Shown: in pieces, positions 1-35,584 of the stretch
Layout of the letters: each line of letters begins with the position of its first letter
How positions within the stretch are numbered: position 1 is the stretch's first letter
From: Candidatus Collierbacteria bacterium
GTDB lineage: Bacteria > Patescibacteriota > Microgenomatia > UBA1400 > JACPES01
Assembly: GCA_016183365.1 (NCBI GenBank)
Contig: JACPES010000003.1
Location: 233,467-269,050, forward strand
Direction of reading: 5' to 3'
DNA: 35,584 bases
Notes under the pieces: generated by a model
Seen by the model: the letters and a program-made list of their open reading frames with translations, nothing else
What the model was told of the DNA's origin: nothing
Databases searched by the model: none
Program-made: the position numbers and the translations under genes

Positions 1-145
1 GGACCAATGGTTGCATGCCGGAACTGGTAAACAAAGTGGTCGGATCGTTCTCCGGCACCAACGAAGCCGAAGGGATAATCGCGTGTCCCCGATCGGCGAA
101 AAATTTAAGATACTTTTGTCTGATTTGAGCTGAACTGATTTTCAC
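1..145 (-). CDS. alaS: Alanyl-tRNA synthetase, N-terminal fragment (runs off the window)
   Basis: The minus strand reads from a GTG at 145-143 and encodes 48 residues before the window ends. They match the AlaRS N terminus: [13 protein letters not shown], then a G-H segment, then P-S[20 protein letters not shown], which is the start of the class II aminoacylation core. AlaRS charges tRNA-Ala in the cytoplasm. GTG is chosen as the start because the conserved sequence begins immediately after it and a TATAAT box ends only 6 nt upstream. The neighbouring membrane protein is on the same strand, but the promoter between them suggests separate transcription. The remainder of the gene, including the editing domain, is not visible. 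Confidence 0.93.
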
Positions 146-151
146 TGCTTA

Positions 152-157
152 ATTATA
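152..157 (-). promoter_or_regulatory. -10 box of alaS, predicted leaderless
   Basis: On the minus strand TATAAT is followed by 6 nt and then the GTG start of alaS. A transcript starting about 7 nt after the -10 box would begin at the start codon itself. No convincing -35 hexamer or Shine-Dalgarno sequence is seen. Confidence 0.6.
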
Positions 158-165
158 CCTTCGTT

Positions 166-591
166 CTATCCCAACGGGGTGCCGGAGCGATGAAAGAATC
201 TTTTTACTACTGAAGCGGGGTGGGTTGCCGGTGGTTTTGGCTGTTCGATATTTTCTTCAGGCCGGTGGATTGATTCGTTGATTTCCGTTTTAATTTCCTT
301 GATTTTTTCCGGCAATTCCCCGATCGCATTTTTGGCGTTTTTCTTAACGTAACCCAGTAATTCAGCGATCTTTAGAGAAGATTGGATGCCTTCAATTAAG
401 GAGCTAATCCCGGTTATCGGTTTGGAGATGGCCGCGGTCAATGATTCGGCCTGACCGACAATCTTATTTACTTTTTGGAGAGTCTCGCGTAAATCTTTGA
501 GGATATAGACAACTTGAATACCGATAAACGTTAAAAGAATGGTGAGGGTGGTAATAACCACTACCAGAATGACCTGGGTCAGGTTGATCAT
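166..591 (-). CDS. Membrane-anchored coiled-coil hypothetical protein
   Basis: A 141-residue protein of no recognised family. It starts M-I-N-L-T-Q, followed by one strongly hydrophobic segment at about residues 5-31 (V-I-L-V-V-V-I-T-T-L-T-I-L-L-T-F). A helical stretch with spaced leucine and valine residues follows (about 35-105), then a charged, proline-rich tail. This resembles small DUF948-like proteins with an N-terminal anchor and a cytoplasmic coiled coil, but the match is only in overall shape. An upstream ATG at 630 in the same frame is less likely, because the extra 13 codons overlap the divergent promoter at 614-619. A possible promoter for the 591 start is TTGCAA at 625-630 and GATACT at 602-607 with a 17-nt spacer. 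Confidence 0.6.
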   Translation of the reverse strand: MINLTQVILVVVITTLTILLTFIGIQVVYILKDLRETLQKVNKIVGQAESLTAAISKPITGISSLIEGIQSSLKIAELLGYVKKNAKNAIGELPEKIKEIKTEINESIHRPEENIEQPKPPATHPASVVKRFFHRSGTPLG

Positions 592-613
592 CTTAAGATT
601 AAGTATCTCATGG

Positions 614-659
614 TATAATTTTTCTTGCAAGATTAGATTTAAAGGAGGTGACTGATTAA
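614..659 (+). promoter_or_regulatory. Extended -10 promoter and strong Shine-Dalgarno of the RRM gene
   Basis: TATAAT at 614-619 is preceded by TGG, giving an extended -10 (TGnTATAAT). The leader would be about 34 nt. It contains AGGAGGTGA at 643-651, 8 nt before the ATG at 660. This is the clearest ribosome-binding site in the window and shows that the organism does use anti-Shine-Dalgarno pairing. Confidence 0.7.
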
Positions 660-923
660 ATGGATCAAAAAAGACTGTATATCGGAAATTTATCTTATAA
701 AACTACTTCTGACGGACTTCGCCAAGCTTTTTCTCAAGCCGGGCAAGTAGTGTCAGCGGATGTAATGATGGATAGGCAAACCGGCCGCCCCCGCGGTTTT
801 GGATTTGTGGAAATGGCCAGCGACGAAGACGCTAAGAAAGCTGTTGATATGTGGAATGGTAAAGAATTAGACGAAAGAACTCTTAGAGTTAACGTAGCTC
901 AACCTAAAGCATCCAGGATGTAA
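660..923 (+). CDS. RRM-domain RNA-binding protein
   Basis: An 87-residue protein that is essentially one RNA recognition motif. RNP2 is visible near the start (R-L-Y-I-G-N-L-S-Y, residues 5-13) and RNP1 in the middle (R-G-F-G-F-V-E-M, about 45-52), with the aromatic residues that stack on single-stranded RNA present in both. Small bacterial RRM proteins of this kind, known from cyanobacteria and many CPR genomes, bind RNA in the cytoplasm; they are often linked to cold response or RNA stability, which cannot be read from this sequence. There is no glycine-rich tail; the protein ends Q-P-K-A-S-R-M. It has its own promoter and strong Shine-Dalgarno site. leuS starts 13 nt after its stop. Confidence 0.95.
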   Translation: MDQKRLYIGNLSYKTTSDGLRQAFSQAGQVVSADVMMDRQTGRPRGFGFVEMASDEDAKKAVDMWNGKELDERTLRVNVAQPKASRM

Positions 924-925
924 AC

Positions 926-931
926 TATTAT
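926..931 (+). promoter_or_regulatory. Possible -10 box of leuS
   Basis: TATTAT ends 5 nt before the leuS ATG at 937, directly after the stop codon of the RRM gene. No -35 or Shine-Dalgarno sequence is visible. The position fits a leaderless transcript, but read-through from the RRM gene promoter is equally possible. Confidence 0.4.
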
Positions 932-936
932 CCGAT

Positions 937-3546
937 ATGGATATTTACAATCCTAAAACAATAGAATCTCACTGGAGAAAGTTTTGGTTGGAAAAAAGGA
1001 TTTATCAGCCGGATTTAACTAAGGGTAAAAAACCCTTCGGTAAAACTCAGGGCAAGCCTTATTACAACCTGATGATGTTCCCGTATCCGTCTGCGGAAGG
1101 TTTGCACGTCGGGAACATGTACGCTTTTACCGGTGCTGATGTTCATGGCCGGTTTAAAAGAATGCAGGGTTTTGACGTATTTCAACCGATTGGTTTGGAT
1201 GGATTCGGAATTCATTCCGAGAATTACGCCATAAAAGTCGGCCGCCATCCTAAAGAACACGCTAAAATCAGCGAAAAGCATTTTTACGAACAACTGCACA
1301 TGATCGGCAACGGGTTTGCCTGGGACCAGAAACTGGAAACTTACGATCCGGATTATTACCGCTGGACGCAATGGTTGTTTGTCCAGATGTATAAGCATGG
1401 ATTGGCGTACCGCAAAAAAGCGATGGTGAATTGGTGCCCGTCGTGCAAAACGGTTTTGTCCGATGAGCAAGTCGAAGGCGGAGTCTGCGAGCGGTGCAAA
1501 ACTCCGACGACCAGAAAAGAGACAGAACAGTGGTTTTTCAAAATTACCGCCTATGCCGACCAGCTATTAAATAATATTCCTAAACTGAATTGGCCGAAGA
1601 AAATTACCATTGCGCAACAGAATTGGATTGGGAAAACAAAAGGCTTGAATATTTCATTTAAGATTGAAGGAAGCGACGCAAAAATTGTAGTCTGGACCAA
1701 ATTTTGGGAAACAGTTTTCGGAGTAACTTTCCTAGTGGTCGCGCCGGAGCACCAAATTGTCGCTTCACTCCTAAGCTCAAAGTCCAAAACCCAAAGTCCA
1801 AAGCTTGAGGAAATACGAAATTACGTGGGAAAGGCTTTAAAGAAAACGGAGCAGAAGAGAAAGGCTGGCGAGAAAGATAAAACCGGAGTGTTTACCGGAA
1901 TTTATGCTATTAATCCGGTAAATGGCCAAAAAATTCCGGTCTGGATATCGGATTATGTTTTGACGGACGTCGGAACCGGAGCAGTGATGGGGGTTCCATC
2001 CCACGATTTGCGCGATTTTGATTTTGCCAAAAAATATGATTTAGAGATCAAACAAGTTGTTGCTTATTCCGATCAGGACATTGACGTTAAAGTCAAAAAC
2101 GGACAAATGGCTTATGAAGGTGAAGGAGTTTTGGTGAATTCGGGAGAATTTAAGGGGTTAAGTGCTTGGGGAGTTGGTAAACAAAAAATGGCTGATTGGA
2201 TGATAAAGAAAAAATCTGCGAAATGGAAAACTACATATCATCTCCGCGATTGGTTGATTTCCAGGCAAAGATATTGGGGACCGCCGATCCCGATGATTTT
2301 TTGCGAGAAGTGCGGTTGGCAGCCGGTGCCGGAGGATCAGTTGCCGGTGTTATTGCCGGATATAAAAGACTTTCAACCTAAAGGTGATGGTAAATCACCT
2401 CTTCAGAGAGCGCCGAAAGAATGGTTGGAAACTGTCTGTCCAAAATGCGGCGGGAAAGCCAAGAGGGAGACGGATGTCAGCGATACTTTCCTGGATAGTG
2501 CTTGGTATTTTTTGAAATATCCCTCGATAGGATTAAACTCGAAACTCGAAACTCGAAACTCGAAACAATTTTCAAAATCAAAACTTGTAAATTCAAAACA
2601 TTTCGGATTTCGAAATTCGGATTTAGAGCTTCCGTGGAATCCTGAGATTACACGGCGGTGGTTGCCGGTTAACGCTTATATTGGCGGAGCGGAACACGCG
2701 GTGCTTCATTTATTGTACGCCAGATTTGTATGGATGTGCTTTAAAGATTGGGGATATTTGTCCAGTATTGAAAGCGATGAACCATTTCCATTTCTTTTTT
2801 CTCATGGCCTGATTATTAAAGATGGCGCCAAAATGAGTAAATCCAGGGGCAACGTGGTCAATCCTGACGAATATATCAGCCGTTACGGGGCGGACGCGCT
2901 GCGGATGTATTTAATGTTTTTGGGTTCATATGATCAAGGCGGAGATTTTCGGAATACCGGAATGGCGGGGATGTATCGGTTTCTGGAACGAGTATGGCGG
3001 ATGTTCCAGAAACAAGTTCAAAGTTCCAAAAAAAATACAGAACAATATAACAATCGATTGAACGTAATATTACATAAGACAATCAAAAAAGTGACGGAAG
3101 ATGTGGCTAAGTTCAAATACAATACGGCAATCGCGGCTTTGATGGAGTTTATGAATGCGTATGAGGAGAAAACTCCTGATGGAAAAGAAAAAACGCTATC
3201 AACCGATGACGCCGGAAAGTTAATCAAGCTGATGGCGCCGTTTACTCCGTATTTAGCCGAAGAAATTTGGCATAACCTTTATCCAGATTCTTTGGAATCA
3301 ATTCATACAAGTCTTTGGCCGGAATATGATCCCAAAATGTTGGAAGGGGAGCAGGTCGAAATTCCGGTCCAGATCAATGGTAAGACCAGGGCGGTGATCT
3401 CGGTTAATCCGCCAGTTGCCAAAAGCCAACCGGAAATGGTAAAAATAGTTATGGAAGATCAACGGACTCTACAGTATCTTAGGACCAAGAAAATTGTTAA
3501 AATTATATTCGTTGCTAATAAAATAATTAATTTAATAGTCAGCTAA
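937..3546 (+). CDS. leuS: Leucyl-tRNA synthetase with repeat-derived inserts
   Basis: An 869-residue class I aminoacyl-tRNA synthetase that charges tRNA-Leu. The HIGH-type motif is H-V-G-N at 57-60 and K-M-S-K-S is at 632-636. Zinc-type cysteine pairs occur at 167/170 and 184/187 and again around 460-510 (C-E-K-C, C-P-K-C). The CP1 editing domain is present (about 225-420), with S-H-D at 355-357, but the usual T-T-R-P-D-T motif reads T-K-F-W-E-T at 254-259. Three stretches look like foreign low-complexity sequence translated in frame: residues 33-41 (REP-like), about 278-292 (C-A-A-A-G-T-C-C repeats) and about 533-565 (AAACTCG tandem repeats). None falls in a core catalytic motif. The stop overlaps the transpeptidase start (TAATG), implying co-translation. 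Confidence 0.97.
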   Translation: MDIYNPKTIESHWRKFWLEKRIYQPDLTKGKKPFGKTQGKPYYNLMMFPYPSAEGLHVGNMYAFTGADVHGRFKRMQGFDVFQPIGLDGFGIHSENYAIKVGRHPKEHAKISEKHFYEQLHMIGNGFAWDQKLETYDPDYYRWTQWLFVQMYKHGLAYRKKAMVNWCPSCKTVLSDEQVEGGVCERCKTPTTRKETEQWFFKITAYADQLLNNIPKLNWPKKITIAQQNWIGKTKGLNISFKIEGSDAKIVVWTKFWETVFGVTFLVVAPEHQIVASLLSSKSKTQSPKLEEIRNYVGKALKKTEQKRKAGEKDKTGVFTGIYAINPVNGQKIPVWISDYVLTDVGTGAVMGVPSHDLRDFDFAKKYDLEIKQVVAYSDQDIDVKVKNGQMAYEGEGVLVNSGEFKGLSAWGVGKQKMADWMIKKKSAKWKTTYHLRDWLISRQRYWGPPIPMIFCEKCGWQPVPEDQLPVLLPDIKDFQPKGDGKSPLQRAPKEWLETVCPKCGGKAKRETDVSDTFLDSAWYFLKYPSIGLNSKLETRNSKQFSKSKLVNSKHFGFRNSDLELPWNPEITRRWLPVNAYIGGAEHAVLHLLYARFVWMCFKDWGYLSSIESDEPFPFLFSHGLIIKDGAKMSKSRGNVVNPDEYISRYGADALRMYLMFLGSYDQGGDFRNTGMAGMYRFLERVWRMFQKQVQSSKKNTEQYNNRLNVILHKTIKKVTEDVAKFKYNTAIAALMEFMNAYEEKTPDGKEKTLSTDDAGKLIKLMAPFTPYLAEEIWHNLYPDSLESIHTSLWPEYDPKMLEGEQVEIPVQINGKTRAVISVNPPVAKSQPEMVKIVMEDQRTLQYLRTKKIVKIIFVANKIINLIVS
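1033..1057 (+). repeat. REP-like palindromic element inside leuS
   Basis: CCCTTCGG followed 5 nt later by CTCAGGGCAAGC resembles the widespread CCTTCG...CTCAGGGCAAG interspersed element. It is translated as P-F-G-K-T-Q-G-K-P (LeuRS residues 33-41), just before the conserved Y-Y-N-L segment and the HIGH region. Other LeuRS proteins have only a short linker here. Confidence 0.5.
1778..1803 (+). repeat. Short direct repeat inside the leuS editing domain
   Basis: Two near-identical copies of CAAAGTCCAAA separated by a few bases are translated as S-K-S-K-T-Q-S-P-K-L. The low-complexity composition differs from the surrounding CP1 domain. Confidence 0.5.
2535..2566 (+). repeat. AAACTCG tandem repeat inside leuS
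   Basis: Four full copies plus four bases of the 7-nt unit AAACTCG, followed by an A/T-rich stretch up to about 2632. Translation gives N-S-K-L-E-T-R-N-S-K and a low-complexity continuation, in frame. The block separates the conserved D-S-A-W-Y-F-L-K-Y segment from the W-N-P-E-I segment. Confidence 0.8.
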
Positions 3547-4292
3547 TGCGAACACATCCAGCCCATTCTACTTCCAAAAATAAACTTTCAATCGTTCCGC
3601 TTGTCAGGCCAATACGGTTTTTAACACTGATGGCCGGAATGGCCGCAATTCTAACCATTATGTTGGTAAAAAGCGTTACTGACTGGAAACAGAATACCGT
3701 AACCCCAGAATATGTTTGCGGCGGGAAAGGCAGCATTTTAGGATCAGGGGATTTTGTGACCGGAGAGCAGTTGGCTTGGTTTATGAATGAAAAAATTTCT
3801 TCGCTGGCTCAAGCTTTACCCGGCCCTTCTCCCGAGTCAATGGTTTTGGGTGCAAGTTCGGAAGAAAAATGGATCGACGTTGATTTAGACACTCAAACTT
3901 TGCGGGCGATGGAAGGCGACAAAGAAGTCATGAAATTTCTTATTTCTTCCGGTAAATGGGCTCCGACTCCGACCGGAGAGTATCGGATATGGATAAAACT
4001 GCGTTATACCAAAATGTCCGGCGGAGATAAAGCCAAGAATACTTATTATTATTTACCCAACGTTCCATTCGTGATGTATTTTTATCAAGGTTTCGGGTTG
4101 CACGGAACTTATTGGCATAATAATTTTGGCCAGCCGATGAGCCACGGATGTGTTAATATGGCGATTCCGGACGCGGAAAAAATATTTTATTGGGTAGGGC
4201 CGGTTTTGCCGGAAGGAGCCAATATGATAAAGTCTACCCAAGATAATCCCGGAACCAGAATTGTTGTCCACGGGGTAGCTCCGAAGACTTGA
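3546..4292 (+). CDS. L,D-transpeptidase (YkuD domain), membrane-anchored
   Basis: A 248-residue protein with a basic N terminus, one hydrophobic segment at about residues 19-41 serving as signal anchor, a linker, and a YkuD catalytic domain from about residue 108 to the end. The catalytic signature is clear: H-G-T-Y-W-H, then S-H-G-C-V-N-M, with the nucleophilic cysteine and its histidines all present. Such enzymes form 3-3 cross-links in peptidoglycan or attach proteins to it, outside the membrane. The ATG shares one base with the leuS stop, so translation is probably coupled. The lon promoter overlaps its stop codon. Confidence 0.93.
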   Translation: MRTHPAHSTSKNKLSIVPLVRPIRFLTLMAGMAAILTIMLVKSVTDWKQNTVTPEYVCGGKGSILGSGDFVTGEQLAWFMNEKISSLAQALPGPSPESMVLGASSEEKWIDVDLDTQTLRAMEGDKEVMKFLISSGKWAPTPTGEYRIWIKLRYTKMSGGDKAKNTYYYLPNVPFVMYFYQGFGLHGTYWHNNFGQPMSHGCVNMAIPDAEKIFYWVGPVLPEGANMIKSTQDNPGTRIVVHGVAPKT

Positions 4293-4317
4293 ATTGCAAT
4301 TTGGCAATCATTATGTT
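4289..4317 (+). promoter_or_regulatory. Predicted lon promoter
   Basis: TTGAAT (4289-4294), 17-nt spacer, TATGTT (4312-4317), then 14 nt to the lon ATG. The predicted leader is about 8 nt and has no Shine-Dalgarno sequence. Confidence 0.5.
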
Positions 4318-4331
4318 AGACTGCTAGATCT

Positions 4332-6695
4332 ATGGCTATATTGATCAAAAGACCAGGCTCCATTATTGTCCATCACTCCAAGCAATATCCGGTAGTGGCT
4401 ATCAGGGAAGGAGTAATTTTTCCCAATACCGAGTCCATATTAACTTTTGGCAGAAAAAGATCGGTGGCGGCAGTTAACGCGGCTTTTAAAAACGACCGAA
4501 AAATAATTTTTGTGTCCCAAAAAAATTCCCGGATCAATGACCCATTAGGGATTGATTTATATTTAGTCGGGACTCTGGGAGAAATCCAGCAAACTTTACA
4601 GGGTAACGATGACGTTAACGCTCTGGTCAGGGGAACTAAAAGAGCCGCAATCTCCAAATGGATAGAAACAGAAGGATATTTAGCGGCAGAGATTTCTGAA
4701 ATTCCCGACGTGATGGAAGACTCGGAAGAAATGGTAGCCCTATCAAGGTTGTTAGCAAGCGAATTCCGTAAAGCGGTAAATTTAGGCAAACCGGTGGAAT
4801 ATTTTACGATGATGAGATTGATGGCCGGACAGGATCCGGCTGAACTTTCAGATCAAATCGCCTCATCTCTGGATATATCGACTAAAGAAAAACAAGCAAT
4901 TTTGGAAATGACTGATGTTAAAGCCCGTTTAATCGAAGTGCGCAAATTTTTAGCTCATGAATTAAAAATTTTAGAAATTGAACATAATATAACTACTAAA
5001 ACAAGAGAGAAAATGGATAAGTCAATGCGCGACGCGGTCTTGAGAGAGCGGATGAAAACTATCCAAAAAGAATTAGGAGAAGATGAGGAAACGGATACGG
5101 AATCCACTGAAATGCTGAAAAAGCTTCAAGACAAGAAATTGCCGGAATTTGCTTTCAAACGGGTAAAAAAAGAAGTCGACAAACTCAAGAAAATGCATAT
5201 TCACAACCCCGAACGCGGCTATTTAACCAGTTGGATTGAAACGGTTTTGGACATGCCCTGGATCGAAAGAACTCCCAATGATGTGGAGATCAAAAACGCC
5301 AAAAAGATTTTAGATACAGAGCACTTCGGTTTGGATGAAGTCAAGGACCGGATTTTGGAATATCTGGCGGTAATGCAGTTAAGAAACAAAAAAGAGCAGC
5401 CTCAAACAGGGGTAACGCCGACGATTTTGTGTTTTGTCGGGCCGCCCGGAGTCGGCAAAACCAGTATCGGTAGATCCATCGCCCACGCGTTAAACCGTAA
5501 ATTTGTCAAGATCAGTTTGGGCGGAATTCGCGACGAGGCCGAGATTCGCGGCCACCGCCGGACTTACGTCGGGGCGATGCCGGGACGGATCATCCGGGGG
5601 ATGAAAACCGCCGGCACGATTAATCCGGTATTTATGCTGGATGAACTGGATAAAGTCGGGGCCGATTTCCGCGGCGACCCGTCGGCGGCTTTATTGGAGG
5701 CTTTGGATCCGGAACAGAACAAAGAATTTGAAGATCACTATCTGGATATGCCGTACGATTTATCCGAGGTGATTTTTATTACTACGGCTAATGTGCTTGA
5801 CACTATTCCGCCGGCTCTGCGGGACCGGTTGGAAATTATCCGTTTTCCCGGTTATACCGTAAACGAGAAATATCACATTGCCGAAGATCATTTATGGCAG
5901 AAATCTCTGGGCGATAACGGGTTGACGGCGGAGAAAGTCAATATGCCGCCGGTGTTGATCAAAGACATTATTTCCGGCTACACCCGTGAAGCCGGGGTGA
6001 GAAATCTGGAGCGGGAAATTAGCAAGCTGATGCGGAAAGCCGCCAGGGAAATGGCCGAAGATGTAATCGATAAAGTGGCGGTGACTAAGAAAATTTTGCA
6101 TAAATATCTAGGCCCAATCCGTTTTACCGATACTTTATCGGAGGAAAGAGATGATATCGGGATGGCGACGGGTTTGGCTTGGACCCAGGCCGGCGGCGAG
6201 ATACTATTTATAGAGGTTTCCATCATGCCCGGCAGCGGCAATCTAACTTTGACCGGCCAGTTGGGCGACGTGATGAAAGAATCGGCCCGGGCGGCTTTAT
6301 CCTATGTCAGGAGTCGGTGGCAGGATTTGAAGCTGGAAAAAGATTTTTACAAGAGAATCGATGTTCACATCCATGTCCCGGAAGGGGCGGTCCCCAAGGA
6401 CGGTCCGTCGGCGGGGATCGCCATTACTACAGCTTTGGTGTCGGCGTTGACCGGAAAAGCGACGCGCAAAGATACCGCCATGACTGGTGAGGTCACCCTG
6501 CGGGGTCGGGTGCTGGAAATCGGCGGACTAAAAGAAAAGGCTATAGCCGGCCATCGGGCCGGTATCAGGCGGATTATTATTCCTTACCAAAATAAACGGA
6601 ATTTAGAAAAAATTCCGGCGGAAGTAACTCATGACATTAAATTCTTCCCCGTCCGCTACATGGACGACGTCCTCCGGTTGGCGATGGTGAGCTAA
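4332..6695 (+). CDS. lon: ATP-dependent Lon protease
   Basis: A 787-residue LonA-type protease, close to the usual length. Order: N-terminal substrate domain (about 10-200), coiled coil (200-295), AAA+ module with Walker A G-P-P-G-V-G-K-T (370-377), pore loop T-Y-V-G (411-414), Walker B F-M-L-D-E-L-D (434-440), sensor 2 G-V-R-N-L-E-R (555-561), and protease domain with catalytic Ser693 (P-K-D-G-P-S-A-G) and Lys736 (G-G-L-K-E-K). The 43-residue Ser-Lys spacing equals that of E. coli Lon. It degrades misfolded and regulatory proteins in the cytoplasm. All key residues are present, so it should be active. A second Lon-like gene at 22081-23127 lacks the protease domain. Confidence 0.98.
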   Translation: MAILIKRPGSIIVHHSKQYPVVAIREGVIFPNTESILTFGRKRSVAAVNAAFKNDRKIIFVSQKNSRINDPLGIDLYLVGTLGEIQQTLQGNDDVNALVRGTKRAAISKWIETEGYLAAEISEIPDVMEDSEEMVALSRLLASEFRKAVNLGKPVEYFTMMRLMAGQDPAELSDQIASSLDISTKEKQAILEMTDVKARLIEVRKFLAHELKILEIEHNITTKTREKMDKSMRDAVLRERMKTIQKELGEDEETDTESTEMLKKLQDKKLPEFAFKRVKKEVDKLKKMHIHNPERGYLTSWIETVLDMPWIERTPNDVEIKNAKKILDTEHFGLDEVKDRILEYLAVMQLRNKKEQPQTGVTPTILCFVGPPGVGKTSIGRSIAHALNRKFVKISLGGIRDEAEIRGHRRTYVGAMPGRIIRGMKTAGTINPVFMLDELDKVGADFRGDPSAALLEALDPEQNKEFEDHYLDMPYDLSEVIFITTANVLDTIPPALRDRLEIIRFPGYTVNEKYHIAEDHLWQKSLGDNGLTAEKVNMPPVLIKDIISGYTREAGVRNLEREISKLMRKAAREMAEDVIDKVAVTKKILHKYLGPIRFTDTLSEERDDIGMATGLAWTQAGGEILFIEVSIMPGSGNLTLTGQLGDVMKESARAALSYVRSRWQDLKLEKDFYKRIDVHIHVPEGAVPKDGPSAGIAITTALVSALTGKATRKDTAMTGEVTLRGRVLEIGGLKEKAIAGHRAGIRRIIIPYQNKRNLEKIPAEVTHDIKFFPVRYMDDVLRLAMVS

Positions 6696-6724
6696 AAATG
6701 GGATAAAAATGTTAATGATTGTGT

Positions 6725-6730
6725 TACAAT
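6725..6730 (+). promoter_or_regulatory. -10 box of the DUF5678 gene
   Basis: TACAAT ends 9 nt before the ATG at 6740. The predicted leader is 0-3 nt, with no Shine-Dalgarno sequence and no good -35. Confidence 0.45.
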
Positions 6731-6739
6731 AATTTGACA

Positions 6740-6928
6740 ATGGCGATTGATTGGACAAAAATTTACCAAAAATATAAAGGGAAATGGGTGGCTCTGAAAA
6801 GCGACGAAAAAACGGTGGTCGGAGTTGGCAAAACAGCGAAAGTGGCTGTAGAAAAGGCTAAAACAACGGGAGAGCGCTTACCGATTCTTCATAGAATTCC
6901 GGCAAAACAACGATTTTACGTCGGATGA
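6740..6928 (+). CDS. DUF5678 family small protein
   Basis: A 62-residue protein with the DUF5678 pattern: W-x-x-I-Y-x-K-Y-K-G-K-W-V-A-L, D-E-K-T-V-V-G, G-K-T-A-K-V-A-V-E-K-A, P-I-L-H-R-I-P, and a final F-Y-V-G. The family is common in CPR bacteria and archaea; no function is established. An in-frame upstream ATG at 6719 is rejected because homology begins at M-A-I-D-W and the -10 box lies between the two starts. It is followed by about 870 nt without an intact gene. Confidence 0.8.
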   Translation: MAIDWTKIYQKYKGKWVALKSDEKTVVGVGKTAKVAVEKAKTTGERLPILHRIPAKQRFYVG

Positions 6929-7026
6929 ATGTTACCTGTTGAAATCTCTTTTAACCGGTCAGCCAAAATTATTCAGATAAGCCCAAAGCTTAAACATTAA
7001 ATTTTTCCACATTCTCTCTTAAATCC

Positions 7027-7064
7027 GTTCTTAACTCCACGCGGCCACGAAGAAAAAAGAGGGA
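7027..7064. repeat. GC-rich palindromic repeat, left copy (degenerate)
   Basis: TTAACTCCACGCGGCC (7031-7046) is the exact reverse complement of 7496-7511, and the match extends leftward to 19 of 20 bases. The right half of this copy (ACGAAGAAAAAAGAG) is a decayed version of the second arm seen intact at 21485-21504. Confidence 0.75.
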
Positions 7065-7100
7065 ACAAGCCAGCACTTATTATATTTCATTTTTTTGTCT

Positions 7101-7393
7101 ATGATTATGATTATGGCAGCAGCCAAGATCGCTATTTTCAAAAGTAAACAAATCAGGCGAATAATTTTTACAACGAATGGTGGTTTTCGGTTGTGGATGT
7201 GGTGAAAGCGCTTACAGATAGTATTAATACTCGTGATTATTGGTTCAAAATGAAAATACGAGTCAAAGACGAGAGCGGGATTGAGTTATCGACAATTTGT
7301 CGACAACTGAAGTTGGAGTCAGCAGATGGAAAAAAATACGAAACTGATTGTGCCAATACAGAAGAAATTTTTCGCATCATCCAGTTAACATAA
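7101..7393 (+). pseudogene. Frameshifted and truncated BRO-N domain gene (phage antirepressor/DinD type)
   Basis: Reading from ATG 7101 gives A-K-I-A-I-F-K-S-K-Q-I-R-R. The frame then runs to a stop at 7203. The adjacent frame continues the family sequence from about 7169: Y-N-E-W-W-F-S-V-V-D-V-V-K-A-L-T-D-S, R-D-Y-W-F-K-M-K, S-G-I-E-L-S-T-I-C-R-Q-L-K-L, D-C-A-N-T-E-E-I-F-R-I-I-Q. The two halves join if the run of five T at 7165-7169 had one more T, so a single-base loss explains the break. The gene ends at 7393, where the family normally continues (R-I-I-Q-S-I-P-S-P-K-A). BRO-N proteins are DNA-binding proteins of phages and mobile elements or DNA-damage-inducible genes. Inverted copies of a palindromic repeat lie on either side. 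Confidence 0.75.
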
Positions 7394-7798
7394 GAATGTC
7401 AAAAGATTGAAAAGGTTTGAAGCGGAAAAATTATCTCAAAAATCCGGAAAACAAAAAATCAATCGATAAATAGCTTTATGTTCTTTTCCGGCCGCGGCCG
7501 CGTGGAGTTAAGAGCAATTTATGTAACAATTCTCTCACGATCGTAGAGGAATAGTGACATTTTCCAGCTTAGGATTGTTTGGAGTTCTTGTTTATCTTAA
7601 GATAGGCTTGCTTAAATTTTCTAGCAAAATTACAAGTAGAATGATAAAAGATTAACTAGTATGGCAAAAAAATTATATCAGACAAAAATCCATTAATAAT
7701 ATAGATTTCGCGTCCCTCCTGAAGCGGGCAGGCAAGCACGGAAGAGCTTTCCTTTCTGAACGATTTCTGTCACAAAATAATCGTTGATCGCCAATCAG
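7394..7798. other. Intergenic region downstream of the BRO-N remnant
   Basis: No intact gene is seen. The first part (to about 7468) reads as lysine-rich fragments that may be the decayed C terminus of the BRO-N gene. The repeat at 7485-7515 follows. A 7-bp inverted repeat AACGATT/AATCGTT (7759-7765/7779-7785) lies after the uvrD stop but has no T-run, so it is not called a terminator. Confidence 0.5.
7485..7515. repeat. GC-rich palindromic repeat, right copy
   Basis: Contains GGCCGCGTGGAGTTAA (7496-7511) followed by GAGCAA. It is the inverted partner of 7027-7046 and matches the right arm of the 40-bp palindrome at 21465-21504 except at two central bases. Confidence 0.75.
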
Positions 7799-10700
7799 TC
7801 ACTTACTAGTTTGGGAGTCATTACCAATAGGTCTATCGGAAAAGGGCGGGGGAACTTGGGTTGTCGCGCCTTGGATCGGTGAACTAGGTATTCCGTCTGG
7901 CCAGCAATGGAGGCGCCATTCACAGCGGGGACAGTGTTTTTTGACATCAGCAGTTCTGGGAAATTTCAAGTCCAGAATATCTTTCCAAGCTCCCTTAATA
8001 ACTTTTTTCAATTCTTCCACTTCAGTTTCGGAAATTGTAAATCTTTCCTTTTTAAATTTGCCGGTGGTCCGGTCGGGTTCGACAAAATCCAGCTCGCCTT
8101 CGGCAACTGTTAATTTAAAAGTTTGGTCCAAATCAGCCAATAATTTATAAAATACCAATTGCCTTTTATAATCTCCGCTTGATTGGGCAGTCTTGCCCTC
8201 GATTTCAGCGCGGGATTTAGCCGAACCGGTTTTATAGTCAATTACTCTGGCGAATTTACTATCTAAAGCCTCTATTTTATCGATCTTGCCTCCTAAGGGA
8301 ATACCATTTAGAACAATCTTGGAGAATCCATATCCGAAAAATTTTTCAACTTCAAATGGCGGGATAAATTGGCCTTTATAAAAAGATACATATTCTTCCA
8401 AAACATTTAAACCTCTTTTCAACAACCGCCCGTTTTCCATAGTGGTCAGAATTTCTTTACCTAAAGCTGTCTTAAAAGTTGACCGCAGAATGGCAACGGA
8501 GGGTATTTTTTTGTTTTTTTTAAATTCCCGAAAAAATTCTTCCAAAGCCCTGTGGATTGCCGAACCGAACGACATCGGGATGGCTTTAGCCCGAGGGGCG
8601 CGCAATAAATTATTCAGTTTGAATTTATACGGGCAACTTAAATAAGTATTTAAGGCAGTAGGGCTTAATTTTAAGGTGGCAACAATTTCTTGCAAAAATT
8701 TGGATTCCGCTAATGTAGTTTTTTGGAGAGTAGGAACCTTTAGCATGGTTTGCAATATTTCTTTAGCTTGTTGTTCGTATTCCGAAGGATCAATTCTGTC
8801 TAAAAATTTCTCCGGAATTTCAGATAAAAACATGGTTTCGACGCTTTCTTTTTTTCTATGCTCCATTGAGCTGGTAACGGCGGAAGTAATAAATATCCGC
8901 TTTTTTGCCCTGGTCAAGGCCACATAAAATAATCTTCTTTCGTCCTCATTTTTCTCCTTAACGGATAAATCGGTATTGGAAATGATTTCTGTGGGCAGTT
9001 TTATTAATTCCCGAACGACATTGTTTCCCCATTTTCCGTCTATAGCTCTGATAATAAACACAATCGAAAATTCCCGGCCTTTGGCTTTATGGGCGGTTAA
9101 AAGCGATACGGCCCCGGTTTTTATGTCCAGATCTTCTTCATATATAGGAACTTTTTGTTCAATCATCAAATCAATTATTTCCAGAAAGTCCTTAAGGCGC
9201 AGGTTGTGGTTGGCGGAATTTAGCTTTTTAATTTCGGAAAATAAGGAGTTGACGGAGTTTAATTTTTCGATGGCATCAACTGATTTTAAGCACCAATCCA
9301 GAAAGCCGGTTTTATGGATTAATTTTTCAAAAAATAAAGTAAACGGGCCCTCGGCGTCGTCTTGTTGCAATTCAGATAAAACGGAATAAACATTACTTAT
9401 ACTTGTTGGATCCGTCAAACCATGGGGCAGAGAAATTAAAGCCTCCCAAAGCTTAATCTTTTTGTCACTGGCAAAACGGGAGAGTTTCAGAATATCAAGT
9501 TGATCGCAATTGAAAAAAGGCTGATTTAATAAGGTAAATAAATCTACCCCTTCCTGGCCGTTTCTGATCCCTTCAACTGTTTTCATCAGCAAAATTAATT
9601 TTTCAATCACCGGGCGACTCAACACATCCTGCCCGCCTTCCAGATTAAATTGAATGTTGAATTTGGAGAGTATATCTGCCATCTCCATTCCGTCACTGCG
9701 GTTGCGGAAAATGACCGCGATATCTTCCGGATTCTCACCCCCATTAATTAATTTTTGAATCTCCTTAGCGGCGAAAAATAGTTCGACTGCGGAAGACGAG
9801 AATCTGGCCACCTGAATTTTTTCAACCGGGCTATTGAGAACCGAACGCAATTTTTTTTCAACTTGGGGAAGAGAATTAACCAGTGATAGCCGGTTACGGG
9901 TGATAACTTCTCTCCCGGCATCTAAAATTAATTGTTGGGAGCGGTAGTTTTCTGATAGGACCACGATCTCTGCCTTTTTAAATAATTTATGAAAAGATAA
10001 GATATTTTCAATTGAAGCTCCTTGAAAGCGGAAGATGGCCTGATCATCGTCTCCGACCACGAAAAGATTGGCGTTTTGGCCCCAATAGGACGAAAGGTGC
10101 AGCAAGAGCGCGTTTTGGGCGGCGTTGGTGTCCTGATATTCGTCGACCAGGATGTATAGGAATTTTTCCTGATGCTCCAGTAAAAGATCCTTATCTTGGT
10201 TAAAGGCTTGGGTGACAAAAGAAATCATGTCTTCAAAATCATAGCGGTTTAATTTTTTTAATTCCGAATTGTAATCCCGGTAAACTTTAACCAAGTCCAG
10301 ATTTCTTTGAAAATATTTATCGTTTTGATCCGCAGGCGGATTTCCGGCTAAAAGTTTTTCAAACCCTTCCGGGCTTATGCCTTCTCTTTTAAGATTAGCG
10401 ATAGACGCGACTAAATCGCGGATATAAAGATAGGGCGCTCCGTGGGGACGGATGATTTTATAATCGCCTTTATCAATTAAAGTCCTGAACAGGCCGGCCC
10501 GTTCCAAGTCTGACAACGGCTCCAATTGGCCCATTGACTGGAAAATATCCGGCCGGCTTTGAATAACGTTTGAACAAAATGAATGGAAAGTTTGGATGTT
10601 AACGTAGTAGGCGGTCGGGCCAATAGCTTTGACCAATCTTTCCCGCATTTCCCGGGCGGCGGCGTCGGTAAATGTCAAAGCCAAAATCCCATTAGGCGGG

Positions 10701-10855
10701 GTATCGGTAGATTTTAGAATATGGGCTATCCGCAGGGTCAAAGTCTGGGTTTTGCCGGTTCCCGGGCCGGCGATAACCATTACCGGGCCTTCGATTGACT
10801 CGACGGCTTTTTTCTGGGCGGAGTTGAGGAGGAATGGGGGTTTGGAGGTGGACAT
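7799..10855 (-). CDS. UvrD-family helicase with C-terminal RecB-like nuclease domain
   Basis: A 1018-residue superfamily 1 helicase fused to a nuclease. Walker A G-P-G-T-G-K-T is at 30-36; the helicase motif with D-E-Y-Q-D-T (about 237), the G-D-D-D-Q-A-I-F-R-F-Q-G-A motif and the V-A-L-T-R-A-K-K-R motif follow. The C-terminal third has the RecB/Cas4 nuclease signature: K-I-D-K-I-E, then V-I-D-Y-K-T-G at about 860-875. Four cysteines, Cys741 and Cys975/978/984 (C-P-R-C-x5-C), match the spacing logic of AddB/Cas4 [4Fe-4S] clusters. It probably unwinds and resects DNA ends in repair. Walker A and the nuclease core look intact. It diverges from hrcA and is predicted to be transcribed without a leader. 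Confidence 0.93.
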   Translation of the reverse strand: MSTSKPPFLLNSAQKKAVESIEGPVMVIAGPGTGKTQTLTLRIAHILKSTDTPPNGILALTFTDAAAREMRERLVKAIGPTAYYVNIQTFHSFCSNVIQSRPDIFQSMGQLEPLSDLERAGLFRTLIDKGDYKIIRPHGAPYLYIRDLVASIANLKREGISPEGFEKLLAGNPPADQNDKYFQRNLDLVKVYRDYNSELKKLNRYDFEDMISFVTQAFNQDKDLLLEHQEKFLYILVDEYQDTNAAQNALLLHLSSYWGQNANLFVVGDDDQAIFRFQGASIENILSFHKLFKKAEIVVLSENYRSQQLILDAGREVITRNRLSLVNSLPQVEKKLRSVLNSPVEKIQVARFSSSAVELFFAAKEIQKLINGGENPEDIAVIFRNRSDGMEMADILSKFNIQFNLEGGQDVLSRPVIEKLILLMKTVEGIRNGQEGVDLFTLLNQPFFNCDQLDILKLSRFASDKKIKLWEALISLPHGLTDPTSISNVYSVLSELQQDDAEGPFTLFFEKLIHKTGFLDWCLKSVDAIEKLNSVNSLFSEIKKLNSANHNLRLKDFLEIIDLMIEQKVPIYEEDLDIKTGAVSLLTAHKAKGREFSIVFIIRAIDGKWGNNVVRELIKLPTEIISNTDLSVKEKNEDERRLFYVALTRAKKRIFITSAVTSSMEHRKKESVETMFLSEIPEKFLDRIDPSEYEQQAKEILQTMLKVPTLQKTTLAESKFLQEIVATLKLSPTALNTYLSCPYKFKLNNLLRAPRAKAIPMSFGSAIHRALEEFFREFKKNKKIPSVAILRSTFKTALGKEILTTMENGRLLKRGLNVLEEYVSFYKGQFIPPFEVEKFFGYGFSKIVLNGIPLGGKIDKIEALDSKFARVIDYKTGSAKSRAEIEGKTAQSSGDYKRQLVFYKLLADLDQTFKLTVAEGELDFVEPDRTTGKFKKERFTISETEVEELKKVIKGAWKDILDLKFPRTADVKKHCPRCEWRLHCWPDGIPSSPIQGATTQVPPPFSDRPIGNDSQTSK
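10328..10341. repeat. ATCCGC/GCGGAT palindrome inside uvrD
   Basis: ATCCGC-AG-GCGGAT is translated on the minus strand within N-P-P-A-D-Q-N-D, in a linker. It may be another translated short interspersed palindrome, but it is too short to be sure. Confidence 0.3.
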
Positions 10856-10862
10856 AAAATGG

Positions 10863-10868
10863 ATTATA
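10863..10868 (-). promoter_or_regulatory. -10 box of uvrD, predicted leaderless
   Basis: TATAAT on the minus strand lies 7 nt before the uvrD ATG (10855-10853). There is no Shine-Dalgarno sequence and no clear -35. Confidence 0.55.
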
Positions 10869-10911
10869 TCTGGTTTTAGCTTTTAACCCCTTAACCCTGC
10901 TAGTACGTTTA

Positions 10912-10927
10912 CCCCGCCGCGGCGGGG
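10912..10927. repeat. GC-rich perfect palindrome in the uvrD-hrcA spacer
   Basis: CCCCGCCGCGGCGGGG is a perfect 16-bp palindrome in an otherwise A/T-rich spacer. A small hairpin CCCGT-CAA-ACGGG follows at 10950-10962, just before the hrcA -35 box. There is no T-run, so a terminator is unlikely; an interspersed palindromic element is the better guess. Confidence 0.55.
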
Positions 10928-10964
10928 AGCGCGACTACAGGGTCTGCGTCCCGTCAAACGGGGC

Positions 10965-11001
10965 TTGACATTATTTAGCAGTCTTGGTATTATTCTGCTA
11001 A
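10965..11001 (+). promoter_or_regulatory. hrcA operon promoter with overlapping CIRCE-like operator
   Basis: Consensus -35 TTGACA (10965-10970), 17-nt spacer, -10 TATTAT (10988-10993), 11 nt to the ATG. Overlapping it is a 27-bp element in the 9-9-9 layout of CIRCE: TTAGCAGTC (10975-10983), 9 nt, TTCTGCTAA (10993-11001). The classical form is TTAGCACTC-N9-GAGTGCTAA; the left half differs at one position and the right half at three. The -10 box lies within and at the edge of the spacer, so HrcA binding would block RNA polymerase. Confidence 0.8.
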
Positions 11002-11004
11002 GAT

Positions 11005-11751
11005 ATGGATAACTCCACTCAACTACCGGCATTAACTGAAAGACAAGTAAAAATTTTGCGAGCGATGGTGCAGGAATACTGCGAAACTGCCGAGGCGGTG
11101 GGTTCCGATACTTTGGATAAAAAATATCAGATCGGTTTTTCTCCGGCCACCATTAGAAATGAAATGAACCGTTTGGACGAAAAGGGATATTTGTCTCAAC
11201 CCCACACTTCTTCGGGCAGGGTTCCGACTCCGGCGGCGATTAAGTTTTACGTCAATCAACTGATGAAGGAAAAAGATGTCCCGATAACCGAAGAGGTTAA
11301 AGCCAAACAGCAGGTTTGGGACGCCAAGGGAGAAGTGGAAAAATTAATGCGGGAGGTAACCCACGTTTTGGCCGATGAAACTAAAATGTTGGCAGTAGCC
11401 GCGACAGACCAAGGCCGGGCTTATCACGCAGGTTACGCCAATCTTCTGGAAGTCAAAGAATTTTTTGATATCGACGTCTTCCGTCAAGTTTTGATGATGA
11501 TCGATCACGTTGAACAAATGATGGATGTTTTCGGTTTGGGACAACTGGAAGATCAAATGAATATTTTGGTCGGCGATGATTTCGGGATGCGGGAATTAAT
11601 GCCTGTCGGGATGGTGTACTCCAGATTTTCCCTAGGCAATACTCACGGATCAATCGGAGTTTTAGGGCCTTGCCGGTTGGATTATTCGTTTGTTATTCCC
11701 AGAGTCAGAAAAATTGGAGATTGGTTGAATGAGATTGGGAGGGAATGGTAG
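11005..11751 (+). CDS. hrcA: Heat-inducible transcription repressor HrcA (short form)
   Basis: A 248-residue HrcA, shorter than the usual 340 or so. The N-terminal winged helix is typical: L-T-E-R-Q-V-K-I-L-R-A-M-V-Q-E-Y, S-P-A-T-I-R-N-E-M-N-R-L-D-E-K-G-Y-L, then the H-T-S-S-G-R-V-P-T segment at about 71-79. The effector half is reduced but ends with the family pattern S-I-G-V-L-G-P-x-R-x-D-Y. HrcA represses chaperone genes by binding CIRCE, and a CIRCE-like site overlaps its own promoter, so autoregulation of the whole hrcA-grpE-dnaK-dnaJ operon is expected. The predicted leader is about 5 nt and lacks a Shine-Dalgarno site. The next gene starts 30 nt downstream, after a TTTTCAA repeat. Confidence 0.93.
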   Translation: MDNSTQLPALTERQVKILRAMVQEYCETAEAVGSDTLDKKYQIGFSPATIRNEMNRLDEKGYLSQPHTSSGRVPTPAAIKFYVNQLMKEKDVPITEEVKAKQQVWDAKGEVEKLMREVTHVLADETKMLAVAATDQGRAYHAGYANLLEVKEFFDIDVFRQVLMMIDHVEQMMDVFGLGQLEDQMNILVGDDFGMRELMPVGMVYSRFSLGNTHGSIGVLGPCRLDYSFVIPRVRKIGDWLNEIGREW

Positions 11752-11757
11752 AAGAAA

Positions 11758-11778
11758 TTTTCAATTTTCAATTTTCAA
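11758..11778 (+). repeat. TTTTCAA triple repeat between hrcA and grpE
   Basis: Three exact tandem copies of TTTTCAA fill the space just before the grpE ATG (11782) and leave no Shine-Dalgarno sequence. It is the same kind of 7-nt tandem repeat as the AAACTCG block in leuS. Confidence 0.75.
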
Positions 11779-11781
11779 ACT

Positions 11782-12264
11782 ATGACCAAAAAACAATCAG
11801 ATAATCAGCAAATTAAACAATTTGAGAGTCGGATTAACGAATTGGACGGGAATTGGAAGCGGGCTTTAGCTGATTATAAAAATTTGGAAGCGAGAACCGA
11901 AAAAGCCGTCAGAGAGGCCTTAACTTTTGGGACTAAAGGACTTATAATCAAATTATTAAAAGTTTTGGATGAATTGAGCATGGCGGTTGAGCATCATCCC
12001 GACCAAACTTGGGCAAAGTTAACCCGGGATGAAATGAAAACTATTTTAATCGACGAAGGTATAGTTGAAATTGAAGCCTTGGGCAAACCGTTTAACCCGA
12101 TTGAGATGGAGTGCGTCGGGAAAGCGGAAGGGGAAGAAAATATAGTTGTTGAAATCGTCCAAAAAGGATATAAAATATATGATCAGATATTAAGGCCGGC
12201 GAGAGTGGAAGTCGGAGAAACAAAGAACAAAAAACAAGAAGCAAAAAACAATGAAAGTCAATAA
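11782..12264 (+). CDS. grpE: Nucleotide exchange factor GrpE
   Basis: A 160-residue GrpE, the ADP-release factor for DnaK. The pattern is family-typical: an N-terminal helix, [22 protein letters not shown], then the C-terminal wing with G-K-P-F-N-P-x-x-M-E, V-x-K-G-Y and the final L-R-P-A-R-V. The last 15 residues (about 146-160) are a lysine/asparagine/glutamine-rich extension encoded by an A-rich repeat-like tract at about 12219-12260, probably not functional. It lies between hrcA and dnaK in the heat-shock operon, with a 5-nt gap to dnaK. Confidence 0.95.
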
Positions 12265-12269
12265 ATAAT

Positions 12270-14201
12270 ATGTCAAAGATTATCGGAATCGATTTAGGAA
12301 CAACCAACAGCGCGGTGGCTTTTATGGAGGGTGGAACTCCCAAAGTTATCCCTTCGGCCGAAGGCCGGAATCTGATTCCTTCGGTTGTTAATCCGAAGGA
12401 TAGTTTGGTCGGCGACGTGGCCAAGCGCCAATTGATCCTTAAGCCCAAAGAAACTATTTATTCCATAAAAAGATTGATGGGCAGGCGGATAGGCGATGAG
12501 CAAGTCAAGAAAAGCCGCGAAATGGTCGGTTATGAAATCGTCGAAGGCAAAGATAAGACCGTTTCAGTCAAAGTCGATGGCCGGGCCTATACCCCGCAAG
12601 AAATTTCCGCCAAAATTCTCGCCAAAATCAAAGCCGACGCCGAAGCTTATTTGGGGATGCCGGTGGACAAGGCCGTGATTACCGTGCCGGCGTATTTCGA
12701 CGATTCCCAGCGCCAGGCCACCAAGCAGGCCGGCGAGATTGCCGGATTAAAAGTTGAAAGAATAATCAATGAGCCGACGGCCGCGGCTTTGGCGTATGGA
12801 CTGGATAAAAAAACCGGCGGAACCATTGTGGTTTACGATTTGGGCGGAGGGACTTTTGACATCAGTATTTTGGAATTAGGCGGCGGAGTCTTTGAAGTTA
12901 AAGCGACTAACGGCGATACTTTCTTAGGCGGGGACGATTTTGATAAGAAGATTATTGAATGGATTGTGGCTGAATTTAAGAAAGATAACGGAGTCGATTT
13001 GTCTAAAGATCCCCAGGCGATGCAAAGGATTAAAGACGCAGGCGAAAAGGCCAAAATAGAGTTGTCCAGCTCAATGGAGAGCGATATCAACCAGCCGTTT
13101 ATCACTCAAGGGAAGGACGGCAATCCGCTGCATCTGACGATGAAATTGACCCGGGCGAAGCTGGAAGAATTGGTGGATGATTTAGTCCAGAAAACTATGG
13201 GCCCGGTCAAAAGTTGCTTAAAAGACGCCGGCTTATCCCCGAAAGATATTCGCGAAGTAGTTCTGGTCGGGGGGCAAACCCGGATGCCAAAAATTCAGCA
13301 GATAGTTAAGGAATATTTTGGCCGCGAACCCCATAAAGGCGTTAATCCTGATGAAGTGGTGGCAATCGGAGCGGCCATCCAGGCCGGAGTCTTGTCCGGC
13401 GACGTTAAAGACGTGGTTTTGTTGGACGTGACGCCTTTGACTTTGGGATTGGAAACTTTGGGAGGGGTGATGACGCCTTTGATTGACCGGAATACCACTA
13501 TTCCCACCAGCAAATCGCAGATTTTTTCCACCGCGGCCGATAATCAGACACAGGTTGAAATTCACGTTTTGCAGGGAGAACGGCCGATGGCAGCCGATAA
13601 CAAGACTTTGGGCAAATTTATTCTGGACGGAATTCCACCGGCCGGCCGGGGAATTCCCCAAATTGAAGTGACTTTTGATATCGACACCAACGGAATTCTG
13701 AAAGTGGGGGCTAAAGACAAGACCAGCGGCAAAGAACAGAAAATTACCATCCAAAACGCGACTAATTTATCGAAAGAAGAAGTCGAAAAATTGAAATCCG
13801 AAGCCGAAAAACACGCCGATGAAGATAAAAATAAAAAAGAATTGGCAGAAGGCCGGAATCACGCTTCCTCGGTGGCTTTCGAGATTGACAAACAATTGAA
13901 AGAGCATGGGCCGAAATTAGACGCGGAGACTAAAAGTAAAATTGAAGAGAACGTCAAAAAATTAAAAGAATTGAGTGAAAATCCGGAAGTTTCGGCTGAA
14001 GATCTGAAGAAAGCTGCAGAAGAAACTTTGACCAGCGCCCAGAAAATTGGGGAAGTGTTGGCGGCCCAATCCCGCGAAGCGGGAACCTCGGCAGAGCCGG
14101 GACAAGCGGAAAAGGATGAGGAAAAAGCAGAAGGGAAAGTGGGAAAAGCAAAGAAAGAGGATAAAGGAAAGGCCGAAGAAGGAGAGGTAGTAAAAGAGTA
14201 A
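12270..14201 (+). CDS. dnaK: Chaperone DnaK (Hsp70)
   Basis: A 643-residue Hsp70 of usual length. The ATPase domain opens with G-I-D-L-G-T-T-N-S (about 5-13); other signatures are [25 protein letters not shown] and [12 protein letters not shown]. The linker [14 protein letters not shown] and the peptide-binding domain follow. The lid ends in an unusually Lys/Glu/Ala-rich tail instead of the common E-E-V-D-like motif. It folds proteins with DnaJ and GrpE, which flank it. Regulation should follow the operon's HrcA/CIRCE control. Confidence 0.98.
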
Positions 14202-14210
14202 AATGCTCCC

Positions 14211-15077
14211 ATGCCTGATAAACAAGATTACTACGAACTTCTCGGGGTTTCCCGAAGTGCCTCGGCGGAAGAAATAAAGCGGGCTTACCGCAAAAAGGCT
14301 TTAGAATTTCATCCCGATAAAAATAAGTCTCCTGACGCTGAAAAGATTTTCAAGCAGATCAATGAGGCTTATGAGGTATTGGCTGATCCTAAAAAACGCG
14401 GGACTTATGACCAATTCGGACATTCGGCCTTCGACCCGGCGTCAGGATTTAGCGGGTTCTCTAAAGGCCAGACTTATCGCCAGGGGCCGTTTGGATACAC
14501 TTATTATACCGGCGGTTCGCCGTTTTCCGGCGGAGAAGATTTGGGGGGATTTTCCGATCCGTTTGAGGTATTTGAATCTTTTTTTGGTTCCACAGGCGGT
14601 TTTGGCCGCCGCCGACCGGCCAAACCCCACTATTCTTTGAAAGTTGACTTTATGGACGCCGTCAAAGGTGGCGAGGTGACGGTCGTAATCAGTGGCCGGG
14701 AGCGAAAAATAAAGATTCCGGCCGGAGCCGATGACGGGACCAGGGTCAGATATCAGGATTTTGACGTTAGTTTTGACGTTAAGCCTCATCCGGTTTTTCG
14801 CCGCGATGGAAATGACGTAGTCAGCGAACTGAAAATTTCGATGGCGGACGCGGTTTTAGGCCGGGATATTGAAGTCGAAACCGTGGATGGGCAGGTTAAA
14901 ATCAGGATCCGTCCCGGGACTCAGTCGAATACCCTGATTAGATTAAAAGATAAAGGGGTGCCGTTTTTAAACCGCCGCGGCCGCGGCGACCACTATGCCA
15001 AAATCACGGTTGAAATTCCAGAAAGGTTGACCAACGAACAACGACGACTGCTCGAGCAATTTCGTGATTTGTCTTAA
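14211..15077 (+). CDS. dnaJ: DnaJ-like co-chaperone without zinc finger (CbpA type)
   Basis: A 288-residue J-protein. The J domain covers about 5-70 with the essential H-P-D at 34-36. A G/F-rich region (about 75-130) follows, then the C-terminal substrate-binding domains ([24 protein letters not shown]). The four C-x-x-C-x-G-x-G zinc-binding repeats of full DnaJ are absent, so the layout is that of CbpA/type II J-proteins. In this operon it is nonetheless the probable DnaK partner. It starts 9 nt after the dnaK stop. About 40 nt separate its stop from the lexA -35 box, with no clear terminator. Confidence 0.93.
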
Positions 15078-15116
15078 CTAACTCAATTTGATAGTATTTG
15101 ATATATAATGTAGTAA

Positions 15117-15166
15117 TTGACCCAGAATAAATAGTCGGGTATCATAGCAGGATGGATCTGCTGCTA
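15117..15166 (+). promoter_or_regulatory. lexA promoter, leaderless, with candidate operator over the start
   Basis: TTGACC (15117-15122), exact 17-nt spacer, TATCAT (15140-15145), 6 nt, ATG at 15152; transcription should start at the ATG. A perfect inverted repeat TAGCAG-N10-CTGCTA (15145-15166) covers the start site and could be the LexA operator. Its right half lies in codons for leucines, so chance cannot be excluded. Confidence 0.55.
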
Positions 15167-15790
15167 ACGAAACGACAACGAGACATGTTGTCCATTATTT
15201 ATAACTACATTAAAGACACAGGGTATCCTCCAACTTTTGAAGAAATGAGGGTGTTGCTTGGAGTTTCTTCCAATCAGTCCGTTATTGATCTTCTGAATCA
15301 TCTTGAGAAAAAGAAAGTAATTAAAAGAAACGAATCGGCGGCTCGCGGTATCGCCATTTTACCGCTGGGATATGATGCTTTGGAAGAAAAACCTCTAGTT
15401 CCATTTTTAGGTATGAGCCACACCGGTGCTCCAATTGATGTTTTTGAAATTGAAGGAGAATGGCGCCCACTCTCCGGTGAAGTTGCCAAATCTTCCAACG
15501 ATATCTTTTTACTGAAAATATCAGGTGATTCCATGATCAACGCCGGAATTGATCATGGAGACAAGGTGCTAGTGGAAGTACGAAAAGAATTTAGCACTGG
15601 CGACATTGTCTTAGCGGACGTTGAGGGCAAATCAACAGTTAAACGGTTTATTTCTGATGATCACCCGCCATTCGTATATTTGAAACCGGAGAATCCTAAT
15701 TATCCGATCATCCCCTTTACTCACAAAATGCGACTGGTTGGGAAAGTCGTTTCCATTCTTAAACAAGGACAGTGGAAAGGAGCAAATTAA
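15152..15790 (+). CDS. lexA: LexA-type repressor (S24 autopeptidase)
   Basis: A 212-residue protein of LexA length. The N-terminal winged helix is typical (T-K-R-Q-R-D-M-L-S-I-I-Y, G-Y-P-P-T-F-E-E-M-R, then S-N-Q-S-V-I-D-L-L-N-H-L). The C-terminal peptidase has Ser127 in S-G-D-S-M and Lys164 in S-T-V-K-R-F, 37 residues apart as in E. coli LexA. The self-cleavage site reads H-T-G-A-P, a Thr91-Gly92 bond where Ala-Gly is usual. LexA represses SOS genes until RecA-ssDNA triggers cleavage. The stop lies 2 nt before the restriction-methylation gene, so the pair is probably one transcript. Whether it is the genomic LexA or a local controller of the restriction system is not decidable here. Confidence 0.9.
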   Translation: MDLLLTKRQRDMLSIIYNYIKDTGYPPTFEEMRVLLGVSSNQSVIDLLNHLEKKKVIKRNESAARGIAILPLGYDALEEKPLVPFLGMSHTGAPIDVFEIEGEWRPLSGEVAKSSNDIFLLKISGDSMINAGIDHGDKVLVEVRKEFSTGDIVLADVEGKSTVKRFISDDHPPFVYLKPENPNYPIIPFTHKMRLVGKVVSILKQGQWKGAN

Positions 15791-15792
15791 AA

Positions 15793-17751
15793 ATGCCAAC
15801 AATCAAGCCAAACAAGTCAGAAGAAATAATAGGAAAAATATTTAAAAATCTGGGGAATGTGTATGGCCTCAAAGAATTTGAGAACTTGCAGATTCCAGAC
15901 GTCCTCACAATTACCGAAGAAGAATCAAAAAGATATTATATCAAAGACTTGAAGTCGGGAAATAAAAAATTCGTGTACGACGAGAAAAAGCTTAACGGCA
16001 AACCAGAAGAAATCATCAGGCAACTCTGGCTGTATAAACTGCACGCGCACTACCGATATCCGCTAGAGAGGATCGAGACGGAAAAATCCATCCACTTCGG
16101 ATCAAAAGAATATGCCCGAGCGGATATTGTCGTGTTCAAAAACGACAAAATTACTCCCTACATCATCGTCGAGGTCAAAATTCCCGCGGAAAAGAAAGGC
16201 GTCGAACAACTTAAAAGTTACCTGTCGGCGGAAGGCTCTGAAATCGGAGTTTGGTCAAACGGAAATAGCCGCGTTATCCTCTATCGGCCATATCCAAGAG
16301 AATTTCAACGGGATTCATTGAGCGATCTTCCACGGGCAAATCAGACCATTGATGACCTATTCGAGGTTAAGAAGACATGGAACGAATTAACACCAAAGTT
16401 TGATTTTGTAGAACGCGTGAAGCGGATCGAAGAATTGGCGTTGGCAGGTTCTGGTGCCAACGTCTTTGAAGAAATTTTCAAACTCATCTATGCCAAACTC
16501 TATGATGAAAAAATTGCCCGCCAGCGGCGTGAAAATCAGGAAGTCATCTTTCGAAAATACAAAGAGCCGGAAAAAACTTATGAGGTCATCAACGGACTAT
16601 TCCGGGACGCCATCCATGAGTGGCCTGATACTTTCGAACTTTCAGACAAAATCAGGCTAAGTCCTGCCAGATTGAGTATTTGCGTCCCATTCCTGGAAGA
16701 CATCCGTTTTTTCGAGCTTGGTCAGGGAGAATATGAAATTGTCGACAGCGCGTTTGAATATCTGATCACGGAAGTATCAAGGGGCAAGAAGGGGCAATAT
16801 TTTACTCCCCGCCACGTCATCAAAATGTGCGTAAAGATGTTTAATCCAAATCTAGATGAATACATCATTGACCCTGCCTGCGGCTCCGGAGGATTTCTGT
16901 TACACACGATGTACCACGTCTGGGAAAAACACCTTAGAACCGAGGCCGCGCAGAAAAGTTACGCCGGAAAATATCTCTTTGGTGTTGATTTTGACGACAA
17001 TATGCGTCGGATTTCCCAAGCGCTGATGCTGATTGCCGGCGACGGCAAACATCACATTTTCAAACGAGATTCTCTGGATGGTCGGGAATGGGTTGGAGAC
17101 GACGCGGAAGACGCGCGAGTGCAGCTGCGATCACTCCTTAAACATTCCGATAACTCCGAAAGCGAGAGAGAAAACAAACTTACCTACCGGCACCTAAGTT
17201 TCGATATTTTATTCACAAATCCGCCATTTGCCGGCGAAAATCCCGATTCGGGCATTTTACGCCAATATGAACTGGCGAAAAAAGATGGAAAGCTGCGGAA
17301 CAACGTCGAGCGCCATATCCTGTTTATCGAGAGATCTCTTGATGCGGTGCGCCCTGGTGGTAGGCTAGCTATCGTCCTTCCCCAAGGCGTCCTGAACAAC
17401 ACGAATATGGACTACATTCGTAACTATCTTTTCGAGAAAGCAAGAATTTTGGCGGTCGTCGGACTTCACGGCAATACTTTTAAACCCCATACCGGGACTA
17501 AAACATCAGTTTTGTTTCTCCAGAAGTGGGACGGAGAACCACTCAAGGATTATCCAATCTTTATGGCGGTCTCAAAAAAACCCGGAAAAGATAACTCCGG
17601 CGAATACGTCTATAAAAAAGATAAAAACGGAAACTATCTGTCCGATAGCCACGGACGCAAAGTCCTCGACCACGACCTCGACGAAATCACGGACAAATTC
17701 ATCGAATTTGCAAAAGAGCATGAATTGAGTTTTTGGAGGAGGGGATTCTAA
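15793..17751 (+). CDS. Restriction nuclease-adenine methyltransferase fusion (BcgI-A-like / HsdM type)
   Basis: A 652-residue fusion. Residues about 70-170 form an HsdR-N-like nuclease domain with a PD-(D/E)XK core: R-A-D-I-V-V-F (Asp111) and I-I-V-E-V-K (Glu127, Lys129). Residues about 220-600 are a type I-style N6-adenine methylase with the SAM motif D-P-A-C-G-S-G-G (360-367) and catalytic N-P-P-F (476-479). No helicase or translocase motifs are present and no separate hsdR follows, so this is the BcgI-like arrangement: one polypeptide that cuts and methylates, plus a specificity subunit. BcgI-A itself is of similar size. ATG 15793 is chosen over an in-frame ATG at 15772 because GGAAAGGAG lies about 10 nt upstream and the earlier start would overlap lexA. 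Confidence 0.88.
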   Translation: MPTIKPNKSEEIIGKIFKNLGNVYGLKEFENLQIPDVLTITEEESKRYYIKDLKSGNKKFVYDEKKLNGKPEEIIRQLWLYKLHAHYRYPLERIETEKSIHFGSKEYARADIVVFKNDKITPYIIVEVKIPAEKKGVEQLKSYLSAEGSEIGVWSNGNSRVILYRPYPREFQRDSLSDLPRANQTIDDLFEVKKTWNELTPKFDFVERVKRIEELALAGSGANVFEEIFKLIYAKLYDEKIARQRRENQEVIFRKYKEPEKTYEVINGLFRDAIHEWPDTFELSDKIRLSPARLSICVPFLEDIRFFELGQGEYEIVDSAFEYLITEVSRGKKGQYFTPRHVIKMCVKMFNPNLDEYIIDPACGSGGFLLHTMYHVWEKHLRTEAAQKSYAGKYLFGVDFDDNMRRISQALMLIAGDGKHHIFKRDSLDGREWVGDDAEDARVQLRSLLKHSDNSESERENKLTYRHLSFDILFTNPPFAGENPDSGILRQYELAKKDGKLRNNVERHILFIERSLDAVRPGGRLAIVLPQGVLNNTNMDYIRNYLFEKARILAVVGLHGNTFKPHTGTKTSVLFLQKWDGEPLKDYPIFMAVSKKPGKDNSGEYVYKKDKNGNYLSDSHGRKVLDHDLDEITDKFIEFAKEHELSFWRRGF

Positions 17752-17801
17752 ATAAACTAATGCAAAGTTGAGGAGTCAAAAATTGATCTTCACAAAAACA
17801 A

Positions 17802-19148
17802 ATGATTAACTACTCCGTAATTCAAAAGTCTCAACTCGAAGGCGCGCAGCGGCTAGATGCAGAATATTATCAACCGGAGTATTTGGAAAAAGAGAAAAGA
17901 TTAAAAAACCTTGCGACGATTAAGTTGGGGAAAATAGCTTACATAACAGATGGTGAACATGGGTCTCCAGTTTGGGACGAAAAGAGTGGAATAAAATATT
18001 TCTCTGCAAAGCATGTCAAAGATGGAATTATAGATAATTCTGACATTCAAACAATTTCAAAAATTATTGATGATAGAAATAAAAGATCGAGATTACAAGA
18101 GGGCGATATTTTACTATCGACAGTTGGTACAGTAGGTTATGCAGGCATTGTAACGACGAATGCATTACCCGCCAATATAGATAGGCATGTAGCCAGAATA
18201 GCTCTCCACCCCAATACCCTTGATCCTGAGTTTTTGGTTGCTTTCTTAAACTCCACTTACGGAAGATTCCAAACCACACGACAAGCAACTGGCAATGTGC
18301 AATTAAACTTATTCTTGGAGAAAATCCAAGAACTTTATGTACCAAAATCTAATAATATACAGGTATCAAAATTAGTTAAAGCTGCCCTACAAGAATTAGA
18401 CAGGTCAGAAAAATTATACTCCCAAGCAGAAATTTTGCTTTTGGAGGAGTTGGGGCTGAGAGATTTTAAAATTCTCGAAGATTTGTCGTTCATCGTGAAT
18501 TTTTCGGAAGTGAAAAACGCCCATCGAATGGATACAGATTATTTCCATCCAAAATATGAGATTCTCGAATCTAAACTGAAAAGACACGGAGCGAAAACAT
18601 TTGAAGAAGTAATCATGAATGTTCCGGCAACCTTTAATCCTTTGGCAAAACCGGACGATCTATTCAAGTACGTAGAACTTGCAAACATAAATTCTTCTAT
18701 CGGAGTTATAGACGGATACGAAGAATTGTTAGGTAAAGAAGCTCCGAGTAGAGCCAAAAGGATATTGAAACGAAGTGACGTAGTTGTTCCGAGTGTGGAA
18801 GGATCACTTGAGAAGGTTGCTTTAGTCGATAGCGCACAAGAAGGTTATTTAGCGTCAACGGGTTTTTTTCAATTAAGAAGTAAAGAAATATTACCGGAAG
18901 CGCTTTTGGTATTAGCCGGTAGCGTCGTTTTTCAGATGCAATTAAAAAAGCGTTGCGCTGGAACAATTTTGACTGCTGTTCCAAAAGAGTCAATCTCTAA
19001 CATATTAATTCCCTCTTTATCTATCGAGACACAGCAAAAAATTGCTGTCTTGGTTTGCCGATCTCACGATGCGCGCAAGAAATTTAAAGATCTGCTCGAA
19101 GAAGCCAAGAGAAAAGTTGAGGAAATGATTGAGAAAGGGAGTGATTAA
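17802..19148 (+). CDS. hsdS: Restriction-modification specificity subunit (HsdS)
   Basis: A 448-residue specificity protein with two target-recognition domains. Each half opens with the same signature: A-Q-R-L-D-A-E-Y-Y-Q-P-E-Y near residue 12 and A-H-R-M-D-T-D-Y-F-H-P-K-Y near residue 240. Helical spacers follow each domain (L-x-x-S-E-K-L-Y-S-Q-A and the C-terminal A-R-K-K-F-K-D-L-L-E-E-A). It selects the bipartite DNA target for the upstream nuclease-methylase; the target cannot be predicted. No Shine-Dalgarno site sits at the usual distance; GAGGAG lies about 28 nt before the ATG. The gene looks complete. Confidence 0.9.
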   Translation: MINYSVIQKSQLEGAQRLDAEYYQPEYLEKEKRLKNLATIKLGKIAYITDGEHGSPVWDEKSGIKYFSAKHVKDGIIDNSDIQTISKIIDDRNKRSRLQEGDILLSTVGTVGYAGIVTTNALPANIDRHVARIALHPNTLDPEFLVAFLNSTYGRFQTTRQATGNVQLNLFLEKIQELYVPKSNNIQVSKLVKAALQELDRSEKLYSQAEILLLEELGLRDFKILEDLSFIVNFSEVKNAHRMDTDYFHPKYEILESKLKRHGAKTFEEVIMNVPATFNPLAKPDDLFKYVELANINSSIGVIDGYEELLGKEAPSRAKRILKRSDVVVPSVEGSLEKVALVDSAQEGYLASTGFFQLRSKEILPEALLVLAGSVVFQMQLKKRCAGTILTAVPKESISNILIPSLSIETQQKIAVLVCRSHDARKKFKDLLEEAKRKVEEMIEKGSD

Positions 19149-19149
19149 A

Positions 19150-19251
19150 TTGGCGTACAGAAGCTCTAAAACAGGTAGATATGTTTCGAAAAAATATTCA
19201 ACGAAGCATAAAACAGTAACTGTGCATGAGAGGGGTAAGAAAAGAAAGTAA
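19150..19251 (+). CDS. 33-residue basic protein, TTG start
   Basis: A short ORF from TTG with the sequence pattern A-Y-R-S-S-K-T-G-R-Y-V-S-K-K-Y, H-K-T-V-T-V-H-E-R-G-K-K-R-K. The R-S-x-K-T-G-R-Y/F-V followed by K-T-T-V-x-E is a recurrent tiny-protein pattern in bacteria, of unknown role. GAAAGGGAGTGA lies about 6 nt before the TTG as a Shine-Dalgarno site, inside the hsdS 3' end; the TTG begins one base after the hsdS stop. It is very likely the last gene of the lexA-restriction operon. Its charge suggests nucleic-acid binding, but this is a guess. Confidence 0.65.
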   Translation: MAYRSSKTGRYVSKKYSTKHKTVTVHERGKKRK

Positions 19252-19277
19252 AACGAGCGATAGGCTATAGGAAGAAT

Positions 19278-20927
19278 TCAGACTTCAATGATGACCGGGA
19301 GGATCATCGGGTTGCGGTTGGTTCTATGGAAAAAGAAATCCTGTAAGCGGCCGGCGATTTCGTCTCTTGTGTTTCTAAAATCGGCTTTTGCGGATTGTTT
19401 AAATAAATATTCCTCCACCAATTTTTGGGCTTCGCCGAATAAATCTTGGGATTGTTTCATGAATACAAATCCGCGGCTGACCAACTCAACTTTTCCGGCC
19501 AATTTACCGGTTTTCTGTTCCAGCTGGAGAATGACGACCACGATGCCGTCTTTAGCCATAGCTTGGCGGTCCCGCAGAACCACCGGACCAACGTCTCCAA
19601 CTCCGTATCCATCAACCATAATATTTTTCAATTGGATAGTTGCACCGATTTTGGCTGTCTGGGGATTTTCCAAGGCCAGGGTTTGACCGTTGTCGAGAAC
19701 GAAAACGTTTTTTTCCGGGTGGCCTAATTTAACCGCCAATTTCCGGTATTGGATCATATGCCGGTAAGTTCCGCCGATCGGCATCAGATATTTTGGTTTG
19801 ACCAGTTCCATTAATAACATCAGTTCGCCGGAGGAAGCGTGACCGGAGACGTGAAGATTATCGTTTATATCCGGATAAACCACGTCAATTCCCATCAGGC
19901 TTAGGGCATCGATAGTGGCATAGACCGCGGTTTCATTGCCGGGGATCGGGTCGGAAGAAAAAACCACTTTGTCGCCGGCTTTTAATTTCACAAAATCGTG
20001 TTCCTCGGCCGCGGCCCTGACCAAGCTGGATCCGGTTTGGCCTTGGGATCCGGCGATAATTATGCACAGCTGATTATCCGGAAACCTGTGAATGTCGCGC
20101 TTATCGATAATTCCCTGACGCGGCAGATTAAACATATGAAGTGTAGACGCATCTTTGATATTTTGTTCGATTGACCGGCCGATAAAGGCAATTTTCCGGC
20201 CTCGGGACATGGCCACGGTAACCGCCTGCTGGATGCGGTGAACGTTAGAGCTCATGGTGGTGACGATGAATTTTCCCCTAGCGGTCCGGATTTCTCTTTC
20301 AAAACTGTCGGACAGGGTTTGTTCCGACAATGAGAAGCCTTCTTTTTCGCTTCTTAAGCTGTCGGATAATAAAACCGAGATGCCTTTTTGGCTGAACTCG
20401 GCGATTTTTTGCAGGTCGGGTTTAACTCCGTCAATCGGGGTCAGGTCGATTTTGAAATCAGAGCCGTGGTAAACGTTTCCTTCCGGGGTGGAAATTACCA
20501 GATGCCGGGTATCCGGAATAGAGTGGGTCAGGCGGATTGAGTTGACAGTAAACGGCCCCAATTTTAAAGACTGGTTGTAATCCAATATGGAAATCCGTTT
20601 GTTAATTTGGAATTCCCGGATTCGGGATTCGGCAAAAGCGGCGGTCAGAGGACTGCCGAATATCGGGAAATGGTCGCCCAATCGGGGGAGAATATACGGT
20701 AGACCGGCAATATGGTCATCGTGGCCGTGGGTTAGAATCATGCCGACGATTTGATCAATTTTGTTTTCTAAATAGGAAATATCCGGAATCAGCAAGTCTA
20801 CTCCCGGCATATTTTCATCGGGGAAACCAATGCCGCAGTCTACTAGCAAGACTTTGCCTTGGGTTTCATAGGCGAACATGTTCCTGGTGACATTTCCCAT
20901 TCCGCCGAGGGGGATAATTTTTAACAT
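19278..20927 (-). CDS. rnj: Ribonuclease J
   Basis: A 549-residue metallo-beta-lactamase/beta-CASP ribonuclease of normal length. The metal-binding motif T-H-G-H-D-D-H is at 66-72, H-S-I-P-D and G-S-D-F-K follow, and the beta-CASP part contains S-D-P-I-P-G-N-E and V-S-G-H-A-S. RNase J is a 5'-to-3' exonuclease and endonuclease that matures and degrades RNA in bacteria lacking RNase E. With the pnp gene a few kb away it supplies the core of RNA decay. A possible -10 TATGAT lies at 20952-20947, 19 nt before the ATG; no Shine-Dalgarno site is clear. It converges with the lexA-restriction operon; no terminator is seen between them. Confidence 0.96.
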   Translation of the reverse strand: MLKIIPLGGMGNVTRNMFAYETQGKVLLVDCGIGFPDENMPGVDLLIPDISYLENKIDQIVGMILTHGHDDHIAGLPYILPRLGDHFPIFGSPLTAAFAESRIREFQINKRISILDYNQSLKLGPFTVNSIRLTHSIPDTRHLVISTPEGNVYHGSDFKIDLTPIDGVKPDLQKIAEFSQKGISVLLSDSLRSEKEGFSLSEQTLSDSFEREIRTARGKFIVTTMSSNVHRIQQAVTVAMSRGRKIAFIGRSIEQNIKDASTLHMFNLPRQGIIDKRDIHRFPDNQLCIIIAGSQGQTGSSLVRAAAEEHDFVKLKAGDKVVFSSDPIPGNETAVYATIDALSLMGIDVVYPDINDNLHVSGHASSGELMLLMELVKPKYLMPIGGTYRHMIQYRKLAVKLGHPEKNVFVLDNGQTLALENPQTAKIGATIQLKNIMVDGYGVGDVGPVVLRDRQAMAKDGIVVVILQLEQKTGKLAGKVELVSRGFVFMKQSQDLFGEAQKLVEEYLFKQSAKADFRNTRDEIAGRLQDFFFHRTNRNPMILPVIIEV

Positions 20928-20983
20928 ATTAATTTAGTCCAATGTTATCATAGTTTTTGAGGAGATTTTTGGAAGAGTAGGAC

Positions 20984-21012
20984 TTGACCAAAAAGATTAA
21001 CTGTGGTTGAAT
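20984..21012 (+). promoter_or_regulatory. Promoter of the 13-residue-repeat protein, leaderless
   Basis: TTGACC (20984-20989), 17-nt spacer, TTGAAT (21007-21012), then 6 nt to ATG 21019. This is the same -10-to-start geometry as alaS and lexA. Confidence 0.5.
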
Positions 21013-21018
21013 AGGATT

Positions 21019-21387
21019 ATGACCGCTAAACAAGACTTTAAACAGATAGAGAAACTGTTGAAAGATTATCCGACAAGAAAAGAGTTGTATAAAAAGCTAG
21101 ACGATTATCCAACCAGAGAAGAGTTATACAAAAAATTAGATGAGTACCCAAAAAGAGAAGAGCTTTATAAGCATTTAGATCTTCTCGGAAAAGCGTTGTC
21201 GGAAAAGATTGACAATAGCCTGAAGGATTATCCGACCAAAGATGAACTTTTTAAGCGTTTAGATCACATTGTCGGAGAATTGGAAACCATTAGGACTGAA
21301 CAATTAATCTTGACTCATAGCCAAACTGAACATGAAAGCAGATATAACCATACCCCCTTGCAGAGCATTACTCCCGTAGCTTCGTAA
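21019..21387 (+). CDS. Hypothetical protein with 13-residue tandem repeats
   Basis: A 122-residue soluble, highly charged protein. Three adjacent repeats of the form D-D-Y-P-T-R-E-E-L-Y-K-K-L occupy residues 15-53, and a fourth (K-D-Y-P-T-K-D-E-L-F-K-R-L) is at 69-81. Each contains a helix preceded by Y-P, so a rod of short helices or a coiled coil is likely. No enzyme motif or membrane segment is seen. Similar repeat-bearing small proteins occur in CPR genomes without known function. The C-terminal 20 residues (H-T-P-L-Q-S-I-T-P) lose the pattern, so the gene may be truncated. ATG 21019 is preferred over an upstream TTG because that TTG is part of the -10 box. Confidence 0.65.
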   Translation: MTAKQDFKQIEKLLKDYPTRKELYKKLDDYPTREELYKKLDEYPKREELYKHLDLLGKALSEKIDNSLKDYPTKDELFKRLDHIVGELETIRTEQLILTHSQTEHESRYNHTPLQSITPVAS

Positions 21388-21420
21388 TTGTTGGCTGTTT
21401 ACAAAAATGCCGGATTTAAT

Positions 21421-21462
21421 TATGTCAATGATCGTGCGTTCCAGCGGTGAGTTATTGACATA
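21421..21462. repeat. Inverted repeat TATGTCAAT / ATTGACATA
   Basis: Perfect 9-bp arms (21421-21429 and 21454-21462) with a 24-nt gap, directly left of the 40-bp palindrome. It could be a remnant end of a mobile element or an operator; no gene follows to decide. Confidence 0.5.
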
Positions 21463-21464
21463 AA

Positions 21465-21504
21465 TTGCTCTTTTCTCCACGCGGCCGCGTGGAGAAAAGA
21501 GCAA
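21465..21504. repeat. Perfect 40-bp GC-core palindrome
   Basis: TTGCTCTTTTCTCCACGCGG is followed immediately by its exact reverse complement. The core CTCCACGCGGCCGCGTGGAG is shared with the repeats at 7027-7046 and 7496-7511, so this is the intact member of a small family. There is no T-run directly after it. Such a perfect palindrome can form a long hairpin in RNA or a cruciform in DNA. Confidence 0.85.
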
Positions 21505-21653
21505 AGTTTATTCTTTTCTCTTCGCTGGAGAGACGAAAAAGAACATTGGCAACATCTTGTTTCGCCTCTGTCTCGCTGGTAGGCGGACCGCAGTCTATTT
21601 CGGAAGTCTTAAGTAAGAAGAAAACACTGAAGGTGAGAGAGTGAAAAGATAAA

Positions 21654-21683
21654 ACTGTAAAATGATTTAAATCATTTTACAGT
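21654..21683. repeat. Perfect 30-bp A/T-rich palindrome
   Basis: ACTGTAAAATGATTT is followed directly by AAATCATTTTACAGT. It has no loop, and only a weak T-containing stretch follows. It may belong to an inserted miniature element together with the palindromes to its left. Between 21505 and 21653 no gene is seen. Confidence 0.75.
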
Positions 21684-21729
21684 ACTTTATTGGTCAGCAC
21701 TGGGTTTTTGGAATCAAACAAAGAAAACG

Positions 21730-21862
21730 ACAGTTCTGAAGACTGCTCTAATTAAATACTTAATTGCTGATCATTCGAATGTGTTCATTGTTATTTACTA
21801 AACAATCTTACTATGTGGTAACCACCAGAAGCATGAGTCGAAAAAACGGAGGTAGCATCAGC
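21730..21862 (+). pseudogene. Remnant of a BrnT-like toxin C terminus
   Basis: One frame gives A-D-H-S-N-V-F-I-V-I-Y up to a stop at 21799; the adjacent frame continues T-K-Q-S-Y-Y-V-V-T-T-R-S-M-S-R-K-N-G-G. Joined, this resembles the end of BrnT-type toxins (V-F-V-V-Y, then R-V-I-T-A-R-x-M-S-R-K-E-R), which lie directly upstream of BrnA antitoxins. A BrnA-like gene starts at 21864. The N-terminal half of a toxin is not recognisable, so the gene is broken. The match is by eye only. Confidence 0.4.
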
Positions 21863-21863
21863 A

Positions 21864-22106
21864 ATGAAACGAAAAAAATTAACCATACCAAAATTTTCAT
21901 CTATCCAAAAAGAAGCCCGATTTTGGGATACTCACGACGCGACTGATTATTTTGACCAAATGGAAGACGTCAAGGCGAAGTTTGTGTTAAAATCGCCCAA
22001 AGCCGAGAGTGTAACAATCAGGTTGCAGCCGGAAATAAAACGCCGATTAGTAAAAGCGGCCAAAAAATGGGGGGTAAGTTTTACCACTCTCCCATATAAT
22101 GCTTGA
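21864..22106 (+). CDS. BrnA/CopG-like antitoxin, C-terminally truncated
   Basis: An 80-residue protein with the family features I-P-K-F-S-S, then F-W-D-T-H-D-A-T-D-Y-F-D, then the CopG-type DNA-binding strand and helix V-T-I-R-L-Q-P-E-I-K-R-R-L-V-K-A-A-K-K-W-G-V-S-F-T-T-L. Antitoxins of this kind neutralise a BrnT-type ribonuclease and repress their own promoter. Relatives continue for some ten more residues after T-T-L; here only P-Y-N-A follows before the stop, so the end is lost. GGAGGT at 21848-21853 is its Shine-Dalgarno site. The last 26 nt overlap the convergent Lon-like gene, and the truncation point falls there. The partner toxin is a remnant, so this is probably an orphan. Confidence 0.6.
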   Translation: MKRKKLTIPKFSSIQKEARFWDTHDATDYFDQMEDVKAKFVLKSPKAESVTIRLQPEIKRRLVKAAKKWGVSFTTLPYNA

Positions 22107-23127
22107 AATTGTCTTTGGTGACATGAATCGGTTGGTTTTGGCCGGAAACGATATCCATAGCGGCTTTCCGGGATAAGCCTTGAATTGTTCGTTGCAGGGT
22201 TCTAATTCCGGCATCAAATCCTAATGGTCTAACTATCAGAGGCCAGGCGTCATTGTCGAAAATCAAAGCCTCGGCCGGGATGCCGGCTTCCTGGCGGGCT
22301 TGGGGAAGAAGATAATCTTTGGCAATGATAATTTTTTGGTCATCGGTGTAGCTTGGCATACTCAATGGTTCCAGTCTATCCATAACGGCGGTGGCAATAT
22401 TATTAGTATTGTTAGCAGTAGCGATAAAAACCACTTCCGATAAATCCAATGGCACGTCCAGATAATGGTCTAAAAACGCCTTGTTTTGCTCCGGGTCCAG
22501 CAATTCAACTAATACTCCCATAATATCATGGCGAGCTTCGTCGGCTACTCTGTCCAGCTCATCCAAGAGCATAATAGGATTTTTAACCCCGGCAAGTTTT
22601 AAGCCTTTAACTACTTGTCCGGGTTCAGCCTCTGAATGCAGCCGTGATTGGCCGCGCAAGTCCCGAGCTGATCCCATACCCCCGAAAGGAATCCTGACTA
22701 TAGGTCGATTTAAGGCTTGGGCGATGGAATAGGCCAAAGTGGTTTTTCCGGTTCCCACCAGTCCGACCAGCAGGAGAATAGGGGCCCGGGCATGACCAAT
22801 TTGGACGTTAGGCGTTTGGCGAAGTTTCATGACCGCCAGATATTCTAAAATTCTTACTTTTATCTCGTCTAAACCGTAGTGATTGCGGTCCAGAATTTGT
22901 TTGGCGCGTGATAAATCCAATGGAGATAAGACCCGGTTTTCCCACGGAAGAGCGGTAATCCAATCTATCCAGCGGATAGTCATATCGGCTTCCAAAGTAT
23001 AATCTCGGCCGGAGAGTCGGGTTAAACGTTCAATTTGGCCGGCGGCTTTTTCCTGAATCGGTTTGGGAAGATGAGCCGCCGAAACACGGTTGTTGAGAAT
23101 AGCTATTTCTTCGAGCAGGCTAGGCAT
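22081..23127 (-). CDS. Lon-like AAA+ ATPase lacking the protease domain
   Basis: A 348-residue protein that aligns along its length with the middle of Lon (roughly residues 265-595 of the lon product here). It keeps the helical segment (W-I-D-W-I-T-A-L-P-W), Walker A G-L-V-G-T-G-K-T (122-129), Walker B M-L-L-D-E (186-190), sensor 1 T-A-N-N, the arginine finger region M-D-R-L-E and sensor 2 G-I-R-T-L-Q-R. The substrate domain and the whole Ser-Lys protease domain are absent. The pore loop reads R-L-H-S-E-A-E-P-G where Lon has R-T-Y-V-G-A-M-P-G. ATG 23127 is chosen because homology starts there and it lies 1 nt after the pnp stop; an in-frame start at 23220 would overlap pnp. Position suggests co-expression with rpsO and pnp. 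Confidence 0.85.
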   Translation of the reverse strand: MPSLLEEIAILNNRVSAAHLPKPIQEKAAGQIERLTRLSGRDYTLEADMTIRWIDWITALPWENRVLSPLDLSRAKQILDRNHYGLDEIKVRILEYLAVMKLRQTPNVQIGHARAPILLLVGLVGTGKTTLAYSIAQALNRPIVRIPFGGMGSARDLRGQSRLHSEAEPGQVVKGLKLAGVKNPIMLLDELDRVADEARHDIMGVLVELLDPEQNKAFLDHYLDVPLDLSEVVFIATANNTNNIATAVMDRLEPLSMPSYTDDQKIIIAKDYLLPQARQEAGIPAEALIFDNDAWPLIVRPLGFDAGIRTLQRTIQGLSRKAAMDIVSGQNQPIHVTKDNFKHYMGEW

Positions 23128-23128
23128 A

Positions 23129-25378
23129 TTATCGTCCGCGATCGTAACCGGAGCGGCCCCGGCGTTGGTCGCCGAATGATTCCCGGCGCCTGAAATTAGA
23201 ATCCGGACGTCTGTCTCCACCGCCGAAATATCCTCCTGACGGAGTTGATCCGGCCGGCCGCCGCCCAGAAGGCATGTTCTGCCCGGCCGGGGCTGTCAAC
23301 GGGGTAACCGGAACTAAATTTATCCGATCCTGATCGTCGACTTCGGCCACTTTTACTTTCAAATTGTCGCCTTCTTTGACTACGTCTTCGGGGTGGTTAA
23401 GATAACCGGTGGCTAATTTACTGATATGAATCAGGCCGTCTTTGCCGGGCAGAATATTCACAAAAACTCCGAACGGCACGATCCGGACTATTTTCCCGTC
23501 ATATTCTTTACCGATTTCGGCTTCTTCGGTTAGGCCTTTGACCCAGTCGATGGCTTTTTGGACTCCGGCTTCATCCGTCCCGGAAATTGTCACCGTTCCG
23601 TCGTCTTCAACGTCAACTTGGGCTCCGGTTTCAGCGATAATCCGTCGAATAATTTTGCCCCCCGGCCCGATTATCCCGCCGATTTTTTCCGGATCAATTT
23701 GAACCACAGAGATTTTGGGGGCAAATTTGGATATTTTGAGATTCGGAGAAGGTTGCATTGCTATCATTTTTCCCAAAATAAACATCCGGCCGTCCTTGGC
23801 CTGTGCCAAAGCTTTTTCCAATATTTCAAAAGAGATGCCTTTAACTTTAACGTCCATTTGCATGGCGGTAATCCCTTTTTCGGTCCCGGCCACCTTAAAA
23901 TCCATATCGCCCTTGAAATCTTCCAAACCGATAATATCCGAGAGGATAGCGGTTTTATCGTTTTCAATAATCAGCCCCATGGCAATTCCAGCTACAGGCG
24001 CCAGTATCGGGACCCCGGCATCCATTAAAGCTAAAGTTGAGCCGCAAACGCTGGCCATTGAGGTCGAACCATTGCCGGACATAATTTCCGAGACTACCCT
24101 GATAGTGTAGGGGAATTGGGTTTTTGAAGGAATTACCGGAACTAAAGCCCGTTCTGCCAGCGCTCCGTGGCCGATTTCCCGACGGCTGGGCCATCCCAAT
24201 CGTCCGGTTTCGCCGATAGAAAAAGGCGGCATATTGTAATGATGGATATAGTGTTTAACGACTTCAGATTCCGGCGATTCAAGCAATTGTCCGCTAGCCG
24301 GAGAGGCTAAAGTGACGATTGACAGAGCTTGGGTGCTGCCGCGCTGGAACATGGCCGATCCGTGAGTTCGGGGGAGTTCGCCGACTCTGACGGTAATCTG
24401 TCGAATTTCGTCTAATTTCCGGCCGTCCGGCCGAATGCTCTTATCTACGATTTGTTCTCTTATAAGTTGATAGATAGCCTTATTTAAAGCTGCGGAAGCT
24501 AATATCGGATCGATGATGCCTTCTTTTTCAGATATGGCCGTCACCAATTCATTGATGTCGCTATCCGATTCTTTGGTGGCCATACCCTTAATGGCTTCTA
24601 ACAGTTCTTTGATGTATTTCTTTTTAAGAACTTTAGAAATTTTAACCATTTCAGTTTCGTCCGGTAAAGTAAACTTCATATCCTTAGTCCCGACTTTTTG
24701 TTTTAATTCGGAAATTCCGGCTATGATCCGGTTTATTTCACCTTCGGCGAATTTCATCCCGGAAAGAACGATGGTTTCGGACACCTGATTGGCTCCGGCT
24801 TCGACCATATGAATTCCGTCCTTGGTTCCGGAAACTATCAAGTCCAGATCGGAATATTGGCGGTCCTGATGGGTAGGATTGGCCACAAAAGTACCGGTGC
24901 CGTTTTGAGAAACATATCCGATTCTGACCGATCCGACAGGTCCTGCAAACGGTAATCCGGAAATGGATAAGGCAGCGGCAGTGGCGATAATCGCGGTCAT
25001 ATCCGGGTCGTTCTCGCCGTCCACTGACAAAGTAGTGATAATAATTTGAATTTCCCGCCGAAATGATTTGGGGAAAAGAGGTCTGATGGATCTGTCGATC
25101 AAACGGCTGGTCAGAATGGCCTCGTCCGAGGACCGGCCTTCGCGTTTGACCCAGCGGCTGCCCTTGATTTTGCCTCCGGCGTAAAGCTTTTCCTGATACT
25201 CGACCATCAAAGGCAAATAGTCGATTTCCGGGTTTTCCCGGCCGACGGAAACCGCGGCAAAAACTAAAGTATCGCCTAATCTGGCCGTAACCGCGGCCGT
25301 AGCCTGTTCCCCGTATCTGCCGGTTTCCAAGATAATCTGTCGGTTGTCTGACAGGGTAATGGTGGTATTTAAAATCAC
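23129..25378 (-). CDS. pnp: Polyribonucleotide nucleotidyltransferase (PNPase)
   Basis: A 749-residue PNPase: two RNase PH cores, the KH domain (I-G-G-I-I-G-P-G-G-K-I-I-R-R-I, about 560-575) and the S1 domain (Y-D-G-K-I-V-R-I-V-P-F-G-V-F-V, about 630-690). The tail is Gly/Arg/Asp-rich (G-Y-F-G-G-G-D-R-R and R-R-R-E-S-F), which may add RNA affinity. The enzyme degrades RNA 3'-to-5' by phosphorolysis. It starts with GTG: the sequence CTGTGATT gives the rpsO stop TGA inside GTGA, a 4-nt overlap implying translational coupling. rpsO-pnp is a classical pair; a Lon-like ATPase follows 1 nt later. Confidence 0.97.
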   Translation of the reverse strand: MILNTTITLSDNRQIILETGRYGEQATAAVTARLGDTLVFAAVSVGRENPEIDYLPLMVEYQEKLYAGGKIKGSRWVKREGRSSDEAILTSRLIDRSIRPLFPKSFRREIQIIITTLSVDGENDPDMTAIIATAAALSISGLPFAGPVGSVRIGYVSQNGTGTFVANPTHQDRQYSDLDLIVSGTKDGIHMVEAGANQVSETIVLSGMKFAEGEINRIIAGISELKQKVGTKDMKFTLPDETEMVKISKVLKKKYIKELLEAIKGMATKESDSDINELVTAISEKEGIIDPILASAALNKAIYQLIREQIVDKSIRPDGRKLDEIRQITVRVGELPRTHGSAMFQRGSTQALSIVTLASPASGQLLESPESEVVKHYIHHYNMPPFSIGETGRLGWPSRREIGHGALAERALVPVIPSKTQFPYTIRVVSEIMSGNGSTSMASVCGSTLALMDAGVPILAPVAGIAMGLIIENDKTAILSDIIGLEDFKGDMDFKVAGTEKGITAMQMDVKVKGISFEILEKALAQAKDGRMFILGKMIAMQPSPNLKISKFAPKISVVQIDPEKIGGIIGPGGKIIRRIIAETGAQVDVEDDGTVTISGTDEAGVQKAIDWVKGLTEEAEIGKEYDGKIVRIVPFGVFVNILPGKDGLIHISKLATGYLNHPEDVVKEGDNLKVKVAEVDDQDRINLVPVTPLTAPAGQNMPSGRRPAGSTPSGGYFGGGDRRPDSNFRRRESFGDQRRGRSGYDRGR

Positions 25379-25635
25379 AGTTTAACTTCTTTCAACAGAG
25401 TGGAATAGCGTCCGGCTGACTTGAACTTAAGATAGTTTAACAGCCGGCGGCGTTTGGCCACCATTTTAATCAGTCCCCTGCGGGTATGGTTGTCTTTGGC
25501 GTGTTTGGCTAAATGGGAGGCGACTGCCGCTATTTTTTGTTGCAGTAAGCCGGTTTGGACTTCCGGACTGCCGGTATCCCCCTTGCCTCTCCCGAATTTA
25601 TTGATAATTTTTTGCTTGGTATCCTTATTTAACAT
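25375..25635 (-). CDS. rpsO: Ribosomal protein S15
   Basis: An 86-residue uS15, near the normal 89. Key features are F-G-R-G-K-G-D-T-G-S-P-E-V-Q (early), L-A-K-H-A-K-D-N-H-T-R-R-G-L (middle) and V-A-K-R-R-R-L-L-N-Y-L-K. It binds the 16S rRNA three-way junction and nucleates assembly of the small subunit platform. It precedes pnp with a 4-nt overlap. The 5' region holds TATAAT at 25696-25691 and TATATT at about 25649-25644, either of which could be the -10 box. Confidence 0.98.
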   Translation of the reverse strand: MLNKDTKQKIINKFGRGKGDTGSPEVQTGLLQQKIAAVASHLAKHAKDNHTRRGLIKMVAKRRRLLNYLKFKSAGRYSTLLKEVKL

Positions 25636-25690
25636 CTATTCAAAATATATTCGACATATAAACTTTTATTTTTTGATTGTCGAAGGCATA

Positions 25691-25696
25691 TTATAC
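25691..25696 (-). promoter_or_regulatory. Candidate -10 box of rpsO-pnp
   Basis: TATAAT on the minus strand about 55 nt before the rpsO ATG. It would give a leader of roughly 50 nt, long enough for S15 autoregulation, though no specific fold is claimed. No clear -35. Confidence 0.4.
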
Positions 25697-25706
25697 AGCA
25701 CTGTCT

Positions 25707-26495
25707 TTAATTGCTTTCACCGCTACTAAAAATTTTAGGTTGTTTCAGCCAATCAGTTTTAACTTTTGGCATTTCCGGAAGTCTCTCTAAATTTCCGTTT
25801 TCCAGATTTAATTGTCCGGTTACGGTAGCTGATTCCGGAGACGATAATTTGGCTCCCGCCCTTAGCAAAGCGGCGGCGGTTTCAAAGTCGGCGGCGGCGG
25901 CGGTTTCAAAGCGATTAGTTTCAGCAATCAATCCCAACATCAGATTATTTGCAATATCCTCGTCCGGCATTATGTCCAGGCTGGCGATTAACTGGGCGGT
26001 TTCCGACGCCAATGTCCGGTTATGGCCGGGGACCAGGCAAAATATTTTCCAGTTCTCTGTTAAACCAGGGAGAAAGTTAGCTTCTTCGGCCTGGGAAGAA
26101 CCCACAATAATCACCAATTCATCATTAATCCCTGAATACGAATATTCAACTTCGGCCGAGTTCAAGGGGGGATTTCCGGTTTTGGGGATAACTATCAGAT
26201 TAAATTTGCCGTTTTCGACGTTATAGCTGACTTTATCTATTGAATCTTTAGCATAGTTGAAGCTGATTACCAGATTGCGTCCAGGTAAGTTAGTCGAAAC
26301 GTACTGAACTCCAACCAGATTATTGGCTTCAACCGTCATTTCCGATTGACAAACGGTGTCGATTTGACGGTTTTGCTTCTTTAATGATAAAGATAGGGCT
26401 AAACCGCAGGCAATCGCGGAGATGGCAGGGTTTTTTGGCAAAACGATAACTACGTTTTGAGAATTAGCCATTTCGGTTATTAGATCATTGGTCAT
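25707..26495 (-). CDS. Degenerate DHH-family (NrnA-like) protein
   Basis: A 262-residue protein that keeps the frame of DHH phosphoesterases but not their catalytic residues. The first strand and helix (V-V-I-V-L-P-K-N-P-A-I-S-A-I-A, L-A-L-S-L-S-L-K-K) occupy the place of the H-x-N-P-D-G-D-A motif, without the Asp residues. The D-H-H position reads V-P-G-H-N. The later segment N-L-M-L-G-L-I-A-E-T-N-R-F corresponds to the family's G-I-x-x-D-T-G-R-F, with Glu for Asp. NrnA often sits just after infB(-rbfA), as here, which supports the homology. Metal-dependent nanoRNase activity is unlikely; a binding or structural role is possible. It overlaps the infB stop by 4 nt (ATGA). Confidence 0.6.
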   Translation of the reverse strand: MTNDLITEMANSQNVVIVLPKNPAISAIACGLALSLSLKKQNRQIDTVCQSEMTVEANNLVGVQYVSTNLPGRNLVISFNYAKDSIDKVSYNVENGKFNLIVIPKTGNPPLNSAEVEYSYSGINDELVIIVGSSQAEEANFLPGLTENWKIFCLVPGHNRTLASETAQLIASLDIMPDEDIANNLMLGLIAETNRFETAAAADFETAAALLRAGAKLSSPESATVTGQLNLENGNLERLPEMPKVKTDWLKQPKIFSSGESN

Positions 26496-27922
26496 AAGGA
26501 TTCTGAAGGAGTAGTAATTTCAAAAGCTATTATAACATTTTGGGGGACTAAATTCAATTTTTGCCTATCTTTCGGAATGATAAACAGCCCGCACTCTTCT
26601 CCGGCTCCCGCAAAAGAAACGTCGGAATTGCCCTTTTTAATATTTTTTATTATCCCGTCTCGGCGTTGGCCGCCCTGAATGATTTTAACCGTGTTTCCGA
26701 TAGAGATGCGGCCTTTTTCAATTTTGCATCCGGCGATTCTTAGTTTGTCAACTTGAAAGACTTTAATCACCAAGGCCCGTCCCAATTCTGTTTCTATGGG
26801 TATGACAGGCTCTTTCAAGGTTTCGATTATTTCGGCCAATTGATAAATTATTTGACTCGAAAAGATTCTAATATTTTGGGTTTTAGCTAATTCTTTTACC
26901 GACGGCGGAATCTCTGCCCGAAAAGACAAAATTATGGAATTTCCGGATTCAGCCAATAAAACGTCTGATTCGGTCACATCCCCGACGTTTTTTGAAATTA
27001 TGACCGAATTCGGAGGAAGAATATCGGTCAGGGCCTCGAGAGTTCCCCGGGAATCGGCCCGCAGAATAAATGATTTTTGGTCCCCGGTTGTTTTTTTGGC
27101 GATTACGTCTATAGATTGTTCTGAACCAATTTCAGCCGGAAGAGGCTGATCAACAACCGTGGTCCCAACCGGCGGGACTTGTTTAAATCCCTGAATTTGG
27201 GCCGGTTGGCCGGGAAAGCAGCGTTGAATATTTTGGCCCAAGTCGTTTTTTAGGGCCCTGATCTTTCCATTTGCTGTGCCTGCAAAAATTTGTTGGCCGA
27301 CGGTTAAAGCCCCTTCTTGGACAATAACCGAAACCAACGGACCTATTCGGCGGTCAAGCTTGCTATCAATAATCGGGGCTTTGAGCGAAGCGTCGGGTGA
27401 AGCCTCTTTCCCGTTTAGCTCATAAACTAAAATTATCATTTCTAACAATTCATTCAGGTTTGTTTTTTGTTTGGCGCTGATTGACACAATCGGAACGCTG
27501 CCGCCATAACCTTCGACCAGGCATTCATGTTCGGCTAATTGGGCTTTTATTCTGTCTATATTGGCTCCGGGAGCGTCAATTTTATTGACGGCTACGACCA
27601 GAGGAATCGCCGCGCTCTTTATATGGTCTAAAGCTTCAATTGTTTGCGGCATGACTCCGTCATCGGCGGCGACGACTAAAACCGCCACATCGGCAATTTT
27701 TGCTCCGCCTGATCTCATTTTGGCAAAAGCCGCGTGTCCCGGCGTGTCTATCAAGGTTAAGATTTTATCGCCAAGTTTAGCTTGATAGGCCCCGATTGAT
27801 TGAGTAATTCCGCCTATTTCCGTTTTAGTAACGCTTGAAGATCCGGGTCGGAGGGCGTCCAACAGAGTGGTTTTACCGTGGTCTACATGTCCGAGAATAA
27901 CAACTATGGGCGATCTTAGCAT
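26492..27922 (-). CDS. infB: Translation initiation factor IF-2 (short form)
   Basis: A 476-residue IF-2 that starts almost directly with the GTPase domain: G1 G-H-V-D-H-G-K-T at 11-18, [14 protein letters not shown] and N-K-I-D. Domains II to C2 follow (K-G-R-I-S-I-G-N and the fMet-tRNA-binding end). The N-terminal IF2N and linker regions of typical bacterial IF-2 (700-900 residues) are absent. The factor places initiator tRNA on the 30S subunit. With many predicted leaderless mRNAs here, a minimal IF-2 is of interest. It lies 36 nt after nusA and overlaps the next gene by 4 nt. Confidence 0.96.
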
Positions 27923-27958
27923 AAAAATTTTTAGCGATGATCAAAAACTTTAGAACTG

Positions 27959-28981
27959 TCATTCGCTTGGCTTAATGTCCTGGTTTTTACCGTTTATTTC
28001 TTTTTGATCAGTCGCACCTACGACGTCAATCTCCCAGCCGGTCAAAGCGCTGGCCAGCCTGACATTTTGGCCGCCGCGGCCGATGGCGATCGCCTGTTGG
28101 TCTTCGGCGGCGATGACCTTTGCCCTTTTCTTTTTCTCGTCCAGAGTAATAATGAGTCCGTCAGCCGGCGATAAAGCGGCTTTAATAAATTCTTTTAAAT
28201 CTTTGTTAAAAGGGATAATGTCAATTTTTTCTCCGTTTAACTGATTGGTTACGGCTTGGACCCTGACCCCTTTTTGGCCGACGCACGAACCGACCGGATC
28301 AACCCCTTCTTCAGTGCTGTCAACGGCTATTTTTGTTCTTTTTCCCGGATCCCGGGCGACATTTTTAATTATGACCGCCCCATTGGCTATTTCCGGAACT
28401 TCCCGGGCAAAAAGAGCGTTTACCAATCTGGGATCGTTTCGGCTGACGATAATCCTGGGGCCGCGGGGAGTATCCCTGATTTCCTTGACATATACAGTTA
28501 ATCTTTGATTCAACCGGTAATATTCTTCCGGAGATTGTTCTTCCGGCGGCAGCCAGGTTTGAGCTCTGCCAAGATCGATAACCGCGATTTTGCCCTCAAA
28601 CCGCAAAACCATCCCATTGATAATCGTGCCGATTTTATTTTGGAAATCGGAGATAATGGCGTCTTTTTCGGCTTCTCTGTTTCGTTGCAAAATGATTTGT
28701 TTGGCGGCTTGAGCCGCAATTCTGCCGAAGCCGGCCGGAGTAATATCTTTGCCTTTATTGTCTAAAATATTTGCCGCGCCGGATATGGGGTCAACGGTAG
28801 CCTGGAAACCGACAATTTCCTCTTCCGATTTGTCGGCATCTTTTCTATAAGCCGCCAATAAAGCCGCCTGGATACTTTCTAAAACCGCTTCGGGCTTTAT
28901 GCCACGTTCGGCGCATACCTGGTTAAGGGCGGCAGAGAATTCGCTCCTGGTGTGTTGTTTATTATTTTTGATCGCCTGCAT
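27959..28981 (-). CDS. nusA: Transcription termination/antitermination factor NusA
   Basis: A 340-residue NusA: N-terminal RNA polymerase-binding domain (about 10-125), S1 domain (G-M-V-L-R-F-E-G-K-I-A-V-I-D-L-G, about 128-195), KH1 (G-S-C-V-G-Q-K-G-V-R-V-Q-A-V, about 230-250) and KH2 (A-I-G-R-G-G-Q-N-V-R-L-A, about 300-315). No acidic C-terminal repeats, as in many non-proteobacteria. It modulates pausing and termination. It is the first gene of the nusA-infB cluster; no rimP precedes it. Confidence 0.96.
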   Translation of the reverse strand: MQAIKNNKQHTRSEFSAALNQVCAERGIKPEAVLESIQAALLAAYRKDADKSEEEIVGFQATVDPISGAANILDNKGKDITPAGFGRIAAQAAKQIILQRNREAEKDAIISDFQNKIGTIINGMVLRFEGKIAVIDLGRAQTWLPPEEQSPEEYYRLNQRLTVYVKEIRDTPRGPRIIVSRNDPRLVNALFAREVPEIANGAVIIKNVARDPGKRTKIAVDSTEEGVDPVGSCVGQKGVRVQAVTNQLNGEKIDIIPFNKDLKEFIKAALSPADGLIITLDEKKKRAKVIAAEDQQAIAIGRGGQNVRLASALTGWEIDVVGATDQKEINGKNQDIKPSE

Positions 28982-29002
28982 ACTTTTTGTTTCGTAATGT
29001 AT

Positions 29003-29008
29003 AGTATA
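29003..29008 (-). promoter_or_regulatory. Candidate -10 box of nusA
   Basis: TATACT on the minus strand, 21 nt before the nusA ATG, with an overlapping TATACA. No good -35 and no Shine-Dalgarno site. Confidence 0.4.
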
Positions 29009-29070
29009 ACAGAGGAAATTCTTTTGTAGTTTTTTGGCGTGCTGGCGGCAGAATTATTTAGGTAAAACAT

Positions 29071-29852
29071 ATGAACAACTGGATAAAATTAAGCATCGAA
29101 TATGCGAATCAAAGGAGTTATTTGGATGATCTTTTTCAAGTTTATCCGACTATCCCCGAGGGTATTAGAGATATTGACAGCAGTCTTTGGAAAGGTATCG
29201 AAAAAGCATTTGCAAAGCGAGATAATGTTGTTTTACTTGAAAACATTTTGAAACTTGATTTATTCCCGATCAAAGATTCGTATGTCGCATATCTTAAAAG
29301 AGATAGAAAAGCGTTGAAACGCAATCCGGCAACCGTCGCCCGGCTGTGTGGTCGTCTGTATGAGATGGGATTGGACGAGATTTTTCTCGTTCGTCAGAGC
29401 CGAAAGAAACAAACCGGCAAATTGGGCCTCTGTTTCACCGATGGCTCAATAAAAAGTCTATAGGAATACAACCAATGAAAATGGATAAATTCTTGGTAAC
29501 GAAAGAAAACGCAATCCTTGATGGTGGCGACGCGGAAATGATGGAATTCGCAAGAGAATATCTTAATTACAAACACAACAAAGGACTGGATTTTATCGGT
29601 CGCTTTAACGGTAAATACGTTATCGGCGAAGCCAAGTTTTTAACCGATTTCGGCGGACACCAAAACGCTCAATTCAACGATGCCGTCGCCACCATCAAAG
29701 CGAAAAATGTTAAAGCAATAAAAGTGGCTATCCTCGATGGCGTTCTTTATATTAAAGGCAAGAATAAAATGTATAAAGGTATTACTACCAAACTGAAGAA
29801 TGAAAATATAATGAGCAGTCTTGTTTTTCGTGAATTTCTATATCAAATATAG
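29071..29852 (+). pseudogene. Frameshifted type II restriction endonuclease (Tsp45I-like)
   Basis: The first frame from ATG 29071 gives W-I-K-L-S-I-E-Y-A-N-Q-R-S-Y-L, L-F-P-I-K-D-S-Y-V-A-Y-L-K-R-D and N-P-A-T-V-A-R-L-C-G-R-L-Y-E-M-G-L-D-E-I-F. The adjacent frame from 29397 continues without a gap: E-P-K-E-T-N-R-Q-I-G-P-L-F-H-R-W-L-N, G-L-D-F-I-G-R-F-N-G-K-Y-V-I-G-E-A-K-F, and on to the stop at 29850-29852. A one-base loss at about 29391-29397 explains the break. The restored protein is about 260 residues with a PD-(D/E)XK-type D...E-A-K centre. The family name is from memory of Tsp45I-type enzymes. A methylase remnant follows after 7 nt. Without the frameshift (or if it is a sequencing error) the enzyme would be complete. 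Confidence 0.7.
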
Positions 29853-29859
29853 GTTAATA

Positions 29860-30443
29860 ATGTTGCTAAATTATCCAAATAAAAAGTCAGAGAGTGAAAT
29901 CTTGAACACTGTAAAGGCGAAGTTACAGGCTGTTTCAGGAAAAGGATCAAAGAACAAACTGATCCACGGCGATAATCTCGCCGTACTCAAATCGCTTATT
30001 GATGATCTTAAACTTGCCGGAAAAATTGATTTAATTTACATTGATCCACCGTTTGCGACCAATGGGCATTTCAAAATCGGAATGGAAAGAAAATGCAAGA
30101 TATTTGGGAGTTCAAAGACCCGCAATATCCTAGCTATCCAACAGAAAAAAATATCGATCTATTGAAATTCATCGTTGGAGTTTCTTCTGACGAGGGCAAT
30201 TTGGTACTCGATTGTTTTTGCGGTTCGGGGACTACGCTTGTCGCGGCGCAAGAATTAAATCGCAATTGGATCGGGATTGATAAATCAGAACACGCCATAA
30301 AAGTTGCCAAGGAAAGATTGTTTGCAATGCCAGCAAGTCTTTTTTCGGAAGCAGACTTTGAGTTTCTCATAGAAGTTGTTAGCTCCGAAAAGCAGGTTGG
30401 TAAATACATAACAGAAACTTTTGCAACTTATGGACAATTGTAA
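29860..30443 (+). pseudogene. DNA methyltransferase with large internal deletion
   Basis: From ATG 29860 the first frame gives L-I-H-G-D-N-L-A-V-L-K-S-L, then the catalytic motif Y-I-D-P-P-F-A-T-N. A second frame takes over near 30093 with D-I-W-E-F-K-D-P-Q-Y-P-S-Y-P-T-E-K-N and the SAM motif V-L-D-C-F-C-G-S-G-T-T-L-V-A-A-Q-E-L-N-R-N-W-I-G-I-D. In intact beta-class methylases of this type about 200 residues separate these two parts, including the target-recognition region; here there are about 10. The junction also changes frame. The gene cannot be functional. It would have protected DNA from the upstream nuclease, so the pair has decayed together. Confidence 0.8.
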
Positions 30444-30653
30444 TTTAACTTCTTAATCGTCCGCCTTTTGTAACGTTTAAACTGTCGGTTTTGAAAGGAT
30501 CGGACATAAAGAATTTCGCCTTTCGTTTCGCTACGGGCGGGGAATTTTATTAAAGCTTAAAAACGGTTAATTGAGAAGTTGCGTAAGGAAGGACAATTGA
30601 AATGTTAAAAAAAAGGGTGACAATTCAAAGGTTACGTTACAATATTTTTCTTC
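30444..30653. other. Intergenic region upstream of the rpoB promoter
   Basis: No gene is seen. A loose inverted repeat (AATTTCGCC...GGGCGGGGAATT, about 30510-30546) resembles other short interspersed palindromes. A weaker promoter-like pair GTGACA (30617-30622) and TACAAT (30638-30643), 15-nt spacer, lies just ahead of the main rpoB promoter. Confidence 0.4.
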
Positions 30654-30681
30654 TTGACATTGAGCGTTTGTCAGGTATACT
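30654..30681 (+). promoter_or_regulatory. rpoBC promoter
   Basis: Consensus -35 TTGACA (30654-30659), 16-nt spacer, -10 TATACT (30676-30681). Transcription should start near 30688, giving a leader of about 95 nt, much longer than most leaders in this window. Confidence 0.8.
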
Positions 30682-30700
30682 ACCCCTAGCTTAGGCACAG

Positions 30701-30760
30701 ACCGTTTTTACGGTAAATTGTTTGGTGCCGTTTTCGCCTTCGGCAAGAAGGCGGTTTTTT
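30701..30760 (+). terminator. Terminator-like attenuator in the rpoB leader
   Basis: A first hairpin ACCGT-TTTT-ACGGT (30701-30714) is followed by CGCCTT-(7 nt)-AAGGCG (30735-30753), one G and six T (30755-30760). The second is a typical intrinsic terminator, yet it lies inside the leader, 23 nt before the rpoB ATG and after the only strong promoter. This layout suggests transcription attenuation of rpoBC. Confidence 0.65.
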
Positions 30761-30783
30761 ATCACCTTTAGTTTAAGGCTTAA

Positions 30784-33700
30784 ATGTTTCGCACTCTACC
30801 AACAAGACAGTATTGGGGCAAAACTAATTTGCCTTTACCAGATTTAGACTTACTATCCGTTCAAAAAGAATCTTATCAGAATTTTTTGACTGAAGGAATC
30901 TCTTGGGCGTTGTCAGAATCGTCTCCTATTACCGATCCTTCCAGAAAAATGTGGAAATTGGTTTTTGGAAAACATCAATTGGGAGAACCAAAAATTTCAG
31001 TCGAAGACGCTTTGACAAAAGGATTGACTTACGATGCTTCGTTAACCGCCCAAGCCACTCTAATCAATCTTAAAACTAATGAAGTTTTGACGGAGGAAGT
31101 ATTCTTAGGAGATATTCCGATGATGACCGATATCGGGACTTTTGTGATTGCCGGAGTCGAGCGTTGCGTGGTTAATCAGCTAGTCAGGTCTCCCGGAGTA
31201 TTTTTTACCAGCGATGTCGACCAACCCTCCGGCCGAAATTTGTTTATGGCGGAATTAAGGCCGATTCGCGGTTCGTGGTTGGAGTTTAGCGTCAGCCGCA
31301 ATGACGTAATTACCGTAAAAATAGACCGGGGGCGGAAAATTCCCGTGACGGTTTTACTAAAGGCGATGGGATATGTAGCCGATGAACAATTGACGGGCCT
31401 TTTTAAAGACGTTGATATTGAGCCAGACCATCATTATATTTTTAGCACTATCAGCCGAGATCAGACTAAGTCGAAAGAGGAGGCTTTGATTGAATTTTAT
31501 GAAAAGATCAGGCCGGGAGAACCGGCAGTTTTGGAGAATGCCAGGTCTCTTTTCTATGAATCTTTTTTTGATCCCAAAAGATATGATCTTGGAGAAGTCG
31601 GCAGATATAAATTAAATCGACGTTTAGGCCTATCCCAGCCTTTGACTCGTGATTATTGGGTTTTAACTCCGGAAGATTTTATCGCGGTTATTAAGATGTT
31701 GGTAGAACTTCAGAGGGGAATCGGCGTAGCTGACGATATCGATCATTTGGCTAATCGGCGCGTCAGAAGAGTCGGAGAGTTGGTCCATCAGACTGCTTTT
31801 AGAGTCGGGCTTTTGAGGTTAGAAAGATCGATATCGGAGAAAATGGCTTTTGCCAAGCCCGGAGAACTTCCGGGACCGGCCGCGTTAGTCAATGCCAGGC
31901 CGATAATCGCTGTAGTTTCGGAATTTTTTAAGAGGAACAGGCTATCAACAATATTAGATCAGACGAACCCTCTTTCAGAGATTGATAATTTGAGAAGGTT
32001 GTCGGTGATGGGTCCCGGGGGAGTTACCAAGGAAAGGGCCAGCTTTTCTATGAGAGACATAAATTCCAGCCAATATTCCAGAATTTGTCCGGTTAGATCT
32101 CCCGAAGGACCCAATATCGGATTGGTTACTTATTTGGCTATTTATGCCAGAATAAACAGATATGGTTTTATTGAAGCGCCTTATAGAAAGGTGATAAAAA
32201 TTACCAAAAATGGTAAATCTAAAATGAAATTGACGAATGAAGTGGTTTATCTTCAGGCCGACGATGAGGAAAAATATAAGATTACTCACGCCGAGATACC
32301 CATAGACAAAGATGGATGTATAGACACGGAATGGTTGCCTATTCGCTATATGCGCCAATTTACAGAAGGATCGATTGAAGAAATCCAATTTGTAGACGTG
32401 GTTAGCCGTCAAGCCGTCGGAACTTCGGCTAATTTGATTCCGTTTTTAGCCCACGATGAAGCAAACAGAGCTCTAATGGGTACTCACATGCAATGTCAGG
32501 CTGTGCCTTTGGTAAAGACAGAGTCTCCGATAATAGGGACAGGACTTGAAGATGTGGTGATTAGACAGATGAGAAGGGCAATTTATGCGGAAGAAGACGG
32601 GGAAGTAATATCTGCTGACGCTTCTGAAGTTGAATTTAAAACAAAATCCGGAATACAACATTATAGAGTTGAAAAGTTCAAGCGTTCATCTCAATCGACC
32701 TGTTATTCCCAAAAACCGATTGTCAATGTCGGAGATAAAGTCAAAAAGGGTTCCCTATTGATAGATGGACCGGCTTCAGATGATGGCGAATTGGCATTGG
32801 GCAAAAACCTGGTAATTGCCTATTCTAATTTTGAAGGCTTAGGCTATGAAGATGCTATTGTAATTTCAGATAAATTAGTTAAAGAAGACCTGTTAACCTC
32901 AATTCATATTAATGAATATGAAGCCCAGTTAATGGATACTAAGTTAGGATCAGAAGAATTTACCAAAGATATTCCAAATGTAGGAGAATCAGAATTAGCC
33001 AATCTTGGCGAGGATGGTATTGTGGTGGTTGGCGCTAATATCGGCCCTAACGATATTTTGGTTGGGAAAATCGCTCCCAAGGGGGAAACAGAATTAACCG
33101 CGGAAGAAAGACTTTTAAGAGCAATATTCGGGGAAAAAGCCAGAGAGGTCCGTGATACTTCATTGAGAATGCCCCATGGAGAACAGGGAACAGTAATAGA
33201 TATTAAAGTGTTGGACAGAGAAAAAGAAGATGAGCTGGAGCCGGGTGTTTTAAAGAAAGTAATTGTTAAAGTTGCCCAACTGCGCAAGGTGACAGTTGGG
33301 GATAAATTGGCCGGCCGCCACGGTAATAAAGGTGTTATCAGCAAGATAGTTCCGGCGGCTGATATGCCATATTTGCCGGACGGAACTCCGGTAGATATTA
33401 TTATTAGCCCGCTATCGGTTTTGCAAAGAATGAATGTGGGTCAATTACTGGAAGCTCATTTAGGATGGGCGGCTAAAAATAAGAATATCAGAATTGCCAT
33501 CCCTGTTTTTGAATCTATTTCGGAAGACAAAATTATTTCGGAAATGCGGTCCGCCGGACTTCCGGCTTCCGGAAAAGTTAAACTTATTGACGGAAGAACC
33601 GGAGAATTTTTTAAAGAAGAAACTGTGATTGGAGTAGCCTACATTATGAAATTGTCGCATATGGTCGAGGATAAGCTTCACGCCAGATCCACAGGGCCAT

Positions 33701-34152
33701 ATTCCCTGGTTACTCAACAACCTTTGGGAGGGAAAGCCCAAATGGGGGGTCAGAGATTGGGAGAAATGGAAGTTTGGGCCCTGGAAGCCCATCGCGCCGC
33801 CCATACTTTGCAGGAAATGTTGACTATTAAATCTGACGATGTAGTCGGGAGAGCCAAGGCTTTCGAAGCTATAGTCAAGGGTGAAGAAATCCCGGAGGCA
33901 ATGATCCCTGAATCGTTTAAAGTCTTGATGAAAGAACTTAATTCCCTGGTCCTAAATGTTATCCCGACCAGGATAGTCGAGGCCGTCAGTCCGATTACTC
34001 CACAGTCCGGTGGGCCGAAAGCTACCCCGATAGTTGATGATCAGATAGTTGATGATCAGGCCGTCGGAGACAACGACGATAGTAATGACGATTTAGAGAA
34101 AAGCAAAAAGAAAGAAGACAAAAAGGAAGACAAAAAAGAGAAGGCATCATGA
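30784..34152 (+). CDS. rpoB: RNA polymerase beta subunit
   Basis: A 1122-residue beta subunit with all major blocks: the N-terminal lobes, the rifampicin region ([16 protein letters not shown], residues 392-407), [44 protein letters not shown], and the C-terminal [13 protein letters not shown]. Positions matching E. coli Q513 and H526 are Thr389 and Asn402. The last 40 residues are an Asp-rich then Lys/Glu-rich tail including a duplicated I-V-D-D-Q. No rplJL precedes it. A leader attenuator probably controls it. It overlaps rpoC by 4 nt (ATGA). Confidence 0.98.
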
Positions 34153-35584
34153 AAACAATGGTTGATTTTCGCGGATTGAAACTTGAATTGGCCTCAGCGG
34201 ATGTCATCAGGTCATGGTCCCATGGAGAAGTTACTAAACCGGAGACGATTAATTATCGGACTCTAAAGCCGGAGAAAGACGGTTTGTTTTGCGAGAGAAT
34301 TTTCGGTCCAACCAGGGACTATGAATGTTATTGCGGAAAATACAAACGCATTAGGTTCCGTGGAATCATCTGCGATAAATGCGGCGTTGAAGTTACTCAA
34401 TCCAGAGTCAGACGGGAAAGAATGGCGCATATTAATCTGGCTTCGCCGGTGGTCCATGTTTGGTATTTCAAGGGTGCCCCGAGTCAGCTTTCCTTGCTAC
34501 TCAATATTTCTCCCAAGAGTTTGACCAGGGTTATTTATTTTGCCCAATACGTAGTGCTTGATGTTGACAAAAAGGTTGAAGAACAAGTAATAAAAGACTT
34601 AAAAGAAGGATTGGGCAAAAAACATAAAGAACTGGAAGAAAAAGCCGAAAAAGAAATAGAAGAAATTAAATCAGCGGGGGAGAAAGAAATCGCGGCCAAT
34701 GCAAATGACAAAAGCGGCAAGGAACAGCAAGAGCTAAAAACCAGAGAGACTCAATTCCGGGTAAAACAGGAAATAGCCAGAATCAGAGAATTATTAGCCA
34801 AGGAGAAAGATACGGCCGAAGAGGTTTATAAAGCTGTTTTGAGTTTAGCCTCGAGATTAGACAGAAAGTCATTGTTGACAGAAGATGAATATTTGAAATT
34901 ATTGGAATATGACGCCACCGATCACCTAAAATTGGGAATGGGGGCGGAGGCGGTTGAGGAATTGTTGCTGGATTTGAATTTAGAAGCTATCCGGGATCAA
35001 CTTCGCCAGGAATTAATTACAGCCACTGGGGCCGCCAAAACCAAAAAATCAAAGCGCTTGAGATTAATAGACGGAATGATAGAAGCTAAAATTGATCCCC
35101 GCTGGACCTTGATAAAAGTTCTGCCGGTTTTGCCGCCGGATCTGCGTCCCATGGTTCAATTGTCCGGAGGCAGATTTGCCACCTCGGATCTTAACGATTT
35201 ATACCGTCGCGTCATTAATCGCAATAACCGCTTGAAGCATTTAATCGATTTAGGAGCTCCGGAAATAATTTTAAGAAACGAAAAAAGAATGCTTCAGGAG
35301 GCTGTCGACTCATTAATTGATTCTCCTCAATCCAGAACTACCAGAAGGCAAACTTTGCGGAGGGAACTTAAATCTCTGTCGGAAATGTTGCGGGGAAAAC
35401 AGGGAAGATTCAGACAAAACCTTTTAGGGAAAAGAGTGGATTATTCCGGACGTTCCGTGATCGTAGTCGGGCCGGAATTGAAGCTTAACCAATGCGGATT
35501 GCCTAAAGATATGGCCTTGGAAATGTTTAAGCCGTTTGTTTTGCGGGAATTGATTTCGCAAGGGATAAGTCCCAACGTCCGTTC
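34149..35584 (+). CDS. rpoC: RNA polymerase beta' subunit, N-terminal part (runs off the window)
   Basis: The reading frame from ATG 34149 stays open to the window end: 478 complete codons. It begins [23 protein letters not shown] and contains the four-cysteine zinc site (C-Y-C-G, then C-D-K-C-G) at about 58-78, the [15 protein letters not shown] segment, and further on [20 protein letters not shown] Lys/Glu-rich coiled insertion of about 100 residues (roughly 145-240) lies in the clamp region, longer than in E. coli. The catalytic N-A-D-F-D-G-D motif lies beyond the window. The start overlaps the rpoB stop. Confidence 0.97.

Follow-up and report, generated by a model that had tools for sequence, protein, structure and literature searches.

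The window, i.e., the whole stretch of 35,584 nucleotides that was analysed, encodes a stand-alone Lon-type AAA+ ATPase next to pnp and, in another part and on the other strand, a complete lon. The ATPase gene was recognised from its open reading frame (ORF), from Pfam and NCBIfam profiles and from an AlphaFold2 model. The genes of interest are the following.

4332-6695, plus strand: complete lon, a paralogue (LON_substr_bdg, AAA, Lon_lid and Lon_C by Pfam)
19278-20927, minus strand: rnj (RNase J; RNase_J_b_CASP and RNase_J_C), downstream of the ATPase gene and 1.15 kb from it
22081-23127, minus strand: stand-alone Lon-type AAA+ ATPase gene, 348 aa
22813-23127, minus strand: N-terminal helical region of the ATPase (residues 1-105), corresponding to the Lon helices that immediately precede AAA; it aligns with 7p6u from Lon residue 247 onwards
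23129-25378, minus strand: pnp (PNPase), upstream neighbour, by profile match
25375-25635, minus strand: rpsO, a conserved neighbour that overlaps pnp by 4 nt

The ATPase ORF extends from an ATG at 23127 to a stop at 22081; with the pnp stop at 23129, the gap after pnp is 1 nt, as the earlier note had stated together with the presence of a full lon elsewhere. That note had described the protein as a Lon paralogue without a substrate domain or a Ser-Lys protease, and the Pfam search of the 348 residues agrees: it returned AAA and Lon_lid only, and neither the LON substrate-binding domain PF02190, present in the true Lon of the window, nor the Lon_C Ser-Lys protease domain. The NCBIfam lon profile TIGR00763 is matched at positions 256-570 of 795, which leaves out the N-domain and the protease, and the score of 322 bits is below the curated cut-off of 608. 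The AlphaFold2 monomer (pLDDT 93.4, pTM 0.88) has helices at residues 4-17, 22-37, 45-59, 72-82 and 87-103 of the N-terminal region. All 50 PDB fold matches listed for this model are Lon proteins, and for 6n2i, the isolated AAA+ domain of Lon, the alignment spans almost the full length with a TM-score of 0.88/0.90. The only two relatives in the source genome are the stand-alone ATPase and the complete Lon.

Several other features surround the gene. At its 3' end, the ATPase gene is overlapped by the end of an oppositely oriented CopG-type antitoxin ORF (PF12441; 21864-22106, plus strand). Between the ATPase gene and rnj lies a coil-like protein with repeated Y-P-T-R/K-E-E-L-Y-K (21007-21387, plus strand), which a congener retains (L111, 10894-11280, minus strand). 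A type I restriction R-protein N-terminus fused to an N-6 DNA methylase (15772-17751, plus strand) is followed by a specificity-like subunit (17802-19148). In the same congener, the 3'-terminal 48 nt of the ATPase gene including the stop (7027-7074) are repeated 1.5 kb downstream (8528-8575; 41/48 identical); the repeats flank an insert with a 401-aa ATPase, and the same repeat is found in L012. Compared to the gene end in the window, the displaced copy matches at 41/48 and the present end at 37/48 positions, which would fit the integration of an element at this end of the gene, with the element providing the replacement end.

Conservation of individual residues was assessed in 99 family members and compared to 86 Lons, for the following features of the ATPase, all on the minus strand.

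22741-22764: Walker A, G122-LVGTGK-T129 (G122, G125, G127, K128 and T129 in 99/99)
22618-22644: pore loop 1, R162-LHSEAEP-G170, with H164 at the Lon Tyr position by alignment with Lon
22558-22569: Walker B, L187-LD-E190 (D189 and E190 in 99/99)
22522-22545: pore loop 2, A195-DEARHD-I202, with A198 at the Lon F/M/Y position by alignment with Lon
22486-22497: inter-subunit signalling motif, D211-P-E-Q214 (D, P and Q in 99/99)
22411-22413: sensor 1, N239 (99/99)
22375-22377: arginine finger, R251 (99/99)
22201-22203: sensor 2, R309 in R-P-L-G-[FY]-D-A-G-I-R (R309 in 99/99)
22084-22098: C-terminal tail, YMGEW; in the family mostly [YF]-[LIVM]-P-x-[WY]-COOH

In Lon, substrates are threaded by the aromatics of loops 1 and 2, while DPEQ couples the subunits; in LONP1, this motif occupies residues 612-615 and pore loop 2 carries Y599 (PMC12994072). 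A staircase of the pore-loop residue Y402 has also been described for Lon (PMC8835725). The motor elements that the earlier note had listed as kept, i.e., Walker A (G-x-x-G-x-G-K-T across the family), Walker B, sensor 1 and sensor 2, proved invariant in all 99 members. So are R251 and D-P-x-Q, a pattern of conserved residues that suggests a hexameric AAA+ ring.

The pore loops follow a different rule. Pore loop 1 of the window protein reads S-R-L-H-S-E-A-E-P-G, compared to R-[RK]-T-Y-[IV]-G, or nearly so, in 86/86 Lons. An aromatic residue is present here in 31/98 family members versus 86/86 Lons; at the Lon Tyr position, the 99 members have F (22), H (22), Y (9), N (8), L (8), Q (5), R (5) and others. 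The Gly of Lon is replaced by D or E in 78/99 members, and the M/L that follows by E (E168) in 97/99. Thus, the earlier statement that the pore-loop aromatic is missing holds for the window protein, with H164, but not throughout the family, in which 31/98 keep F or Y. A second loss had been overlooked: in pore loop 2, a bulky hydrophobic residue (F/M/Y/I/W) occurs in 1/99 members versus 80/86 Lons, the grip position being taken by A/G/S/K/T and similar residues. No member has both grips, and 67 have neither. Conversely, E168, K174, M203, W295, P301, G303 and D305 are newly conserved in the family. The C-terminal residue is W, Y or F in 53/99 members and the tail is five residues long in 52/99, typically [YF]LPx[WY].

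Judging from these residues, a motor in which the ATP cycle and subunit coupling are strictly selected while the grips vary freely does not resemble a processive threader; members that keep F or Y in loop 1 may thread weakly. The expectation that the protein should not degrade proteins as Lon does is supported by the lack of the protease, the N-domain and canonical pore grips. By these tests, it is outside the Lon protease family, though it comes from the same AAA+ stock. The ORF length is 338-442 aa in all 99 members, all of which end at the boundary between the AAA and protease domains of Lon; the earlier note had named a homologue with an in-frame protease as evidence against its proposal, and there is none among them.

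The closest named relative of the ATPase is found in Candidatus Collierbacteria (84%), followed by Woesebacteria, Levybacteria and other Microgenomates. In the order of the source, 87 of 88 genomes have matches, nearly all to a stand-alone ORF of ~350-390 aa, with a score clearly higher than that of the Lon ORF encoded separately in the genome concerned. In the class Microgenomatia, ~335 of 374 sampled genomes carry the ATPase, as counted by hand from matches beyond E 1e-107, a level that is not passed by Lon. Three complete or near-complete genomes of the class have no full-scoring copy (G123, G178, G243) and represent natural losses. A phylum-wide draw of 380 genomes included 348 from other classes of Patescibacteria; at least 62 of these carry the ATPase, mostly in frames of ~340-450 aa. 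Among the best GTDB contig matches outside Patescibacteria, there was no stand-alone form, all being frames of Lon length (582-987 aa). Viral spread was considered and rejected: IMG/VR matches with a readable pore loop have the Lon-type T-Y-V/I, and nearly all are frames of 541-969 aa. Similarly, the search for a defence system (PADLOC) gave weak P-loop matches only, the best being to IetA (1.1e-06, over 60 residues).

A search for the Lon protease domain in 51 ATPase carriers outside the class found 48 without any Lon; the exceptions are G426, G432 and G457. Five genomes of the class, chosen for having a single match, are also without Lon, and so is G557, a single contig that is 99% complete and has the ATPase. 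The absence of Lon from 48/51 tested carriers outside the class indicates that the ATPase lives independently of Lon, and a heteromer with Lon was rejected for the same reason, since Lon cannot be required.

For the phylogeny, we used 57 stand-alone proteins (each family represented by one, f71 by two) together with 21 patescibacterial and 20 other Lons. The stand-alone ATPases form one side of a single branch (SH-aLRT 99), apart from the 41 Lons, and 28 columns are invariant over the 57 divergent members. Between the window genome and a congener, dN/dS (Nei-Gojobori method) is 0.048 for the ATPase, 0.050 for pnp, 0.040 for rnj, 0.020 for nusA and 0.104 for lon, values that are good to the order of magnitude only because dS is near saturation (1.1-1.6). 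The ATPase family has a single ancient origin, is under purifying selection and is conserved at the depth of the phylum. Consequently, a lack of conservation combined with relaxed selection, which the earlier note had considered a sign of decay, does not apply. It should be noted that the proteins of family f71 (L094 and L095) form a deeply split branch of the ATPase family (branch length 1.19), in genomes of 1.4-2 Mb; the f71 genome searched for Lon_C (G457) has two full Lons besides the ATPase.

The gene neighbourhood was surveyed at 99 loci from 56 families. On the same strand and up to four genes upstream, pnp is found at 58/99 loci, and rnj up to four genes downstream at 66/99; one or both are nearby at 74/99 loci (44/56 families), and both at 50 loci (32 families). 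The median gaps amount to 25 and 24 nt. The common order is rpsO-pnp-AAA-(UDG)-rnj-ftsK, where UDG is a family-4 uracil-DNA glycosylase. The order rpsO-pnp-AAA, the conservation of which had been proposed as a check, is thus widely kept; that rnj usually lies just downstream had not been part of the earlier claims. Keeping the gene with RNA-decay genes in 44/56 families is the gene-order pattern expected of an RNA degradosome component. The gene is elsewhere in 12/56 families. In f21, rnj was not found and the ATPase remains near pnp, so RNase J is not strictly required. The pnp-UDG-rnj cluster is also present in Patescibacteria that have no ATPase; therefore, the cluster either predates the ATPase or does not depend on it, and the adjacency may be inherited rather than functional. 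Co-occurrence was rejected as evidence because nearly all genomes have pnp (363/380) and rnj (369/380), which makes presence patterns uninformative.

Many patescibacterial PNPases have long Arg/Gly-rich C-termini (e.g., residues 690-749 of the PNPase in the window; L101, L109 and L266). Such tails are common beside the ATPase and were absent in a first, biased sample of 20 PNPases from ATPase-less genomes; they are present in a second sample, of genomes chosen mostly for long PNPases. The tail was rejected as a specific partner, since ATPase-less genomes have it too. At a number of loci (L084, L100, L212-L214, L216-L218 (f90), L081, L087, L088, L094 and L095), pnp is followed by the gene of a zinc-ribbon protein that in many cases has an apparent membrane segment, and in several families this gene lies between pnp and the ATPase gene. 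A shorter zinc-ribbon gene lies between pnp and UDG in ATPase-less genomes (L273, L278-L280, L283 and L288). It is possible that the zinc-ribbon protein is a membrane anchor for PNPase. A motif search for Nudix genes found scattered cases and no regular part of the cluster.

The protein is most likely a hexameric, non-proteolytic remodelling or switch ATPase of the Lon type, as far as its sequence can tell; a working ring ATPase that has no proteolytic function appears highly probable. A fuller reading, in which a Lon-derived AAA+ ring ATPase has permanently lost proteolysis and the canonical pore grip and remodels or clamps an operon partner, has in our judgement an even chance. Judging from gene order, a main client within the RNA-decay/ribosome neighbourhood, as guessed in the earlier note, falls a little short of this. 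The proposed mechanism has three parts: (i) the ATPase would form a hexamer and cycle ATP in a coordinated way; (ii) the ATP cycle would remodel or clamp a partner, as a switch or a chaperone, instead of threading polypeptides to destruction; (iii) clients would be recognised via the N-terminal helices, the acidic face of the pore loop or the conserved [YF]LPx[WY] tail, the likeliest being proteins of its own operon, i.e., PNPase, RNase J and possibly the ribosome or RNP particles. In a more specific version, which we regard as unlikely, the hexamer would dock by its [YF]LPx[WY] tails on the pseudo-hexameric PNPase ring (or on RNase J) and use ATP to gate or remodel the bound enzyme. If true, an RNA-decay machine would have a subunit of the Lon AAA+ type, a non-proteolytic role for the Lon motor that we did not find in the papers searched.

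A somewhat unlikely alternative is a general protein chaperone, i.e., a Lon AAA+ module kept for protease-independent folding, with an RNA-decay neighbourhood that is historical. Indeed, the ATPase of LONP1 alone supports folding (PMC12994072), the gene lies near groES/groEL (groESL) at two loci (L103, L122) and after yidC-jag-rplY at four (L086, L089, L093, L097), and the nearly universal pnp and rnj do not tie the ATPase to either by their profiles. However, loss of the pore grip would be odd in a polypeptide chaperone, and 44/56 families keep the gene by pnp or rnj across class-level divergence. It is improbable that the protein is a DNA-repair ATPase and a partner of the neighbouring UDG, although UDG is immediately downstream at 36/99 loci (18 families) and follows the ATPase gene where both pnp and rnj are absent (e.g., L077, L083, L099, L223, L224 and L227; families f127 and f100). 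The pnp-UDG-rnj cluster occurs without the ATPase, many ATPase loci, including the window, have no UDG nearby, and the acidic pore loop 1 does not suggest a path for DNA. Very improbable is a split Lon, i.e., an unfoldase that docks via its C-terminal tail onto a separately encoded protease. The conserved [YF]LPx[WY] tail does end exactly at the domain boundary, but both pore grips are degenerate, and a search of 68 genomes for a free S16 protease domain found none, which contradicts a partner of this type; besides Lon, there were only weak matches (up to 45 bits) in frames of ~270-570 aa, a size typical of RadA/ComM-like proteins. A decaying or dispensable lon duplicate, with which the shorter length, the two missing domains and the absence from some complete genomes would agree, is refuted by the dN/dS of 0.048, the 28 invariant columns over 57 members and the one ancient clade.

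With a Lon-derived remodelling or clamping ATPase as the preferred reading, the locus presents an old, conserved and unstudied ATPase in ~1-Mb genomes that retain little of no use, and one that survives in many genomes where Lon is gone. It is a natural experiment on what a Lon motor does when it has neither the protease nor the pore-loop grips. With this one protein, once purified, and its neighbours from the operon, a possible connection of AAA+ machines to RNA decay in bacteria can be put to a direct test.

We found no paper in the open-licence literature that joins Patescibacteria or Microgenomates with this ATPase, and no earlier description of the protein in the open-access papers searched, the closest being LonC and the chaperone function of LONP1. 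Compared to the LonA protease (endopeptidase La, MEROPS S16, TIGR00763), the ATPase shares the AAA+ core, the Lon lid, the pre-AAA helices and the fold, at 36-42% identity; LonA differs in its LON substrate-binding domain, Ser-Lys protease and intact pore loops, whereas the ATPase has none of these and forms a separate clade. The PNPase partners in known RNA degradosomes, RhlB, CshA and Suv3, resemble it as ATP-dependent proteins linked to PNPase/RNase J, a link that here is one of gene order; they are RecA-fold helicases, whereas the present ATPase is an AAA+ protein of the Lon type. LonC, as described (PMC3391209), is likewise a Lon relative minus half of the machine, and its loss is the mirror image: the protease is kept and ATP-powered unfolding is lost, the reverse of the present protein, which has retained the ATPase and not the protease. 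LONP1/Pim1 has a documented ATPase-dependent, protease-independent chaperone activity and is thus similar in an ATPase-driven function without proteolysis; that activity, however, belongs to a full-length Lon that keeps its pore-loop tyrosines (PMC12994072), whereas in the family described here the motor is a separate gene.
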